From positions 186,001-250,000 of the forward strand of contig CALMJH010000041.1 of NCBI GenBank assembly GCA_937864175.1: DNA of 64,000 nt. Direction: 5' to 3'. Below the pieces are notes generated by a model that saw only the letters and a list, made by a program, of their open reading frames with translations, made no database searches and was not told the DNA's origin. Below, piece by piece: positions 1 to 64,000 of this stretch. Each line of letters begins with the position of its first letter. Position 1 is the first letter of the stretch. Source of the stretch: an uncultured Burkholderiales bacterium. Its GTDB lineage: Bacteria > Pseudomonadota > Gammaproteobacteria > Burkholderiales > Burkholderiaceae_A. The translations under genes and the position numbers were made by a program.

Positions 1-53
1 TAGCGATGGCCACAGAGAGGCTCCTTTTTTGAGTCTGCGTCAGAGAGAAGAGT
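1..53. other. Window edge downstream of hrpA
   Basis: On the minus strand the sequence after the hrpA stop contains AAAAAAGGAG followed about 8 nt later by GTGGCCATCGC. This could be the ribosome site and start of a further minus-strand gene, but only a few codons are visible, so no call is made. Confidence 0.25.
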
Positions 54-3000
54 CTAACGAAGGCCCGACTGAAGCGCCTGCCAAGCCTTCTGGAGACGTT
101 TGACGGAGACCGGGCCAGGAGTCCTGAGACTCTGCGCAAAGAGCGCCACCCGGAGCTCCTCCAGCTGCCAACGAAAATCCACTGTGGCCTCTGACCAGGC
201 CCCGGTCTGCTGACGGGCCCACCGCCAGAAGGGCTGCTCCAGTGACGCCACCTCGGCCTGCAGCTGCTGGTCTCGAGCGGGGTCCAGCCGGGCCTTGTCC
301 AGACGCATCAGCACCGCCTGGAGGTACCGCACCAGATGCCGTTGGCGCTCTGGCGGTAGTTCGTCGAAGCCGTCCTTCTCCAGCAGCCGTTCCATCTGAG
401 CCTGAACATCGTCCACGAGTCCCCGCTGGGACCGAAGTCCACCCAACCTCTTTTGTACGGTCGTGACGAGGCCCAGCAACTCGGTTAACCACCTCGTCAC
501 CTCTTGGGCCTGCAGCAGGACGCGACTCCGACCCTGCGCCAAGACTCTTGCGAAAGACTCCGAATCGCGAGGCCAGTCGCCACTCAAAAATGCCCGGCGC
601 AGGGCCAGACGAATGACCGCCTCACTGGCCAGCCCGGACCAGCCGCTCGCGGACCAGGCCAAGGCCAGTGCCGGCTGATGGGCCAGGTCCTTCTCCAGAG
701 TCTTAATCTGGTCTTTCACCTGAAACGAGAAGAGCCGAATGAGTCCAAGACCATGGCTCTTGCGGGCCTGGTCCGGATCCTCAAAATGACCTACCACGAC
801 CCCGGTCTGATGGTCTTGCAGTGCCGGATAGGTCAGCAGCGTCTGGCCGGCATGCTGAAGGGTCTGTTGAGTCGGGAGGGCACCAAAGGTCCAGCTGGTC
901 TGCGGCGGCTGCTGGTCAGTCTGAGTCGCAGCGGCCACCAAATCACTGGCCTTGCCGCCCAGCGACTGCTTGAGCACGGCCAGGTCGCGCCCCTGGCCCA
1001 GCTGACGACCATGCTCGTCCAGGACCCGAATCCAAGGGCTCCAGTGGGCCGGGAGTTGGTCCCGTTTGAAGTCGTCCGACATCAGCCGCAGCCCAGTCTG
1101 GCTGGCAATGTCATCGCAAAGCGCCACCAGGAGGCCAAGCTCACCCGCACGGTCTGCCCAGCGCTCGCAGAAGCCTTGGGCATAGGCCTCGAGCGGCACC
1201 AGAGGCCGACGGTGTCGCCCCGGCAGGCTCTTCAGGAGTGCCAAGACCTTCTCTTTGCGCATGCCCGGCACCAGCCAGTCGAGTCCCTGGGCCTGAACCT
1301 GGTTGAGGACCGCCAGCGGAATGGCCACCGTGAGGCCATCGTCCACCGCCCCCGGTTCAAACTTGTAATCCAGCGCAAGGCTCAGGCCCGCCTGAACGAG
1401 CGTCTTTGGAAACTGATCGGTGGTGATGCCAGCCGCGTCATGGCGCATCAGGTCCTGTCGGTCCAGAAAGAGCAGCCGCGGCTGCGTGGGGCTAGCCTTG
1501 CGCCACCAGCGGGTCAGGCTGTCGAGGTCCACCACGTCCTGCGGCAGCTGCGAATCGTAGAAGGCTTCCAGCAGGCTCTCGTCAACCAGCAGGTCCTGCC
1601 GACGAGCCTTGTGCTCCAGACGCTCAATCTCTCGCAGCAGCCGCTGGTTATGCTCAAAAAAAGGCAGTCGACAGTCCATGGCCTGGCCCACTAGGCCCTC
1701 CCGAATGAAAATGGCCCTTGCCTCCCGCCGTTCGGCCTCTCCTCGGGAGGCCCAGGCGACACGGCGCTGCTGATAGACCGTTAGGCCATAGAGCACGCCA
1801 CGCGCTGTGCCGACCACTCTGGCCTGCTTTTTCTCCCAATGAGGTTCCGCCACCGAGACCCTTAGCAGGTGACCGGCAGCCTGTTCGATCCAAGTCGGAT
1901 CCACGCCTGCCAACGTTCTGGCGTAGAGCCGGCTGGTCTCTACTTGCTCGGCGGCCATGACCCATCTCGGCGGCTTCTTGGCCAGGACCGACCCAGGCCA
2001 GATCGAAAACTTCACCTCATGGGTGCCCTGCCAGAGCGGCCCCGTCCGAGTCCTCGGACCGGTGCCCCCCCCCGAGGCAGCGGCCTCGATCCGACAGCCC
2101 AGGTTAGACAAGAGACCTGTCAAGAGGGCCCGATGGACCTGCTCGGCTGTGGCCGGCGTCGTGTTGAGTCGCCAGTCCCTTTTTAAGACCCAGTCATGGA
2201 GTTGCCGATGAAGGTCTCGCCACTCACGAACACGAACGGGCGACAGAAAGGCTGATCTGAGCTGCTGGTCTAGCTGACGGTGGCTCTGCTTGCCCTCGTA
2301 GCACTGTTCAACAAAAGCCCAGACCTTCAGCCAGGTCATGAAGTCACCCTGCTCATCGGCCAGTCGACGGTGGGCCTGATCGGCCGCCTGCTGCTGCTCA
2401 AGGGGCCGGTCCCGGGGGTCTTGAATCGACAAGGCGCTGACAATCACCAAGACCTCACCCAGGCAGCCCCCCTCGTGACCAGCCACCACCATGCGTGCGA
2501 GACGGGGATCCATCGGCAGGTCAGCCAGGTAGTGGCCGGTGGTTGTCAGGATGCCCGCCTTGTCGACCGCCTGCAGCTCATAGAGCAGGGCCAGGCCATC
2601 AGCGATCGCCCGACGGGCAGGGGGATCTACAAAAGGAAAGGCTGCTGGGTCCGGCAGTCCAAGAGACTTCATTCGCAGGAGTACCGAGGCCAGGGACGAC
2701 CGTCGAATCTCTGGGTCTGCATGAACCGGACGTGTCGCGAACTCCGCCTCATCGTAGAGCCGGATGCAGAGTCCAGGGCCCAGCCGCCCCGCCCGTCCAC
2801 TTCGCTGCGCAGCCTGCGACTGGCTGATCGGCTCAATCTGGAGTTGCTCGACCTTTCCCTTGGTTCGATAACGCTTGACCCGTGCGAGTCCGGTGTCCAC
2901 CACAAAGCCAATGCCGGGGACCGTCAGGGAGGTCTCGGCGAGGTTGGTGGCCAGCACGACCCGGCGACGACGGACCGATCGAAAGAGACGCTCCTGATCG

Positions 3001-3902
3001 GCCTGGGCCAGCCGACCAAAGAGCGGAAGGATGTCCACCTGTGCAGCGGCCGGCCAGTTTCGCTGTGCCTCGGTCAGGGCCTCTGCCGATGCCCGGATTT
3101 CCCTCTCACCCGGCAAGAAGACCAAGACATCAGCGGGTCCGCCCGCCGGCGGCTTCTCGGCCAGAGCCTCCTGAATGCCCGCCAGCGTCTGTTCAATGAG
3201 ATCGCCTCCTCCAGAGCCCTCTGAGGCCGAATGAGCGGGTGGCCGCCACCGGAGGGCCACAGGATGGAGACGGCCAGAGATCGTCAAGACGGGGGCCGGT
3301 CCCTGGCCAAGGTCGAAGTGTTTCGCGAACTTATCGCTGTCGAGGGTGGCAGAGGTGATCACCAGCCGGAGGTCTGGTCTTCGGCTCAGCAGTCCCCGAA
3401 GGTAACCCAACAGAAAATCGATGTTGAGGCTGCGCTCATGGGCCTCGTCCAGAATGATCGTGTCGTAACGCCGCAAGTCAGGATCGGACTGCGTCTCGGC
3501 CAACAGAACCCCGTCGGTCATGAGCTTGATCTGCATGCCCACGTCGGTTCGATCCTGAAAACGAATCTTGTAGCCCACCCTCGCGCCTGGCTCCGGGGCA
3601 AGCCCCGACCCTAGTTCCTGGGCGATCCGACGCGCCACTGAGGTCGCCGCAAGCCTGCGGGGCTGGGTGTGGCCGATCAGGCGACCTGCCTGGCCGCGTC
3701 CGCAGGCCAGAGCAATCTTGGGCAGCTGCGTGGTCTTGCCCGAGCCAGTCTCTCCGCAGATGACCACAACCGGGTGTTGGGCGATGGTCTGAGCAATTTT
3801 GATCCAGGCCTGCGCAATGGGAAGGTCGGGGTCAAAACGAATCCCCAAAGAGCGTGCCTGATTTTCTAGGTATTCTTGGGTTGGCGGCTCGCTCAGGGTC
3901 AC
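54..3902 (-). CDS. hrpA: ATP-dependent RNA helicase HrpA (DEAH box)
   Basis: DEAH-box RNA helicase of about 1282 residues, close to the usual HrpA length of roughly 1300. HrpA proteins act on RNA and on stalled ribosomes. The Walker A motif GETGSGKT lies at about residues 51-58, DEAH at 153-156, then SATLDSDKF and QRSGRAGRLG (motif VI). The long C-terminal half typical of HrpA is present, so the gene looks intact. Two tandem GTG codons (3905 and 3902) could start it. I prefer 3902 because it sits exactly 6 nt after a minus-strand TATAAT, matching the argA start on the other strand. Divergent from argA. Confidence 0.95.
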   Translation of the reverse strand: MTLSEPPTQEYLENQARSLGIRFDPDLPIAQAWIKIAQTIAQHPVVVICGETGSGKTTQLPKIALACGRGQAGRLIGHTQPRRLAATSVARRIAQELGSGLAPEPGARVGYKIRFQDRTDVGMQIKLMTDGVLLAETQSDPDLRRYDTIILDEAHERSLNIDFLLGYLRGLLSRRPDLRLVITSATLDSDKFAKHFDLGQGPAPVLTISGRLHPVALRWRPPAHSASEGSGGGDLIEQTLAGIQEALAEKPPAGGPADVLVFLPGEREIRASAEALTEAQRNWPAAAQVDILPLFGRLAQADQERLFRSVRRRRVVLATNLAETSLTVPGIGFVVDTGLARVKRYRTKGKVEQLQIEPISQSQAAQRSGRAGRLGPGLCIRLYDEAEFATRPVHADPEIRRSSLASVLLRMKSLGLPDPAAFPFVDPPARRAIADGLALLYELQAVDKAGILTTTGHYLADLPMDPRLARMVVAGHEGGCLGEVLVIVSALSIQDPRDRPLEQQQAADQAHRRLADEQGDFMTWLKVWAFVEQCYEGKQSHRQLDQQLRSAFLSPVRVREWRDLHRQLHDWVLKRDWRLNTTPATAEQVHRALLTGLLSNLGCRIEAAASGGGTGPRTRTGPLWQGTHEVKFSIWPGSVLAKKPPRWVMAAEQVETSRLYARTLAGVDPTWIEQAAGHLLRVSVAEPHWEKKQARVVGTARGVLYGLTVYQQRRVAWASRGEAERREARAIFIREGLVGQAMDCRLPFFEHNQRLLREIERLEHKARRQDLLVDESLLEAFYDSQLPQDVVDLDSLTRWWRKASPTQPRLLFLDRQDLMRHDAAGITTDQFPKTLVQAGLSLALDYKFEPGAVDDGLTVAIPLAVLNQVQAQGLDWLVPGMRKEKVLALLKSLPGRHRRPLVPLEAYAQGFCERWADRAGELGLLVALCDDIASQTGLRLMSDDFKRDQLPAHWSPWIRVLDEHGRQLGQGRDLAVLKQSLGGKASDLVAAATQTDQQPPQTSWTFGALPTQQTLQHAGQTLLTYPALQDHQTGVVVGHFEDPDQARKSHGLGLIRLFSFQVKDQIKTLEKDLAHQPALALAWSASGWSGLASEAVIRLALRRAFLSGDWPRDSESFARVLAQGRSRVLLQAQEVTRWLTELLGLVTTVQKRLGGLRSQRGLVDDVQAQMERLLEKDGFDELPPERQRHLVRYLQAVLMRLDKARLDPARDQQLQAEVASLEQPFWRWARQQTGAWSEATVDFRWQLEELRVALFAQSLRTPGPVSVKRLQKAWQALQSGLR

Positions 3903-3908
3903 CACAAA

Positions 3909-3916
3909 ATTATAAT
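3909..3916. promoter_or_regulatory. Palindromic bidirectional -10 element (hrpA/argA)
   Basis: ATTATAAT is its own reverse complement, so it gives a perfect TATAAT on both strands. On the plus strand TATAAT (3911-3916) is followed by 6 nt and the argA ATG. On the minus strand TATAAT (3914-3909) is followed by 6 nt and a GTG of hrpA. No convincing -35 box is seen on either side. The spacing predicts transcription starting at or next to the start codon in both directions, that is leaderless mRNAs. This is inference. Confidence 0.6.
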
Positions 3917-3922
3917 GAGCCT

Positions 3923-5290
3923 ATGACCCAAGACGCCCTCCCAGCCGCAGCCAGTCCCTCTTCGCCCCCAGGCCAAGGCGTTGGCCATGACTTCGTTCGC
4001 TGGCTTCGAAGTGTTGCTCCCTACATTCACGCCTTTCGAAACAAGACCTTCGTGGTGGCTTTTCCGGGGGAGATGGTGACCGAGGGGCGCCTGGAATCGT
4101 TGGTCCATGATGTTGCTCTCCTGCAGGCCATGGGCATGCGCATTGTCTTGGCCTATGGGTCGCGCCCACAGGTGGAAGAGCAACTTCGACTGCGTCAGAT
4201 TGAGGACCGGTACAGCCATGGCATGCGCATCACCGACCTGGCTGCCCTGGAATGCGCCAAAGAGGCGGCGGGGGAGCTCAGGCTCGATATTGAGGCGGCC
4301 TTCTCGGCCGGCCTGCCCAATACGCCAATGGGCAACTCCCGCATCCGAATCATCAGTGGCAATTTCGTGACGGCCCGGCCCGTCGGCATCGTCGATGGCA
4401 TCGACTTTGAGCACACCGGCCTGGTGAGGAAAATCGAGGTGGACTCCATTGCCCAGGCCCTGTCGGGTGGTTCCATTGTGCTGGTTCCACCGCTGGGGTT
4501 CTCGCCCACTGGAGATGCCTTCAACCTCACCCTCGAAGATGTCGCCGCCTCGCTGGCAGTGGCCCTCGATGCGGACAAGCTCATCTATCTGGTACCCGAG
4601 TCCGGCGTACCTGCCGCCCCCGCCGATGAAGATCCCATCATCGAGATCTCCGAAGACCAGGCTGAGGCACTGCTTGCAAAGCCTGGGCTCTCTGAGGAGG
4701 CGGCCTTCACCCTGTCGCATGCCCTCAGGGCCTGCAAAGGCGGCGTTGAGCGTGCCCATCTTGTGCCTTACACCAAAGACGGGGCCCTGCTCATCGAACT
4801 CTTTACCCACGATGGCGTAGGCGTCATGCTGGTGGAGGAGACTCTGGAGGCCCTTCGGCCGGCCACACCAGACGACGTCGCCGCCATCGTTTCCCTCATT
4901 GAGCCTCTCGAGGCCGACGGCACCCTGGTCCCCAGAGGCCGCAATGCCATTGAGCGAGATATCGACAACTTCACTGTGATCGAACACGATGGAGTGCTCT
5001 TCGGCTGTGCCGCCCTCTACCACTATGCCGACAGCACGCTCGGTGAATTGGCCTGTCTCATGGTGCGGCCTGATACCCAAGAAAAGGGCGACGGCGAACG
5101 GCTTCTGAAGAGAATTGAACACCAGGCTCGGCAGACAGGCCTCAAGGCACTTTTTGTGCTGACCACCCGAACGACCCACTGGTTTCTCAAGCGAGGCTTC
5201 AAGCCTGCGACCGTCGAAGAACTGCCAGAGATTCGCAAAAAAGCCTATAACTGGGACCGTAAATCCCAGGTCTTGATCAAGACCCTCTGA
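3923..5290 (+). CDS. argA: N-acetylglutamate synthase ArgA
   Basis: First committed enzyme of arginine synthesis, making N-acetylglutamate from glutamate and acetyl-CoA. The protein of about 455 residues has an N-terminal amino-acid-kinase-like domain (VVAFPGEMV, AYGSRPQVEEQL) and a C-terminal GNAT domain (ACLMVRPDTQEKGDGERLL, then TTHWFLKRGF), the classic ArgA architecture. The ORF track starts 69 nt upstream inside hrpA sequence. ATG 3923 is chosen because TATAAT lies 6 nt before it and no Shine-Dalgarno is visible. It lies about 33 kb from argD/argF/argG. Its 3' end overlaps the convergent unknown gene by 14 nt. Confidence 0.93.
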   Translation: MTQDALPAAASPSSPPGQGVGHDFVRWLRSVAPYIHAFRNKTFVVAFPGEMVTEGRLESLVHDVALLQAMGMRIVLAYGSRPQVEEQLRLRQIEDRYSHGMRITDLAALECAKEAAGELRLDIEAAFSAGLPNTPMGNSRIRIISGNFVTARPVGIVDGIDFEHTGLVRKIEVDSIAQALSGGSIVLVPPLGFSPTGDAFNLTLEDVAASLAVALDADKLIYLVPESGVPAAPADEDPIIEISEDQAEALLAKPGLSEEAAFTLSHALRACKGGVERAHLVPYTKDGALLIELFTHDGVGVMLVEETLEALRPATPDDVAAIVSLIEPLEADGTLVPRGRNAIERDIDNFTVIEHDGVLFGCAALYHYADSTLGELACLMVRPDTQEKGDGERLLKRIEHQARQTGLKALFVLTTRTTHWFLKRGFKPATVEELPEIRKKAYNWDRKSQVLIKTL

Positions 5291-6029
5291 CCAAAACGCC
5301 GGGCACCGAGTCGGCAGCGATGGGCAGGCCAATTCCGCAGATCTGCGTAGCCTGTGCCATCCACTGGTCCAGCCAGTAGATCAGACAGGGACCCTCGACC
5401 ACCCTCTGGTCCTGCCAGACCAGACCCTTTGGAAGCCCAGCCAGTTCTGGCCAGCGTGGAAGACGCAGTTCGTCCACCAGTCTGATCTCGGGACCCTCGC
5501 CAGGGCCCGCCGGCTCTCTCCAGACCGGCTCGACCAGAAGCGAGAGCGGGCCTATTAGCCTGAGGCTAGAGAGGTCCTCCTCAGAAATGGGCTGATCAAA
5601 TCTGAGTAAGAGGGACCCATCGGCGGCCTCCGACGACAGGCGAAGCAGCCCTGGCTGGGCAAGCCTCTGCAGCCATGCCGTCCAGCGGGGCGACAAGACC
5701 AGAGGATCGGCAAGACGGACTCTGCCCAGTTCAGAACTCACCGGACGTTGCTGCGCCTCTCGCTGGGCCCGCGTCTGTAAAGTGGTTCGCAAGAGGGAGA
5801 GGCTGGTGGCCTGGAAATCCTGGCCCAGAGCGGGGGACCCCGCCACCAGAGCGAGGGCCGTCAGGAGTCGTTGAGCCTGTGCATCAAGACTCTGGGTGCT
5901 GGAGCCTGCGACCTCCGAACGGGGCAGCAGCGCCGTGGGCTGGGTCTCACGATCGGCCAAGAGACTGTCGAGGCCTGCAAGAAGACCATCTAGGGTCTCG
6001 GTCAGGTCTTTGTCGATCTGGACGCTCAC
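5277..6029 (-). CDS. Unknown 250-residue protein, last gene of the rnhA-dnaQ operon
   Basis: I do not recognise a family. The start is GTG, with AAGGG a few bases upstream and the previous gene ending 10 nt earlier. The N-terminus (MSVQIDKDLTETLDGLLAG) is acidic and helical, followed by an Ala/Leu-rich helical stretch. The second half is Trp/Pro-rich and probably globular (LSPRWTAWLQRLAQPGLLRL, YWLDQWMAQATQICGIGLP). There is no signal peptide or membrane segment, so it is probably cytoplasmic. It follows a two-TM protein and a CheW-like protein in one operon. The 3' end overlaps argA by 14 nt. Confidence 0.6.
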   Translation of the reverse strand: MSVQIDKDLTETLDGLLAGLDSLLADRETQPTALLPRSEVAGSSTQSLDAQAQRLLTALALVAGSPALGQDFQATSLSLLRTTLQTRAQREAQQRPVSSELGRVRLADPLVLSPRWTAWLQRLAQPGLLRLSSEAADGSLLLRFDQPISEEDLSSLRLIGPLSLLVEPVWREPAGPGEGPEIRLVDELRLPRWPELAGLPKGLVWQDQRVVEGPCLIYWLDQWMAQATQICGIGLPIAADSVPGVLVRGS

Positions 6030-6039
6030 AATCTAGCCC

Positions 6040-6726
6040 TTAGAGTTTTGCGAGGTTGGCCATCATGGCATGCTGGGGACCCCGCTGACGCTCGAGTGCC
6101 GCCAGGGACTCGTCCAGGGCGTCTCGCAGGGCCTGAAGGTCGTCAGCTGTCCGTGGACCAGAGGGGTCGAGGCTGAGGTTGAGGGCCGACTGACGCGCTG
6201 CATCCAGGCTTGTCCGCGCCTGGTTCCAGCCCTCTTCGCTGGCCATGAGGTTGCTCTCGATCGATTCAATAATCGCTCGAGTAATGGGTGTGAAGACAGG
6301 CTGGCTCTGGCGGGGTGCCGACCGCTCTGGTGGACTCGCTGGCTCGTGGGCGTCGTACCCCTGAAGCTGCTTTGGGAGATGGACAGCCAGAGAGATCAGC
6401 ACGAGGGCGGCGAGCGTGAGTGAGAGTGCCCCCAGAAGCAGAAAAAGCAAGGCCAGCGGAACGCCTTGGTCGGACCAGTCTGCTGGGTCGTCCACGAAGG
6501 GCAGGTGAAACAGAGCGTGCGAGTCATGGTGGCTAGCCAGATCGAGCACTGTGGCCCAGGTCCACTCATAGACTTCTTGAATGGGAGAAGCAAAGACCCA
6601 TGCAGACCACTCTGGGGAGAGCCAGACCCAACCCTGCTGATGCGCCAACAGCGCCGTAAGGAGAAGGGCCAACCCCAACCAGACCAGCCTAGATCCTCCT
6701 CGCGCCATACGGTATGACCACTTCAT
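6040..6726 (-). CDS. Unknown membrane protein with two TM segments and a cytoplasmic helical tail
   Basis: A 228-residue protein of no family I recognise. A first TM helix lies at about residues 14-30 (LVWLGLALLLTALLAHQ). A loop of about 60 residues rich in Trp, His and Asp follows, probably periplasmic (SPEWSAWVF, LASHHDSHALFHLPF). The second TM is at about 90-115 (LALLFLLLGALSLTLAAL). A soluble tail of about 110 residues then has helices such as ITRAIIESIESNLMASEEGW and LQALRDALDESLAALERQR. The layout recalls a short sensory transducer, but no HAMP or MCP hairpin is seen. It lies 3 nt after the CheW-like gene, with GGAG upstream. Confidence 0.6.
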   Translation of the reverse strand: MKWSYRMARGGSRLVWLGLALLLTALLAHQQGWVWLSPEWSAWVFASPIQEVYEWTWATVLDLASHHDSHALFHLPFVDDPADWSDQGVPLALLFLLLGALSLTLAALVLISLAVHLPKQLQGYDAHEPASPPERSAPRQSQPVFTPITRAIIESIESNLMASEEGWNQARTSLDAARQSALNLSLDPSGPRTADDLQALRDALDESLAALERQRGPQHAMMANLAKL

Positions 6727-6729
6727 TCC

Positions 6730-7008
6730 TTATTCCTCCCTCATCCAACTCACCTCGTCTGCAAGGACGCCCACGCCACAGTCGCCATTGTCACGCAAGA
6801 TGACCACAAGAGCTGCTAGGCCATGGACCTCCGGCTCGAACCCAACCTCCGAGGGCTCACGAACAAAAATTGGTTTGCCCGACACAAACCCAAAGCCTGT
6901 GCCACCCACCGACCACCGCATGCCCATCTGGGAGAGCGGGACGACCCGACTCACCTCCTGGGCCTGATAGGTGGTGATCTGGCCAAGGCGCATGATCTTG
7001 ATCTTCAT
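6730..7008 (-). CDS. Small CheW-like protein (possible adaptor)
   Basis: A 92-residue protein whose pattern resembles a shortened CheW fold: AQEVSRVVPLSQMG near the N-terminus, FVSGKPIFV in the middle and LVVILRDNGDCGVGVLADEV at the end, comparable to the closing beta strands of CheW (hydrophobic strand, polar turn, GVGVLADEV). CheW proteins couple receptors to the CheA kinase. At 92 residues it is well below the usual 140-170, so it may be reduced or only convergent. Its ATG overlaps the dnaQ stop (ATGA), implying translational coupling. The next gene encodes a two-TM protein. The family call is inference. Confidence 0.5.
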   Translation of the reverse strand: MKIKIMRLGQITTYQAQEVSRVVPLSQMGMRWSVGGTGFGFVSGKPIFVREPSEVGFEPEVHGLAALVVILRDNGDCGVGVLADEVSWMREE

Positions 7009-7718
7009 GAATTCACCTGCTGAGAAAGGCGTCGCCAGACCGCGCCCTCTGGGCAGACCCGGTCGATCTCATCGAGGATTCGCTCATGGGCAGCCCACTC
7101 CTCTGGCGTCGGTTGAACCACCAGAAGGCTCGAGAGGTCCATTGCCGCCAAGGCAGCCTGGGAAGCCGCCCGATCCTCCGTGGGCATCATATCGAGGGTC
7201 TCCTGTCCCCGTGTCATGGCCAGGTAGACCTCCGAGAGCAACTCGGCATCCAGCAGGGCCCCGTGCAAGACCCGGTGGTCGTTGGCCACGCCATAGCGGC
7301 CACAGAGGGCATCGAGCGAATTTCGCTGGCCAGGATGAAGCTCGCGAGCCATCTTGAGGCTGTCCGTGACTTGAGCAGCCACCGACTCCACCGGCGGCAG
7401 CCCCAGCCGGTCCAGCTCAGCATTGAGAAAGCCGAGGTCAAAAGGCGCGTTGTGGATGATGAGGTGGGCTCCATCAATAAAGGCGGTGAAGTCTCTGGCC
7501 ACCTGAGCAAAGACTGGCTTGTCCTGCAGCATCTCCCAGGTAAACCCATGGACCTGGGCGGCCCCCTCGTCGACCTCCCGCTCCGGGTTGATGTAGAGGT
7601 GCAGACGTTTGCCGCTGGCACGACGGTCGATGAGCTCGACGCAGCCGATCTCGATGATGCGGTGACCTTCGTCGACCCTTAGGCCGGTTGTTTCGGTGTC
7701 GAGGACGACGAGACGCAT
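7005..7718 (-). CDS. dnaQ: DNA polymerase III epsilon subunit (3'-5' proofreading exonuclease)
   Basis: Proofreading exonuclease of the replicative polymerase, about 237 residues. Exo I is LDTETTG directly after the start, exo II is HNAPFDLGFLNAEL, and exo III is HGALLDAELLSEVYL. The C-terminal segment, which tethers epsilon to the polymerase, ends in PEGAVWRRLSQQ. The start MRLVVLDTETTGL (ATG 7718) fits the family; the track's ATG 7730 adds four residues. The gene begins 40 nt inside the end of the upstream RND pump gene, in another frame, so its exo I motif is encoded by the overlap. Confidence 0.95.
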   Translation of the reverse strand: MRLVVLDTETTGLRVDEGHRIIEIGCVELIDRRASGKRLHLYINPEREVDEGAAQVHGFTWEMLQDKPVFAQVARDFTAFIDGAHLIIHNAPFDLGFLNAELDRLGLPPVESVAAQVTDSLKMARELHPGQRNSLDALCGRYGVANDHRVLHGALLDAELLSEVYLAMTRGQETLDMMPTEDRAASQAALAAMDLSSLLVVQPTPEEWAAHERILDEIDRVCPEGAVWRRLSQQVNS

Positions 7719-10700
7719 GAGGCTACCCATACAAAAATGGTTGGCAAAACAAAGAGAGTGAGCAGGGTTCCAAGGCTCATTCCACCAACAATGACCCAGC
7801 CAATCTCACGACGGCTTTCTGCGCCTGGGCCTGTCGCCAGCGCCAGCGGAATAGCCCCAAAAACCGTTGAAATCGCTGTCATCAGAATGGGCCGAAAACG
7901 AAGTTCAGTGGCCCGAAGCGTCGACTCCACGACCGAGAGACCCTGCTCGCGAAGCTGGTTAGCAAATTCAACAATCAAAATGCCGTTCTTGGTCACCAGG
8001 CCAATCAGGGCGATAAGGCCTATCTGTGAGTAGACATTGATGGTTCCGCCGGTCAGCCACATCGTTAGCAGGGCCCCCGCAAACGACAAGGGCACGGTCA
8101 GCATGATGACCATGGGATAGACAAAACTCTCAAACTGGGCTGACAAGACCAGGTAGATGAAGACAAGGGCCAGGGCAAAGACAAACAAAATCGTGTTTTG
8201 AGAATCCCGGTATTCCCGAGACTGTCCATCATAGTCCAGCTGATAGTCCGGTGGCAGGACCTCCCGGGCTGTCCGCTCGACAGCGGTCAGGGCCTCGCCC
8301 AGGGCAACGCCCGGGGCCAAATTGGCTGTCACGGTCACCGCCCTCTGCTGAAGAAAGTGGTTGAGTTCGCGGGGTGCCACGGTCTCCCGAATTTTGATCA
8401 GGCTGGCCAGCGGAACCAGCTGGCCATCCCGTCCTCTGACCGAGACCCCACGAATGTCCTCGGGCGTGTTCCGCCGGTCGGCCTCAAGCTGCACGATGAC
8501 ATCAAACTGCTCATTGCCCCGCTTAAAGCGCGTCACCTGTCGGCCACCAAGCAGAGTCTCCAGGGTGCGGCCAATCAATTCCACAGGCACCCCTAAGTCG
8601 GCCGCACGTTCACGATCAATGTCAAGGCGCATCTCGGGCTTGGTAATCTGGAGGTCCGTCTCCACCCCCTGCAGCATGGGGTTCTGTAAGAGCCGCAGGC
8701 GAAGAGCCTCCGTGGCCGCCGACATTTCCTGGATGCTCGCCGAAGACAAGACCACCACCTGAATAGGACGGGCCCGCACGTTCTGGCCTAGTGAGGGCGG
8801 GGTAACCACAAAGGCGTTTATTCCGGGAATACCCAAGACCTTGGGCTGGATCTGTTTGGCGATTTCTTGGGTGCTGCGATCCCGGTCCTCCCAGGGCACG
8901 GGACGCAAGAAGGCAATGCCCTTGTCAACGGCAGGCGAGCCGGCGATGACCAGATACTTCTCTACCTCGGGTACCGACGCAAAGATGTCCTCAAGCCGCA
9001 GGGCGTAACGAGCCGTGTACTGAATGGAGCTGCCCTGCGGGGCCGTGAGGATGGAGACCAGAAAGCCCCGATCCTCGACCGGCGTGAGCTCTTTCTTCAA
9101 GATGTTGAAAAAACCGCCAGTCACCACCAAGACAGCCACGGCCGCGAGGGCGATGGTCCTGCGCCGGTCCAAGATGACCCCCAGGACCTGGGCATAGCGG
9201 GCTGCGACTCGATCAAAACTCCGATCAAACCACTCCCCAAGCCCACGGGCCCACAGTCGCCATTTGGCTGGTGGACGCTGGCTGGCCAACTCTTCGGCCT
9301 CTTTGGCGTGAGGCCGCAGCAGCCTTGAGCACATCATCGGAGAGAGGGTCAGGGCCACAAAGCCAGAGACCAGCACCGCGCCAGCCAGCGTTAGGGCGAA
9401 CTCAATAAAAAGTCGCCCGGTCCGGCCGCTAGAGAAGGCCATCGGTGCGAAGACCGACGCCAGTGTGAGGGTCATGGCCACCACCGCAAAGCTAATCTCC
9501 CGCATGCCTTGGAAGGCAGCGGCCATGGGCCGCATCCCCTCCTCAATGTGTCGGGCAATGTTCTCCAGCACAACAATGGCATCGTCGACCACCACCCCAA
9601 TCGAGAGCACCATGGCCAACAGCGTCAGGGTGTTGATGGAAAAGCCCAGCATGAGCAACAGGGCAAAGGTCGTCACCAGGGAGACGGGAATGGTGACGAT
9701 GGGAATGATGGCGGCGCGCCAGCTTTTGAGAAAGACGAAGACCACCAGGCCCACCAAGACCACGGCCTCGAGGATGGAGGAGGTCACCGCCTTGATGGAA
9801 CGGTCAATGAAGACCGAGTAGTCGTTGGCTACCTCGAATCCGACGCTCGGGGGCAGGTCGCGAAGAATCTTGGGGATCTCGGCCTGGACCGCATCCGACA
9901 GGGTCAGTGGATTGGCTGTGGCCTGCTTAATAACCCCCATTGCGACGGTGTTGCGTCCCTTGTAGCGGGCGACACGACGCTCGTTCTCTGGGGCAATCTC
10001 GACGCGGGCGACATCCTTTAACCTCACCAGAGAGGCCTGTCGCCGAGGCGCCTTCAGGATAATGCCCTCGAACTCCTGAGGAGTCTGTAGGTCGGTGGGC
10101 GCCATCACCGAGAACTCTCGGCCTGGTGTCTCAATGAGTCCCGCCGGAATCTCGACATTCTGACGGCGCAAGGCATCCTCCACGTCCTGAATCGAGAGTC
10201 CCCTGGCGGTCAGGGCCTGGCTGTCGACCCAGATGCGCATCGCAAATCGACGGTCACCAAAGATACGGACATCGGCCGCACCAGGTAGCGTCTGGAGCCT
10301 TGGCTTTACCACTCGGTTGGCCAGGTCACTCAACTCCATCAGGTTCAGGCTATCGCTGTTCAGAGTCAGCCAGATGATTGGAGAGGCGTCGGCCTCCACT
10401 TTCGAAACCTGAGAATCGCCCACGCTATCCGGCAGACGACTGCGGACGCGGGAGACCCGGTCCCGCACGTCTGAGGCCGCATCGTCCGGATTGCGATCGA
10501 GCTTGAAACGCACGCTGATCTGAGAATTCTCGGCCCGAGAGATCGAGGTCAGGACCTCGATGCCCTCAATACCCGCAATGGAGTCTTCCAGGGGTTTGGT
10601 AATTTGCGATTCGATGATTTCCGGTGAGGCGCCACGGTAGTCCGTGCTCACGGTCACGACCGGCTCGTCAATCTTTGGATACTCGCGAATCGAGAGCTTG

Positions 10701-10789
10701 GTCAGGCTGACTGCCCCTACCAGGGTAATGACCAGCGACAGGACCGTGGCGAAGACTGGCCGCTCGATGCAGATTTCAGACAGACGCAT
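7679..10789 (-). CDS. RND (HAE1-type) efflux pump, inner-membrane transporter
   Basis: A 1036-residue proton-driven efflux transporter of the AcrB/MexB class. It opens MRLSEICIERPVFATVLSL, typical of HAE1 pumps. The TM4 proton relay is present as GVVVDDAIVVLENIARH. Twelve TM helices in the usual 1+5+1+5 pattern and two large periplasmic domains are evident (for example the C-terminal block NVYSQIGLIALIGLVTKNGI). The adaptor gene ends 12 nt upstream; no outer-membrane factor gene is in this operon. Substrate cannot be predicted. It separates rnhA from dnaQ. Confidence 0.93.
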   Translation of the reverse strand: MRLSEICIERPVFATVLSLVITLVGAVSLTKLSIREYPKIDEPVVTVSTDYRGASPEIIESQITKPLEDSIAGIEGIEVLTSISRAENSQISVRFKLDRNPDDAASDVRDRVSRVRSRLPDSVGDSQVSKVEADASPIIWLTLNSDSLNLMELSDLANRVVKPRLQTLPGAADVRIFGDRRFAMRIWVDSQALTARGLSIQDVEDALRRQNVEIPAGLIETPGREFSVMAPTDLQTPQEFEGIILKAPRRQASLVRLKDVARVEIAPENERRVARYKGRNTVAMGVIKQATANPLTLSDAVQAEIPKILRDLPPSVGFEVANDYSVFIDRSIKAVTSSILEAVVLVGLVVFVFLKSWRAAIIPIVTIPVSLVTTFALLLMLGFSINTLTLLAMVLSIGVVVDDAIVVLENIARHIEEGMRPMAAAFQGMREISFAVVAMTLTLASVFAPMAFSSGRTGRLFIEFALTLAGAVLVSGFVALTLSPMMCSRLLRPHAKEAEELASQRPPAKWRLWARGLGEWFDRSFDRVAARYAQVLGVILDRRRTIALAAVAVLVVTGGFFNILKKELTPVEDRGFLVSILTAPQGSSIQYTARYALRLEDIFASVPEVEKYLVIAGSPAVDKGIAFLRPVPWEDRDRSTQEIAKQIQPKVLGIPGINAFVVTPPSLGQNVRARPIQVVVLSSASIQEMSAATEALRLRLLQNPMLQGVETDLQITKPEMRLDIDRERAADLGVPVELIGRTLETLLGGRQVTRFKRGNEQFDVIVQLEADRRNTPEDIRGVSVRGRDGQLVPLASLIKIRETVAPRELNHFLQQRAVTVTANLAPGVALGEALTAVERTAREVLPPDYQLDYDGQSREYRDSQNTILFVFALALVFIYLVLSAQFESFVYPMVIMLTVPLSFAGALLTMWLTGGTINVYSQIGLIALIGLVTKNGILIVEFANQLREQGLSVVESTLRATELRFRPILMTAISTVFGAIPLALATGPGAESRREIGWVIVGGMSLGTLLTLFVLPTIFVWVASCVSSSSTPKQPA

Positions 10790-10801
10790 CCAGTGCTCCG
10801 G

Positions 10802-11872
10802 CTAGGGCTTTGCTGGGGCGGGCCCTAGGACCCTAACGGGCTGACCTGGGCCACGAATTTTAAGCTGACCGGCGATGACCACCTGGTCACCAGCAGACAG
10901 CCCACCGACAATTTCGACCGTCTTCTCGAGCCGAATGCCTAGCTTTACGGGGACCTTCTCGGTCTTTCCGTCACGAATTCGCCAGACAAAAAAGCCATCT
11001 CGCTCGCCCACCAAGGCCTCCTCCGAGAGAACCAGGGCTTTGGGTTTCTCAACGAGATTTAATTTTGCGCGGCCAAAAAGCCCAGGCTTGATTCGGTCAC
11101 GGCTGTTGTCGACTGCCGCACGAAGGGCGATGAAACGGCCCTCCGCGTCAATCCGCGCGTCAACCGCCTCCACGACCGCCTCGACAGATTTTCCCTGGTC
11201 TAGCAGTTCGATAGTGAGTTTCTGGCCGCGACGAACCTCCGACATAAACCGCTCAGGCACTCGAAAATCAAAGAGCAGGCGACTGCTGTCCTCGACAATG
11301 GCCACCACATCACCGTCTTTCACAAAGTCTCCAACGCTGTGCTGTCGAAGGCCCACACGACCGGCGAAGGGGGCCGACAAGGCAGTTCGCTCGAGCCGCG
11401 CCTGCGCTAACTCGCGTTTGGCCTGGGCAATCTGTGCGGCCGCCTTGGACTCGTCGAGTGCCCGAGCACTGATGAACTTCTTGGCAAAGAGGTCTTGTGC
11501 GCGGGTGTAATTCGACGCCGCCAACTCGGCCTCTGCAGAGGCCTGCGCGAGCTCAGCCTTCAAGAGACGATCGTCTAGAGAGACCAGCAGCTGGCCCTTG
11601 TCCACTATCTGCCCATCCCGAAAGTGAATCTGGGCAATTCGCCCAGCCACCTCAGGCCGCAGATCGACAGACTGACGGGACTTGAACTCTCCCGTGACGC
11701 TCAGGGTCTCGGCAATGGCCTGCTCAACCACCGTGGAGAGCTCAACCGGAGCGGGAGGTGGCCCTTTGGGCGCCTGCTCCTGCGGCGCCAGCCAACCCTG
11801 ACGCCAGGCCAAAAGGCCCAGACCCAACAAGACCACTGCCGCCGCAACCAACCAACGAACCCGATGCTTCAC
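10802..11872 (-). CDS. RND efflux periplasmic adaptor (membrane fusion protein)
   Basis: A 356-residue HlyD/AcrA-type adaptor that bridges the RND pump to an outer-membrane channel. It has an N-terminal membrane anchor ([16 protein letters not shown]), a lipoyl half-motif ([19 protein letters not shown]), a short alpha-hairpin rich in Ala/Gln, the second lipoyl half ([20 protein letters not shown]), then beta-barrel and membrane-proximal domains. There is no lipobox. The ATG overlaps the rnhA stop (ATGA) and the pump gene follows after 12 nt, so it is in the same operon. Confidence 0.92.
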
Positions 11873-12324
11873 AGAGATCCTTTCTGTCCAACGCCCTTGT
11901 TTGCCAGCGCGTCTGCTCGCTCATTTCCGAAGTGTCCACTATGCCCCTTGACCCAGACCCAATTGGTCTGGTGCCCTTCTAAGGCTCTTTCCAGTTGCTG
12001 CCAGAGATCCTGATTCGCGACCGGCTTGCCAGCAGAGGTCTTCCAGCCTTTTTGCTTCCAGTTCTGAAGCCAGACTTCAACTCCATTTTTGACATAACTC
12101 GAGTCAGTATAGATGGTCACCCGGCAGGGACGGGTGAGTGCCCCAAGCCCCTGGATGACTGCCATCAACTCCATCCGGTTGTTGGTCGTCATCGGCTCTC
12201 CGCCGAAGAGCTCCCGCTCTCGGTCGCCCGCCATCAAGAGGGCTCCCCAGCCCCCAGGCCCGGGATTGCCCTTGCAGGCCCCGTCCGTGTAGAGGGAGAC
12301 CGCAGTCGCCGCTTCGGTGCTCAT
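11869..12324 (-). CDS. rnhA: Ribonuclease HI
   Basis: Degrades RNA in RNA-DNA hybrids. About 151 residues from [15 protein letters not shown]. All catalytic residues are visible: the Asp in [15 protein letters not shown], the Glu in [10 protein letters not shown], the Asp in YTDSSYV and the last Asp in NERADALAN, plus the substrate-handling WVKGHSGH. The track ORF begins 150 nt upstream inside the methyltransferase. The chosen start overlaps that gene's stop (ATGA). Methyltransferase, rnhA and dnaQ are usually close in betaproteobacteria, but here an efflux pump lies between rnhA and dnaQ. Confidence 0.95.
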
Positions 12325-13106
12325 CCGCGCTGCCCCGGCTCGAGTTGTTGAACGGTCGGGGCCACGGGCTTGGCACTGCTGGCGGCCTTGGTCCGCCACT
12401 GCGGCAGGATAACCCGCATGCCGACCCTTCGCTTGACTGCCGTCAGCTGATAGAGGGCCCCAAATCCCGGCCACCAGCGGGCACCAGCATCCTCCATCCA
12501 GGCCAGACGCTCCAGGCGCCGGGCGGAGTCAGAGACAGGCCGGTAAAAACCGTGGCGACCCCCTTCCACCTGCAGGGCGAGCAGCGCGCACCAGTCCTTT
12601 ACCCGCCCCATGGCCACCCAACGCGACAGGACAGGCGGGAACTGGACGGGCGAGAGCGGGCGGTGCAGAGCCCAGAGGCTCATGGGATTGAGCCCAACTA
12701 GCACCAGCCGCCCCTCGGGAATCAGCACACGCTCGGCCTCACGAAGAAGGCCATGTGGGTCCTCCACGACCTCCAGCCCGTGCGCCAGGACCACCAGATC
12801 GACAGACTCGCTCGCAAATGGCCAGGCGTCGGCCTGGCCGACGACCATCGACTGGTCCTGGTCGGACTCCAGCCGGTCTTGCTGCGGGGCCTCGAAACAC
12901 AGGCGCGACCGATGACCCATTCGATTTTTGCGAAGTGCGTCTAGAGAAGAGGGGCCCACCTGAATCGCCTGGTAGCCAAAGCAATCCCCAACAGCAGCAT
13001 CCAGCCAGGCCTGCTCCAGCGCGAGCAACTGCTGGCCGGTCGGCAGACCCAGCCAGCGTCTCCAAGAACTGTAGGGATGCGAGTCTATTGGGGGGATAAT
13101 TTGCAT
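12321..13106 (-). CDS. SAM-dependent methyltransferase (class I)
   Basis: About 261 residues, class I methyltransferase. The SAM-binding region reads [20 protein letters not shown], with [20 protein letters not shown] and [12 protein letters not shown], as in ubiquinone/menaquinone-type methyltransferases. The glycine-rich motif I is not well conserved (the region is [12 protein letters not shown]), so activity or substrate may be divergent. It sits upstream of rnhA and divergent from gloB, a common betaproteobacterial arrangement. The start [11 protein letters not shown] (ATG 13106) is chosen over the track's earlier start, which runs into gloB. Confidence 0.8.
13095..13100 (+). promoter_or_regulatory. 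Putative -10 box for gloB
   Basis: GATAAT lies about 35 nt upstream of the gloB ATG. It would give a leader of roughly 28 nt containing an AAGGA ribosome site, so gloB has a conventional leader. The -35 region is weak. The box lies inside the first codons of the divergent methyltransferase gene. Confidence 0.4.
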
Positions 13107-13135
13107 AACCACATTCCGCTGGTGCAAGGATCTCC

Positions 13136-13909
13136 ATGCAGGTCGAGCCACTTCACGCATTTTCAGACAATATCATCTGGGCCCTTCTAGCCAGCCAAGG
13201 GCCAAGCGTCTGGGTCGTTGACCCCGGTGACGCTCAGCCCGTTGTCGACTGGCTCTCGCAGACCCAACGACGCCTCGCCGGCATTCTCATTACCCACCAT
13301 CACCAGGATCATGTCGGTGGCGTCGAGTCCCTCTTGGCCTCTCCCGCACTCTGGGTGGACCCCATGTTCCAGCCAGTCTTGGGCCCCGAGGCCTGCCGTC
13401 CATTTGGCGTCAACCAGGTGGTCTCCGAAAAGACCCATGGACAAGCCTTTCGCCTGGCTGGTCTCGATGGGACCCTGATGGTCCTCGAGGTTCCTGGTCA
13501 TACCCTGGACCACCTGGCCTACCTGGTTCAGGCCAGCGGCCAGCCTGCAAGCCTGTTCTGTGGTGACACCCTGTTTGCGGGTGGCTGCGGCCGACTGCTC
13601 GGTGGCACTGCCGCCCAACTGCAGAACTCGCTTGTCCGGCTGACCCATCTGGCCGCCGAGACTCAGGTCTACTGCGCCCACGAATACACCCTGACCAACC
13701 TGCAGTTTGCAGCCGAGGTTCTGCCAGACTGCCCAGCGGTTCGGGCCCGTCTTGCGGCCGTTCGCCTCGACCGTCAGGCTGGTCGCTGCACGCTACCGAG
13801 CACCATCGGCCTCGAGTGCCAGACAAATCCTTTTCTTCGTGAGACCGACCTGGAGGCCTTCGCGGCCCTGCGCAGAGCCAAAGACAGCTTCAGACCTGCC
13901 AGCCGTTAA
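13136..13909 (+). CDS. gloB: Hydroxyacylglutathione hydrolase (glyoxalase II)
   Basis: Hydrolyses S-lactoylglutathione in methylglyoxal detoxification. The 257-residue metallo-beta-lactamase-fold protein carries THHHQDHVGG (binuclear metal site, residues about 53-62), a second His in EVPGHTLDHLAY, CGDTLFAGGCGRLLGG, and the C-terminal His in YCAHEYT. All match glyoxalase II. It has a clear ribosome site (AAGGA). Its stop codon TAA forms part of the putative -10 (TAAACT) of the following mltD gene. Confidence 0.94.
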   Translation: MQVEPLHAFSDNIIWALLASQGPSVWVVDPGDAQPVVDWLSQTQRRLAGILITHHHQDHVGGVESLLASPALWVDPMFQPVLGPEACRPFGVNQVVSEKTHGQAFRLAGLDGTLMVLEVPGHTLDHLAYLVQASGQPASLFCGDTLFAGGCGRLLGGTAAQLQNSLVRLTHLAAETQVYCAHEYTLTNLQFAAEVLPDCPAVRARLAAVRLDRQAGRCTLPSTIGLECQTNPFLRETDLEAFAALRRAKDSFRPASR

Positions 13910-13912
13910 ACT
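13907..13912 (+). promoter_or_regulatory. Putative -10 box for leaderless mltD
   Basis: TAAACT, which includes the gloB stop codon, is followed by 6 nt (agtcgg) and the mltD ATG. No Shine-Dalgarno is present. The spacing equals that seen at argA, hrpA, purN and clpS. Confidence 0.4.
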
Positions 13913-13918
13913 AGTCGG

Positions 13919-15439
13919 ATGAACCGTTTCTCTTGTGGACCTCTTGCGGGTCGGGTTGCAGCCCTCGCAGTTGCGCTCCTGTTGTCGGCCTGCGCCAGCG
14001 TTGGCCCAGACCCGGTCGTGCAGCAGGCGCCCTTCCCGCCTGTCACGGCATCCAGTCGGTCAGACACTGGGTCGCCCTCTGGCCAGGTCCCCTCAAGGCC
14101 GACGCAGGACTCCAAGGCCAAGGCCCCCCTCGCCCAGTCGCCAAAAGCCCCCCAATCCAGCCCGACTGCAGACGCTGGGGTGGCGGGCCCCAAAAATCTC
14201 ATGGTCCGCGTCCAGCGCGGGTTTGGCATGCCAGAGCTCCCCAGCAGCCTGGTCGATAGCCATATTCGACGCTTTCTGAACAAGCCCGAGTATCTGGAGC
14301 GCGTCTTCGAACGGGGTGGTCGCTACCTTCACCACATCGTGGAGGAGGTGGAGGCCAGGGGTCTGCCGACCGAATTAGCCCTGCTTCCCATTGTGGAGAG
14401 CGCCTTTAATCCTCAGGCCACCTCCAGCGCAAAGGCGGCGGGCCTCTGGCAGTTCATCCCCTCGACGGGACGGGCCTTTAACCTCTCGCAGAGTTGGTGG
14501 CAGGACGAGCGACGAGACATTATTGAATCCACCCGGGCGGCTCTCGATTATCTTCAGAAGATCTATGCCTTGCAGGGGGACGACTGGTTTCTGGCACTGG
14601 CCTCTTACAACTGGGGCGAAGGTGCGGTCTCTCGGGCGATCAAACGAAACAAGGCAAGAAAAAAACCCACCGACTATCTGAGTCTGAAGATGCCGAAGGA
14701 GACTCGGCATTACGTGCCGCAGCTCATCGCGCTGCGCAACCTTCTTAGAGATCCAGAGAAATATGGCCTTCGCCTGCCATTCGTCGAAGACCGCCCCTAC
14801 TTTGCCGTTCTCGACAAGAGCCAGTCGATGGACTTGGCCTTGGCGGCAGAGCTTGCAGAGCTGAGCGTCGCAGACTTTAAGGCCCTCAACCCCCACCTGA
14901 ACCGACCCGTGATCACGGTGAGCCGGACCAGCAGAATCGTTCTGCCCGTTGAGGCAGTCCAGACCTACCACGAGAACCTGAAAATCTGGCTTGAGAGTGG
15001 TCTGCCGCTGGTGACTTGGCAGCCCTACACCCTGAGAAAAGGGGATTCTCTGGCCAAGCTGGCCAAGACGTCAGGCGTCAGCGTTCAAGACCTGGTCAAG
15101 GCCAATGGCCTGAAAAATGGCACCACCAGCCTTCTTCCGGGGTCGTCCATTCTGGCGCCCATTGCGGTCCAAGACCATCAGCCTGCCATTGAGACCACTC
15201 TGGCGAGATTCCCGGGTGCCAAGACCATCGAGCACGTCCACCTGCCGGCGAAAATCTACCGAGTTAAAAAATCCGACACCCTCTCGAAAATCGCTCGGCG
15301 CTTCGATGTCTCGGTAAGCGACATCCGCCGCCTGAACAAGCTCTCTGGCAACGTTAAGGTAGGCATGCGACTCATCATCCGGCCCGCAGAAACAAAAGTG
15401 TTGGTGACCGACGCCCAGGGGCGCCGGTCTTATCGGTAG
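13919..15439 (+). CDS. mltD: Membrane-bound lytic murein transglycosylase D
   Basis: A 506-residue peptidoglycan-cleaving lipoprotein. A signal sequence with lipobox (LLLSACAS, Cys about residue 26) is followed by a Pro/Ser-rich linker. The SLT domain spans about 145-280, with catalytic Glu in ALLPIVESAFNP, then AAGLWQFIPSTGR and ALASYNWGEGAV. Two LysM repeats follow: YTLRKGDSLAKLAKTSGVSV (about 362) and YRVKKSDTLSKIARRFDVSV (about 445). MltD proteins act on the outer-membrane face of the wall. Convergent with the desaturase gene, 15 nt away. Confidence 0.94.
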   Translation: MNRFSCGPLAGRVAALAVALLLSACASVGPDPVVQQAPFPPVTASSRSDTGSPSGQVPSRPTQDSKAKAPLAQSPKAPQSSPTADAGVAGPKNLMVRVQRGFGMPELPSSLVDSHIRRFLNKPEYLERVFERGGRYLHHIVEEVEARGLPTELALLPIVESAFNPQATSSAKAAGLWQFIPSTGRAFNLSQSWWQDERRDIIESTRAALDYLQKIYALQGDDWFLALASYNWGEGAVSRAIKRNKARKKPTDYLSLKMPKETRHYVPQLIALRNLLRDPEKYGLRLPFVEDRPYFAVLDKSQSMDLALAAELAELSVADFKALNPHLNRPVITVSRTSRIVLPVEAVQTYHENLKIWLESGLPLVTWQPYTLRKGDSLAKLAKTSGVSVQDLVKANGLKNGTTSLLPGSSILAPIAVQDHQPAIETTLARFPGAKTIEHVHLPAKIYRVKKSDTLSKIARRFDVSVSDIRRLNKLSGNVKVGMRLIIRPAETKVLVTDAQGRRSYR

Positions 15440-15454
15440 GGACCCGCAAGCCGG

Positions 15455-16582
15455 CTAGGCAGCCTGAACCGTGAGGCGGCGGATAGACCGCTGGGAGAAG
15501 TCTTGAAACGCAGCGATGCCACTGGCCTCGGCGCGTTGGCACCAGGCGGCCAGCGCGGCAACTGCCTGCTCCACACTCAGTGAGCGCTGGGCCCAGATAC
15601 CCTCGAAGTCGGTTCTAAGTTCGGCTGCGCGCTTAGTAAGATCGCACTGCAGTCGGCCCTGCTGAATTCTGGCCTTTTCGAGCCGAGCCTGCACGCCTTC
15701 CGCGACTTTGGAGAGCCGCGCCAAGATCTCGTACTTGCCACGCAGAACTGCTGCAACCGTGTCCGCATCGATGTCTTGTTTGGTCGGATCGAAAGAGAGT
15801 CCCGCTGGCAGGCTCCTGGGCCGTGCCAGTCCCACCAGAGTCAGCAGCCGAATGTAGAGCCAGCCAATGTCGAATTCGTACCACTTCGACGAGAGCTTAG
15901 GCGAGGTGGCATGGGCATGGTGGTTGTTGTGGAGTTCCTCGCCGCCGATCAGGATGCCCCAGGGCAGCAGGTTGGTGCTGGTGTCGGGACTCTTGAAGTT
16001 GCGGTAGCCCCAGAAGTGCCCCAGGCCGTTGATGACGCCCGCAGCAAAGAAGGGGATCCAGGCCATCTGAACAGCCCAGATAGCAACGCCTGCGACCCCG
16101 AATAGCAAGACATCGGCAATTAGGTAGAGGCTGACTCCAAGTGCGCTGTGGGCGCTGTAGAGCTTTCGCTCGATCCAGTCGTCCGGACAGCCATGGCCAT
16201 AGCGCTCCATGATCTCGTGGTCCTTCGAGGCGACACGGTAGAGCTCCGCACCCCGCCAGAGGACCTCTGGAAGCCCACGAGTCTGGGGGCTGTGGGGATC
16301 GTCGGATGTCTCACACTTGGCATGGTGCTTGCGGTGAATCGAGGCCCATTCTTTGGTCACCATGCCCGTCGAGAGCCAGAGCCAAAACCGAAAGACGTGG
16401 GAGACCAACGGGTGCAGCTCGACCGCACGGTGAGCCTGACACCGATGAAGATAAATGGTGACGCCAGCGATGGTGAGGTGAGTCGTGGCCAGCGTAAACA
16501 AGACCAAGGCGGGCCAAGACCAGCCGGTAAGTCCGAACTGCAAAAATGTGTAAAAAGCGTCCAAGTGCAACCCTTCTGTCAA
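15455..16582 (-). CDS. Fatty acid desaturase (acyl-CoA delta-9 type)
   Basis: A 375-residue integral-membrane di-iron desaturase. The three histidine boxes are HRCQAH, HRKHH and HNNHHAH, with TM helices between them (LVLFTLATTHLTIAGVTIYL, SLYLIADVLLFGVAGVAIWAV). The last 110 or so residues form a soluble, helical tail (LARLSKVAEGVQARLEKARI) beyond the catalytic core. Start is TTG 16582, 11 nt after the rsmB stop; no in-frame ATG or GTG lies nearby. Likely the last gene of a purN-rsmB-desaturase operon. It probably introduces double bonds into membrane lipid acyl chains. Confidence 0.88.
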   Translation of the reverse strand: MTEGLHLDAFYTFLQFGLTGWSWPALVLFTLATTHLTIAGVTIYLHRCQAHRAVELHPLVSHVFRFWLWLSTGMVTKEWASIHRKHHAKCETSDDPHSPQTRGLPEVLWRGAELYRVASKDHEIMERYGHGCPDDWIERKLYSAHSALGVSLYLIADVLLFGVAGVAIWAVQMAWIPFFAAGVINGLGHFWGYRNFKSPDTSTNLLPWGILIGGEELHNNHHAHATSPKLSSKWYEFDIGWLYIRLLTLVGLARPRSLPAGLSFDPTKQDIDADTVAAVLRGKYEILARLSKVAEGVQARLEKARIQQGRLQCDLTKRAAELRTDFEGIWAQRSLSVEQAVAALAAWCQRAEASGIAAFQDFSQRSIRRLTVQAA

Positions 16583-16592
16583 TAACGTTAGG

Positions 16593-18038
16593 CTATTTTC
16601 CCACGGGGTTTCCCAACTGTGGGTCCTTTTTGGTCAACAAAACCCCAAAAAAACCATCCGTATTCGACCGATGGGGCAGCAGCCGGAGTTCGTCGTTCTT
16701 CGTGAAGGCCTGCCAGTCGCCAGGCAACTCAACGCCAGCTGCCGCCAAGGCCAGCCGGGCCGATTGACGCTCAAAGTCCGGATGGTTCTGGAGAAACCAA
16801 GTCACCTGGTCCTCGTTCTCGCGACGGTCCACGCTGCAGGTGGCATAGACCAGCCGCCCCCCGGGTGCACAGAGCTGAGCGGCGGCGGCCAGAATTCTGC
16901 GCTGGGTCTCGACCAGCTGCGCCAGGGTCTGCGGCGTCTGGCGCCATTTCAGGTCTGGGTTTCGCCGCAGCGTGCCCAGACCGCTGCAGGGGGCATCCAC
17001 CAGCACCGCCTGGGCCTTGCCCCGCAGACGCTTGACTCGATCATCTCGCTCGTGAGCAATCGCGACAGGCCAGACATTTGAGAGACCACTGCGGGCCAGA
17101 CGGGGCTTGAGCCGCGCGAGGCGGTTGACCGCAGTATCAAAGGCATAGAGCCGCCCAGTGTTGCGCATGAGGTCACCCATGGCCAGGGTCTTGCCGCCCG
17201 CGCCCGCGCAGAAATCCACCACGAACTCGCCCCGTCCCGGGTTGAGCAGCCGCACCAGCAGCTGGCTACCGGTGTCTTGAACTTCAAACCAGCCCTGCTG
17301 AAAAGACGGAAGGCTGGCGAGCGCAGGCCGCCCCTCCAGCCTCAATGCCCCGGGCAGGATGGGCGAGACCTGAACGGCAAGACCCGCTGCCGCCAGAGCC
17401 TGAACCGTCGCCTTCACCGTGGTCTGGGTTCGGTTTACGCGCAGGTCCAGACAGGCTGTCTGCAGGCAGGCCTGGGCCAACTCGCCGGCCTGATCCACGC
17501 CGAACTCTGCTGTCCAGCTCTGCCAGATCCAGTCTGGAAGGCTCTGGGCTACGGTGGGGGGCAGACTCTCATAGGCCTGCAGGGCCAGTTGACACCAGGC
17601 TTGTTCGCCCTGCGTCAACTCCGAGACGATGCGGTCGTACCCGATTGCAAGACTGGCTGCGAGGAGGGCCATGCGGCGCCAGCCTGTTGAGGCGGGCTGC
17701 TCGGCCTCAAGGGTGATACCAGCGGCGGAGAGGACCTGCACCAAGGCAGACCATCGACGAACCGCCAGGTAGGCCGACTCGGCCAGAAAAAAACGGCTCG
17801 AGGTGCTGAGTCTTGTCTGATCCTTCAGGGCCTGAGAGAGCAGGCTGTCCATCGGTGCAGAGAAGGTCGAGAGCCTGCAGAGCAGTTCAGCCAACAGGGA
17901 AAGCCTCTCCGGGGGCTGCCCCTTGGAGCCCCTGCCGGTGGTGCTTGGCCGACTTCTGCCGTTGGCCTGGCTTCGTGGCCGATCTGACCTGGGGCCGGCC
18001 CTTCCCTTTGGCTTGGGGATGGGCTTAGTGGGTGGCAT
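16593..18038 (-). CDS. rsmB: 16S rRNA m5C967 methyltransferase RsmB
   Basis: About 481 residues. The N-terminal NusB-like RNA-binding domain is followed by a SAM-dependent m5C methyltransferase domain: FCAGAGGKTLAMGDL (SAM site), DAPCSGLGTLRRNPDLKW (motif IV Cys) and YATCSVDRRENEDQV (catalytic Cys). The start MPPTKPIPKPKGRAG (ATG 18038) gives a basic, low-complexity N-terminus and overlaps the purN stop by about a dozen bases. The track's longer start lies inside purN. Confidence 0.92.
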   Translation of the reverse strand: MPPTKPIPKPKGRAGPRSDRPRSQANGRSRPSTTGRGSKGQPPERLSLLAELLCRLSTFSAPMDSLLSQALKDQTRLSTSSRFFLAESAYLAVRRWSALVQVLSAAGITLEAEQPASTGWRRMALLAASLAIGYDRIVSELTQGEQAWCQLALQAYESLPPTVAQSLPDWIWQSWTAEFGVDQAGELAQACLQTACLDLRVNRTQTTVKATVQALAAAGLAVQVSPILPGALRLEGRPALASLPSFQQGWFEVQDTGSQLLVRLLNPGRGEFVVDFCAGAGGKTLAMGDLMRNTGRLYAFDTAVNRLARLKPRLARSGLSNVWPVAIAHERDDRVKRLRGKAQAVLVDAPCSGLGTLRRNPDLKWRQTPQTLAQLVETQRRILAAAAQLCAPGGRLVYATCSVDRRENEDQVTWFLQNHPDFERQSARLALAAAGVELPGDWQAFTKNDELRLLPHRSNTDGFFGVLLTKKDPQLGNPVGK

Positions 18039-18723
18039 GAATGGGCCTCTGGCTAAGTTCAGGGTGCAGCAGGCGAGACTGGAAGACAAACGACTCAAAA
18101 CCAGCCGCTGGCGTGCCGCCCAACTGCCAGCCGGCTGGGGTCAGACGAGCCACCCCCGACAAGACCGCCGCGGCGGCCTGGGGGTAGAGCTGGTGCTCCA
18201 TTGGAAGAAGCCGCTCAGCCAAGCGCGCCGGCGTGTCGCCGGGATGCACCGGAATAACGGCCTGGGCCAAGATGGGTCCCTGGTCGAGGTCGGCCGTGAC
18301 AGCATGGACGGTCGCACCGTGGACCGAGACACCGTCGGCCAAGACCCGCGCATGGGTCTGGGTACCCGGATAGGCCGGCAGCAACGAGGGATGAATATTG
18401 AGCAGCCGTCCGGCGAATGCCAAGCAGAACCCGGGGCTGACAATCCGCATGTAGCCGGCCATGAGCACCAGGTCCGGGCAGGCCTGGTGGAGGACTTGGG
18501 CCATCGCCTCATCGAAGGCCAGTCGGTCTGGATAGTCTCGGTGGTCCACCACCTCGGTCTTGAGCCCTCGCTGGTGGGCGGCGGCCAGCCCGGCGGCCTC
18601 CGGTCGATTGCTGACCACCTGGACAATCTCGACAGGCAAGGCCCGTTGGGCAAACCAGTCGGCTACTGCCGCCATGTTGCTGCCACGGCCCGAGATCAGA
18701 ATCGACAAACGCTTTTTGCTCAC
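18025..18723 (-). CDS. purN: Phosphoribosylglycinamide formyltransferase PurN
   Basis: Transfers a formyl group from 10-formyl-THF to GAR in purine synthesis; about 232 residues. The N-terminus reads LSILISGRGSNMAAVADW (phosphate loop), and the catalytic region includes MRIVSPGFC, NIHPSLLPAYPGTQTH and the Asp in VTADLDQGPILAQ. Start is GTG 18723 (VSKKRLSILISGRG); a TACAAT lies 6 nt upstream and no Shine-Dalgarno is seen. The C-terminus is slightly longer than in E. coli and overlaps the rsmB start. Divergent from ribF. Confidence 0.93.
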   Translation of the reverse strand: MSKKRLSILISGRGSNMAAVADWFAQRALPVEIVQVVSNRPEAAGLAAAHQRGLKTEVVDHRDYPDRLAFDEAMAQVLHQACPDLVLMAGYMRIVSPGFCLAFAGRLLNIHPSLLPAYPGTQTHARVLADGVSVHGATVHAVTADLDQGPILAQAVIPVHPGDTPARLAERLLPMEHQLYPQAAAAVLSGVARLTPAGWQLGGTPAAGFESFVFQSRLLHPELSQRPIHATH

Positions 18724-18729
18724 CGACGG

Positions 18730-18735
18730 ATTGTA
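18730..18735 (-). promoter_or_regulatory. Putative -10 box for leaderless purN
   Basis: The plus strand reads ATTGTA, so the minus strand reads TACAAT. It is followed by 6 nt (CCGTCG) and the GTG start of purN, the same geometry as argA. No -35 is evident. Confidence 0.45.
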
Positions 18736-18756
18736 AGGCCGGCGGCCATCAAGCCC

Positions 18757-18762
18757 TATACT
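18757..18762 (+). promoter_or_regulatory. Putative -10 box for ribF
   Basis: TATACT upstream of ribF would give a leader of about 25 nt without an obvious Shine-Dalgarno. It lies about 22 bp from the divergent purN -10. TTGTAA at 18731 could be a -35, but the 20-bp spacing is long. Confidence 0.35.
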
Positions 18763-18793
18763 GTGGGCTTTTCTGCTGTCTTGCAGTCCACCT

Positions 18794-19756
18794 ATGCACA
18801 TTTCCTGGAGTTGGGCGCAGCCGTCATCCGCTAGCCCCAGACCCCTCCGCAGCCCTTCTCAGAAGAATGCGCCCGGCGCCGCCGTCGCAATTGGCAGCTT
18901 TGATGGCCTCCATCTCGGTCATCAGGCCCTGATTCGTCGCATCCAGACTGTCGGAAGGTCGCAGGGACTGGTCCCAACGGTCTGCAGTTTTCAGCCGCAT
19001 CCAAGAAAGCTTTTCAGCCCCCAACAGGCGCCGGGCCTCATCCTGCCTCTGCGAGACAAGCTCGATGCCTTGGCACGAGCGGGGCTTGGTCGCACCCATT
19101 TCCTGCGATTTAACCAGGCCATGGCCAGCCTGAGTCCGCAGGAGTTCGTCCAGCAAATCCTGGTCCGAGTACTGCAGAGTCGTCTGGTGGTGGTAGGAGA
19201 GGATTTTCGATTTGGTCACCGAAGAGCCGGTGACATTGGCCTTCTGACGAGCCTCGGGGAGCAGCACGGCTTTCAGACCGAGGCTGTCTCGGAGGTGGTC
19301 GAGGGGGGGCTGAAAGTCTCGAGTTCTCGGGTCCGACAGGCCCTGGCCGACGGCGACCTCGGCCTTGTGCGCCGTCTGCTGGGAAGGCCCTACACGCTCA
19401 GTGGCCGGGTTCGGTATGGCCAGCAGCTTGGCCGCAAGCTGGGGTTCCCGACCCTCAACCTCGCCATGCCAGATGACCTCGTTGCCATCGGGATTTTTGC
19501 TGTCCGCGTCCATGGGTTGTCCAGACAGCCACTGCCTGGTGTGGCCAGCCTTGGCCGGCGGCCCACCGTAGAATCCAATGGCCGCCTTCTGCTGGAGGTC
19601 CACGTTCTGGATTGGGACGGGCTGGCCTATGGCCAGGCAGTTCAGGTCGAGATGGTTGAACGGCTTCGAGGCGAAAAGACTTTTGATCACCTAGACGCAA
19701 TGATTGAACAGATGCACCAAGACCTGGCACAGGCCCGTCAGCGGCTTCAACCTTAG
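18794..19756 (+). CDS. ribF: Bifunctional riboflavin kinase / FAD synthetase
   Basis: Makes FMN and FAD from riboflavin; 320 residues. The nucleotidyltransferase domain opens [17 protein letters not shown], with [15 protein letters not shown] and [15 protein letters not shown]. The riboflavin kinase domain follows ([40 protein letters not shown]). The first 25 residues ([19 protein letters not shown]) are unlike the family, so the true start may be slightly later, though no later Met precedes the conserved block. The ileS gene follows after 8 nt. Confidence 0.93.
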
Positions 19757-19759
19757 AAT
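19754..19759 (+). promoter_or_regulatory. Possible internal -10 box for ileS
   Basis: TAGAAT, overlapping the ribF stop, is followed by 5 nt and the ileS ATG. No ribosome site is seen, so a second, leaderless ileS transcript is possible beside read-through from ribF. Confidence 0.35.
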
Positions 19760-19764
19760 CCACT

Positions 19765-22614
19765 ATGCAAAAAACCTCCGACACCCAGAAGGCCCCAGAG
19801 GACTATCGACAGTCCCTCAACCTGCCGCAGTCGGCCTTTCCGATGCGAGGCGATCTTGCCAAACGCGAGCCCGACTGGGTCGCCCAGTGGCAGTCAGAGG
19901 GCCTCTACAAACGCATCCGAAGTCTGACCGCTGGCCGCCCCCTCTTTGTCTTGCACGACGGGCCTCCTTACGCCAACGGTGACATTCACATTGGGCATGC
20001 GGTCAACAAAATTCTGAAAGACCTCATCGTAAAGTCCAAGACCCTAGCCGGCTTCGACGCCCGGTATGTTCCAGGCTGGGACTGCCATGGCATGCCCATC
20101 GAGATTCAGATTGAGAAGGCCCACGGAAAGGGCTTGGCCACCGCCGAGGTCCAGGCGAAATCTCGGGCCTATGCCCAGGCTCAGATCGCCCGGCAGCTCC
20201 AAGACTTTGTTCGTCTGGGTGTACTCGGCGAATGGGACCGGCCCTACAAGACCATGGATTTTAAAAACGAGGCCGATGAAATCCGCGCGCTCAAGACCAT
20301 TGTCGAAAATGGCTTTGTCTATCGGGGACTCAAGCCCGTGAACTGGTGCTTTGACTGTGGCTCAGCACTGGCAGAGGCCGAAGTGGAATATGCGGATAAG
20401 ACCGACCCTGCAGTCGAGGTGGCCTTTGAGGCCGACGACCAGACCAGGGCCGGGCTGGGCCAGGCCTTTGGCCTGCCCATGCCGACTGGCCGGGGTGCCA
20501 CTGTCATCTGGACCACCACCCCCTGGACTCTGCCCGCCAATCAGGCCCTCAATGTCCATCCCGAGCACCTTCTCTCGCTTGTAAGCCTGCGCGGCCACGC
20601 CCAGTGGCAGTGGCTAATTCTCGCCAAAGACCGCGTTGAGGAGTGTCTGAAGGCCTGGGGTCTTGAGGGTGAGATCCTGGCCTCCTGCCCTGGCCTGGCC
20701 CTCGAGGGCATCGCCTTTCGGCATCCTCTCTGGGCGGCTCATGCCGACTATCAACGGACTGCCCCCGTCTACTGCGCGGACTACGTCACCATCGATTCGG
20801 GCACCGGTGTGGTTCATGCCGCACCGGCTTATGGCGTCGAAGACTTTCTTTCCTGCAAGGCCCATGGTCTTGCGGACCAGGCCATTCTGAGCCCCGTCCT
20901 GGGTGATGGAACCTATTCCACCAGCCTGGCCCTCTTTGGCGGCCAGCATATTTGGAAGGCCAATCCAGTCATAGTCCAGGCCCTCGAGCAGGTGGGCAGC
21001 CTACTCAGGTCGCAGTCCTACGCCCACAGCTACATGCACTGCTGGCGTCACAAGTCCCCTATTGTCTACCGGGCGACCAACCAGTGGTTCGCCGGCATGG
21101 ACTTGGCGCCCTCTGGTGGCAAGTCTCTCAGGGAGCTCGCCCTCCAAGGCATTGAACAGACCCACTTCTATCCGGCCTGGGGCAAGGCTCGGCTGGCCGC
21201 CATGATCGCCAACCGGCCCGACTGGACTCTCTCTCGACAGCGTCAGTGGGGTGTTCCCATGGCCTTTCTGGTCCACAAAGAGACCGGAGCCCTGCATCCG
21301 GATACCCCCGCAATCTTGGAGAAGGTCGCCCAGCTCGTCGAGCAAAACGGCATCGAGGCCTGGCAGACCCTGACGGTGGCGGATCTGATTGCCGAAGGCC
21401 AGGACCAATACGTCAAGAACCCCGATACGCTCGACGTCTGGTTTGACTCCGGCACCACCCATCAGACCGTTCTGCGAGGCTCTCATGCGACTGAATCCCA
21501 CTTTCCGGCAGATCTCTACCTAGAGGGCAGTGACCAGCACAGGGGCTGGTTTCACTCTTCTCTGCTGACCAGCTGCATGATCAACGGTCAGCCGCCTTAC
21601 AAGGCCCTGCTCACCCATGGGTTCGTGGTCGATGGTCAGGGACGAAAGATGTCGAAGTCCCTGGGCAATGTCATCGCGCCCCAGGAGGTCACCAACAAGC
21701 TTGGTGCGGACATCCTGCGTCTCTGGGTGGCCTCGACAGATTACTCAGGTGAGTTGTCCCTCTCCGACACCATCTTGATGCGAGTCGTGGAAGCCTATCG
21801 AAGAATTCGCAACTCGATGACCTTTCTGCTGGGCAACCTCTCTGACTTTGACCCGACCCGCGATGCGGTCGCTCACGACGAGTTGCCCGAGATCGATCAA
21901 CTGGCGCTGGCCATGACCGCAGACCTTCAGCGCGAGATCCTGGAGTATTACGCCAGCTACAACTTCCATCCTGCGATGGCGAGACTCTCTAGTTTCTTCT
22001 CGGAAGATCTCGGCGCCTTCTACCTGGACATCCTCAAAGACCGCCTCTACACCACTAGGGCCAACGGCCAACCGCGGCGGGCGGCTCAGACCGCGCTCTA
22101 CCAGATGACCAACGCTCTCATTCGGCTAATGGCCCCTGTTCTGTCGTTCACTGCCCACGAGGCCTGGACAATCCTCAAGCCTGGCGAGGAGACCATCTTT
22201 GCCCAGACAGCCTGCCCGGAGACCGGCCCCAAGGACGACTCTCTCCTCAAAAAATGGGCGGTGGTGAGAGCCGTCAGGGCAGACGTCATGCGTGCACTCG
22301 AGACCCGACGGGAGGCCGGCGAGATCGGCGCCTCGCTGCAGGCAGAGGTCGAGCTGGCAGTGCCAGCGCAGACCCATGCAGTGCTCGAGAGCCTTGGTGA
22401 CGAACTCCGGTTTGTCCTGATGACCTCTGCAGCAAGAGCCGTCGTTGGATCTGACCAACAGACCCAGGTCCGCGTCACAAAGTCTGTCCACCTGAAGTGC
22501 GGGCGGTGTTGGCATTTTGCCCAGACGGTTGGGCAGTCAAGTCAGCATCCCAGCCTCTGTGCCCGATGCATAGACAACCTCGAGGGCCAGGGCGAGCGGC
22601 GGCAGTTCGCCTAG
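19765..22614 (+). CDS. ileS: Isoleucyl-tRNA synthetase
   Basis: Class I synthetase of 949 residues, the usual bacterial length. The HIGH motif appears as [15 protein letters not shown] (about residue 63), KMSKS as [10 protein letters not shown] (about 628), and CP1 editing-domain sequence includes [19 protein letters not shown]. The C-terminal zinc finger reads [12 protein letters not shown] with CARC. The order ribF-ileS-lspA is conserved in many Gram-negatives, and lspA follows 15 nt later. Confidence 0.97.
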
Positions 22615-22629
22615 GCCCAGAGTCAGACC

Positions 22630-23145
22630 ATGGCACGGCGTCTCCAAACAGAGCGCAGGACTGGCAGTCGCCGGTCCGGAGCCCCCGTCGGCTGGTTTGC
22701 TCTGGCCCTGTTGATACTGGGTCTCGACCAGGTCAGCAAACTGGCGGTCGTCAATGCTCTGGCCCTAGGCCAGGTCATCCCAGTGGCCGACCACCTCAAC
22801 CTGGTCTTCGTCCTAAACACCGGTGCTGCCTTTAGCTTTCTGGCCGACGCTGGAGGCTGGCAGAAATGGTTCTTCACAGTCCTGGCCCTTGGCGTAGTCC
22901 TGGTGCTCGGACTTCTGGTCTGGCGAGCCCCACACCAGAGACTTTTTGCTGCGGGTTCCAGCCTGATCATGGGAGGGGCTATCGGCAATGTCATCGATCG
23001 CCTTACCATCGGCGCTGTCGTTGACTTCATCGACCTCTACTGGCGCAGCTGGCATTGGCCGGCTTTCAATCTTGCAGATGCGGCCATCTGTCTCGGTGCC
23101 GCCCTGCTGGTCATTGACGAACTGCGCAGAGTCAGACGAGCATAG
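22630..23145 (+). CDS. lspA: Lipoprotein signal peptidase (SPase II)
   Basis: Inner-membrane aspartic protease that cleaves prolipoproteins; 171 residues. Four TM helices are visible (WFALALLILGLDQVSKLAVV first). The catalytic Asp pair is in GNVIDRLTIGAVVDF and FNLADAAICLGAALL. NTGAAFSFLAD is the conserved loop. The target mltD lipoprotein is encoded in this window. It follows ileS in the standard order and is followed by coaBC after 5 nt. Confidence 0.95.
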   Translation: MARRLQTERRTGSRRSGAPVGWFALALLILGLDQVSKLAVVNALALGQVIPVADHLNLVFVLNTGAAFSFLADAGGWQKWFFTVLALGVVLVLGLLVWRAPHQRLFAAGSSLIMGGAIGNVIDRLTIGAVVDFIDLYWRSWHWPAFNLADAAICLGAALLVIDELRRVRRA

Positions 23146-23150
23146 ACCTC

Positions 23151-24461
23151 ATGTCAAAAAAACCTCTAGCCCCCTCGGCAACGGCCTGCCTGTCCAGCGT
23201 GAAGCCCAGCCTGGCCAACCGTCATCTGGTCCTCGGGGTATCCGGCGGAATTGCGGCCTACAAGGCCTGCGAATTGGTTCGACGTCTGCAGGACCTCGGG
23301 GCGAGTGTTCAGGTGGTCATGACCGCAGGGGCCCAGCACTTCGTCACCACCACCAGCTTTCAGGCTCTGTCAGGTCGTCCGGTCTTCACCGACCAGTGGA
23401 GTGACACGGTTGCGAATGGCATGCCCCACATCGAACTCTCGCGAGAGTCGGATGGCATCGTGGTAGCACCGGCCAGTGCTGATTTCCTCGCCAAGCTCTG
23501 CGCGGGCCTCACCGACGAACTCCTACTCAGCCTCTGTCTAGCCCGCGATGGTCCCCTCTGGGTCGCCCCCGCCATGAATCGCCAGATGTGGGAGAACCCC
23601 GCCACCCAGGCCAACATGGCCACCCTGCGCAGCCGTGGGGTGCTGGTGCTCGGTCCGGATCACGGCGAGCAGGCCTGCGGTGAGGTGGGTCAGGGTCGCA
23701 TGCTCGAGCCCGAGGACATTGCCCGCCTGCTGGCGGTCCACCTCCAAGAAATGCCACAGCCCCCAGCAGGGCATCTACCCCCACTAAGGGGTCGACTGGC
23801 TGGCCGTCATGTCCTAATTACCGCTGGCCCCACCCAGGAGCCCATCGATCCGGTTCGGCTCATCACCAACCGATCCTCCGGCCAGATGGGATTCGCCTTG
23901 GCGGCAGCGGCACAGCGGGCCGGGGCCCGTGTCACGCTGGTCTCGGGTCCTGTCGGACTCAGAACGCCGGACCAAGTCCATCGCATCAATGTCCAGACCG
24001 CCTTAGAGATGCAGGCGGCGGTCGTCGAACACCTTCCAGCAGCCATTTTTGTCGGGGTTGCCGCCGTTGCCGACTGGCGAGTGGCCGGTCCTGTCCACGA
24101 CAAACTGAAGAAGCAGTCCGGCGCAGACTTGTCCTCGCTGTCGTGGGTCGAGAATCCTGACATTCTTGCGTGCGTAGCCCAGGGGTCATCGCGTCCAGAC
24201 CTGGTGGTGGGCTTTGCAGCCGAGACCGGTGACCTCGACCAACTCCGACAACAGCTCCCCGAGAAGCTCGCTCGCAAGCATGCGGATCTCTTGGTGGGCA
24301 ACCTAGCCCAGGACAGCATGGACCAAGCCTCTGCCCAGCTCCTGCTTCAGTCGCGTGACGGCTCCACCGAACTCCTCGAGACCGCCCCAAAGACTCATCA
24401 GGCCGAACGCCTGGTGCATCGATTTGCCGACCTGCTCAATGCCTTGGACAAGACCACATGA
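23151..24461 (+). CDS. coaBC: Bifunctional phosphopantothenoylcysteine decarboxylase / phosphopantothenate-cysteine ligase
   Basis: Two steps of coenzyme A synthesis; 436 residues. The CoaC flavin domain has [20 protein letters not shown], the catalytic His in [11 protein letters not shown], and [15 protein letters not shown]. The CoaB domain starts about residue 215 with [20 protein letters not shown], then [11 protein letters not shown] and the later [11 protein letters not shown] and GFAAETGD. The first 20 residues are an unremarkable extension. The 3' end overlaps dut (ATGA), a standard coaBC-dut pair. Confidence 0.96.
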
Positions 24462-24907
24462 AAAAACTTGCCGTCAGAATATTGGATGAGCGACTGAGGC
24501 ATCAACTGCCAACCTATGCCACACAAGGCTCCGCAGGACTCGACCTCCGAGCGGCCCTGACCGAGCCCCTGACGCTGCAGCCCGGCCAGACAGAGTTGGT
24601 GCCCACCGGCCTTGCCATCCACATCGCAGACCCTGGCTACGCTGGTCTGATCCTTCCCCGCAGCGGCCTGGGACACAAGCACGGCATTGTGCTGGGCAAT
24701 CTTGTCGGACTCATCGATGCCGACTACCAAGGGCCTCTGATGGTCTCAGCCTGGAATCGTGGCCAGGCCACCTTTACCATTGCGCCCCTTGATCGACTGG
24801 CCCAGCTGGTGGTCGTGCCCGTCTGTCAGGTCCAGTTTGAGGTAGTCGATACGTTTGACGCGTCAGACCGTGGGGCTGGTGGGTTTGGATCGACCGGAAA
24901 AAGCTAA
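24458..24907 (+). CDS. dut: dUTP diphosphatase (dUTPase)
   Basis: Hydrolyses dUTP to dUMP; 149 residues. The trimeric dUTPase motifs are present: motif 1 GSAGLDLRA, motif 2 [15 protein letters not shown], motif 3 [17 protein letters not shown], motif 4 [10 protein letters not shown] and motif 5 [12 protein letters not shown] at the C-terminus. Translationally coupled to coaBC by an ATGA overlap. Convergent with the transaldolase gene 2 nt away. Confidence 0.96.
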
Positions 24908-24909
24908 CC

Positions 24910-25881
24910 TCAAGCCAGCAGAGCCCTGAGCTTTTGGCCATCGGCATGAAAGAGCCGAATGCCCTCTGCCAGCTTCTCGGTAGCCAGCGCATCTTGGTTG
25001 AGTTCAAACCGAAAGGCGGCCTCTGACCGATCCGCCGGCCAGGCTAACGAACCATCCGCAGGCGCCTGTCGATCCGCCGCCACGTGGGAGACGAGGCTGG
25101 GTCGAAAGTCTGCCGGTGCGGTCTGAGTCGAGAGTTCGCCCAATAAGTCTGGACTGACCGTCAGAAGGTCACAGCCGGCCAGTGCCAGCACCTGGGCGGT
25201 ATTGCGAAAACTCGCACCCATAATCTGCGTCTGGACACCCCGGGCCTTGTAGGCCTGAAAAATTCGTCGCACAGACTGGACCCCTGGATCCTGGTCTGCG
25301 GAGTCCCACGACTGCCCGTGGGCCTTGGCCCAGTCGGTGATGCGCCCCACAAAGGGGGAGATCAGGGTCACGCCTGCATCCGCGCAGGCCAGGGCCTGGG
25401 ACATCGAGAAGAGCAAGGTGAGATTGCAGTGAATCCCCATGCGCTCGAGCTGACGAGCGGCTTCTATGCCCTCCCAGGTCGCTGCAATCTTAATGAGCAC
25501 GCGGTCGGGCCCAACACCTGCCTCTTGATAGAGCTGCAGAATGTTGACGGCCTGATCGACGGTGGCCTTGGTGTCAAAGGACAGACGGGCGTCAACCTCA
25601 GTCGAGACCCGTCCGGGAATGATGTTGAGAATCTCCTGGCCAAATCCCACCAGCAGGTGTAAGACTCGCCAGTCGACGGACTGAGACGCCTGCTCGTGCA
25701 GGACTCGCGCAAGCAGAGCCTGGCCCATGGGCTGACCCACCGCCTTCAGAATGAGGCTTGGGTTGGTGGTCGCATCCTGGGGACGGTAATGGGCCATCTG
25801 ATCAAATCGTCCCGTGTCGGCGACAACGGTCGTGAAGGCCCGGAGGGCCTCCAAGGCGGTCTGGGCAGTCTGCGATGGCAT
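24910..25881 (-). CDS. tal: Transaldolase
   Basis: Pentose phosphate enzyme of about 323 residues from [16 protein letters not shown]. It shows [13 protein letters not shown] (conserved Asp and Asn), [20 protein letters not shown] with the Schiff-base Lys, and [21 protein letters not shown], as in class I transaldolases such as TalB. AGGA lies ahead of ATG 25881. Only about 30 nt separate it from the upstream terminator, so its promoter must overlap that hairpin or it depends on read-through. Confidence 0.93.
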
Positions 25882-25912
25882 GGTCAACTTCCTGAAAGCC
25901 CCCATGATGCAC

Positions 25913-25944
25913 GAAAAAAAAGCCTTGCCGATTGGCAAGGCTTT
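25913..25944 (-). terminator. Rho-independent terminator after the sulfide dehydrogenase-like gene
   Basis: On the minus strand AAAGCCTTGCC-AATC-GGCAAGGCTTT forms an 11-bp stem followed by a run of T. It lies 22 nt after the flavoprotein stop and just before tal. Confidence 0.85.
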
Positions 25945-25965
25945 GGACCCCCGGGGTGAAGACGT

Positions 25966-27270
25966 CTAGGCCAGCATGTCAGCCCAGATATTCTGAGCCC
26001 AGCCCAGGGCATAGGCCCCCTCAAGCTCGTTGGCCTCTTTAGAGAGACCACCGGACCCCTGGACGACTTCCATGGTCTTTTTCTCGGGATTCCACTGGTG
26101 AACCGAGGCCACATGGACCACCTTGCTCTCGGTCGTGAAGCTGTAGCAGGTGTTGGCCATGGTCAATGGAAGGGGTTCGCGCCCGTTCATGAGTTCGACA
26201 ATGGCGGCTGCCGCAGCCTTGCCATGCTGGTTGGCCATGTGGCCAGACTTGGGCATGAGCGGGGCCGAGAACGTGGAGTCTCCGAGCACGTGGACGTTTT
26301 TGTGAGCGGTGGATTCCATGGTGACCCAGTTGACGCCACACCAGAGGTTGTTGACGTTGACAAGACCAGACGAGCGGGCAATGTCGCCAGCGGCCTGGGG
26401 AGGCACCACGTTAAGCACATCTCCCTTGACCTTGTCGCCGACCTCGGTGGTCAGGGTCTTGGCCTTGGCATCCACTCCGACGACATTCATGTTGGGTCGA
26501 TACTCGATGAGACCCTTGTAGTTCTCCTCCCAGGCTTTCAGGAACAGGCCTTTTTTGGAGACGATATCCGGGTTGGCATCCAGCAGAATGACTTTGCTCT
26601 TGGGCTTCTCACGCTTGAAGTAGTTGGCCACCTGGCAGACCCGCTCGTAGGGTCCAGGAGGGCAACGGTAAGGAGCCTTGGGCACGGTAAGGATGTAGGT
26701 GCCGCCGTTGGGCATGGCCTCTAGCTGGGCCCGCAACGCCACGGTCTGGGGGCCGGCTTTCCAGGAGTGGAGGACGGTCTTCTGGGCTTCTTCGGTCAGG
26801 CCTTCGATGGCCTCGGGGATGAAGTCGGTACCGGGGGAGACCACCAGGCGGTCGTATTTCAGGTCGGCACCCTTGCGCATGGAGACCACCTGCTTGACGG
26901 GGTCGATCTTGATGACTTCGTCATTGATGACCACGATGCCTTTGTTCTTCAGGCCGTCGTAACCGCGGGTGATGTAGGGCATCTTCTGCGCTCCACCCAG
27001 CACCAGGTTGGAGATGGGGCAGGAGTAGAACTCCTTCTGGCGCTCGATCATGACGACTTCAATGGCACCCTCACCCCACATGTTGATGTACTTGGCGGCG
27101 GTCGCACCGCCGAAGCCACCACCGATAACGACTACGCGGCCCAGTGTCTTGCCAGAGGCCGACTGCCCACCCGTTGCACAGCCTGTCAGTCCCGCTACGC
27201 CCCCAAGGACGGCGACTCCTGCGCCCGCCTTTAACAGTCCACGGCGGCTCTCAATGGTTTTTTTTGTCAT
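25966..27270 (-). CDS. FAD-dependent sulfide dehydrogenase-like flavoprotein (FccB/SoxF family)
   Basis: A 434-residue exported flavoprotein. The N-terminus has a twin-arginine motif (SRRGLLKAG) and a hydrophobic stretch ending LTGCATGG, where the Cys could be a lipobox or simply the export boundary. The FAD site VVVIGGGFGGATAAKYI follows, then FYSCPISNLVLGG and YRCPPGPYERVCQVANYF, both typical of flavocytochrome c sulfide dehydrogenase, and SGHMANQHGKAAAAAIVEL near the end. It would oxidise sulfide and pass electrons to a c-type cytochrome. The cytochrome gene lies 24 nt upstream in the same operon. Confidence 0.85.
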   Translation of the reverse strand: MTKKTIESRRGLLKAGAGVAVLGGVAGLTGCATGGQSASGKTLGRVVVIGGGFGGATAAKYINMWGEGAIEVVMIERQKEFYSCPISNLVLGGAQKMPYITRGYDGLKNKGIVVINDEVIKIDPVKQVVSMRKGADLKYDRLVVSPGTDFIPEAIEGLTEEAQKTVLHSWKAGPQTVALRAQLEAMPNGGTYILTVPKAPYRCPPGPYERVCQVANYFKREKPKSKVILLDANPDIVSKKGLFLKAWEENYKGLIEYRPNMNVVGVDAKAKTLTTEVGDKVKGDVLNVVPPQAAGDIARSSGLVNVNNLWCGVNWVTMESTAHKNVHVLGDSTFSAPLMPKSGHMANQHGKAAAAAIVELMNGREPLPLTMANTCYSFTTESKVVHVASVHQWNPEKKTMEVVQGSGGLSKEANELEGAYALGWAQNIWADMLA

Positions 27271-27294
27271 ACCTTGTCTCCTCGGTGCTCTGGA

Positions 27295-27597
27295 TTATTT
27301 CTGGCTGGCGAAGAAGGTCGCCATAACCTCTAGCTGCGCATCGGTGTAGCCCTTGGAGAGCTGGTGCATGATGGTCGCTGGACGTTTGTCCGTCTGAAAG
27401 TCTTTCATGGTGGCCAAGAACTTGGCCTTGTCGTAGCCAGCCAGACTCGCAAGACCACCGTTGCTCTTGCCGTTGGTGCCGTGGCAGTTGGCGCAGGTCG
27501 CTGACAGATACTGGGCCTTGGCCAGGGTAGAGGCCTGTGCTTGTGCAGCAAGACCAAGCGAGATCGCCAGGCCAGCCAAAAGGGTTACGCGTTTCAT
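27295..27597 (-). CDS. Small periplasmic monohaem cytochrome c (sulfide dehydrogenase partner)
   Basis: About 100 residues from MKRVTLLAGLAISLGLAAQA, with a Sec signal cleaved near AQA/STL. One haem site, CANCHG, at about residues 35-40, and the distal Met region KRPATIMHQLSKGYTDAQ, as in cytochrome c-553-type proteins. It is probably the electron acceptor of the flavoprotein encoded 24 nt downstream. FccA is often dihaem; this one has a single CXXCH. The strong ribosome site AGGAGAGGAG supports ATG 27597 rather than the longer track ORF. Confidence 0.88.
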   Translation of the reverse strand: MKRVTLLAGLAISLGLAAQAQASTLAKAQYLSATCANCHGTNGKSNGGLASLAGYDKAKFLATMKDFQTDKRPATIMHQLSKGYTDAQLEVMATFFASQK

Positions 27598-27653
27598 AGA
27601 GTCTCCTCTCCTTATGTTTTTATGCGCATATGCAGTGTCTGAAAAAAAAAGCA

Positions 27654-27667
27654 TTGATGCAAGTCAA
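27654..27667 (-). promoter_or_regulatory. FNR/ANR-type binding site upstream of the sulfide dehydrogenase operon
   Basis: On the minus strand TTGACTTGCATCAA matches the FNR/ANR consensus TTGAT-N4-ATCAA at 9 of 10 specified bases. It is centred about 42 bp upstream of the start predicted from a TATGCG -10 (27630-27625), the position of an activating class II site. This suggests oxygen- or redox-dependent control. Confidence 0.6.
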
Positions 27668-27698
27668 ATTCATTTTGCCTCGCAGCATGTTGGCCTAA

Positions 27699-27727
27699 AA
27701 AACCCACCGGCTTGTGACCGATGGGTC
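27699..27727 (-). terminator. Rho-independent terminator of clpS-clpA
   Basis: On the minus strand ACCCATCGG-TCACAAG-CCGGTGGGT makes a 9-bp stem (one T-G wobble) followed by TTTTTT. It begins about 25 nt after the clpA stop. Confidence 0.8.
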
Positions 27728-27752
27728 TTTGCTTATGACCAAGAGTAAAAGA

Positions 27753-30131
27753 CTACGATTGCTCGGCTGGCTCGGACTTTGCTGACCGACGGCGGCCGGA
27801 CCCGGACTTCGAGGCCGAGGCCGGTCGGGCTGGCTCAGCCACAGAGGCTTCCTGGTCTTGTCCCTGCGAAATTCCAAGAACAACCTGCTGATCCTTGCTG
27901 AGATCAATGTCCACGCGTCCGCCGTTGGCCAGCCGACCAAACAAGAGTTCATCGGCGAGCGCCCGACGGATCTTGTCTTGGATGATTCTTTGCATAGGCC
28001 TCGCACCCATGGCGGGATCAAAGCCCTCTTTGGCCAGGTACTTGCGAAGTTGGTCGCTGAATGAGACCTCGACCCGCTTGTCGTGGAGTTGAGATTCCAA
28101 CTCGATGAGGAATTTGTCGACGACCCGGAGAATGATTTCCTCGTCGAGAGCCCTGAAAGAGACCACTGCATCTAGGCGGTTGCGAAACTCGGGCGTAAAG
28201 ACCCGTTTGATTTCCTCGAGCTCATCACCGGTCTGGCGGCTATTGGAGAACCCGATGGTCCGCTTGCCCAGGACGTCAGCCCCGGCATTGGTCGTCATGA
28301 TGATGATGACGTTGCGGAAGTCGGATTTGCGGCCGTTGTTATCGGTGAGGGTACCGTGGTCCATCACCTGCAAGAGGATGTTGAAGATCTCGGGGTGGGC
28401 CTTCTCAATCTCATCCAGCAGCAGCACGGCATGAGGCTTTTTGTGGACCGCCTCGGTCAGCAGCCCACCCTGGTCAAAACCGACATAGCCCGGAGGCGCA
28501 CCGATGAGTCGGGAGACCGCATGCCGCTCCATGTACTCCGACATGTCAAAACGGATGAGCTCGATGCCCAGCAGGTAGGCGAGTTGCTTGGCCACCTCGG
28601 TCTTGCCCACACCCGTCGGCCCGCTGAAGAGAAAAGACCCAATTGGTTTTTCTGGTCGCCCAAGGCCGGAGCGCGACATCTTGATGGCGGCTGCCAGGGC
28701 GTCGATGGCAGCATCCTGCCCAAACACGACGTTTTTGAGGTTGCGGTCAAGCTTGGCCAAGACCTGCCGGTCGTCTGTATTGACGGTCTGAGGGGGTATG
28801 CGCGCAATTTTGGCAACGATGTCTTCGATTTCAGACTTGCCGATGGTTCGCTTCTGCTTGCTCTTGGGCAGGATCCGCTGGGCGGCGCCGGCCTCGTCAA
28901 TCACATCAATGGCCTTGTCTGGAAGATGGCGGTCGTTGATGTACTTGGCCGAGAGCTCTGCAGCGGCCAGCAGAGCGGAGACCTGGTACTTCACACCGTG
29001 GTGCTCCTCGAAACGGGACTTCAGGCCCTTGAGGATCTGGATGGTCTGGTCCACCGTTGGCTCGTTGACGTCGATCTTCTGAAACCGGCGGGAGAGGGCA
29101 TGGTCTTTCTCAAAGATGCCACGGTACTCGGTGTAGGTGGTCGCACCAATGCACCGGAGGTGCCCAGAGGAGAGGGCGGGCTTGAGCAGGTTGCTGGCGT
29201 CGAGGGTGCCACCCGAGGCTGACCCAGCACCGATCAGGGTATGAATTTCGTCGATGAACAAGACCGCATGTGGCTGAGCCTTGAGCTGCTTGAGAACGGC
29301 CTTGAGCCGCTGCTCAAAATCACCCCGGTATTTGGTGCCCGCCAAGAGGGCGCCCATGTCCAGGGCGTAGACCACCGCGGCATCGAGAATCTCAGGGACC
29401 TGTCCTTCGGTGATTCGCCAGGCCAGACCCTCGGCAATCGCAGTCTTTCCGACGCCTGCCTCGCCCACGAGCAGCGGATTGTTCTTTCGGCGACGACAGA
29501 GCACCTGGACCACCCGCTCAACCTCCTGCTCACGTCCGATCAGGGGATCGATTTTCCCCTCAGCAGCGAGTTTGTTGAGGTTGATGGTGTACTGGTCCAG
29601 AGCGGTGGGCTGAGGCGCGTTGTTGGACGATGCCTGCTGGCCCTCGGCCTCCTGCGCAGCCGGCTCCTCTGTGCCATTTGGCGGAACCTGGCCGGCCTTG
29701 GTAATGCCGTGGGCGATGAAATTGACAACATCGAGGCGGGTGAGGCCCTGCTGATGCAGGAAGTAGACCGCATGAGAGTCCTTCTCGCCGAAAATGGCGA
29801 CCAGGACATTGGCGCCCGTCACCTCTTTCTTTCCGTTGGAGGTGGACTGGACGTGCATGATGGCCCTCTGGATGACCCGCTGAAAGCCCAGGGTGGGCTG
29901 CGTGTCCACATCGTCGTTGCCGGCCACAATGGGTGTGGCCTCGGTGATGTGATGGGTCAGGCTCTTTCGGAGCTGGTCGAGATCGACCGCACAGGCCCGA
30001 AGGATCTCAGCTGCGCTGGGATTGTCGAGGAGGGCCAGCAGGAGATGCTCCACCGTTATGAACTCGTGACGCTGCTGCCGAGCCTCCACGAAGGCCATGT
30101 GCAGACTAACTTCCAGCTCCTGTGAAATCAT
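27753..30131 (-). CDS. clpA: ATP-dependent Clp protease ATP-binding subunit ClpA
   Basis: AAA+ unfoldase of ClpAP, about 792 residues. The N-domain starts [22 protein letters not shown]1 has [16 protein letters not shown] (about 215) and AAA2 has [20 protein letters not shown] (about 500). The pore-loop region [17 protein letters not shown] is present. The C-terminus carries a Ser/Lys/Arg-rich tail ([17 protein letters not shown]) not seen in E. coli ClpA. ATG 30131 overlaps the clpS stop (ATGA). clpP is not in this window. Confidence 0.96.
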
Positions 30132-30466
30132 GCTTCCTCCATTACGCACTGCAAGGGATGTTGGTGCATCTTTGAAAAGCCGTTGACCTGCTCCACCTTA
30201 GTCTCTGCGACGTCTTTGGTGAAGACCCCACAAACCCCACGTCCCTCTCGGTGGACCCGAAGCATGACGTCTGTTGCTTTTTCACGATTCATTGAGAAGA
30301 ATTTTTGCAGAACTATGACCACAAATTCCATCGGGGTGAAATCGTCGTTGAGCAACCAGACCGTGTACTGGGGCGGTGGGGCAAGCTTTTCTGGCCGAAT
30401 CAGGGTTGTGGTCGAACCCTCCTCAAAGGGAGATTGGCCTGAAAAAACGGGGTGAAATGGCGCCAT
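30128..30466 (-). CDS. clpS: ClpA adaptor protein ClpS
   Basis: Adaptor that delivers N-degron substrates to ClpAP; 112 residues. The disordered N-terminus is followed by the core with [20 protein letters not shown] (N-degron pocket), [20 protein letters not shown] and [13 protein letters not shown]. Coupled to clpA by ATGA. No Shine-Dalgarno precedes ATG 30466; instead TAAAAT lies 6 nt upstream, suggesting a leaderless mRNA. Confidence 0.95.
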
Positions 30467-30472
30467 GCAGAA

Positions 30473-30478
30473 ATTTTA
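30473..30478 (-). promoter_or_regulatory. Putative -10 box for leaderless clpS
   Basis: Plus strand ATTTTA, so minus strand TAAAAT, followed by 6 nt (TTCTGC) and the clpS ATG. Same spacing as the argA, hrpA, purN and mltD examples. Confidence 0.5.
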
Positions 30479-30503
30479 GGCGCAAATTCGTTGGACAAAC
30501 CCC

Positions 30504-30592
30504 TTGACATTCCATATATTCGAGGGTGGTAGTGCATCGCGCATGCCATGTTGGGGTTCCACTTGACGTGCGGTTTTTATTGTTTCTTTTAA
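30504..30592 (+). promoter_or_regulatory. Cold-shock gene promoter region
   Basis: Two perfect or near-perfect -35 boxes occur: TTGACA at 30504-30509 and TTGACG at 30563-30568. The second has an AT-rich TTTTAA 18 bp downstream. The first would produce a leader of about 70 nt, typical for cold-shock mRNAs, but its -10 (TGGTAG/GGTAGT) is poor. Which one is used cannot be decided from sequence. Confidence 0.4.
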
Positions 30593-30611
30593 AAAAGGTA
30601 GGAAAGCAGGA

Positions 30612-30818
30612 ATGTCTACAGGTACAGTCAAGTGGTTTAACGACGCCAAAGGTTTTGGTTTCATCACCCCCGACGAGGGCGGCGAAGATGTATTCGCCCA
30701 CTTCTCGGCGATCCAGACCAACGGTTTTCGCTCACTCAAAGAAGGCCAGAAAGTTCAGTTCGACATCATTCAGGGCCCCAAGGGTAAGCAGGCCTCCAAC
30801 ATCGTCCCCCAGGGTTAA
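30612..30818 (+). CDS. Cold-shock protein (CspA family)
   Basis: A 68-residue single cold-shock domain that binds single-stranded RNA/DNA. RNP1 is KGFGFITP and RNP2 is DVFAHFSAI, preceded by [10 protein letters not shown]. The ribosome site is strong (AGGAAAGCAGGA). It is monocistronic, with its own promoter region and a long terminator hairpin. Confidence 0.96.
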
Positions 30819-30859
30819 CCTGGCACGATTCGGGTCGCCTCCCCTCTGGGGAGAGACCC

Positions 30860-30896
30860 AACAAAAAAGCCCGGTCCACGACCGGGCTTTTTTGTT
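30860..30896. terminator. Bidirectional terminator between the cold-shock gene and icd
   Basis: AACAAAAAAGCCCGGT-CCACG-ACCGGGCTTTTTTGTT forms a perfect 16-bp stem with a T run on either strand. It lies between convergent genes, so it can terminate both. Confidence 0.9.
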
Positions 30897-30916
30897 GATG
30901 GGCCCGCCAGTAGGCC

Positions 30917-32170
<1,254 letters not shown>

Positions 32171-32247
32171 GGCAGGTCTCCTTCGGAAGGGGAAATTTTG
32201 GTGCCCCATTCTAAACCTGAGTCTGTGGCCAAGAATTTTCTTGTAAA

Positions 32248-32253
32248 TACAAT
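32248..32253 (+). promoter_or_regulatory. Possible promoter of a very short transcript
   Basis: TACAAT with TGGCCA 16 bp upstream (4 of 6 to TTGACA). A start about 7 nt downstream would give a transcript of only about 40 nt, ending at the hairpin at 32272-32298. Confidence 0.3.
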
Positions 32254-32271
32254 TTTGAGGACTTAAGTCAG

Positions 32272-32298
32272 GCGCCCCTTCACTTTGGGGCGCTTTTT
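32272..32298 (+). terminator. Orphan plus-strand terminator upstream of the Lys/Ala protein gene
   Basis: GCGCCCC-TTCACTTT-GGGGCGC followed by TTTTT is a standard intrinsic terminator on the plus strand. No plus-strand gene ends here: icd upstream is on the minus strand and the cold-shock gene has its own terminator. It may end a small RNA or act as an attenuator. Confidence 0.7.
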
Positions 32299-32328
32299 GT
32301 AGTAACATCAGCGGCGCGGTACTCTAGA
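32295..32328 (+). promoter_or_regulatory. Promoter of the Lys/Ala repeat protein gene
   Basis: TTGTAG and TACTCT are separated by 17 bp. The -35 overlaps the T run of the preceding terminator. A leader of about 20 nt with GAGG leads to ATG 32357. Confidence 0.4.
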
Positions 32329-32356
32329 GACCGTAACACTAACCATCGAGGACTTT

Positions 32357-32545
32357 ATGAAAACGTTGATCGCTGCCCTGGCCGCTGGCCTGTTTGCTAC
32401 CGCTTCCATCGCTCAGACCGCTGCTCCTGCCGCTGCTCCTGCCGCCCCCGCTGCAGAGAAGAAAGCTGAAAAGAAAGCTGACAAGAAAGCTGATAAAAAA
32501 GCTGACAAGAAAGCCGAAGACAAGAAAGCCGAAGCAAAGAAGTAA
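32357..32545 (+). CDS. Small exported Lys/Ala-rich repeat protein
   Basis: A 62-residue protein of unknown function. A Sec-type signal (MKTLIAALAAGLFATASIAQ, cleavage likely after SIA) is followed by an Ala/Pro segment (TAAPAAAPAAPAA) and a repetitive basic tail of AEKK/ADKK units, encoded by near-identical 12-bp DNA repeats. The mature protein would be about 42 residues, strongly charged and disordered or helical. GAGG precedes the ATG. Similar Lys/Ala-rich secreted peptides are often annotated as hypothetical. A translated shadow ORF in another frame runs through the same DNA. Confidence 0.7.
   Translation: MKTLIAALAAGLFATASIAQTAAPAAAPAAPAAEKKAEKKADKKADKKADKKAEDKKAEAKK
32457..32530 (+). 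repeat. 12-bp coding tandem repeat (A-D/E-K-K units)
   Basis: Units close to gctgacaagaaa are repeated four times with one or two changes, then degenerate into longer units. They encode AEKK, ADKK, ADKK, ADKK, AEDKK and AEAKK. Confidence 0.8.
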
Positions 32546-32560
32546 GCCCGGCCTGACCAT

Positions 32561-32580
32561 TCGACCTCCCACGAGGTCGA
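32561..32580 (+). other. Perfect 8-bp hairpin in the intercistronic leader
   Basis: TCGACCTC-CCAC-GAGGTCGA has no T run, so it is probably not a terminator. It may stabilise the 3' end of the Lys/Ala protein mRNA. It precedes a stronger hairpin by only 8 nt. Confidence 0.5.
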
Positions 32581-32588
32581 AGAGTCTA

Positions 32589-32630
32589 AAATCAGCCTCC
32601 CAGGTTCTGCCTCGGAGGCTGATTTCTTTT
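32589..32630 (+). terminator. Hairpin terminator or attenuator abutting the DUF192 start
   Basis: AAATCAGCCTCC and GGAGGCTGATTT form a perfect 12-bp stem with a 13-nt loop, followed by CTTTT that runs directly into ATG 32631. The 3' arm contains the only Shine-Dalgarno-like GGAGG of the next gene, so the structure can both stop transcription and hide the ribosome site. Confidence 0.75.
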
Positions 32631-33122
32631 ATGCGGACACTCACCTCAACGCTGCTAGTCGTCCTCCTGTCGACCCACCACGCTGGCGCCCAATCTGAGC
32701 CCGCCAGTGCGGCCTCTGGCAGCCAGCCAGAGGCACTTCGGGCACTTCGGGCCCTTCAGATCAAATCGTTCCTCGTAAAAGCAGAGGTCGCCGATCGGCC
32801 CTCTAGCCGAGCCCGTGGGCTCATGTACCGCCAGAGCCTCGCAGACAACCATGGCATGCTATTTGTATTCGACTCGCCCAGTCGACAGTGCATGTGGATG
32901 AAGAACACGCCTCTAGCGCTCTCGGTTGCCTTCATCGACACCGCCGGCCGAATCGTCAACATTGAGCAGATGGAGCCTCAGACCGAGACCATTCACTGCT
33001 CGACCAGCCCTGTGGTCTATGCCCTGGAGATGCAGCAGGGCTGGTTCTGGGCCAGGGCAATTAAGTCTGGAGACGAGGTGAGAGGACTCCCCCCTCTGCC
33101 GACCACGCAGAGCGGCCCATAA
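32631..33122 (+). CDS. DUF192 family exported protein
   Basis: About 163 residues. A signal peptide (MRTLTSTLLVVLLSTHHAGA) is followed by a DUF192 domain: VEVADRP-type start (KAEVADRPSSRARGLMYRQ), GMLFVFDSPSRQCMWMKNTP and LSVAFIDTAGRIVNIEQMEPQ. DUF192 proteins are small beta-rich periplasmic proteins of unknown role. The track merges this ORF with an out-of-frame stretch antisense in sense to the Lys/Ala gene; the start here is the Met of the signal peptide. Its stop lies at the edge of the sodB terminator. Confidence 0.82.
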   Translation: MRTLTSTLLVVLLSTHHAGAQSEPASAASGSQPEALRALRALQIKSFLVKAEVADRPSSRARGLMYRQSLADNHGMLFVFDSPSRQCMWMKNTPLALSVAFIDTAGRIVNIEQMEPQTETIHCSTSPVVYALEMQQGWFWARAIKSGDEVRGLPPLPTTQSGP

Positions 33123-33146
33123 AAAAGGGCTGCAGAGGCAGCCCTG
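33121..33146 (-). terminator. Rho-independent terminator of sodB
   Basis: On the minus strand GGGCTGC-CTCT-GCAGCCC (7-bp stem) is followed by TTTTTT. It begins about 22 nt after the sodB stop and touches the stop of the convergent DUF192 gene. Confidence 0.8.
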
Positions 33147-33168
33147 GAGGCTCGGTGAGGGCCCGCAA

Positions 33169-33747
33169 CTAGCCAAAGTTCTTGGCGACAAAGCTCCAGT
33201 TCACGAGGGACCAGAAGGCGGCCATGTAGTCGGGACGACGGTTGCGGTAATCCACATAGTAGGCATGCTCCCAGACATCGCAGGTCATCAGAGCCTTGTC
33301 CGTACCAGTCAGGGGTGTGGCGGCGTTGCTGGTGTTCACAATGTCCAGGCTTCCGTCGGCCTTCTTCACAAGCCAAGTCCAGCCGCTTCCGAAATTGCCA
33401 ATGGCACTCTTCGTGAAGGCCTCCTTGAATGCCTCAAAGCTGCCCCACTTCTGGTCGATGGCTGCGGCCAGGGCGCCCGTGGGCTTTCCGCCGCCGTTGG
33501 GTGCAAGGCAGTGCCAATAAAAAGTATGGTTCCAGACCTGGGCGGCATTGTTGAAGACGCCTCCGGACGACCGGCGAACGATGTCCTCCAGCGAGGCGGA
33601 CTCAAACTCGGTGCCCTTGATGAGGTTGTTCAGGTTGGTGACATACGTCTGGTGATGCTTGCCGTAATGGAACTCAAGGGTCTCTTTGGAGATGTGAGGG
33701 GCGAGCGCATCGAGGGCATAAGGCAGGGGTGGCAGTGCGTGTTCCAT
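33169..33747 (-). CDS. sodB: Superoxide dismutase (Fe type)
   Basis: 192 residues, the usual SodB length. Metal ligands are visible: His in [13 protein letters not shown], His in [11 protein letters not shown], and Asp/His in [15 protein letters not shown]. The sequence [13 protein letters not shown] and AGNFGSGW-type context with [10 protein letters not shown] point to the iron form. AGGAGAG precedes ATG 33747, and CATAAT at 33794-33789 is a plausible -10 giving a leader of about 35 nt. Confidence 0.95.
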
Positions 33748-33807
33748 CTGGGACTCTCCTGTCGTTGAGGAAGAATTGAGCAGCCCACATTATGACCAGA
33801 CCGAACC

Positions 33808-35010
33808 CTAAATACGCCGCTGGGCCGAGAGGGTTTCCACCCGGGCACTGAACTCGCCGTCAGAGAGCACCACCTGCAGCTCTGACTTGGGCTGCAACCC
33901 GACGACAGAGGTGAGGACCTGACCATTAGGCCCCGTGACCATCGCGTAGCCTCGGGCCAAGACCGCAGTGGGGCCCAGATGGTCCAGCTGGTCGGCCAGA
34001 CGCTGGATCCGGTGTCGAAGACCGGTCTGCCAGCGCTGTCTGGCCAAGGCAAGGGCCTGGGCCGACTGTTCGAAACGAAGCCGATTGAGACGCATGGTCT
34101 TTCGCGGATCCGGCAGGCTTGCCTGGGCCCGATCCAGCCGCTGCTCGGCCTGACGAAGTCTGGTCAGCATCCATCCTTTCAGGGTCTGCTGAGCGGCCTG
34201 AAGATCGGCCATGGCCTGCTCATCCCCGCGGGCCAGCCAGGCCGCAGCAGCCGTTGGGGTGGCGGCCCGGTGATCCGCCACAAAATCAACGAGCGTGACG
34301 TCGGTCTCATGGCCGACTCCGCTCACCACTGGAACCTTCAAACGACTCACGGCACGCACCACCTCCTCGGTGTTGAAGGCCCAGAGGTCCTCCAGGCTTC
34401 CCCCGCCGCGAATGACCGCCAGCGCATCGAACGGGAGTTCCCCTGCCCTCTCCAAGGCGCGCACGAGTTGACCCGGCGCCTCCTGCCCCTGGACCAGGCT
34501 GGCCAGAATGGTCACCTTTAATCGAGGGGCACGGTGCCGCAGGGTAATGAGAAAGTCCCGTAGAGCAGCTGCCGAGAGCGAGGTGACTACGCCCACATGG
34601 GCCAGCCGAGTCGGCCAGGCACGCTTACGGCCCGGATCAAAGAGGCCCTCGGTCTCAAGCTTGTGCTTCAGGCGCAGAAAGGCCTCATAAAGCCCCCCCT
34701 GCCCCACCCGGCGCATCTGAACAATCCGCACCTGGAACTCACCCCTTGGCTCGTAGAGGCCAGGGGCTACGACAAGCTCTACTGAGGTGCCGGCCGCAGG
34801 CACAAAGCCCACCAAATCGGCCTCACGCCGAAACATCACGGCCTTCACGCTGGCCTGCGCATCCTTCAGGGTGAGGTACCAGTGCCCGCTTGCGGCAACC
34901 GTCAACTGAGAGACCTCGGCCTGCAGGGAAACGGCCGGAAAGTGCCTTGCAAGAGCCTGCGCTATCAGGCGATTTAGTTCGGAAACGCTTATAAAACCTG
35001 GATCTTGCAT
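33808..35010 (-). CDS. xseA: Exodeoxyribonuclease VII large subunit
   Basis: About 400 residues from MQDPGFISVSELNRLIAQAL. The OB-fold domain (VSLQAEVSQLTVAASGHWYL) is followed by the nuclease domain with PTRLAHVGVVTSLSAAALRD, GGGSLEDLWAFNTE and VSGVGHETDVTLVDFVADHRA, then a coiled-coil rich in Gln/Arg and a C-terminal beta segment (ARGYAMVTG). AAGGGA precedes ATG 35010. The partner xseB is about 11 kb away, in the ispA operon. Confidence 0.94.
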   Translation of the reverse strand: MQDPGFISVSELNRLIAQALARHFPAVSLQAEVSQLTVAASGHWYLTLKDAQASVKAVMFRREADLVGFVPAAGTSVELVVAPGLYEPRGEFQVRIVQMRRVGQGGLYEAFLRLKHKLETEGLFDPGRKRAWPTRLAHVGVVTSLSAAALRDFLITLRHRAPRLKVTILASLVQGQEAPGQLVRALERAGELPFDALAVIRGGGSLEDLWAFNTEEVVRAVSRLKVPVVSGVGHETDVTLVDFVADHRAATPTAAAAWLARGDEQAMADLQAAQQTLKGWMLTRLRQAEQRLDRAQASLPDPRKTMRLNRLRFEQSAQALALARQRWQTGLRHRIQRLADQLDHLGPTAVLARGYAMVTGPNGQVLTSVVGLQPKSELQVVLSDGEFSARVETLSAQRRI

Positions 35011-35280
35011 AAAGAAATCCCTTGCGATCAGGGGTTCAGGACCAAGACTTCTCCACAAGGCCTTGCCCCGACTGAAATAAAAGCAACATTCTGAGTGCTG
35101 GCGCGGGTTTAACGACTCCCAGCCCCCAGGACAAGCGCCATCAATTTATTTAACTATCTGTTTTTAAATAAGATTTTATTTCTTGCTAAATCGCATCTCC
35201 GGCCCTTGGCCCGCCTGCGCCCCCTCGCACTGCCTTACACTCTGGCCACCCAATGCGCATTTAACCCAGTCAATACGGCC
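35011..35280. promoter_or_regulatory. AT-rich intergenic region with DnaA-box-like sites between xseA and lpxK
   Basis: This 270-bp divergent spacer contains a roughly 50-bp AT-rich core (35138-35186) that stands out against GC-rich surroundings. TTCTCCACA (8 of 9 to the DnaA box) lies at 35049, and two more DnaA-like 9-mers occur immediately downstream in the start of lpxK. It must hold promoters for both genes; individual -10 boxes are ambiguous because of the AT content. Confidence 0.45.
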
Positions 35281-35301
35281 ATGTCCACAGACTTATCCAC
35301 A
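35281..35301 (+). promoter_or_regulatory. Tandem DnaA-box-like sites at the lpxK start
   Basis: ATGTCCACA (7 of 9) and TTATCCACA (perfect match to TTATNCACA) are separated by 3 nt, within the first seven lpxK codons. Function is inferred only from consensus. Confidence 0.4.
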
Positions 35302-36462
35302 TCCCAGCCAGCGCTGGCGCCAATCCAAGCGGCGCTCTGGGCCCGTTGGTTCCCTGGGCAGGGCATCCGTCCTCCAGCCTGGGCCCGAGGACTCCTCCTG
35401 CTGGCCACTCCGCTCTTGTTGACCCTGGGGGCCCTCACCGCCCTGGTCGGCCGCCAGCGGGCTCTGGCCCAGCAGCGGGCTCGACGACTGGAGGGCCAGC
35501 TGGTGCTGTCGATAGGAAACGCCATTGTTGGAGGAACCGGCAAGACGCCGGCCTGCCTGATGGTGGTCGAGGCGCTGCGCGAACTCGGTCACCGACCGGG
35601 CGTGATCTCCCGAGGCTATGGCCGCAAGGCCCCAGACCAGGTCCTGGTGGCCTGCCCGAGCGAGCTTGGGCAGATCGACGCCCACCAATTGGGCGATGAG
35701 CCCTGGTGGCTCGCCTGGAGAGGACAGGTCCCGGTTGCCGTGGGTGCAGACCGTCATCAGGCAGCCCTGGCACTGCTGGCCAGGGCCCCAGAGCTCACGG
35801 CCTTGGTTCTGGACGATGGTCTCTCCCAGACCAGCCTAAGAGTGGACCACCACCTGCTGGTGCTTGACCATCGGGGTCACGGCAACCACCGCTGCCTGCC
35901 GGCTGGCCCACTGCGAATGCCCTGGTCAGGAGGACCACCGGAGGGCCTGCAAATCGACGCGGTCTTGCTAAGGGAGGAGGCAGCAGACCCAACACCACTC
36001 ACCTGGTCCATTCGACCGAAGCCCCGTCTGCTCCAGACCTCGACTCTCACGATGGGCTGGACCCAACTCGACTTAACCAGCCGAGACCATCCTCAGAAGC
36101 CTCTGGCGAGCCTTCCCATGGAGACTGATCGCCGGATGGTCCTGACCACCATTGCCCAGCCCGAGCGCTTTTATCAGACACTGCGCAGGCAGGGGCTGAG
36201 CTGGACCGAGACCCTGAGGCTGCCAGACCACACACCCAACCCCTGGCGAGGCCTCGAACAGGCCCTGCAGCGTCCAGCGTCGGCTGCAGACCAGCTGCTG
36301 ATGACTGAAAAGGATGCCGTAAAATTCCTGAGCAACGCCAATCAGCTGTCGGCCCTCTTGAGCCGCTTCCCGCGAGGGGTCTGGATGCTTCGTCAGACCA
36401 TGAGCTTGAAGACCAAGGCCGAAGACTGGCTGCCCGCCCACCACAGACCGAAGAGGCCCTGA
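35281..36462 (+). CDS. lpxK: Tetraacyldisaccharide 4'-kinase LpxK
   Basis: Phosphorylates the lipid A disaccharide precursor at the inner membrane; about 393 residues. An N-terminal membrane-associated helix (GLLLLATPLLLTLGALTALV) precedes the Walker A region LSIGNAIVGGTGKTPACLMV. GVISRGYGRKAPDQVLVACP and LVLDDGLSQTSLRVDHHLLV match LpxK. ATG 35281 is chosen over the track's upstream start because MSTDLSTSQPALAPIQAALW fits the family. Followed after 1 nt by the Trm112-like gene and then kdsB, as in other betaproteobacteria. Confidence 0.93.
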   Translation: MSTDLSTSQPALAPIQAALWARWFPGQGIRPPAWARGLLLLATPLLLTLGALTALVGRQRALAQQRARRLEGQLVLSIGNAIVGGTGKTPACLMVVEALRELGHRPGVISRGYGRKAPDQVLVACPSELGQIDAHQLGDEPWWLAWRGQVPVAVGADRHQAALALLARAPELTALVLDDGLSQTSLRVDHHLLVLDHRGHGNHRCLPAGPLRMPWSGGPPEGLQIDAVLLREEAADPTPLTWSIRPKPRLLQTSTLTMGWTQLDLTSRDHPQKPLASLPMETDRRMVLTTIAQPERFYQTLRRQGLSWTETLRLPDHTPNPWRGLEQALQRPASAADQLLMTEKDAVKFLSNANQLSALLSRFPRGVWMLRQTMSLKTKAEDWLPAHHRPKRP

Positions 36463-36463
36463 C

Positions 36464-36652
36464 ATGGATCCCAAATTGCTCGACATCCTGGCCTGTCCCA
36501 GCTGCAAGGGCCCGTTGCGCCACGACCGGCCAGAATCAAGACTGGTTTGTTCGGCCGAGGCGCTGGCCTATCCCATTGTCGACGGCATTCCGCATCTGCT
36601 CCTGCAAGAGGCCCAGCCCTTCGACCAGGAGACGGTCGACCATGGTGAGTAA
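36464..36652 (+). CDS. Trm112-like / UPF0434 family protein
   Basis: A 62-residue zinc-ribbon-like protein. LDILACPSCKGPLRH provides CXXC, and LVCSAEALAYPIVDGIPHLL is the conserved core of the family. In some organisms Trm112 proteins activate methyltransferases; the role of the bacterial YcaR type is not settled. It starts 1 nt after the lpxK stop and overlaps kdsB by 11 nt, the usual lpxK-ycaR-kdsB order. Confidence 0.88.
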   Translation: MDPKLLDILACPSCKGPLRHDRPESRLVCSAEALAYPIVDGIPHLLLQEAQPFDQETVDHGE

Positions 36653-37412
36653 GTACTGGATCTGCATTCCCGCCCGACTCCGTTCCAGCCGCCTACCCGA
36701 GAAAGCGCTCGCGGACCTCGCCGGCCAGCCCATGGTGGTAAGAGTGGCGCAGGCCGCAGCCCGAACCCGAGCGTCTCGGATTCTGGTGGCCACGGACAAC
36801 CGGGCCATCGAGTCAGCCGTCAAGGCAGCAGGCTTTGAGTGCCTCATGACCAGCGCCGACCATGCAACCGGCACTGACAGGCTCGCAGAAGTCGTCCAAC
36901 AGACTCGGGCCGAACCGCACCAGGTTCTCGTCAACCTTCAGGGAGACGAACCCCTGATGCCGGAGGCCCCCCTAGACCAGGTGGCCATGGCCTTGGATGC
37001 CGATCCCTTCGCCAGTGTCTCGACAGCTGTCACTGCCATTGAAGACCAGGCCACTCTTCAAAACCCCAATGTCGTTAAAGCTGTCATTGGACTGTCTGGG
37101 CAGGCCCTCTACTTTTCGCGCGCACCAATTCCCTATCAGCGTGACGGCTCCGCAGTGCCCGAGCCGGGGGTCCCGCTCGGCTGGCGACACCTGGGGCTCT
37201 ACGCCTACCGAGCTGCTGCGCTTGAGGCCTTTGCCCATTGGAGCCCCAGTCCCGCAGAGACCCGCGAGCAGCTCGAGCAGCTGAGATGGCTGCACCAGGG
37301 CCACCGGATCACCTGTGTCGAACTCGCATCAGCCCCGCCGCCGGGGGTCGATACCGCAGAAGACCTCGAAGTCGTAAGAAGAGCATTTGGCCGACGCGCC
37401 AGCAGCCTATAA
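36642..37412 (+). CDS. kdsB: 3-deoxy-manno-octulosonate cytidylyltransferase
   Basis: Activates KDO with CTP for LPS core synthesis; about 256 residues. [22 protein letters not shown] is the CTP-binding start, then [34 protein letters not shown] and [13 protein letters not shown], and [15 protein letters not shown] near the end. The start [15 protein letters not shown] (ATG 36642) overlaps the previous gene. The 3' end contains the TATAAT that probably drives adk. Confidence 0.95.
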
Positions 37413-37413
37413 T
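37408..37413 (+). promoter_or_regulatory. -10 box for adk
   Basis: Perfect TATAAT at the kdsB stop, with TTTGGC 16 bp upstream as a weak -35. It gives a leader of about 30 nt with GGAGACGACC before the adk ATG. Confidence 0.5.
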
Positions 37414-37449
37414 GGACAGAAACACAACAACAACAGTCTGGAGACGACC

Positions 37450-38106
37450 ATGCGCTTGATCCTTCTTGGTCCGCCGGGAGCGGGTAAAGGCACGCAGGCC
37501 AATTTCATTAAGTCAGCCTTTCACATTCCTCAGATCTCGACAGGCGACATGCTGCGCGCGGCTGTCAAGGCAGGAACGCCACTGGGCCTTGCGGCCAAAA
37601 AGGTCATGGACTCCGGCGGCCTGGTCAGCGACAAGATCATCATCAATCTCGTCAAAGACCGGCTGACGCAGCCCGACTGTCACGACGGCTACCTCTTTGA
37701 CGGCTTCCCACGAACCATCCCTCAGGCCCAGGCGATGAAGGATGCGGCGGTGCGGCTCGACGTCGTCTTGGAGCTTCAGGTTCCGGATGCAGACATCATC
37801 GACCGCATGAGTGGTCGGCGAGTCCACGTTGCCAGTGGCCGCACCTACCACCTCACCTACAATCCACCGAAAACTGCTGGCCTCGACGACGAGACGGGTG
37901 AGCCCCTGATCCAGCGCGACGACGACCGCGAGGAGACGGTTCGCAAGCGGCTAGAGGTCTACCATGCGCAGACCAGTCCGCTGGTCGACTTCTACACCCG
38001 TTGGGCCGCCAGTGGCGATCCTCTCGCTCCCAAAATGGCGAGCATCCGGGGAGTGGGCAGTGTCGACGAGATTACGCAGCGGGTGATGCAGGCCCTGGGT
38101 CACTAG
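37450..38106 (+). CDS. adk: Adenylate kinase
   Basis: Interconverts ATP, AMP and ADP; about 218 residues. The P-loop [14 protein letters not shown] is at the start, then [23 protein letters not shown], and the long LID domain [20 protein letters not shown], which lacks zinc cysteines. [17 protein letters not shown] follows. ATG 37450 with upstream GGAGA is the correct start; the track ORF is 63 nt longer. The last 35 nt overlap the convergent DUF3579 gene. Confidence 0.97.
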
Positions 38107-38437
38107 CCAGGCCCAGAGAGACGAGACTGGCCGGGGTCATGGGCAGGTCGTTGTCTCGCGCGAACGAGACCGCGAACTCCCAGGCCTTGGGCTCAAGTTC
38201 GGCAAGTCGGCTGTCGACCACCACCGCCTTCACGCCCTCGACCACCACCGGCTGCGCGTAGGGTGAGAAGCCGGTTGGCTGGGCGTAGGGATTGGTCGTG
38301 CCATCCCGACTATAGCCAGGCCGAAAAGGGGCCAAGACTCCGGCGAGTCGTTCCGCCCAGTCGCTGGGGCGAAACGTCTTGCCAGCGTGGGTCCTGCCCT
38401 GGATCAGAAAATGCTGGGTTTGAGTCACTGGGAACAC
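38072..38437 (-). CDS. DUF3579 family protein
   Basis: About 121 residues of a betaproteobacterial family of unknown function. The diagnostic stretch is [19 protein letters not shown], followed by YSPYAQP-type sequence ([20 protein letters not shown]) and [20 protein letters not shown]. The track reports a 364-residue ORF, but its first two thirds are antisense to argD and not real. Start is GTG 38437 or GTG 38428. Its end overlaps adk by 35 nt. The Ser/Pro/Ala tail ends DPGPASPAA. Confidence 0.8.
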
Positions 38438-38491
38438 CGAGACGTTAGGCGGGACGGGGATCCTCGCCGCGAATTGCAATGCAGAAAGCGT

Positions 38492-38498
38492 TATTCTA
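38492..38498. promoter_or_regulatory. Overlapping divergent -10 boxes (argD and DUF3579)
   Basis: The plus strand reads TATTCT at 38492-38497 toward argD and the minus strand reads TAGAAT at 38498-38493 toward DUF3579. The two hexamers share five bases. Both genes would have leaders (about 30 and 50 nt). No strong -35 is seen. Confidence 0.4.
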
Positions 38499-38533
38499 AC
38501 GGTCTTGGCCTTTACCACTAACCCGCCCTCATC

Positions 38534-39724
38534 ATGACGACTCCACAGTCTCCACTCATGCAGACCTACGCCCGCCTGCCCGTGGCCTTTGTCCGTGGTG
38601 AGGGGGCCTATCTCTGGGACCAAGAAGGCCGTCGATACCTCGATGGCCTCTCCGGCATCGCCGTCAACACGCTCGGCCATGCCCATCCAAAGCTCGTCGA
38701 GGCTCTCAGCAGGCAAGCCGCCACGCTTATTCACACCTCCAACCTCTACGAGGTTCCCCTCCAGACCGCCCTGGCTCAGCGACTCGTCGACCTCTCGGGC
38801 ATGACCAACGTGTTCTTCTGTAACTCGGGCCTTGAGGCCAACGAGGCGGCCCTCAAGCTCGCCCGAAAGCACGGCTACAACAAAGGCCTCAGCAACTCCA
38901 AAGTCATCGTCTTCGAGGGGGCCTTCCATGGCCGCTCCATTGCAACTCTCTCGGCCACCGCCAACGCAAAGGTCCACAAGGGCTTTTCCCCTCTGGTCGA
39001 AGGCTTCGTTCGGCTGCGCATCAACGAGATCGAGCCTGTGGCCCAGGCCCTCGCATCCGACAGCAGCATCACGGCCATTTTCCTTGAGAGCATCCAAGGC
39101 GAGGGGGGAATTCAACCGGCCCACCTCGACTTCATTCGAGACCTGCGTCGCCTCTGTGACGCCCACGACGTACTGCTGATGCTAGACGAGGTCCAGTGTG
39201 GAATTGGCCGCACGGGCAAATGGTTTGCCCACCAATGGGCCGGCATTAAGCCTGATGTGATGCCCCTGGCCAAGGGACTAGGCTCTGGCGTACCCATCGG
39301 GGCCGTTGTCGCCCATGGCAAGGCTGCGAGTCTCTTCGAGCCTGGCAATCACGGCACCACCTTTGGTGGGAACCCGCTGGCCATGCAGGCGGGCCTGACC
39401 ACACTCCAGGTCCTCGAGGACGAGGGGCTCTTGAAAAATGCCCACGATCGTGGCGAGCAGATCATGTCCATGCTGTCGTCCCAGCTGGCCGGCCTACCCG
39501 GGGTTTGTGAGGTTCGCGGCAAGGGCCTTATGATCGGCGTTGAGCTCGAGGCACCCTGCGCTGCCCTGGTTGCGAAGGCACTCGCTGCGGGGCTTCTCAT
39601 CAACGTCACCGCCGAGAGAGTCGTCCGAATTCTTCCGCCGCTCACCCTCTCGGCCGATCAGGCAGACGAGATCGGCCGGCAGGTTGGAGCCCTCATCAAG
39701 GCCCACCTCCAAGGGGCCCACTGA
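38534..39724 (+). CDS. argD: Acetylornithine aminotransferase
   Basis: PLP enzyme of arginine synthesis, 396 residues. RLPVAFVRGEGAYLWDQEGR is the typical start; FFCNSGLEANEAALKLARKHG, FHGRSIATLSAT, LLMLDEVQCGIGRTGKWFAH and the Schiff-base Lys in LAKGLGSGVPIGAVV are all present, as is HGTTFGGNPLAMQAGL. First gene of argD-argF, with argF starting 1 nt after its stop. The same enzyme can serve in lysine synthesis. Confidence 0.93.
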   Translation: MTTPQSPLMQTYARLPVAFVRGEGAYLWDQEGRRYLDGLSGIAVNTLGHAHPKLVEALSRQAATLIHTSNLYEVPLQTALAQRLVDLSGMTNVFFCNSGLEANEAALKLARKHGYNKGLSNSKVIVFEGAFHGRSIATLSATANAKVHKGFSPLVEGFVRLRINEIEPVAQALASDSSITAIFLESIQGEGGIQPAHLDFIRDLRRLCDAHDVLLMLDEVQCGIGRTGKWFAHQWAGIKPDVMPLAKGLGSGVPIGAVVAHGKAASLFEPGNHGTTFGGNPLAMQAGLTTLQVLEDEGLLKNAHDRGEQIMSMLSSQLAGLPGVCEVRGKGLMIGVELEAPCAALVAKALAAGLLINVTAERVVRILPPLTLSADQADEIGRQVGALIKAHLQGAH

Positions 39725-39725
39725 G

Positions 39726-40661
39726 ATGGCGGGCCGCCCCACCGGAATTCAACACTTCCTCGAGTTCAAAGACCTCGACCGGCAGACCCTGGACTATCTG
39801 TTTCGTCGCAGTCTGATCATTAAAGACCGGTTCAAGAAATACATCCGGCACATGCCCCTCCAAGACCGAACCCTCATCATGGTCTTCGAAAAGGCCTCCA
39901 CCCGCACCCGCCTCTCCTTCGAGGCCGGCATGCACCAGCTTGGTGGGGCTGCCATCTACCTCAATACCCGCGACACCCAGCTGGGTCGCGGTGAGCCCGT
40001 GGAAGACGCCGCAGAGGTCATGTCCAGAATGTCCGACCTAGTCATGATTCGAACCTACGAACAGTCCATCATCGAGCGGTTTGCGGCCCACTCGCGGGTT
40101 CCCGTCATCAATGGCCTGACCAACGAGTACCACCCCTGCCAGATCCTGGCCGACATCCTCACCTTTATCGAGCACCGTGGATCCATTCAAGGGGCCACGG
40201 TCACCTGGATCGGCGACTCCAACAATGTCTGCAACACCTGGCTACAGGCCGCAGAGATTCTGGATTTTCAAGTTCGTGTCTCCACCCCACCGGGCTACGA
40301 GGTCGAGCCGGAGCGGGCTGGGCTTCATGCCACCAGCCACTTCCAGGCCTTCGCCGACCCCCTAGAGGCCTGCAAAGGCGCAGACCTGGTCACCACCGAC
40401 GTCTGGACGAGCATGGGATTCGAGGCCGAAAACGAGGCTCGCCGCCAGGCCTTTGAGAATTGGTGCGTCGATGCCGAAATGATGTCGCAGGCCAAGCCGG
40501 ACGCCCTCTTCATGCATTGCCTGCCCGCCCACCGGGGCGAGGAAGTCACCGCCGAGGTCATTGATGGTCCCCAGTCTGTCGTCTGGGACGAGGCCGAGAA
40601 CCGGCTTCACGCTCAGAAGGCCCTCATGGAATACCTTCTACTCGGACAGATCGACGACTGA
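39726..40661 (+). CDS. argF: Ornithine carbamoyltransferase
   Basis: Makes citrulline; 311 residues from MAGRPTGIQHFLEFKDLD. The carbamoyl phosphate site is FEKASTRTRLSFEAGM, the ornithine region includes YHPCQILADILTF and DSNNVCNTWL, and HCLPAHRGEEVTAEV carries the catalytic Cys. The track start 39540 lies inside argD in another frame and is rejected. It follows argD by 1 nt, suggesting translational coupling; argG follows after 46 nt. Confidence 0.96.
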   Translation: MAGRPTGIQHFLEFKDLDRQTLDYLFRRSLIIKDRFKKYIRHMPLQDRTLIMVFEKASTRTRLSFEAGMHQLGGAAIYLNTRDTQLGRGEPVEDAAEVMSRMSDLVMIRTYEQSIIERFAAHSRVPVINGLTNEYHPCQILADILTFIEHRGSIQGATVTWIGDSNNVCNTWLQAAEILDFQVRVSTPPGYEVEPERAGLHATSHFQAFADPLEACKGADLVTTDVWTSMGFEAENEARRQAFENWCVDAEMMSQAKPDALFMHCLPAHRGEEVTAEVIDGPQSVVWDEAENRLHAQKALMEYLLLGQIDD

Positions 40662-40707
40662 GCCCCTCTTCTTCTAGTGCCCCCCTTCACCACCCATCTG
40701 AATCCTT

Positions 40708-41928
<1,221 letters not shown>

Positions 41929-41949
41929 CCCCCTACGACTGGAGTTGCC

Positions 41950-42435
41950 ATGCCCTCATTCGATGCCACCCTCGAAGCCGATGCGACCGAGCTGCGCAAT
42001 GCGGTTGAACAGACCAGCAAGGAAATTGGGACTCGGTTTGACTTCAAGGGGACAAGCGCTGGCGTGGAGCAGAAGGACCGGGAATTGACCTGCATCGCAG
42101 ACAGCGAATTTCAGCTGGGCCAGGTCAGGGATGTCCTGGTGGGCAAATGCGCAAAGCGGGGCGTGGACGTCCGGTTTCTCAAACTAGGCGAAGTCCAGAA
42201 GCTGGGCGGTGACAAGATCAAGCAGGTCATCACCGTCCGCCACGGAATTGCGGGTGACGACGCCAAGCGCATAGTCCGCATCATCAAAGACAGCAAGATG
42301 AAGGTCCAGGCCGCCATTCAGGGAGATGCCGTGCGCATCACTGGGGCCAAACGAGACGACCTGCAGGCCGCCATCGCCCTGCTCAAAAAGGAGGTCTCAG
42401 ACCTGCCGCTGAATTTCGGTAATTTCCGGGACTAG
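41950..42435 (+). CDS. yajQ: YajQ family nucleotide-binding protein
   Basis: 161 residues, starting [21 protein letters not shown]. Members have two ferredoxin-like domains (here [19 protein letters not shown] and [21 protein letters not shown]). Homologues bind nucleotides, and some bind cyclic di-GMP. GGAG lies before the ATG. It follows argG by 21 nt. The stop TAG overlaps the folE2 stop on the other strand, both within CTAG. Confidence 0.93.
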
Positions 42436-43292
42436 ACTTCGCCAGCCGCCATGGGCCCATGAATACGGGCCCAGGCCGAGTGGTTGTGGATGGACTCGAA
42501 GTTTTCGGCTTCGACGGTGTAGCGGGCAACACCCGGAAGTCCTCCAACCGTCAGGGCCACATCCCTGACCAAGTCCTCCACAAACTTCGCGTTCTCGTAG
42601 GCACGCTCTGTCACGTACTTCTCGTCAGGCCGCTTGAGCAAGCCCCAGAGTTCGCAGGAGGCCTGAGACTCCACAGCCTGAATCAGCTCGACCACCGAAG
42701 GGCATACTCCCTTGGCCGGGTCTTGCATGACCACACTGACCAACACTTCGCTTCGCTGATTGTGGGCGCCGTAGTCGGAGATCTCTTTTGAGCAGGGGCA
42801 GAGGCTCTTGACGGGGACCCAGACCTGCAGGCTGACCTCCGTAACCTCCTGGCAGACGTGGGCCTGGAAACCCACTCGGTAGTCCATCAGGCTCTTCACA
42901 CCACTGACAGGGGCTGCCTTCTCAATGAAGAAGGGAGCCTTCAACTCAATGGAGCCCTCCTGGGCCTCGAGCAGGACAATCATCTGCTGCGCCAGACGCG
43001 CCATAGCATCCGGCGTGAGTGGGGTCCCCTCTTTGTTCATGGTCTCTAGGAGGGCCACGAAGCGACTCATGTGGGTGCCTTTGCGGTCGGCAGCAAGCGC
43101 GACCGACAGCGAGAATTCAGCGACAGAGGGCTGGCTCGCCGCATGGTCGAGTCCAAACAAGACCGGGTAACGGAGTCCACGCACACCCACACGGTCAATG
43201 GGCAGGTTTCGGGCGTCTACTGTTCCCTGAACGTCGGGCATGGTGGCAGACCGGGTCTGCAGCAGACCCGAGGATTCTTTGAGCATGTTCAT
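42432..43292 (-). CDS. folE2: GTP cyclohydrolase FolE2 (type IB)
   Basis: First step of folate synthesis by the metal-flexible IB enzyme; 286 residues. [36 protein letters not shown] and the metal-ligand Cys in [21 protein letters not shown] are diagnostic. The family's usual short extension before MPDVQ and the ATGA overlap with the dxs stop both support ATG 43292. Last gene of xseB-ispA-dxs-folE2. Confidence 0.95.
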
Positions 43293-45256
43293 GAGGCCAG
43301 TGGTAAGGATCGAGCGGAAAATTTTGTTTCGGCTGCGGCGTCTCTGGCAGAGGGCGTCTTGCTGACGACCTCAGCGGCATGACGCCGAATAGAGGCCTCG
43401 AGCCCACCAGCATCCAGTCCCTCGAGGGCCAAAAGCTTGGCATGGTCCCCCTGGTCGATAAACCGATCGGGCAGCCCCAGGTGAAGAATTGGAATCATGG
43501 GAATACGGTCCTCCATGGCGACCAGAGCCTCTGCACAGCCAGAGCCTGCGCCGCCTGCAATGACGTTTTCCTCGACCGTCACCAGGAGGTCGTGGTGATT
43601 TGCGGCCCAGGCCAGGGTCTCAAGATCGAGAGGCTTAATGAAGCGCATGTTGACGACAGTGGCTGAGAGCGCCTCTGCGGCTACCAAGGCCGGCGCCACC
43701 ATGCTTCCAAAGGCCAGAATGCAGACCCGGACTTGGTGTGGGCCGGTTCCGCCTTGCCGCATGACCTCAGCCCGACCAACCGGCAACGGGGTCAGGGCGT
43801 TTCCTGCTGCAACCCCCATGCCTGCTCCCCTGGGATACCGAACCGCAGAGGGGCCCTCGACAGCCAGGCCTGTGCTGAGCATAGCCCTGCACTCTGGTTC
43901 GTCTTTGGGGGCCATGATGACCAGGTTGGGAATGCACCGCAGGTAAGAGAGGTCGTAGGCTCCTGCATGGGTCGCGCCATCGGCCCCCACCAGGCCGGCC
44001 CGGTCGATGGCGAACAAAACGGGGAGGTTCTGAAGGGCCACGTCGTGAATCAGTTGGTCATAGCCGCGCTGCAGGAAGGTGGAATAGATGGCGACTACGG
44101 GCCGCAGCCCCTCGCAGGCCATGCCCGCAGCAACGGTTACCGCATGCTGCTCAGCAATGGCGACATCGTGGTATCGGTCGGGGAAGCGCTCGGAGAACTC
44201 CACCATGCCTGACCCCTCCCGCATGGCCGGCGTGATCGCAACGACCCGAGCATCTGCCGCCGCAGCATCACAGAGCCAGGCCCCAAAAATCTGCGAGTAG
44301 GTCGGCTTGGCCGGCTTGGCGGAGGCCACCAGGCCAACGGCTGGGTCGAATTTGCCAGGCCCATGGTAGGCGATGGGATCCTCTTCGGCCTTGTCGTAGC
44401 CCTGCCCTTTTTTGGTGACCACATGCAAGAACTGGGGGCCCTTGAGTTCGCGCAGATTGGCCAAGGCGGGCACCAGCGCATCAAGGTCGTGGCCATCGAC
44501 AGGTCCAAAGTAATGAAAACCGAATTCCTCAAAGAGCGTGCCAGGCCCGACGAGACCCTTGGCCCCACCCTCGAGCCGACGGGCAATCTCAAGGACCGGC
44601 GGTACCACGCCAAGGACCTGCTTACCGATCTCGCGGGCGGTCGAATAAAACCGACCCGTCATCAGGCGGGCTAGGTAGTTGCTCATGGCCCCAACCGGCG
44701 GAGAGATGCTCATCTCGTTGTCATTGAGGATGACCAACAGGTCGATGTCTTTGTGAATGCCCGCATTGTTCAGGGCCTCGTAGGCCATGCCCGCACTAAT
44801 AGCCCCGTCGCCGATCACTGCCACATGCCGTCGTCGGTGAGGCCCAAGGTGTTCACCTTTCTGGCGGGTGGCCAAGGCCATGCCCAAGGCCGCAGAAATC
44901 GAGGTGGAAGAGTGGGCCGTGCCGAAATGGTCGTACTCACTCTCTGCGCGCTTGGGAAAGCCTGAGAGACCGTTGAGTTGACGCAGGCTATGCATCTGGT
45001 CTCGACGCCCGGTAAGAATCTTGTGGGGGTAACTCTGGTGGCCAACGTCCCAGACCAGCCGATCGAAGGGGGTCTGAAAGACGTGGTGGATGGCCAACGT
45101 CAGTTCGACGGTTCCAAGATTTGATGAGAGATGACCGCCCGTACTGGCCACGGAGTGGAGCAGAAATTCCCGCAACTCGGAGGCCAACTCCTTGAGTTGT
45201 CGGCGGCTGAGCGGACGGAGGTCGGCGGGGGATTGAATGTCTTGCAGCAGGGCCAT
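43289..45256 (-). CDS. dxs: 1-deoxy-D-xylulose-5-phosphate synthase
   Basis: Thiamine-diphosphate enzyme that starts the MEP isoprenoid pathway; 655 residues. [20 protein letters not shown], the ThDP motif [18 protein letters not shown]...LNDNEMSIS, and the transketolase segment [18 protein letters not shown] are present, as is [20 protein letters not shown]. It follows ispA by 14 nt; the two enzymes act early and late in the same route. The C-terminus is slightly extended and basic/Ala-rich. Confidence 0.97.
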
Positions 45257-45270
45257 AGGGCGAAGATGAA

Positions 45271-46221
45271 CTAGTATGCGCGCTGCGTCAATGCCTGGGC
45301 CATTTGCCGCAGGGCCATCGCCTCGGGACCGGCATGATCGAGCGCAGAAAGGGCCCGGTCATGCAGAGACCGGGCGTACGTGCGGGCCTGATCCAGGCCC
45401 ATGAGGCTGACAAAGGTTGGCTTGCCCTGGGCCTGGTCTTTGCCAGCCGTCTTGCCCAGGGTCTGGGTGTCCGCGCTGGCGTCCAGCAGGTCGTCCACCA
45501 CCTGAAAGGCCAAGCCAAGTGCCTGAGCAAAGACACCCAGGCTGTCCATCCAGTGAGAATCGCTCTGACGCCGAGGGCCCAGACAGCCCCCCATTTCGAC
45601 GGCTGCCGAGATGAGTGCTCCCGTCTTGAGTCGATGCATCGTCTCAAGCTCTTGCTGATCGAGCGTCTGGCCGACGGCCGCGATATCAATTGCCTGGCCG
45701 CCCGCCATACCGAGGCCGCCGGTTGCTCGGGCTAGACGGCCGACCAACTCGATGGTGAGTTCGGCAGACCCCGCCCTCTCAGCCAAGCACTCAAAGGCCA
45801 GCGTCTGCAGGGCATCGCCCACCAGCAGCGCGGTCGGCTCATCGAAGGCCACATGGACAGTCGGCTGGCCACGTCGAAGGTCATCGTCATCCATGCAGGG
45901 CAGGTCGTCGTGAACCAGTGAGAAAGCATGGACCAGCTCGAGGGCACAGGCCACGTCCAAGACCCCCTGGTCCTTGGGGTCGGCGCCGCTGGCTGTAGCG
46001 GCTGCCAATACCAGCAGGCCTCGGGCCCGCTTGCCCCCATTGAGAACGCCATGCCGCATGGCCTGCTGGAGTCGGGAGAGAGACTGGCTGGCCGCGGGTG
46101 CGGCCGCCTGGGCGGTGGGCTTCGACAGGTGGACGGCCAGACGTTGCTCTAGGCTGGTCTTCCAGTCGCCAAGGTCTGGGCCATGCGCACCCTGATCGGC
46201 CTGAGGAGCCGAGGACCTCAC
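45271..46221 (-). CDS. ispA: Farnesyl diphosphate synthase (polyprenyl synthetase)
   Basis: Builds farnesyl diphosphate; 316 residues. The first Asp-rich motif is [16 protein letters not shown] (about residues 101-116) and the second is [34 protein letters not shown] is the substrate-binding start. The N-terminal 30 residues are a poorly conserved extension. Coupled to xseB by ATGA and followed by dxs. Confidence 0.94.
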
Positions 46222-46493
46222 GACCGACTGTCCTCCAGGTCTGCCCTGGGGATGGTCGAGGCCTGGCCTTGCGCATCGATAACGGCCAGGGACTCCTCCA
46301 CCTGACGAAGCAGGCCCTGGGCATGTCGAAGCAGCGCAACCCCTCGTTCATAGCTGGCCAGAGACTCAGCCAGCCCCTGCTCCCCGGCGGCCAGTCGGGC
46401 CGTCTCTGCCTCCAGGGCGGCCATGGCTTCTTCGAAGTTCAAGGTCTCAACCGTCTGAGCCGAGGGGGGGTGAGGGTCTGGGCTGGTCTTCAT
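46218..46493 (-). CDS. xseB: Exodeoxyribonuclease VII small subunit
   Basis: 91 residues, mostly a helical hairpin: LNFEEAMAALEAETARLAAGE and SLASYERGVALLRHAQGLLRQVEESL are the conserved XseB segments. Together with XseA (encoded about 11 kb away) it forms exonuclease VII. First gene of the xseB-ispA-dxs-folE2 operon, coupled to ispA by ATGA. Confidence 0.93.
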   Translation of the reverse strand: MKTSPDPHPPSAQTVETLNFEEAMAALEAETARLAAGEQGLAESLASYERGVALLRHAQGLLRQVEESLAVIDAQGQASTIPRADLEDSRS

Positions 46494-46507
46494 GAAGGTC
46501 TGTGCTA

Positions 46508-46522
46508 GCCGTCAAAGACGGC
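46508..46522 (-). other. Small hairpin in the xseB leader
   Basis: GCCGTC-AAA-GACGGC is a perfect 6-bp stem with a 3-nt loop, about 15 nt ahead of the xseB ATG on the minus strand. A TACACT further upstream could be the promoter -10. Confidence 0.4.
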
Positions 46523-46582
46523 GGTTGAAGCGGAAACTCATAGTGTAATTGAGCGGCATCAAACACGGCCTGCAACCCCGGG

Positions 46583-46588
46583 TATACT
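46583..46588 (+). promoter_or_regulatory. -10 box of the Rieske oxygenase gene
   Basis: TATACT lies 34 nt before ATG 46623; the leader ends in GGGAGG, a strong ribosome site. The -35 region is weak. Confidence 0.4.
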
Positions 46589-46622
46589 GTGCGGCTTTCC
46601 TTGGCTTCCCGGGAGGATTTCG

Positions 46623-47738
46623 ATGTCAGACGTCGGAACCTTTTCTCGGCTTGCACCGAGCCAGGCTCAACTGCCGGTGCAAGCATATTTCAGCGAGGCG
46701 CTTCTTGCCCAAGAGCGCAGACACTGCTTCCAGGCAGGACCCGGCTATGTCGGACACCGGCTTATGGTGCCCCAGGCGGGTCAGTACAGCACCCTGGCCC
46801 ACGAGGACCATGGTCGTGTGCTAGTCCATGGCCCCAATGGCATCGAGGTCCTCTCCAACATCTGCCGTCACCGACAGGCCATCATGCTCGAAGGCCAGGG
46901 CCAGGTGGAGAACATCGTCTGCCCGCTTCACCGATGGACCTACGACCTCACCGGCCAGCTCATTGGGGCTCCCTTCTTCGACCAAGACCCCTGTCGCCAC
47001 CTTCAGCGTCAACCCCTCACCGAGTGGAACGGCCTGCTCTTCGAGGGGCCAGCAGCCCTTATCAATGAACTCTCGGAGGTGCCGTTTTTTGAGCGGCTCA
47101 ATTTTGAAGGGTACGTCCACGCCAAGACCCAGATCCACCACTGCCCATACAACTGGAAGAGTTTCATCGAGGTCTACATGGACGACTACCATGTTGTGCC
47201 CTTCCATCCGGGGCTTGGAAACTTCGTTGACTGCAAGGACCTTCGCTGGCACTTTGGCAGCCACTACAACATCCAGGCGGTTGGCATCACCCCGCTTATC
47301 CAAGCCGCGACACCCATCTACCAGCGCTGGCAGCAAGAGGTGCTCAGGCTCCACGATGGTCAGCTGCCCGAGTACGGCGCCATCTGGATGACCATCTACC
47401 CCAACATCATGGTGGAGTGGTATCCAAAGGTCCTGGTCGTCAGTCACCTCCATCCGGTCTCCCCGCAACAGACGGTCAACGTCGTCGAGTTTTACTATCC
47501 CGAGGAAATCGTCCACTTCGAGCCGTCCTACATGCAGGCCCAGCAGGCCGCCTACAACGAGACGGTCGTTGAGGACGATGAAATCGCCATTCGGATGGAC
47601 CGAGGCCGGGCCGCTCTGGCCAAGGCCGGGCGCAGCGAGACAGGCCCCTACCACTCTCCTCTTGAAGACGGCATGCTGCACTTCCACGAATACCTCCGCC
47701 GGCAACTCGGCGACACCGCCTTTCAACATCTCGACTAG
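46623..47738 (+). CDS. Rieske-type aromatic ring-hydroxylating oxygenase alpha subunit
   Basis: A 371-residue Rieske non-haem iron oxygenase. The Rieske [2Fe-2S] site is NICRHRQAIML...IVCPLHRWTYD (CXH and CXXH). The catalytic iron site is NWKSFIEVYMDDYHVVPFHP, giving the DX(4-5)H-type His pair, with a distal Asp later. The substrate is unknown; similar stand-alone genes sit beside the isoprenoid operon in Burkholderiales. No small subunit, ferredoxin or reductase gene is adjacent. sseA follows after 12 nt. Confidence 0.85.
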   Translation: MSDVGTFSRLAPSQAQLPVQAYFSEALLAQERRHCFQAGPGYVGHRLMVPQAGQYSTLAHEDHGRVLVHGPNGIEVLSNICRHRQAIMLEGQGQVENIVCPLHRWTYDLTGQLIGAPFFDQDPCRHLQRQPLTEWNGLLFEGPAALINELSEVPFFERLNFEGYVHAKTQIHHCPYNWKSFIEVYMDDYHVVPFHPGLGNFVDCKDLRWHFGSHYNIQAVGITPLIQAATPIYQRWQQEVLRLHDGQLPEYGAIWMTIYPNIMVEWYPKVLVVSHLHPVSPQQTVNVVEFYYPEEIVHFEPSYMQAQQAAYNETVVEDDEIAIRMDRGRAALAKAGRSETGPYHSPLEDGMLHFHEYLRRQLGDTAFQHLD

Positions 47739-47750
47739 GCCGGCCCAACG

Positions 47751-48608
47751 ATGAACCCACTGATTCGTCCAGACCAACTCATTGCGGAACCGGGTGATGT
47801 CGTCGTTATTGACGTCCGGCATGACCTCACCGACCCCACCTATGGCTTTCGGGCCTACGCAGAGGGGCACCTCCCAAATGCGGCCTTCTTGTCGGTTGAT
47901 GAGGACCTCAGCGGTGAGGCCTCCCCCCTCAATGGGGGACGGCACCCACTGCCCGACCAGCAGGCTTTTGCCAAACGCCTCGAGGCCCTGGGCGTTAACG
48001 AGAACACCCTGGTTGTGGGCTACGACAGCAGTGGTGGCAATTTCGCCGCCCGACTCTGGTGGCTGACCAGATGGGTTGGTCACCTGCGGGTTGCAGTCTT
48101 AGACGGGGGGATATCTGCCTGGCTTCGGGCCGGTGGTGGGCTCCAGACCAACGACTTCAAGCCCGCCCGCAAGGGCCATCTCAGCCTACGACCGACCCTC
48201 TGTCCCCGCTGGGATCTGCCCATGGTGGCCCAGTGGGTGAAGACCGGTGCCAATCCGGAAATTGGCTGCCTGCTCGATGCCCGACCCATTGAGCGGTATG
48301 CAGGCGAAACCGAGCCCTTTGATCCGGTCGCCGGACACATTCCAGGCGCGCTGAACCGACCCAATGCCCTGAACCTGGAGGCCGGTGGGTGCTTCAAGCC
48401 GCCCAGTGTCCTGCGTGAAGAGTTCCTACAACTGCTCGGCGACCGTGACCCCATGTCGGTTGTGCACAGCTGTGGGTCTGGCATCAATGCCTGCCACAAC
48501 CTGCTGGCGATGGAGACCGCAGGCCTGGTGGGCAGCGCCCTCTATGCGGGTTCTTGGAGTGAGTGGTGTGCAGACCCGGCCCGTCCGGTCGCCACCGGTC
48601 GACCCTAG
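47751..48608 (+). CDS. sseA: Sulfurtransferase (thiosulfate / 3-mercaptopyruvate type)
   Basis: A 285-residue two-domain rhodanese. The N-terminal domain has VVVIDVRHDLTDPTYG and the C-terminal domain ends its active-site loop in VHSCGSGINACHNLL, where the catalytic Cys begins CGSGIN, close to the CGSGVTA loop of mercaptopyruvate sulfurtransferases. Linker and GHIPGALNRP are typical. Probably co-transcribed with the Rieske oxygenase. Its TAG stop overlaps the stop of the convergent isomerase gene within CTAG. Confidence 0.85.
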   Translation: MNPLIRPDQLIAEPGDVVVIDVRHDLTDPTYGFRAYAEGHLPNAAFLSVDEDLSGEASPLNGGRHPLPDQQAFAKRLEALGVNENTLVVGYDSSGGNFAARLWWLTRWVGHLRVAVLDGGISAWLRAGGGLQTNDFKPARKGHLSLRPTLCPRWDLPMVAQWVKTGANPEIGCLLDARPIERYAGETEPFDPVAGHIPGALNRPNALNLEAGGCFKPPSVLREEFLQLLGDRDPMSVVHSCGSGINACHNLLAMETAGLVGSALYAGSWSEWCADPARPVATGRP

Positions 48609-49282
48609 ACGGCCGGAAGCCCCAGGTCGCCGGCTTCGCCAGGCGCATCGACCTGGCTGTAGGGATAGGCTGACCGAACCCAGTCGAGCCGAAGCAGCCG
48701 AGACTCAAGTCGGGCCATGGTGGTCAGGCCCGTCAGGTCGACCTTCATAATTCGAGCATTAAAGAGCTGCGGCATGAGAAGGCAGTCGGCCAGACCCGGC
48801 GTGTCCCCATGGCAGTAGTCCCCCGTCTGGGACTCTTGCAGGTGCTGCTCAAATTTCAGCAGGCCCTCGCGCACCCAGTGGGCATACCAGGCTGATCGCT
48901 GGTCCGCATCGAGCTGCAGGTTGCGACTCAGGTACTGCAGCGTCCGCAGATTGTTCAGTGGATGAATCTCGCAGGCAATCCACTGGGCCATGGCCCGCAC
49001 ACGGGCCCGTCCCACTGGATCGGCGGGCAGAAGAGCGGGCTCGGGCCGTGTCTCTTCGAGGTATTCAAGAATCGCCAGTGACTGCGTGAGAGACTGGCCA
49101 TCGATCTGCAGCAACGGCACAAGGCCATCTGGGTTGATGGCCTGAAAGCCCGCCTCCCGATGGGCGCCCGCCGGCAGGTCTACCGGCACGATGTCTGCTG
49201 TCAGTCCCTTGAAGGCCAGCCCCAGCCGCACCCGATACGCGGCCGATGAACGCCAATAACTAAAGAGCCGAGGCTGGGTCAC
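48605..49282 (-). CDS. Zeta-class GST: maleylacetoacetate / maleylpyruvate isomerase
   Basis: A 225-residue glutathione S-transferase of the zeta class. It has FSYWRSSAAYRVRLGLAFKG, the family signature SSXXSXRVR-like motif, then NPDGLVPLLQIDGQSLTQSLAILEYLE. Enzymes of this type isomerise maleylacetoacetate (tyrosine route) or maleylpyruvate (gentisate route). The adjacent hydrolase resembles the fumarylpyruvate type, which favours the second reading. Start is GTG 49282, 14 nt after the previous stop. Confidence 0.85.
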   Translation of the reverse strand: MTQPRLFSYWRSSAAYRVRLGLAFKGLTADIVPVDLPAGAHREAGFQAINPDGLVPLLQIDGQSLTQSLAILEYLEETRPEPALLPADPVGRARVRAMAQWIACEIHPLNNLRTLQYLSRNLQLDADQRSAWYAHWVREGLLKFEQHLQESQTGDYCHGDTPGLADCLLMPQLFNARIMKVDLTGLTTMARLESRLLRLDWVRSAYPYSQVDAPGEAGDLGLPAV

Positions 49283-49296
49283 CAGATCGTCCCGTC

Positions 49297-49995
49297 TCAG
49301 GAGACCTGCAGCCGAAGGTCGGGCAGTCCCGGTACGCTAGCCACCAGCAGATCGCCCCTGCTCACAGGCCCCACGCCCGCCGGAGTCCCCGTGTAAATCA
49401 GGTCGCCCGGCTGGATCTCCCATGCCTTGGAGAGCTCCGCGATGGTCTCAGCCACCGACCAGATCATCTGGCTGAACTCTCCCTTCTGACGGACCTCACC
49501 ATTGACAGTCAGTGAGATGCCCTGGTCGAGAAGACCCGGCAGGGACTCGACGGGCAGGAGAGGTCCGATGGGGGCGGCACGGTCGAAGGCCTTGCCAATC
49601 TCCCACGACTTGCCCTCTTTTTTCATCTGGGCCTGACGATCTCGGCGCGTCATGTCCAGACCAATCGCATAGCCCCAGATGGCTGCCGAGGCCTGCGAAA
49701 CACTGAGATTGGTGCCACCCGAGGACAGTCCCACCACCAGCTCCACCTCGTGGTGGCAGTCCTCGGTGGCCATGGGATAGGGCCACTGGGCCGTCTGGTC
49801 CCCCACCAAGAAGAGGGACTGGGGGGGTTTCATGAAGAAAAACGGGGGCTCACGACCACTGGCGCCCATCTCTACGGCATGGTCTGCATAGTTTCGACCG
49901 ACACAGAAGACCCGGTTAACGGCAAAGCCGCTAGACGCGGCGGCCGCCCCCCCCAGGGGCAACAAGACGGGACGAACGACGGGCAGTGCTTTCAT
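49297..49995 (-). CDS. Fumarylacetoacetate hydrolase family protein (fumarylpyruvate hydrolase-like)
   Basis: A 232-residue FAH-domain hydrolase. FCVGRNYADHAVEMGASGREPPFFFMKP is the conserved N-terminal block, ATEDCHHEVELVVGL holds the metal-binding Glu and His region, and GDLIYTGTPAGVGPVSRGD ends the domain. The short length is typical of fumarylpyruvate hydrolases rather than the 420-residue fumarylacetoacetase. It is upstream of the zeta GST in an operon, but no gentisate or homogentisate dioxygenase gene is nearby. GGAGAG precedes the ATG. Confidence 0.87.
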   Translation of the reverse strand: MKALPVVRPVLLPLGGAAAASSGFAVNRVFCVGRNYADHAVEMGASGREPPFFFMKPPQSLFLVGDQTAQWPYPMATEDCHHEVELVVGLSSGGTNLSVSQASAAIWGYAIGLDMTRRDRQAQMKKEGKSWEIGKAFDRAAPIGPLLPVESLPGLLDQGISLTVNGEVRQKGEFSQMIWSVAETIAELSKAWEIQPGDLIYTGTPAGVGPVSRGDLLVASVPGLPDLRLQVS

Positions 49996-50026
49996 GGGGC
50001 GCTCTCCTGAGCAGTCGATGGAAGAC

Positions 50027-51406
50027 TTAGAACGGAACCGGTGCGCCGAAGCCAGCGGCAGGGGCGTGGTTATCGAATTTTGTGAACTGCCCCAGGAAGG
50101 TCAGTCGAACCGTTCCGATGGGGCCGTTTCTTTGTTTGCCAATAATGATTTCGGCAACACCCTTGTCGGGCGAGTCGGGTCGATAGACCTCGTCTCGGTA
50201 AATAAACAAGATGAGATCGGCATCTTGTTCGATGGCGCCCGACTCACGCAGGTCACTCATGACAGGGCGCTTGTCGGTCCGCTGCTCCACTGTTCGGTTG
50301 AGCTGTGAGAGGGCAATGACGGGGCATTTCAGTTCTTTGGCGAGTCCCTTAAGGGACCGGGTAATCTCAGAAATTTCGGTGGTGCGATTCTCCCCGCCGC
50401 CTGTGCCGCTCATGAGCTGGATGTAGTCCACGATGATCATGCCCAGGCCACCACTCTGGCGGGCCAGACGACGTGCCCGGGACCGAAGCTCCAGGGGGTT
50501 GAGGCCGGGCGTCTCATCGATGTGGACCTGGGCGCCAGTCATCCGGCTGACGCAGCCCGTCAGGCGGTCCCAGTCATCCTCCTGCAGGCGGCCGGTTCGG
50601 AGTCGCTGGGCATCGATGCGCCCCACCGAACAGAGCATCCGAAGAGCCAGCTGCTCCGCCCCCATCTCCATGCTGAAGATGGCAATCGGCAGGCCGTGGT
50701 CGATTGCGACATGCTCCCCAATATTGAGAGCGAACGAGGTCTTGCCCATGCTGGGCCGCCCAGCCACGATGATGAGATCACCGGCATGCATGCCAGCCGT
50801 TTTTTGGTCTAGATCGACAAAGCCACTGGGCAGGCCAGTGACGTCCGAGGGATTGGGATTGTTGGCCAGTTCGTCGATGCGCTTGACGACCGTCTGAACA
50901 ATGTCATCAAAGGGCAGGAGAGCACCGCCCCCCCGAGAGCCCTCCTCGCCGATCTTGAAGATTCGGGTCTCGGCCTCATCAAGAATCTGCCGGGTCTCAC
51001 GGCCCTCAGGATTCAGGGCTGTGGTGGCGATCTCGTCACTGACCGAGACGAGCTGACGCAGAATTGCCCGGTCTCGGACGATCTCTGCATAGCGTCGTAT
51101 GTTAGCTGCAGAGGGGGTCTCCTGAGCCAGGCTGTTCAGATAACTCAGACCCCCGACCTCGTCTGCCCGCCCCAGAGACTGAAGGGTCTCGAAGACGGTG
51201 ACGACGTCGGCCGGCCTGGACTGCTCAATCAGCCGGCTGATGGCCTCAAAGATGATCCGGTGCTCGGCTCGGTAGAAGTCCCCGGCCCGAACGAAATCAC
51301 CGATGCGATCGAATGCCTGATTGTCGATGAGCAGCCCGCCCAGAACAGCCGCCTCTGCCTCAACAGAGTGGGGCGGCAGCCGAAGGGCTAGGGTCTGCTC
51401 ATCCAT
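50027..51406 (-). CDS. dnaB: Replicative DNA helicase DnaB
   Basis: Hexameric 5'-3' replication helicase, 459 residues. N-terminal domain starts LRLPPHSVEAEAAVLGGLLID. The RecA-like motor has the Walker A GRPSMGKTSFALNIGEHVA (about residue 213), the Walker B LGMIIVDYIQLM and ALSQLNRTVEQRTDKRPVMSDLRESGAIEQDADLILFIYRDE. No intein is visible. It lies 4 nt after rplI, in the rpsF-priB-rpsR-rplI-dnaB cluster. Confidence 0.97.
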   Translation of the reverse strand: MDEQTLALRLPPHSVEAEAAVLGGLLIDNQAFDRIGDFVRAGDFYRAEHRIIFEAISRLIEQSRPADVVTVFETLQSLGRADEVGGLSYLNSLAQETPSAANIRRYAEIVRDRAILRQLVSVSDEIATTALNPEGRETRQILDEAETRIFKIGEEGSRGGGALLPFDDIVQTVVKRIDELANNPNPSDVTGLPSGFVDLDQKTAGMHAGDLIIVAGRPSMGKTSFALNIGEHVAIDHGLPIAIFSMEMGAEQLALRMLCSVGRIDAQRLRTGRLQEDDWDRLTGCVSRMTGAQVHIDETPGLNPLELRSRARRLARQSGGLGMIIVDYIQLMSGTGGGENRTTEISEITRSLKGLAKELKCPVIALSQLNRTVEQRTDKRPVMSDLRESGAIEQDADLILFIYRDEVYRPDSPDKGVAEIIIGKQRNGPIGTVRLTFLGQFTKFDNHAPAAGFGAPVPF

Positions 51407-51410
51407 TCAT

Positions 51411-51863
51411 TTAGGCCGTCTCGCCGATGACGCGAACGGTGATGGTCACCACCACATCGGTATGGGGGGCGACCTCGACCGAATGCTCACCGATCATCTT
51501 GAGGGGGCCATCGGGCATGCGAATCTGCGCCTTGGCCACCTTGAGGCCCTTGATGGATAGGGCTTCGGCGACGTCAAAGTTGGTAACCGAGCCAAAGAGG
51601 CGTCCATCGACTCCCGCCTTCTGATTGACCTCGACGGTCAGGCCATTGAGCTGGGCGCCAAGGGCCTGGGCCTCGGCTAGTTTTTGGGCGGCAGCCTTCT
51701 CGAGCTCTGCACGACGGGCCTCGAAATCAGCGATGGCATCCTTGGTTGCCCGCCGGGCAACGCCCTGGGGAATAAGGAAATTGCGGGCATAACCGTCTTT
51801 GACGCGAACCACCTCACCGAGCTGACCCAGGTTGGCAACCTTTTCCAGAAGAATAACTTGCAT
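51411..51863 (-). CDS. rplI: 50S ribosomal protein L9
   Basis: 150 residues, full length for L9. [32 protein letters not shown] is the conserved N-domain, followed by the long connecting helix and the C-domain ([21 protein letters not shown]). GAGG precedes the ATG. It lies 14 nt after rpsR. Confidence 0.97.
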
Positions 51864-51877
51864 GATGACCTCGGCGA

Positions 51878-52153
51878 TTAATGGTTGTCGGTGAAGGCCA
51901 GCAGCGCCAGAAAGCGCGCACGCTTGATGGCCGTCGTCAGCTGACGTTGATATTTAGCACTGGTGCCGGTGATCCGAGCAGGAATGATCTTGCCTGTCTC
52001 GGTGACGTAGTCTCGCAGGGTATCGATGTCTTTGTAGTCAATCTGCTCGACGCCCTCGGCCGTGAACTTACAGACACGCTTGCGTTTGAAGAGTGCGGAT
52101 TGGGCGTTGCGCTTGGGGCGCTTCTTGTCAAAGGGTTTCTTGGTAAAAGCCAT
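51878..52153 (-). CDS. rpsR: 30S ribosomal protein S18
   Basis: 91 residues from [40 protein letters not shown] and [29 protein letters not shown] are the S18 core. CTGGAGA precedes the ATG. The track ORF starts too far upstream, inside priB. Its first 26 nt overlap the end of priB. Confidence 0.97.
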
Positions 52154-52496
52154 TTTGGTTCTCCAGTTCGAAATCGGTGATGTAGAAGATGAGTCCGCCT
52201 GAGGATGTCGTCTGGTGTTCGGCCTCGGGTCTGGCTGCGCGGCGTGGGGCAAGAAAGCCTTGACACCGTACGACCTGTCCTGGGGTGAGGGCCTGCAGCC
52301 GGGTCACGATGTGTCCCACGGCCTTGGCTTGGGTCACAAAGGCCAGCCTGCGCTGTCCTCCCGCATGCTCCACTTCAGACTGGTGCCTGAGGGTGCAGTC
52401 CATTACCGGATGTCCGGTTGGGCCGACCCGAGTGATGCCGCGGTCTACCAGGCTCGCCGTCAGAACAACCTGGTTCTGAACGCCGGCCGACTTCAT
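52128..52496 (-). CDS. priB: Primosomal replication protein PriB
   Basis: A 122-residue OB-fold protein that helps restart replication with Pri[35 protein letters not shown] and [21 protein letters not shown] are typical of PriB. The C-terminus is about 15 residues longer than E. coli PriB and overlaps the rpsR start by 26 nt. Position between rpsF and rpsR is the standard one. Confidence 0.93.
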
Positions 52497-52522
52497 CCTT
52501 GTTTGGTCTCCGTCCTCCGTAT

Positions 52523-52894
52523 TTAGGCCGCAGCCGGAACTGCGTCACTCGCAACCTTGCGGGCCTCTTCACGCTGAATCACTTTCAGCATGGGGGAGGG
52601 ACCGGTCTGGGCTCTGGTCATCTTGACGACCAGGTGACGGAGAACCGCATCGTTGAATCGGAAGGCATGCTCGAGTTCGTCGAGCTCGGCCTGGCCACAC
52701 TCGATGTTCATCAGAACGTAGTGGGCTTTGGCGATCTTTTCGATGGGATAGGCCAGCTGACGACGGCCCCAGTCTTCGAGACGGTGGACCTTGCCGCCCT
52801 GGGCGCTAATGGTGGCGGTGTACTTCTCGATCATGGCCGGAACCTGTTCACTCTGGTCCGGATGAACGACAAAAACGACTTCATAGTGACGCAT
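52523..52894 (-). CDS. rpsF: 30S ribosomal protein S6
   Basis: About 123 residues from [49 protein letters not shown] and the [13 protein letters not shown] strand are the S6 core. The C-terminal tail is Ala-rich and neutral. The upstream track extension is leader sequence, not protein. First gene of the cluster; AGGAAGAAAGG precedes the ATG. Confidence 0.96.
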
Positions 52895-53023
52895 GTGCGT
52901 AACGCCTTTCTTCCTGTGGTTAAAGCCACCCGGGTAGCGCATCCATCTGGCGGAGCCTTGGACAAGCGAAAGAGCCGGTGTAGCAGGGCCGCAAAGCATA
53001 CCAAAAAATGCGGTTTTTTGCCA
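52895..53023 (-). promoter_or_regulatory. Promoter and leader of the rpsF operon
   Basis: On the minus strand TGGCAA (53023-53018), 17 bp, TATGCT (53000-52995) with an extended TGG in front. The leader is about 95 nt and GC-rich, and contains CTACACCGGC. rpsF leaders in many bacteria carry a structured S6:S18 binding site with an essential CCG; whether this one folds that way was not tested. Confidence 0.5.
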
Positions 53024-53036
53024 GTTTTTTGCCCGA

Positions 53037-53993
53037 CTAGAGGGCGACCGGTGTCTTCAGGGGGCGTCCTTGCACGTGGGCCAACAGGTTCTCGGCAGCC
53101 AGCATGACCATGCGGCCCCTGGTGGCCCGCGATGAACTGGCAATGTGGGGCGTCAAGACTGCATTGTCCAGGGCTAGGAATCCGGCGTGCAGGGCCGGCT
53201 CGTTCTCAAAGACATCCAGGCCAGCGGCCCGAATCTGTCCCCGCTGCAAGGCATTGAGCAGGTCGGCATCGTTGACCACCCCACCGCGGGCGATGTTCAC
53301 GAGGCAGGCCGAGGGCTTCATCTGGGCAAGGTCTGCAGCCGTGATGAGGTGATGAGTAGCCTGCGAATAGGGCACCACAATGATGAGATGGTCGGACTCC
53401 GCCAGCAGCGTCTGTTTGTCGACGTACTGGGCCCCGTATTCCTGCTGGGCTTTGGATCGGTTGTGGTAGACCACCCGCATGTTAAAGCCCGCCGCCCGTC
53501 GGGCAATGGCACCACCAATTCGGCCCATGCCCAGGATGCCCAGCGTCGCCCCATGGACATCGACGCCCGTGAATTGGTCGAAGGCCCAGCCCTTCCATTG
53601 GCCCTGCCGAACGTATCGCTCCGACTCGCTCACGCGCCGTGCAGTGGCCATCAGGAGGGCCCAGCCAAAATCGGCCGTGGTCTCGGTTAGGACGTCGGGG
53701 GTATTGGACAGGGCGATGCCCCGGGCCTTGCAGGCCTGAGCATCGATGTTGTTAAAGCCCACCGCGCCGGTGGCAATCATTCGCAGCGATGGCGCCGCTG
53801 CGATGACGTCGCCATCGACCTTGTCCGCGACAGTACAGAAGAGGTAGTCGGCCTGGCCAATGGCTGCCATCAGGCCCTCTTTGGTAGTGGGCGTGTCGTT
53901 GGCCTGGTTATCGGTGATGTCAAAGTGACCGGCGAGGGCCTCGAGGGCCTCTGGGTAGATTCTTCGGGTAATGAGAAGTCGGGGTCTGGTCAT
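53037..53993 (-). CDS. D-2-hydroxyacid dehydrogenase (glyoxylate/hydroxypyruvate reductase type)
   Basis: A 318-residue NAD(P)H-dependent reductase. The Rossmann motif is [19 protein letters not shown]; catalytic residues are the Arg in [16 protein letters not shown], the Glu in GLDVFENEP and the His in LTPHIASSS. The N-terminal pattern ([38 protein letters not shown]) is closest to glyoxylate/hydroxypyruvate reductases. Precise substrate unproven. It is upstream of the rpsF promoter, with lutC next to it on the same strand. Confidence 0.87.
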
Positions 53994-54022
53994 GGTGAGG
54001 GTCTTGGGGGGAGAAGAGAGGT

Positions 54023-54700
54023 CTAATCGTTTTCGAGCAGGAGCAGGTGGACCCGATAGGGGCCGTGAGCTCCCAGGACGAGGGTCTGCTCGATATCAGC
54101 AGTGCGAGACGGCCCCGAGATGAAATTCAAGGCACGAGGGGGCTGGCCAAGTTCAGCTCTTAACAAGTCAAAGACCGCCTCCATGTGACTGACCAGCCGA
54201 CTGGCTGGTACGACTGCGATGTGCGTCTCGGGCAGCAGGGTCATGGCCGCTGGCGTCTGAGGGCCCGAGACCATGGCCAGCGTACCGGTCTCGGCAATGG
54301 CGGCAAAGCAGCCTGTAATGCCCACCAGGTCGGGGGCCGGCTCGTCCCGAACGGGCGGCCGGTGCTCCACCACAAGCCCTGCGGACGCCCAGTCGAGATC
54401 AGCGAAGGCCGGCCAGGCGATAGCCTTGGGTTCGAGATGCTGGGACGCCAGGTAGCGGGCGACGGCCTGCGGGATCTGGCTGCGATCGGAGAGACGCTCC
54501 GTGCTGGCCGAGAGCTTGGCTGACTGCTGCTCAAAGCGCTGCAGCCTCTGGGCAACATCGACTGGCGGGAGGGGACCAACCGGATGCCGCTCGAGATAGG
54601 CCGAGGCCGCCTGGACCTGGTCGGACGAGGGCTCGGACTGGCGGCCAAGGGCGTGTCGTATGCGGGCGAAGATTCTCGCTTTTGCGGCATCAGTAGGCAT
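54023..54700 (-). CDS. lutC: LutC/YkgG family (LUD domain) protein
   Basis: A 225-residue LUD-domain protein. ITGCFAAIAETGTLAMVSGP and FISGPSRTADIEQTLVLGAHGP are the diagnostic blocks of LutC, a subunit of the LutABC lactate dehydrogenase complex. LutA and LutB are not adjacent here. AGAGGTGAC precedes the ATG. It may be co-transcribed with the hydroxyacid dehydrogenase 29 nt downstream, which would link it to 2-hydroxyacid metabolism. Confidence 0.88.
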   Translation of the reverse strand: MPTDAAKARIFARIRHALGRQSEPSSDQVQAASAYLERHPVGPLPPVDVAQRLQRFEQQSAKLSASTERLSDRSQIPQAVARYLASQHLEPKAIAWPAFADLDWASAGLVVEHRPPVRDEPAPDLVGITGCFAAIAETGTLAMVSGPQTPAAMTLLPETHIAVVPASRLVSHMEAVFDLLRAELGQPPRALNFISGPSRTADIEQTLVLGAHGPYRVHLLLLEND

Positions 54701-54816
54701 GTCACCTCTTTGTCAAAATGGGGCCAACCGACAGCCAGCGGACCCAAACGGCGTTACCATTTGTCTTTAAGTGTAAACAGGGTAACAGTCCCTGGATATT
54801 CGGAATTGACCCAATC

Positions 54817-55140
54817 ATGACTCACGTTGTTACTGAATCCTGCATCAAATGCCGATACACCGACTGTGTCGACGTCTGCCCAGTGGACTGCTTCCGCAAA
54901 GGCCCCAATTTTCTGGTCATCGATCCCGATGAGTGCATTGACTGCGCAGTCTGCATCCCCGAGTGCCCTGTCAACGCAATTTATGCTGAGGAAGACGTGC
55001 CAGACGACCAGCGAGAGTTCATCGCACTCAACGTTGAGTTGGCCAAGTCCTGGCCCAGCATCACCCGTTTAGAGCCCCATGCCGCCGACGCCGACGACTG
55101 GGCCAACGTCAAAGAGAAAAAACATCTGCTCGAACGATAA
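54817..55140 (+). CDS. fdxA: Ferredoxin FdxA (7Fe type)
   Basis: 107 residues, starting MTHVVTESCIKCRYTDCVDV. The first cluster motif is CIKCRYTDCVDVCPVDCF (the extra spacing typical of a 3Fe-4S site) and the second is CIDCAVCIPECPVNAI (4Fe-4S). The C-terminal extension EFIALNVELAKSWPSITRLE is typical of FdxA. The track's upstream start is not supported. fpr begins at the next base after its stop, so the two probably form an electron-transfer pair. Confidence 0.96.
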   Translation: MTHVVTESCIKCRYTDCVDVCPVDCFRKGPNFLVIDPDECIDCAVCIPECPVNAIYAEEDVPDDQREFIALNVELAKSWPSITRLEPHAADADDWANVKEKKHLLER

Positions 55141-55926
55141 GTGAGCAACGCCAGCGACAAGGTTGTCGAGGTTGCCATTACCTCGATCAGACCCTGGACA
55201 GACCACCTCTTCTCTTTCAAGACAGAACGGCCCAAGGGCTTTAAATTCTCGGCGGGCCAGTTTGCCCGGCTGGGCCTGCCCGCCCAAGCCGGTTCGGACC
55301 AGCTGGTCTGGCGGGCCTACTCCATTGCTTCTGGCCCCTTTGACGAAGAGCTCGAGTACTACTCCATCGTCGTGCCTGGTGGCGCCTTCACGAGTCAGCT
55401 CAAAGACCTGCGGGTTGGGGACCGCCTGCTCATGGAGCGGCAGAACCATGGGTTTCTCACCACCGACCAATTCCCCCTGGGGGGCGACCTCTGGATGCTG
55501 GCCTCGGGCACCGGACTGGCGCCCTTTCTCTCCATGCTTCAGGACCCCAGCTGCTGGGAGTCCTTCGACCGGCTAATCCTGGTCCACAGCGTTCGGGCCA
55601 AGGCGGAACTGGCCTACCAAGACTGGATTGAGTCTGAACTGCCTCAGCATCCCATTTTTGGAGCCTGGGCCCAGGAAAAACTCGTCTACCAGCCCGTTGT
55701 TACCCGAGAACCCTCTGCCTACCCCAGCAAGAGAATTCCTGAACTCATCGCCTCAGGGGAGTTGGCAAGGCTGGTCGGCCGTCCTCTGAGCCTGACCGCC
55801 TCAAAATGCATGCTCTGCGGCAACCCCGAGATGGTGAGCGATACAAAAAAATCCCTTAAAGATCAGGGATTTGTAACTTCCAGACGAAGTCGTCCTGGAC
55901 AAATCGCGACGGAAAATTACTGGTAA
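55141..55926 (+). CDS. fpr: Ferredoxin-NADP+ reductase
   Basis: A 261-residue FAD enzyme. WRAYSIASGPFDEELEYYSI is the FAD-binding RXYS motif, MLASGTGLAPFLSML the NADP pocket and CMLCGNPEMVSDTKKSL the C-terminal segment; the sequence ends ENYW, as in bacterial-type Fprs. Start is GTG 55141, directly after the fdxA stop, so translation is likely coupled. It would reduce FdxA with NADPH. Confidence 0.94.
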   Translation: MSNASDKVVEVAITSIRPWTDHLFSFKTERPKGFKFSAGQFARLGLPAQAGSDQLVWRAYSIASGPFDEELEYYSIVVPGGAFTSQLKDLRVGDRLLMERQNHGFLTTDQFPLGGDLWMLASGTGLAPFLSMLQDPSCWESFDRLILVHSVRAKAELAYQDWIESELPQHPIFGAWAQEKLVYQPVVTREPSAYPSKRIPELIASGELARLVGRPLSLTASKCMLCGNPEMVSDTKKSLKDQGFVTSRRSRPGQIATENYW

Positions 55927-55978
55927 AACTGCCGTAGTTCTTGTTACCCTGCACCATCAGTCGTCTAGAGAGGTCTCC

Positions 55979-57265
55979 GTGCTTTATCAACTCAATGAGA
56001 TGCGTCGGGCGTTTATGCAGCCGATGTCAGCCTGGGCTAACTCAGCCTCTCAGCTCTACACCAATCCCTACTCCCCCCTGTCTTACTCGCCCATGGCCCG
56101 TCGCATTGCGGCAGCCCTCGACCTGACTCACCGTCTGGGCAAGGACTACGAAAAGCCCGCCTGGCGTATTCATGCGGTCGAGACCCCAGCCGCCGGCACA
56201 GCCCTCGTCGAGCCTGAGATCGTTCTGGAGTCGCCGTTTTGTAAGCTGCTGCACTTTAAAAAGCGCTACCGCGTCAAAAGCACAGAGCCCGGTCCCCGAC
56301 TACTGATCGTCGCTCCCCTCTCGGGCCACCATGCCACCCTTCTACGAGACACGGTTCGCACGCTCCTGGCGGAGCACGACGTCTATGTGACCGACTGGGT
56401 GGACGCCCGTATGGTGCCCATCACCGACGGTGAGTTTGGTCTTGACCATTACGTCCAGTTGATTCAAACCTTTGTTCGCTTTCTCAGCCCCAACCTGCAC
56501 CTGCTGTCGGTCTGCCAACCCACTGTACCGGTCCTCGGAGCGGTCTCCCTGCTGGCCAGCCAGAACGACCCGGCCCAGCCCCTGAGCATGACCATGATGG
56601 GCGGCCCAATTGACACCCGGGTAGGAGTCACACAGGTCAACGACTTGGCCAAATCTCATAACCTCCAGTGGTTTGAGCGCAACGTCATTCACTCAGTCCC
56701 CCAACGCTACCCAGGCTACCTGCGCAAGGTCTATCCAGGCTTTCTTCAATACGCAGGCTTTGTCTCCATGAATCCTGGCCGCCATGCCAATTCCCACTGG
56801 GACTACTTTGAGCACCTCATCAAAGGAGACGAACAGAGCATCGAGGCCCACCGGGAGTTCTACGACGAATACAACGCGGTCCTCGACCTTCCAGCGGAGT
56901 TCTATCTCGACACCATTCGAATCGTCTTCCAGGAGCATCAGCTGCCCGAGGGTCGCTGGCGAGTCGGTGGGGAGCTCGTGCGTCCCGCAGACATTCGCCA
57001 GACGGCCCTGATGACCGTCGAGGGCGAGTTCGATGACATCTCGGGAGTCGGCCAGACGCAGGCGGCCCATGGGCTGTGCACCGGCCTGCCGGACCGACTG
57101 AAAGAACACTTCCTGGTCCAGGGGGCGGGCCACTACGGCATCTTCAGTGGGAAACGCTGGCGCACGATGGTCGCCCCAAAGATCACCCAATTCATCGCCC
57201 AGCACGACCAGCCCAGACCCCCATCAAGAGCCAGCCGGTCCGCCGGGACCAGACGCGCCGCCTAA
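55979..57265 (+). CDS. phaZ: Intracellular polyhydroxyalkanoate depolymerase
   Basis: A 428-residue PhaZ of the intracellular short-chain PHA type. It opens MLYQLNEMRRAFMQPMSAWA, with the hallmark YTNPYSPLSYSP and the catalytic loop LHLLSVCQPTVPVLGAV, where Cys replaces the usual nucleophilic Ser. DDISGVGQTQAAHGLC and GAGHYGIFSGKRW hold the other catalytic residues. GTG 55979 with GAGAGG upstream is the start. It would mobilise stored poly-3-hydroxybutyrate or copolymers. Confidence 0.93.
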   Translation: MLYQLNEMRRAFMQPMSAWANSASQLYTNPYSPLSYSPMARRIAAALDLTHRLGKDYEKPAWRIHAVETPAAGTALVEPEIVLESPFCKLLHFKKRYRVKSTEPGPRLLIVAPLSGHHATLLRDTVRTLLAEHDVYVTDWVDARMVPITDGEFGLDHYVQLIQTFVRFLSPNLHLLSVCQPTVPVLGAVSLLASQNDPAQPLSMTMMGGPIDTRVGVTQVNDLAKSHNLQWFERNVIHSVPQRYPGYLRKVYPGFLQYAGFVSMNPGRHANSHWDYFEHLIKGDEQSIEAHREFYDEYNAVLDLPAEFYLDTIRIVFQEHQLPEGRWRVGGELVRPADIRQTALMTVEGEFDDISGVGQTQAAHGLCTGLPDRLKEHFLVQGAGHYGIFSGKRWRTMVAPKITQFIAQHDQPRPPSRASRSAGTRRAA

Positions 57266-57292
57266 CGTTCCGCCTGAGGAGCCGCCCCCGAA

Positions 57293-57895
57293 ATGGACTC
57301 GGCGTCTGATTCAGCCCAGGCCGCCATCGAGGCCATTGATGCGGTCTTGCCGCAGACCCAGTGCACGCGCTGCGGCTACGAGGCCTGCCGGCCCTATGCG
57401 CAGGCCATTGTTCTCAAGGGAGCCGCCATCAACCGCTGCCCCCCTGGTGGCCCAGACGGCATTCGAGCCCTGTCTGCGATCACCGGCCAGGCCGAGCTGC
57501 CCCTTAATCCAGACTGTGGCCAGGCCGGTCCGCCCCTGCTCGCCCTCATCAACCCAGGCCAGTGCATCGGCTGCACCCTCTGCATCGCCGCCTGTCCGGT
57601 CGATGCGATTGTTGGCGGGTTCAAAAAAATGCACCGGGTCATTCGAGAGGACTGCACCGGCTGCGAACTCTGCCTGCCTCCCTGCCCCGTCAACTGCATC
57701 AGCCTTGTGCCCCATCCGGACCGAGCCCACTGGACAGCCGAGGCGGCTAGCCAGGCCCGAACCCGCTACCAGGCCCGGCAGGCCCGCCTCCATGAGCGAA
57801 CCCTCTCGAAGGAAGCCCGTCAGACCGACAAACGCCGTCAACTGCTACAGGCCGCCAGGCAGAAGGCCCAGGCCAAACGGGCAACTCAGACATGA
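57293..57895 (+). CDS. rsxB: RsxB/RnfB-like iron-sulfur protein
   Basis: A 200-residue iron-sulfur protein. The first motif is CTRCGYEACRPYAQAIV with a later Cys (NRCPPGG), the Fis-type [4Fe-4S] site of RnfB, followed by CIGCTLCIAACPVDAI and CTGCELCLPPCPVNCI. The N-terminal TM helix of classical RnfB is absent, so it appears soluble. No other rnf/rsx genes are near. The C-terminus is a Lys/Arg/Gln-rich helix. nth overlaps its end by ATGA. Confidence 0.85.
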   Translation: MDSASDSAQAAIEAIDAVLPQTQCTRCGYEACRPYAQAIVLKGAAINRCPPGGPDGIRALSAITGQAELPLNPDCGQAGPPLLALINPGQCIGCTLCIAACPVDAIVGGFKKMHRVIREDCTGCELCLPPCPVNCISLVPHPDRAHWTAEAASQARTRYQARQARLHERTLSKEARQTDKRRQLLQAARQKAQAKRATQT

Positions 57896-58533
57896 ACGCC
57901 GAAAAAAGACTGGCTATTTTTCAGCGTCTGGCCGAGGCCAATCCCCGGCCCACCACCGAACTCGAATTCCAGACCCCCTTTGAACTTCTCATTGCGGTGA
58001 TGCTCTCGGCCCAGGCCACCGATGTCTCGGTTAACCAAGGCACCCGAAGACTCTTTCCAAAGGCCAACACACCCAAGGCCCTTCTCAAGCTAGGCGTCGA
58101 GGGACTCATTCCGTTTATTCGACACATTGGCCTCTATCAGACCAAGGCCAAGCATGTCATCCAGACCTGTCAGATTCTGATCGACCAGCACAAGGGCCAA
58201 GTCCCCGATGACCGAGAGGCCCTGCAGGCTCTTCCGGGCGTGGGGCGCAAGACGGCCAATGTTGTCCTCAACACGGCCTTTGGTCACGAGACCTTTGCGG
58301 TCGACACCCACATCTTTAGGGTCTGTAACCGCACCAAGCTGGCCACCGGCCAGACGGTTCTGGCCGTGGAGAAAAAACTAGACAAGACCGTGCCCGCCGG
58401 CTTCCGAGTCAATGCCCACCACTGGCTTATCCTGCATGGCCGCTACACCTGCAAGGCCCGAAACCCAGTCTGTGGTCGCTGCCTTCTGGCAGACCTCTGC
58501 GAATTTAAAGACAAGACCAGCGATGTTTTTTAA
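57892..58533 (+). CDS. nth: Endonuclease III
   Basis: DNA glycosylase/AP lyase for oxidised pyrimidines, 213 residues. The HhH motif with catalytic Lys is LQALPGVGRKTANVVLNTAF; the Asp is in VDTHIFRVCNR; and the [4Fe-4S] loop is CKARNPVCGRCLLADLC. Translationally coupled to rsxB and overlaps the following DUF1841 gene by 11 nt. Confidence 0.96.
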   Translation: MNAEKRLAIFQRLAEANPRPTTELEFQTPFELLIAVMLSAQATDVSVNQGTRRLFPKANTPKALLKLGVEGLIPFIRHIGLYQTKAKHVIQTCQILIDQHKGQVPDDREALQALPGVGRKTANVVLNTAFGHETFAVDTHIFRVCNRTKLATGQTVLAVEKKLDKTVPAGFRVNAHHWLILHGRYTCKARNPVCGRCLLADLCEFKDKTSDVF

Positions 58534-58957
58534 TCCCAGCCGAGACCAGGTCCGCGCCTTTTTCTGTGAGACCTGGGCCAAGATGCGTGCCCACGAACCC
58601 CTCGCGGGCCTTCAGCTGACCGCGGCCGACTGGATTGCAGAGCACCCCGAATACCATGCCCTGCTCGAGGATCCACAGGCCGCTCTCAGCCAGGACTTCA
58701 GCGTCGAATCCGGCCAGATGAATCCTTTTTTGCATCTGTCCATGCACCTCAGCCTGGCCGAGCAACAGAGCATCGACCAACCACCCGGAGTCAGGCTGGC
58801 CCTCGACCAGCTCGCCCGACAGACCGGCAGCCTTCACGAGGCCATGCACTTGGCGATGGACTGTCTAGGTGAGATGCTCTGGCAGTCCCAACGCCAACAG
58901 ACCCCGCCAGACCCACTCGACTATCTCCAATGCCTGCAACGAAAAGGCCAGCGATGA
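58523..58957 (+). CDS. DUF1841 family protein
   Basis: About 144 residues of a proteobacterial family of unknown function. MFFNPSRDQVRAFFCETWAKM starts it, followed by IAEHPEYHALL and MNPFLHLSMHLSLAEQQSID, with EAMHLAMDCLGEMLWQSQR near the end; several conserved His residues are consistent with metal or substrate binding. The true start is the ATG inside nth's last codons. It is followed by a LysR gene overlapping by ATGA. Confidence 0.82.
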   Translation: MFFNPSRDQVRAFFCETWAKMRAHEPLAGLQLTAADWIAEHPEYHALLEDPQAALSQDFSVESGQMNPFLHLSMHLSLAEQQSIDQPPGVRLALDQLARQTGSLHEAMHLAMDCLGEMLWQSQRQQTPPDPLDYLQCLQRKGQR

Positions 58958-59856
58958 ACCCCCACCGCATCGACCTCACCAGCCTTCGCATTCTGCTCGC
59001 GGTGGCCCAGACGGGGTCTATTACCCAGGCTGCAGAGCAATGCCACCTGGCGCTCGGGGCCGCCTCAACCCGCATGAAGGAGCTCGAGCAGAGACTCGGC
59101 GTGGAGCTACTCGAGCGCCATGCCCGCGGGGTAAGACTCACCGAGGCCGGTCAGCTGGTGCTCGATCGGGCCCGGGCCATTGAGCGTGAGATTGCCCGGC
59201 TGCAGACCGAACTCCAGGATCATCTCCAAGGGGTCACGGGTCATCTGCGCGTCATCGCCAATGTGAGCTCCATCGCAACCGTGCTGCCAAACGACCTCAC
59301 AGCCTTTCTGCAAGACCATCCTGGCGTTCGAATTGACCTCTCCGAGCACACGAGTCGGGAGATTCAACGCATGGTGGCCGACGGCCAGGCCGACATTGGT
59401 GTCCTGGCAGGACCGGTCCTGCAGGAAGAGCTGGAATCCGCCCCCTATTACCAAGACCGACTGGTCATCATGCTGCCCCGCCATGCGGTGCTCAGCGGCC
59501 AGAAGAAAATGAGCCTGGATCAACTGCTGGCCCAGGACCTCATCCTCTCCCAGGAGGGGGGGTCTATCTCGGAGTGGCTCGCCGATCATGCCCGGCTTCG
59601 GGGTCAGCTGCTGCATGTGAGGGTCCGGGCCAAAGGCTTTGATGCCCTCTCCCAGCTGGTGGCGGCGGGCTTGGGGGTCACCGTGCTACCGGAAATCGTG
59701 GCCCAACGCTTCTCAAAACTCCTGGACCTTCGGATCCTGCGACTCGAGGGGGTAGAGGACCAGCGGCTCATCTCAGTCTGTCGACGCAGCGGCACCAGCC
59801 CGCAGCCTGCAGCCCAAGACCTCTTCGTCCATCTCGCCCGGCGTCTCCAGGCCTAG
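58954..59856 (+). CDS. LysR-type transcriptional regulator
   Basis: About 300 residues. The N-terminal wHTH is SLRILLAVAQTGSITQAAEQCHLALGAASTRMKELEQRLG, followed by the linker helix and an effector domain of the CysB/LysR type (LRVIANVSSIATVLPNDLTAFL). It is read in the same direction as prpB, 130 bp downstream, and may control the prp genes. The gene starts within the DUF1841 stop (ATGA). Confidence 0.9.
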   Translation: MNPHRIDLTSLRILLAVAQTGSITQAAEQCHLALGAASTRMKELEQRLGVELLERHARGVRLTEAGQLVLDRARAIEREIARLQTELQDHLQGVTGHLRVIANVSSIATVLPNDLTAFLQDHPGVRIDLSEHTSREIQRMVADGQADIGVLAGPVLQEELESAPYYQDRLVIMLPRHAVLSGQKKMSLDQLLAQDLILSQEGGSISEWLADHARLRGQLLHVRVRAKGFDALSQLVAAGLGVTVLPEIVAQRFSKLLDLRILRLEGVEDQRLISVCRRSGTSPQPAAQDLFVHLARRLQA

Positions 59857-59986
59857 ACCACCCACGGCAGAGGGCCTGTCGGGCCGCAGCCCAAGGCTTC
59901 GCTTTTCACGAAGGCTGATCCCGCGATGCCGAATTCCCGGCCTCGGCCGAGCGGCGTAGAGTCTGGAGTTCATCGAAAGGAAACCC
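59857..59986 (+). promoter_or_regulatory. prpB upstream region
   Basis: 130 bp between the LysR gene and prpB. It holds a perfect 10-bp palindrome CTCGGCCGAG (59942-59951), a possible -10 TAGAGT just downstream and AAAGGAAACCC before the prpB ATG. A hairpin of CTTCG/CGAAG also lies here. The palindrome could be an operator. Confidence 0.4.
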
Positions 59987-60877
59987 ATGTCTGATCGAAA
60001 CCTGACGGCGGGCGAGAAATTCCGGGCTGCGCTGGTCGAAGAATCTCCCCTTCAAATCATCGGCGCCATCAATGCCAACCATGCCCTGCTGGCCAAGCGC
60101 GCAGGCTATCGGGCCATTTACCTATCGGGCGGCGGGGTCGCGGCTGGTTCACTGGGCCTGCCCGACCTGGGTATCTCCGGCCTGGACGATGTCCTCACTG
60201 ACGTTCGACGCATCACCGATGTCTGTGACCTGCCCCTGCTGGTGGACGTCGACACCGGTTTTGGCTCCTCAGCCTTTAACATCGCCCGCACCACCAAGAG
60301 CATGATCAAATTCGGCGCGGCCGCCATGCACATCGAAGATCAGGTGGGTGCCAAGCGCTGTGGCCACCGCCCAGGCAAAGCCATTGTCACCACCGAAGAA
60401 ATGGTCGACCGGGTGAAGGCCGCTGTGGATGCCCGAACCGATGACAGCTTTGTGATCATGGCCCGCACCGATGCCCTGGCCGTTGAGGGCCTACAGGCTG
60501 CCATCGACCGGGCCTGTGCCTGCGTCGAAGCCGGTGCCGATGCCATCTTTCCAGAAGCCATGACCGAGCTGGGCATGTACAAACAGTTCGCCGATGCAGT
60601 CAAGGTACCCATCCTGGCCAACATCACCGAATTTGGCTCGACTCCCCTTTTCACGGTCGAGGAGTTGCGTGCCCAACAGGTCGCCATGATTCTCTATCCG
60701 CTGTCGGCCTTCCGCGCCATGAACAAGGCAGCCCAGGCGGTCTATGAGGCCGTTCGCAAAGACGGCACCCAGAAAAACGTGCTGGGCCTGATGCAGACCC
60801 GTCAAGAGCTCTACGATGCCATTGGCTACTGGGACTTCGAGAACAAACTCGATGCCCTCTTCAAACAAAAATCCTAA
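59987..60877 (+). CDS. prpB: Methylisocitrate lyase
   Basis: Cleaves 2-methylisocitrate to pyruvate and succinate; 296 residues. KRCGH is the lyase signature, in [15 protein letters not shown], and [27 protein letters not shown] and [15 protein letters not shown] match PrpB. AAAGGA lies ahead of the ATG. First gene of prpB-prpC-acnD, 30 bp from prpC. Confidence 0.95.
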
Positions 60878-60907
60878 TCCTCACGACACCAGAAAGGACC
60901 CTCACGG

Positions 60908-62065
60908 ATGTCTCAAGAAGCAGCGACGACCGCACCCAAGCCCAAGAAGTCTGTTGCCCTGTCGGGTGTGACCGCCGGTAACACGGCCCTCTGCACTGTC
61001 GGGCGCACAGGCAATGACCTAGCCTACCGTGGCTATGACATTCTGGACCTGGCCTCTGCTTGCGAATTCGAAGAAATCGCCCACCTGCTGGTCCACGGCA
61101 AACTGCCCAATATTGCCGAGCTGGCTGGCTACAAGAAAAAACTCAAGGCCCTGCGAGGCCTGCCCGCTGCCGTCATGAGCGCCCTAGAGGCCCTGCCCGC
61201 CTCGGCCCATCCCATGGATGTCATGCGCACCGGGGTCTCGGCCCTGGGCTGCACCCTGCCCGAAAAAGACGACCACAACGTGCCCGGTTCCCGTGACATT
61301 GCCGACCGGCTCATGGCCTCGCTCGGCAGCATGCTGCTGTATTGGTACCACTACAGCCACAACGGCCGCATGATCGACGTCGAGACCGACGACGACAGCA
61401 TCGGTGGCCACTTCCTGCACCTGCTACATGGTCATGCGCCCAGTGCCGAGTGGGTCAAGGCGATGCATGTCTCGCTGAACCTCTATGCCGAGCATGAGTT
61501 CAATGCGTCCACCTTCACCGCACGCGTCATCGCCGGCACGGGTTCTGACCTGTACTCCTCAATCGCCGGTGCGATTGGGGCCCTGCGTGGGCCCAAGCAT
61601 GGTGGCGCCAACGAAGTCGCCTTTGAAGTCCAGAAGCGCTACGACACCCCCGACGAGGCCGAGGCCGACATTCGTCGTCGCGTCGAGAACAAAGAGGTGG
61701 TCATTGGCTTTGGTCATCCCGTCTATACCGTCAGCGACCCCCGCAACAAGGTCATCAAAGAAGTGGCCCGCGACCTGTCCAAGCAGGCCAAGGACATGAA
61801 GATGTTTAGCATCGCCGAGCGCCTGGAGTCGGTGATGTGGGATGTCAAAAAAATGTTCCCCAACCTAGACTGGTTTAGCGCAGTCAGCTATCACATGATG
61901 GGCGTACCCACGGCCATGTTCACCCCCATCTTCGTGATCTCCCGCACCTCTGGCTGGGCGGCCCATGTCATTGAGCAGCGTCTGGACGGCAAGATCATTC
62001 GCCCCAGCGCCAACTACATCGGCCCAGAAGACCAGGCCTTCGTCCCCATCAGCAAGCGTCCCTAA
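60908..62065 (+). CDS. prpC: 2-methylcitrate synthase
   Basis: Condenses propionyl-CoA with oxaloacetate; 385 residues. [30 protein letters not shown] is the typical PrpC start. Catalytic residues lie in YWYHYSHNG (His), [14 protein letters not shown] (His) and [20 protein letters not shown] (Asp is replaced by the family's equivalent); [11 protein letters not shown] ends it. AAAGGA precedes the ATG. Context with prpB and acnD excludes an ordinary citrate synthase. Confidence 0.95.
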
Positions 62066-62070
62066 TCACC

Positions 62071-64000
62071 ATGAACCACCAGTACCGCTCATCGCTCCCG
62101 GGCCAGGCCGTTGACTTCTTTGATGCCCGCGCAGCAGTCGAGGCCATTGTCCCCGGCAGCTACGATGGCCTGCCCTACACCTCCAAGGTGCTCGCCGAGA
62201 ACCTGGTCCGCCGCTGCGAACCCAGCGCCCTGACTGACTCTCTCAAGCAGCTCATTCACCGCAAGCGCGATCTGGACTTCCCCTGGTTTCCGGCTCGGGT
62301 GGTCTGTCACGACATCCTGGGCCAGACGGCCCTGGTGGACTTGGCCGGCCTGCGAGATGCCATTGCCGACAAAGGCGGCGACCCCGCCCAGGTCAACCCA
62401 GTGGTGCCCACCCAGCTGGTGGTAGACCACTCCTTGGCTGTTGAGTGCGGTGGATTCGATCCCGATGCCTTTGAGAAAAACCGAGCCATCGAAGAGCGCC
62501 GCAACGAGGACCGCTTTCACTTCATCAACTGGACCAAGCAGGCCTTTCAAAACGTCGATGTGATTCCGCCGGGCAACGGCATCCTGCACCAGATCAACCT
62601 GGAGCGCATGTCGCCGGTCATTCAGGTTCGTGACGGAGTGGCCTTTCCCGACACGCTGGTGGGCACCGACAGCCACACCCCCATGGTCGATGCCCTGGGT
62701 GTCATCGCCATCGGTGTGGGGGGCCTAGAAGCCGAGAGCGTCATGCTGGGTCGTGCCTCCTACATGCGGTTGCCCGACATCATCGGCGTAGAACTCACCG
62801 GCAAGCCGGCCGCCGGCATCAGTGCCACCGACGTCGTGCTGGCCCTGACCGAGTTCCTGCGCAAATCCAAGGTGGTCTCGGCCTACCTGGAGTTCACTGG
62901 TCCTGGCGTGAAATCACTGACCCTGGGCGACCGCGCCACCATCTCCAACATGGCGCCTGAATTCGGTGCAACCGCGGCCATGTTCTACATCGACGAGCAG
63001 ACCCTCTCTTATCTGCGACTCACTGGCCGCGAAGAACAACAGGTCGCGCTGGTTGAGTCTTACGCCAAGCAGACCGGCCTCTGGGCCGACGGCATGGCCA
63101 AGGCGCAGTACGAGCGTCTGCTGCAGTTTGACCTGGGCACCGTGGTTCGCAACATTGCGGGCCCATCGAATCCCCACAAGCGGGTGGCCACCACCGACCT
63201 TGCGGCCGCTGGCATTGCGGGTGCCTATACCGAGCAGCCTGGCCAGATGCCAGATGGCGCCGTCATCATCGCGGCGATTACCAGCTGCACCAACACCAAC
63301 AATCCCCGCAACATGATTGCAGCCGGTCTGCTGGCCAAAAAAGCCAACGCCCTGGGTCTCGGTCGCAAGCCCTGGGTCAAGAGTTCGCTCGCACCAGGCT
63401 CCAAGGCTGTGGCGCTCTACCTGGAGGAAGCGGGCCTTATGCCCGAGCTCGAGAGACTGGGCTTTGGTGTGGTGGCTTTTGCCTGTACCACCTGCAATGG
63501 CATGAGTGGTGCACTCGACCCCAAGATCCAGCAAGAGATTATTGACCGCGACCTCTATGCCACCGCCGTGTTGTCGGGCAACCGCAACTTCGATGGCCGC
63601 ATCCATCCTTATGCCAAGCAGGCCTTCCTGGCCTCACCCGCCTTGGTCATTGCCTATGCCCTGGCTGGGTCGGTGCGCTTTGACATTGAGAAAGACAGCT
63701 TTGGCACCGATGCCAACGGCAAGCCCATTCGCCTGGCCGACCTCTGGCCCAGCGATGCCGAGATCGATGCCGTGGTGGCGGCCAGCGTCAAACCCGAACA
63801 ATTCCGCAAGGTCTATGACCCCATGTTCGCCGTTCGGGTCGAGACCAACTCCGACAAGATCAGCCCGCTCTACAACTGGCGTCCCCAGAGCACCTACATT
63901 CGTCGCCCGCCCTACTGGGAGGGTGCCCTGGCTGGTGAGCGGACGCTCAAGGCCATGCGGCCCCTGGCCGTCTTGGGTGACAACATCACCACCGACCACC
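62071..64000 (+). CDS. acnD: Fe/S-dependent 2-methylisocitrate dehydratase AcnD (partial)
   Basis: Reads in frame from ATG 62071 to the window end without a stop, about 643 residues visible of a protein usually near 860. It starts MNHQYRSSLPGQAVDFFDAR. The [4Fe-4S] ligands are in IAAITSCTNTNNPRNM and FACTTCNGMSGALDP, and DTLVGTDSHTPMVDALG is the aconitase active-site loop. ATG lies 5 nt after the prpC stop. The track lists no plus-strand ORF here only because the stop is outside the window. Confidence 0.94.
   Translation, partial: MNHQYRSSLPGQAVDFFDARAAVEAIVPGSYDGLPYTSKVLAENLVRRCEPSALTDSLKQLIHRKRDLDFPWFPARVVCHDILGQTALVDLAGLRDAIADKGGDPAQVNPVVPTQLVVDHSLAVECGGFDPDAFEKNRAIEERRNEDRFHFINWTKQAFQNVDVIPPGNGILHQINLERMSPVIQVRDGVAFPDTLVGTDSHTPMVDALGVIAIGVGGLEAESVMLGRASYMRLPDIIGVELTGKPAAGISATDVVLALTEFLRKSKVVSAYLEFTGPGVKSLTLGDRATISNMAPEFGATAAMFYIDEQTLSYLRLTGREEQQVALVESYAKQTGLWADGMAKAQYERLLQFDLGTVVRNIAGPSNPHKRVATTDLAAAGIAGAYTEQPGQMPDGAVIIAAITSCTNTNNPRNMIAAGLLAKKANALGLGRKPWVKSSLAPGSKAVALYLEEAGLMPELERLGFGVVAFACTTCNGMSGALDPKIQQEIIDRDLYATAVLSGNRNFDGRIHPYAKQAFLASPALVIAYALAGSVRFDIEKDSFGTDANGKPIRLADLWPSDAEIDAVVAASVKPEQFRKVYDPMFAVRVETNSDKISPLYNWRPQSTYIRRPPYWEGALAGERTLKAMRPLAVLGDNITTDH

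Follow-up and report, generated by a model that had tools for sequence, protein, structure and literature searches.

To our knowledge, CheW folds are known only as adaptors that work with CheA and receptors. The described systems closest to the locus analyzed here are CheW (PF01584; PDB 2ch4, 1k0s, and 2ho9) and the P5 domain of CheA, the methyl-accepting chemotaxis receptors (MCPs; PF00015), the DHp-CA core of histidine kinases, especially degenerate forms such as ChpT, and the sensor/regulator modules found beside secretion clusters. CheW folds themselves are thus not new; what is unusual here is a stable, clade-wide trio of genes built around a compact CheW fold in the absence of CheA or receptors. 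We know of no described type VI secretion system (T6SS) regulator that contains such a trio, and a literature search on orphan or minimal CheW-like proteins and on BLUF, with most subscription papers outside its scope, returned nothing matching it. The trio, termed cw92, tm228, and u250, may be an undescribed, stripped-down signaling unit.

Gene organization and conservation

The three genes form an operon at positions 5277 to 7008 (minus strand) of the window, i.e., the whole 64,000-nucleotide stretch of DNA that was analyzed. Their order is dnaQ-cw92-tm228-u250, convergent with argA. The conserved upstream neighbor, dnaQ (7005 to 7730, minus strand), encodes a DNA polymerase III epsilon-like exonuclease, and its stop codon overlaps the start of cw92 (6730 to 7008, minus strand; 92 amino acids) in an ATGA at 7005 to 7008. 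The tm228 gene (6040 to 6726, minus strand; 228 amino acids) starts 3 nt past cw92, and u250 (5277 to 6029, minus strand; 250 amino acids) starts 10 nt past tm228, with a GTG codon that agrees with the starts in relatives. The conserved neighbor on the far side is a convergent argA-type N-acetylglutamate synthase gene (3854 to 5290, plus strand; conserved part from ~3923), whose 3' end overlaps that of u250 by 14 nt. The tight spacing after dnaQ described in the initial annotation (ATGA, 3-nt, and 10-nt junctions) is therefore confirmed. No promoter-like site was seen in the trio stretch, and terminator-like sites there did not exceed the count in shuffled sequence. Scans of the trio with Pfam, NCBIfam, PHROGs, and PADLOC matched no family, a sequence-profile search of the PDB gave only chance-level matches, e.g., to interleukin-6 and cadherins, no trio protein showed a sequence-level match to CheW, MCP, or kinase families, and no clear matches of all three to one known family set were found.

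The window genome (G000; completeness, 93.6%) belongs to the MWH-UniPo clade of the Burkholderiales, a family represented by 26 genomes in three genera (g1, g2, and g3). The clade consists of small aquatic bacteria, mostly without a chemotaxis system, and includes the isolate LSUCC0115, which is in culture, carries the trio, and has been reported to possess phototrophy genes as well as flagellar assembly genes (PMC6952679). Profile searches placed trio genes in nearly all 26 genomes, mostly between dnaQ and argA. The u250 profile matched 21 of the 26 (9 of 10 among the better assemblies), and a refined profile matched G015 as well. The order dnaQ-cw-tm-u250-argA was seen in each of the three genera, between which protein identities fall as low as ~16 to 20%, so that the trio is not the property of a single strain, an outcome that the initial annotation had left to a search for conserved co-occurrence.

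Confident matches were confined to the family, both for u250 among 300 genomes and for cw among 399 genomes of the order Burkholderiales, in a search whose fast first pass may let very distant relatives escape. Matches of u250 outside the family at the order level (E values of 0.0016 to 0.007) were weak and looked like chance matches, and no relatives of the trio were found on plasmids. Among close relatives, dN/dS was ~0.04 to 0.26 for all three genes, which are therefore real and constrained. Together with the same-order orthologues across the family, these ratios identify the trio as genes under purifying selection rather than chance open reading frames.

The three genes are not strictly obligate neighbors. 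The G007 locus is dnaQ-tm-argA without cw or u250, neither of whose profiles matched elsewhere in that genome, and in G001 the dnaQ locus contains cw and tm, with the sole u250 of that genome at another locus. Of the three genes, tm is thus the one most consistently retained. The solitary tm gene of G007 lies at L167:8263-8949 (minus strand), in one of the two family genomes with a canonical CheW.

A predicted compact CheW fold in cw92

The AlphaFold2 model of cw92, built from 21 family sequences, has a pLDDT of 88.3 and a pTM of 0.81. In a Foldseek search of the PDB, the best 13 matches were all CheW, CheA, or chemotaxis core signaling units, with probabilities of 0.98 to 1.00, TMq values of 0.59 to 0.68, and modest E values from 6e-3. 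Aligned by hhalign with a profile of CheW domains from other Burkholderiales, cw92 matched end to end over 99 columns. Of 10 templates, CheW gave the lowest E value, 0.066 when counted as one comparison (reversed CheW, 0.44). The raw score, 15.5, was no better than that of the best decoy (15.7, over 13 columns). The profile alignment is weak on its own, but it agrees with the fold, and the assignment of a CheW fold to cw92 is well supported by prediction.

The small CheW-like protein of the initial annotation thus stands as a predicted fold with a weak co-linear alignment, although Pfam's CheW model is blind to it: PF01584 had no match at an E value of ≤1 in any of the 21 cw members. In addition, cw92 differs from CheW in length (92 amino acids against about 140 to 150), in being found in genomes that lack CheA and MCP domains, and in having tm228 and u250 as fixed partners. 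The PF01584 profile, which recognizes the P5 domain of CheA as well, had no match in 24 of the 26 family genomes, including that of the window, where PF00015 (MCPsignal) had no match either. A protein in such a genome does not couple chemoreceptors to a CheA of the same genome, and cw92 is therefore CheW-like in fold but not a CheW that works with CheA.

A two-helix membrane protein with a hairpin-like tail

Hydropathy indicates two transmembrane segments in tm228, at residues ~10 to 28 and ~87 to 119 (the latter region at 6370 to 6468, minus strand). The 58-residue loop between them contains seven Trp, five His, and no Lys or Arg in the window protein, which is consistent with a loop outside and a tail inside. 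The Trp/His richness pointed out previously holds for the window protein but is not a family trait, as the same region has two to three Trp and one to two His in most measured relatives and five Trp and one His in one g2 protein. In the tail, two helix-compatible arms flank a conserved tip, R-x4-N-L-x-L-D-P-x-G in many aligned members. The best-conserved part (residues 178 to 211; 6094 to 6195, minus strand) comprises this tip, with a further P, and the start of the second arm. Helix-compatible arms on either side of a conserved turn make the tail look like a cytoplasmic helical hairpin.

The outline of tm228 resembles that of an MCP, with two transmembrane helices, a loop on the extracytoplasmic side, and a tail in the cytoplasm that looks like two antiparallel helices joined by a conserved tip. 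However, no MCPsignal domain (PF00015) was detectable in tm228, the alignment of its tail with MCP hairpins by hhalign was not significant and no better than decoys, the putative arms span only ~20 to 45 residues, and the tip motif N-L-x-L-D-P-x-G differs. The earlier description of a two-helix protein with a helical tail and the outline of a minimal receptor holds as an outline only, and “minimal receptor” is used here by analogy.

A kinase-like fold lead for u250

The third protein, initially annotated as soluble and unknown, still matches no family, but its model gives a weak lead toward the DHp-CA core of histidine kinases without catalytic residues. The AlphaFold2 model (pLDDT, 83.6; pTM, 0.72) shows an alpha/beta domain together with a helical hairpin, and has C-terminal strands in addition to those of a CA domain. 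In the Foldseek search of the PDB, ranks 1 to 28 all went to histidine kinases and their relatives, among them DesK, ZraS, KinB, RetS, ChpT, and a CheA-containing core unit, with probabilities up to 0.69 and a modest E value of 1.3e-2. After the hairpin, the elements run strand-helix-strand-strand-helix-helix-strand-strand, which is the order seen in a CA domain.

Other features speak against a DHp-CA core. In an alignment of 23 u250 sequences, no invariant or nearly invariant column corresponded to a phospho-accepting His, N box, G1 box (D-x-G-x-G), or G2 box. The residues conserved in the alignments (S-P-R, P-x-x-P-E, and W-x-D) are not kinase motifs, hhalign comparisons with kinases were no better than decoys, and TM-scores were low (0.2, and ~0.32 against an isolated CA domain at rank 28). 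The description of u250 as a “dead kinase-like protein” is thus a weakly supported lead only.

A duplicated copy beside T6SS genes

A second locus with all three trio genes is present in G010, G004, and G006. The same locus is cut by contig ends after tm or u250 in G008 and G005, and G001 has u250 alone at such a locus. At these loci, the gene after u250 encodes a sensor-like membrane protein, which has no Pfam match and, by our own reading, appears to carry PAS-like sequence. Farther on, where the contigs could be read far enough (L058, L117, and L118), are a REC-GerE response regulator gene and a convergent HisKA/HATPase_c kinase gene. T6SS genes share a contig with this sensor-regulator-kinase module in G001, G003, G004, G005, and G006, and those of G004 were confirmed as encoding VipA, VipB, Hcp, and a gp25-like protein. 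In the u250 tree, copies from second loci group together (support, 96/90), which indicates one duplication within the genus.

With its sensor-like, LuxR-type regulator, and kinase genes next to those for VipA, VipB, and Hcp, the setting of the duplicated trio resembles the regulatory modules found beside secretion clusters. The trio does not occur only alongside T6SS genes. G000, G002, G009, and genomes of g2, the complete G011 among them, have the trio but no VipA, and T6SS is therefore not the general role of the dnaQ-locus trio. For the window copy this role is ruled out, since its genome lacks a T6SS; the sensor-like protein that accompanies the duplicate is absent from it as well. A related sensor-regulator-kinase module lies beside T6SS genes in g3 and G003 without the trio.

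Proposed function and alternatives

The interpretation that we favor, tentatively and at somewhat less than even confidence, is that this clade-specific operon encodes a signaling scaffold that is tethered to the membrane and operates without CheA. The two helices of tm228 would anchor it in the inner membrane and hold its hairpin in the cytoplasm, like a chemoreceptor on a smaller scale. The most likely role of cw92 would be that of an adaptor docking on this hairpin, and u250, probably a catalytically dead kinase-like partner with a helical hairpin and a CA-like domain, would join the complex. Recognizable catalytic residues are missing from all three, and the complex would therefore act through its conformation and by recruiting other proteins, sensing or positioning something at the membrane and modulating separate sensors, kinases, and regulators. 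Candidate targets of the duplicated copy are the sensor-like protein, the LuxR-type response regulator, and the histidine kinase beside the T6SS genes. For many copies at the dnaQ locus the target may be a BLUF photoreceptor. In g2 and part of g1, a gene for this blue-light sensor separates the trio from argA and is encoded on the same strand as the trio; neither the window genome nor g3 has one. Points against the scaffold interpretation are the lack of sequence-level matches, the modest fold scores, the absence from the window genome of T6SS, BLUF, and sensor-like partner genes alike, and the departures from the full trio at dnaQ in G007 and G001.

The main rival is an envelope or machine assembly scaffold, in which the trio would position or assemble a membrane structure (for cell wall synthesis or the T6SS) and the CheW-like domain would be a mere protein-protein adaptor without signal transduction. 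A trio without catalytic residues would suit such a role, as would the proximity of the duplicate to T6SS structural genes and the presence in several g2 genomes (L053, L054, L055, and L168) of genes for an HTH_25 protein, a TPR protein with a Cds6_C domain, and a YkuD L,D-transpeptidase between dnaQ and cw. Nevertheless, the genes right next to the duplicate encode a response regulator, a kinase, and a membrane protein resembling a sensor, not structural components, the BLUF sensor adjoins many copies, and YkuD genes do not adjoin the trio at the dnaQ locus in g1 or g3. An envelope scaffold is accordingly considered rather unlikely. The initial annotation had offered a reduced signaling or envelope module, and gene context favors the former, because the duplicate lies in a sensor/LuxR-type regulator module by the T6SS and BLUF genes adjoin many copies.

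A second alternative concerns u250, which could be an unrelated soluble protein with a new fold, leaving recognizable ancestry only in cw92 and making the trio a family-specific complex of unassigned activity. The low TM-scores, the lack of a profile match to kinases, the additional C-terminal strands, and the nonkinase character of the best-conserved residues all fit a new fold, but the best 28 fold matches are all histidine kinases or their relatives and the order of secondary structure elements agrees with them, and we regard this alternative as unlikely. Descent of every piece directly from chemosensory proteins, as the relic of a lost array of receptor, CheW, and CheA that retains a residual task, is more doubtful still. 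The three parts do parallel receptor, adaptor, and kinase, and CheW/CheA-P5 is missing from all but two of the family genomes even though flagellar assembly genes were reported for LSUCC0115 (PMC6952679). Against this, no residual sequence similarity to MCPs or kinases is seen, and G003 holds a canonical CheW together with the whole trio, which is thus not simply a remainder after loss. A function tied to dnaQ in proofreading or replication, as translational coupling through the ATGA overlap in the window and the retention of the dnaQ neighborhood in all three genera might suggest, is highly improbable, as three genes intervene in several g2 genomes, the duplicate is far from dnaQ, and tm228 is a membrane protein.

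A bolder form of the signaling scaffold interpretation would make the trio a reduced chemosensory-type core complex, composed of a hairpin membrane protein, a 92-residue CheW, and a dead kinase-like partner, that signals without CheA or phosphorylation of its own in one aquatic Burkholderiales clade, was duplicated once for T6SS regulation, and has a blue-light sensor as another partner. This composite is unlikely to hold in full. More generally, the conservation of a compact CheW fold in bacteria that lack CheA and MCP domains, in association with a small receptor-like protein and a noncatalytic kinase-like protein, would mean that the adaptor architecture can work on its own, and the trio offers a small system for testing receptor-adaptor coupling without a kinase.

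Additional observations on neighboring genes

The BLUF gene at the dnaQ locus is located, e.g., at L052:8052-8510 (plus strand) and is also found in L017, L019 to L022, L053 to L056, and L168. A cw/u250 pair without tm is present in L064 (G008:C15), near TPR and YkuD-like genes similar to those of g2. The borders of T6SS clusters (L113, L114, L115, L116, L117, and L118) carry genes for the membrane sensor-like protein, the LuxR-type response regulator, and the kinase. In g3, this module is preceded by genes for a ParA-like ATPase and an unknown protein, and neither the latter nor the sensor-like protein has a Pfam match. In G004, a PIN-like and AbrB-like pair at L117:3897-4546 (minus strand), of toxin-antitoxin type as judged by eye, directly precedes the duplicated trio.
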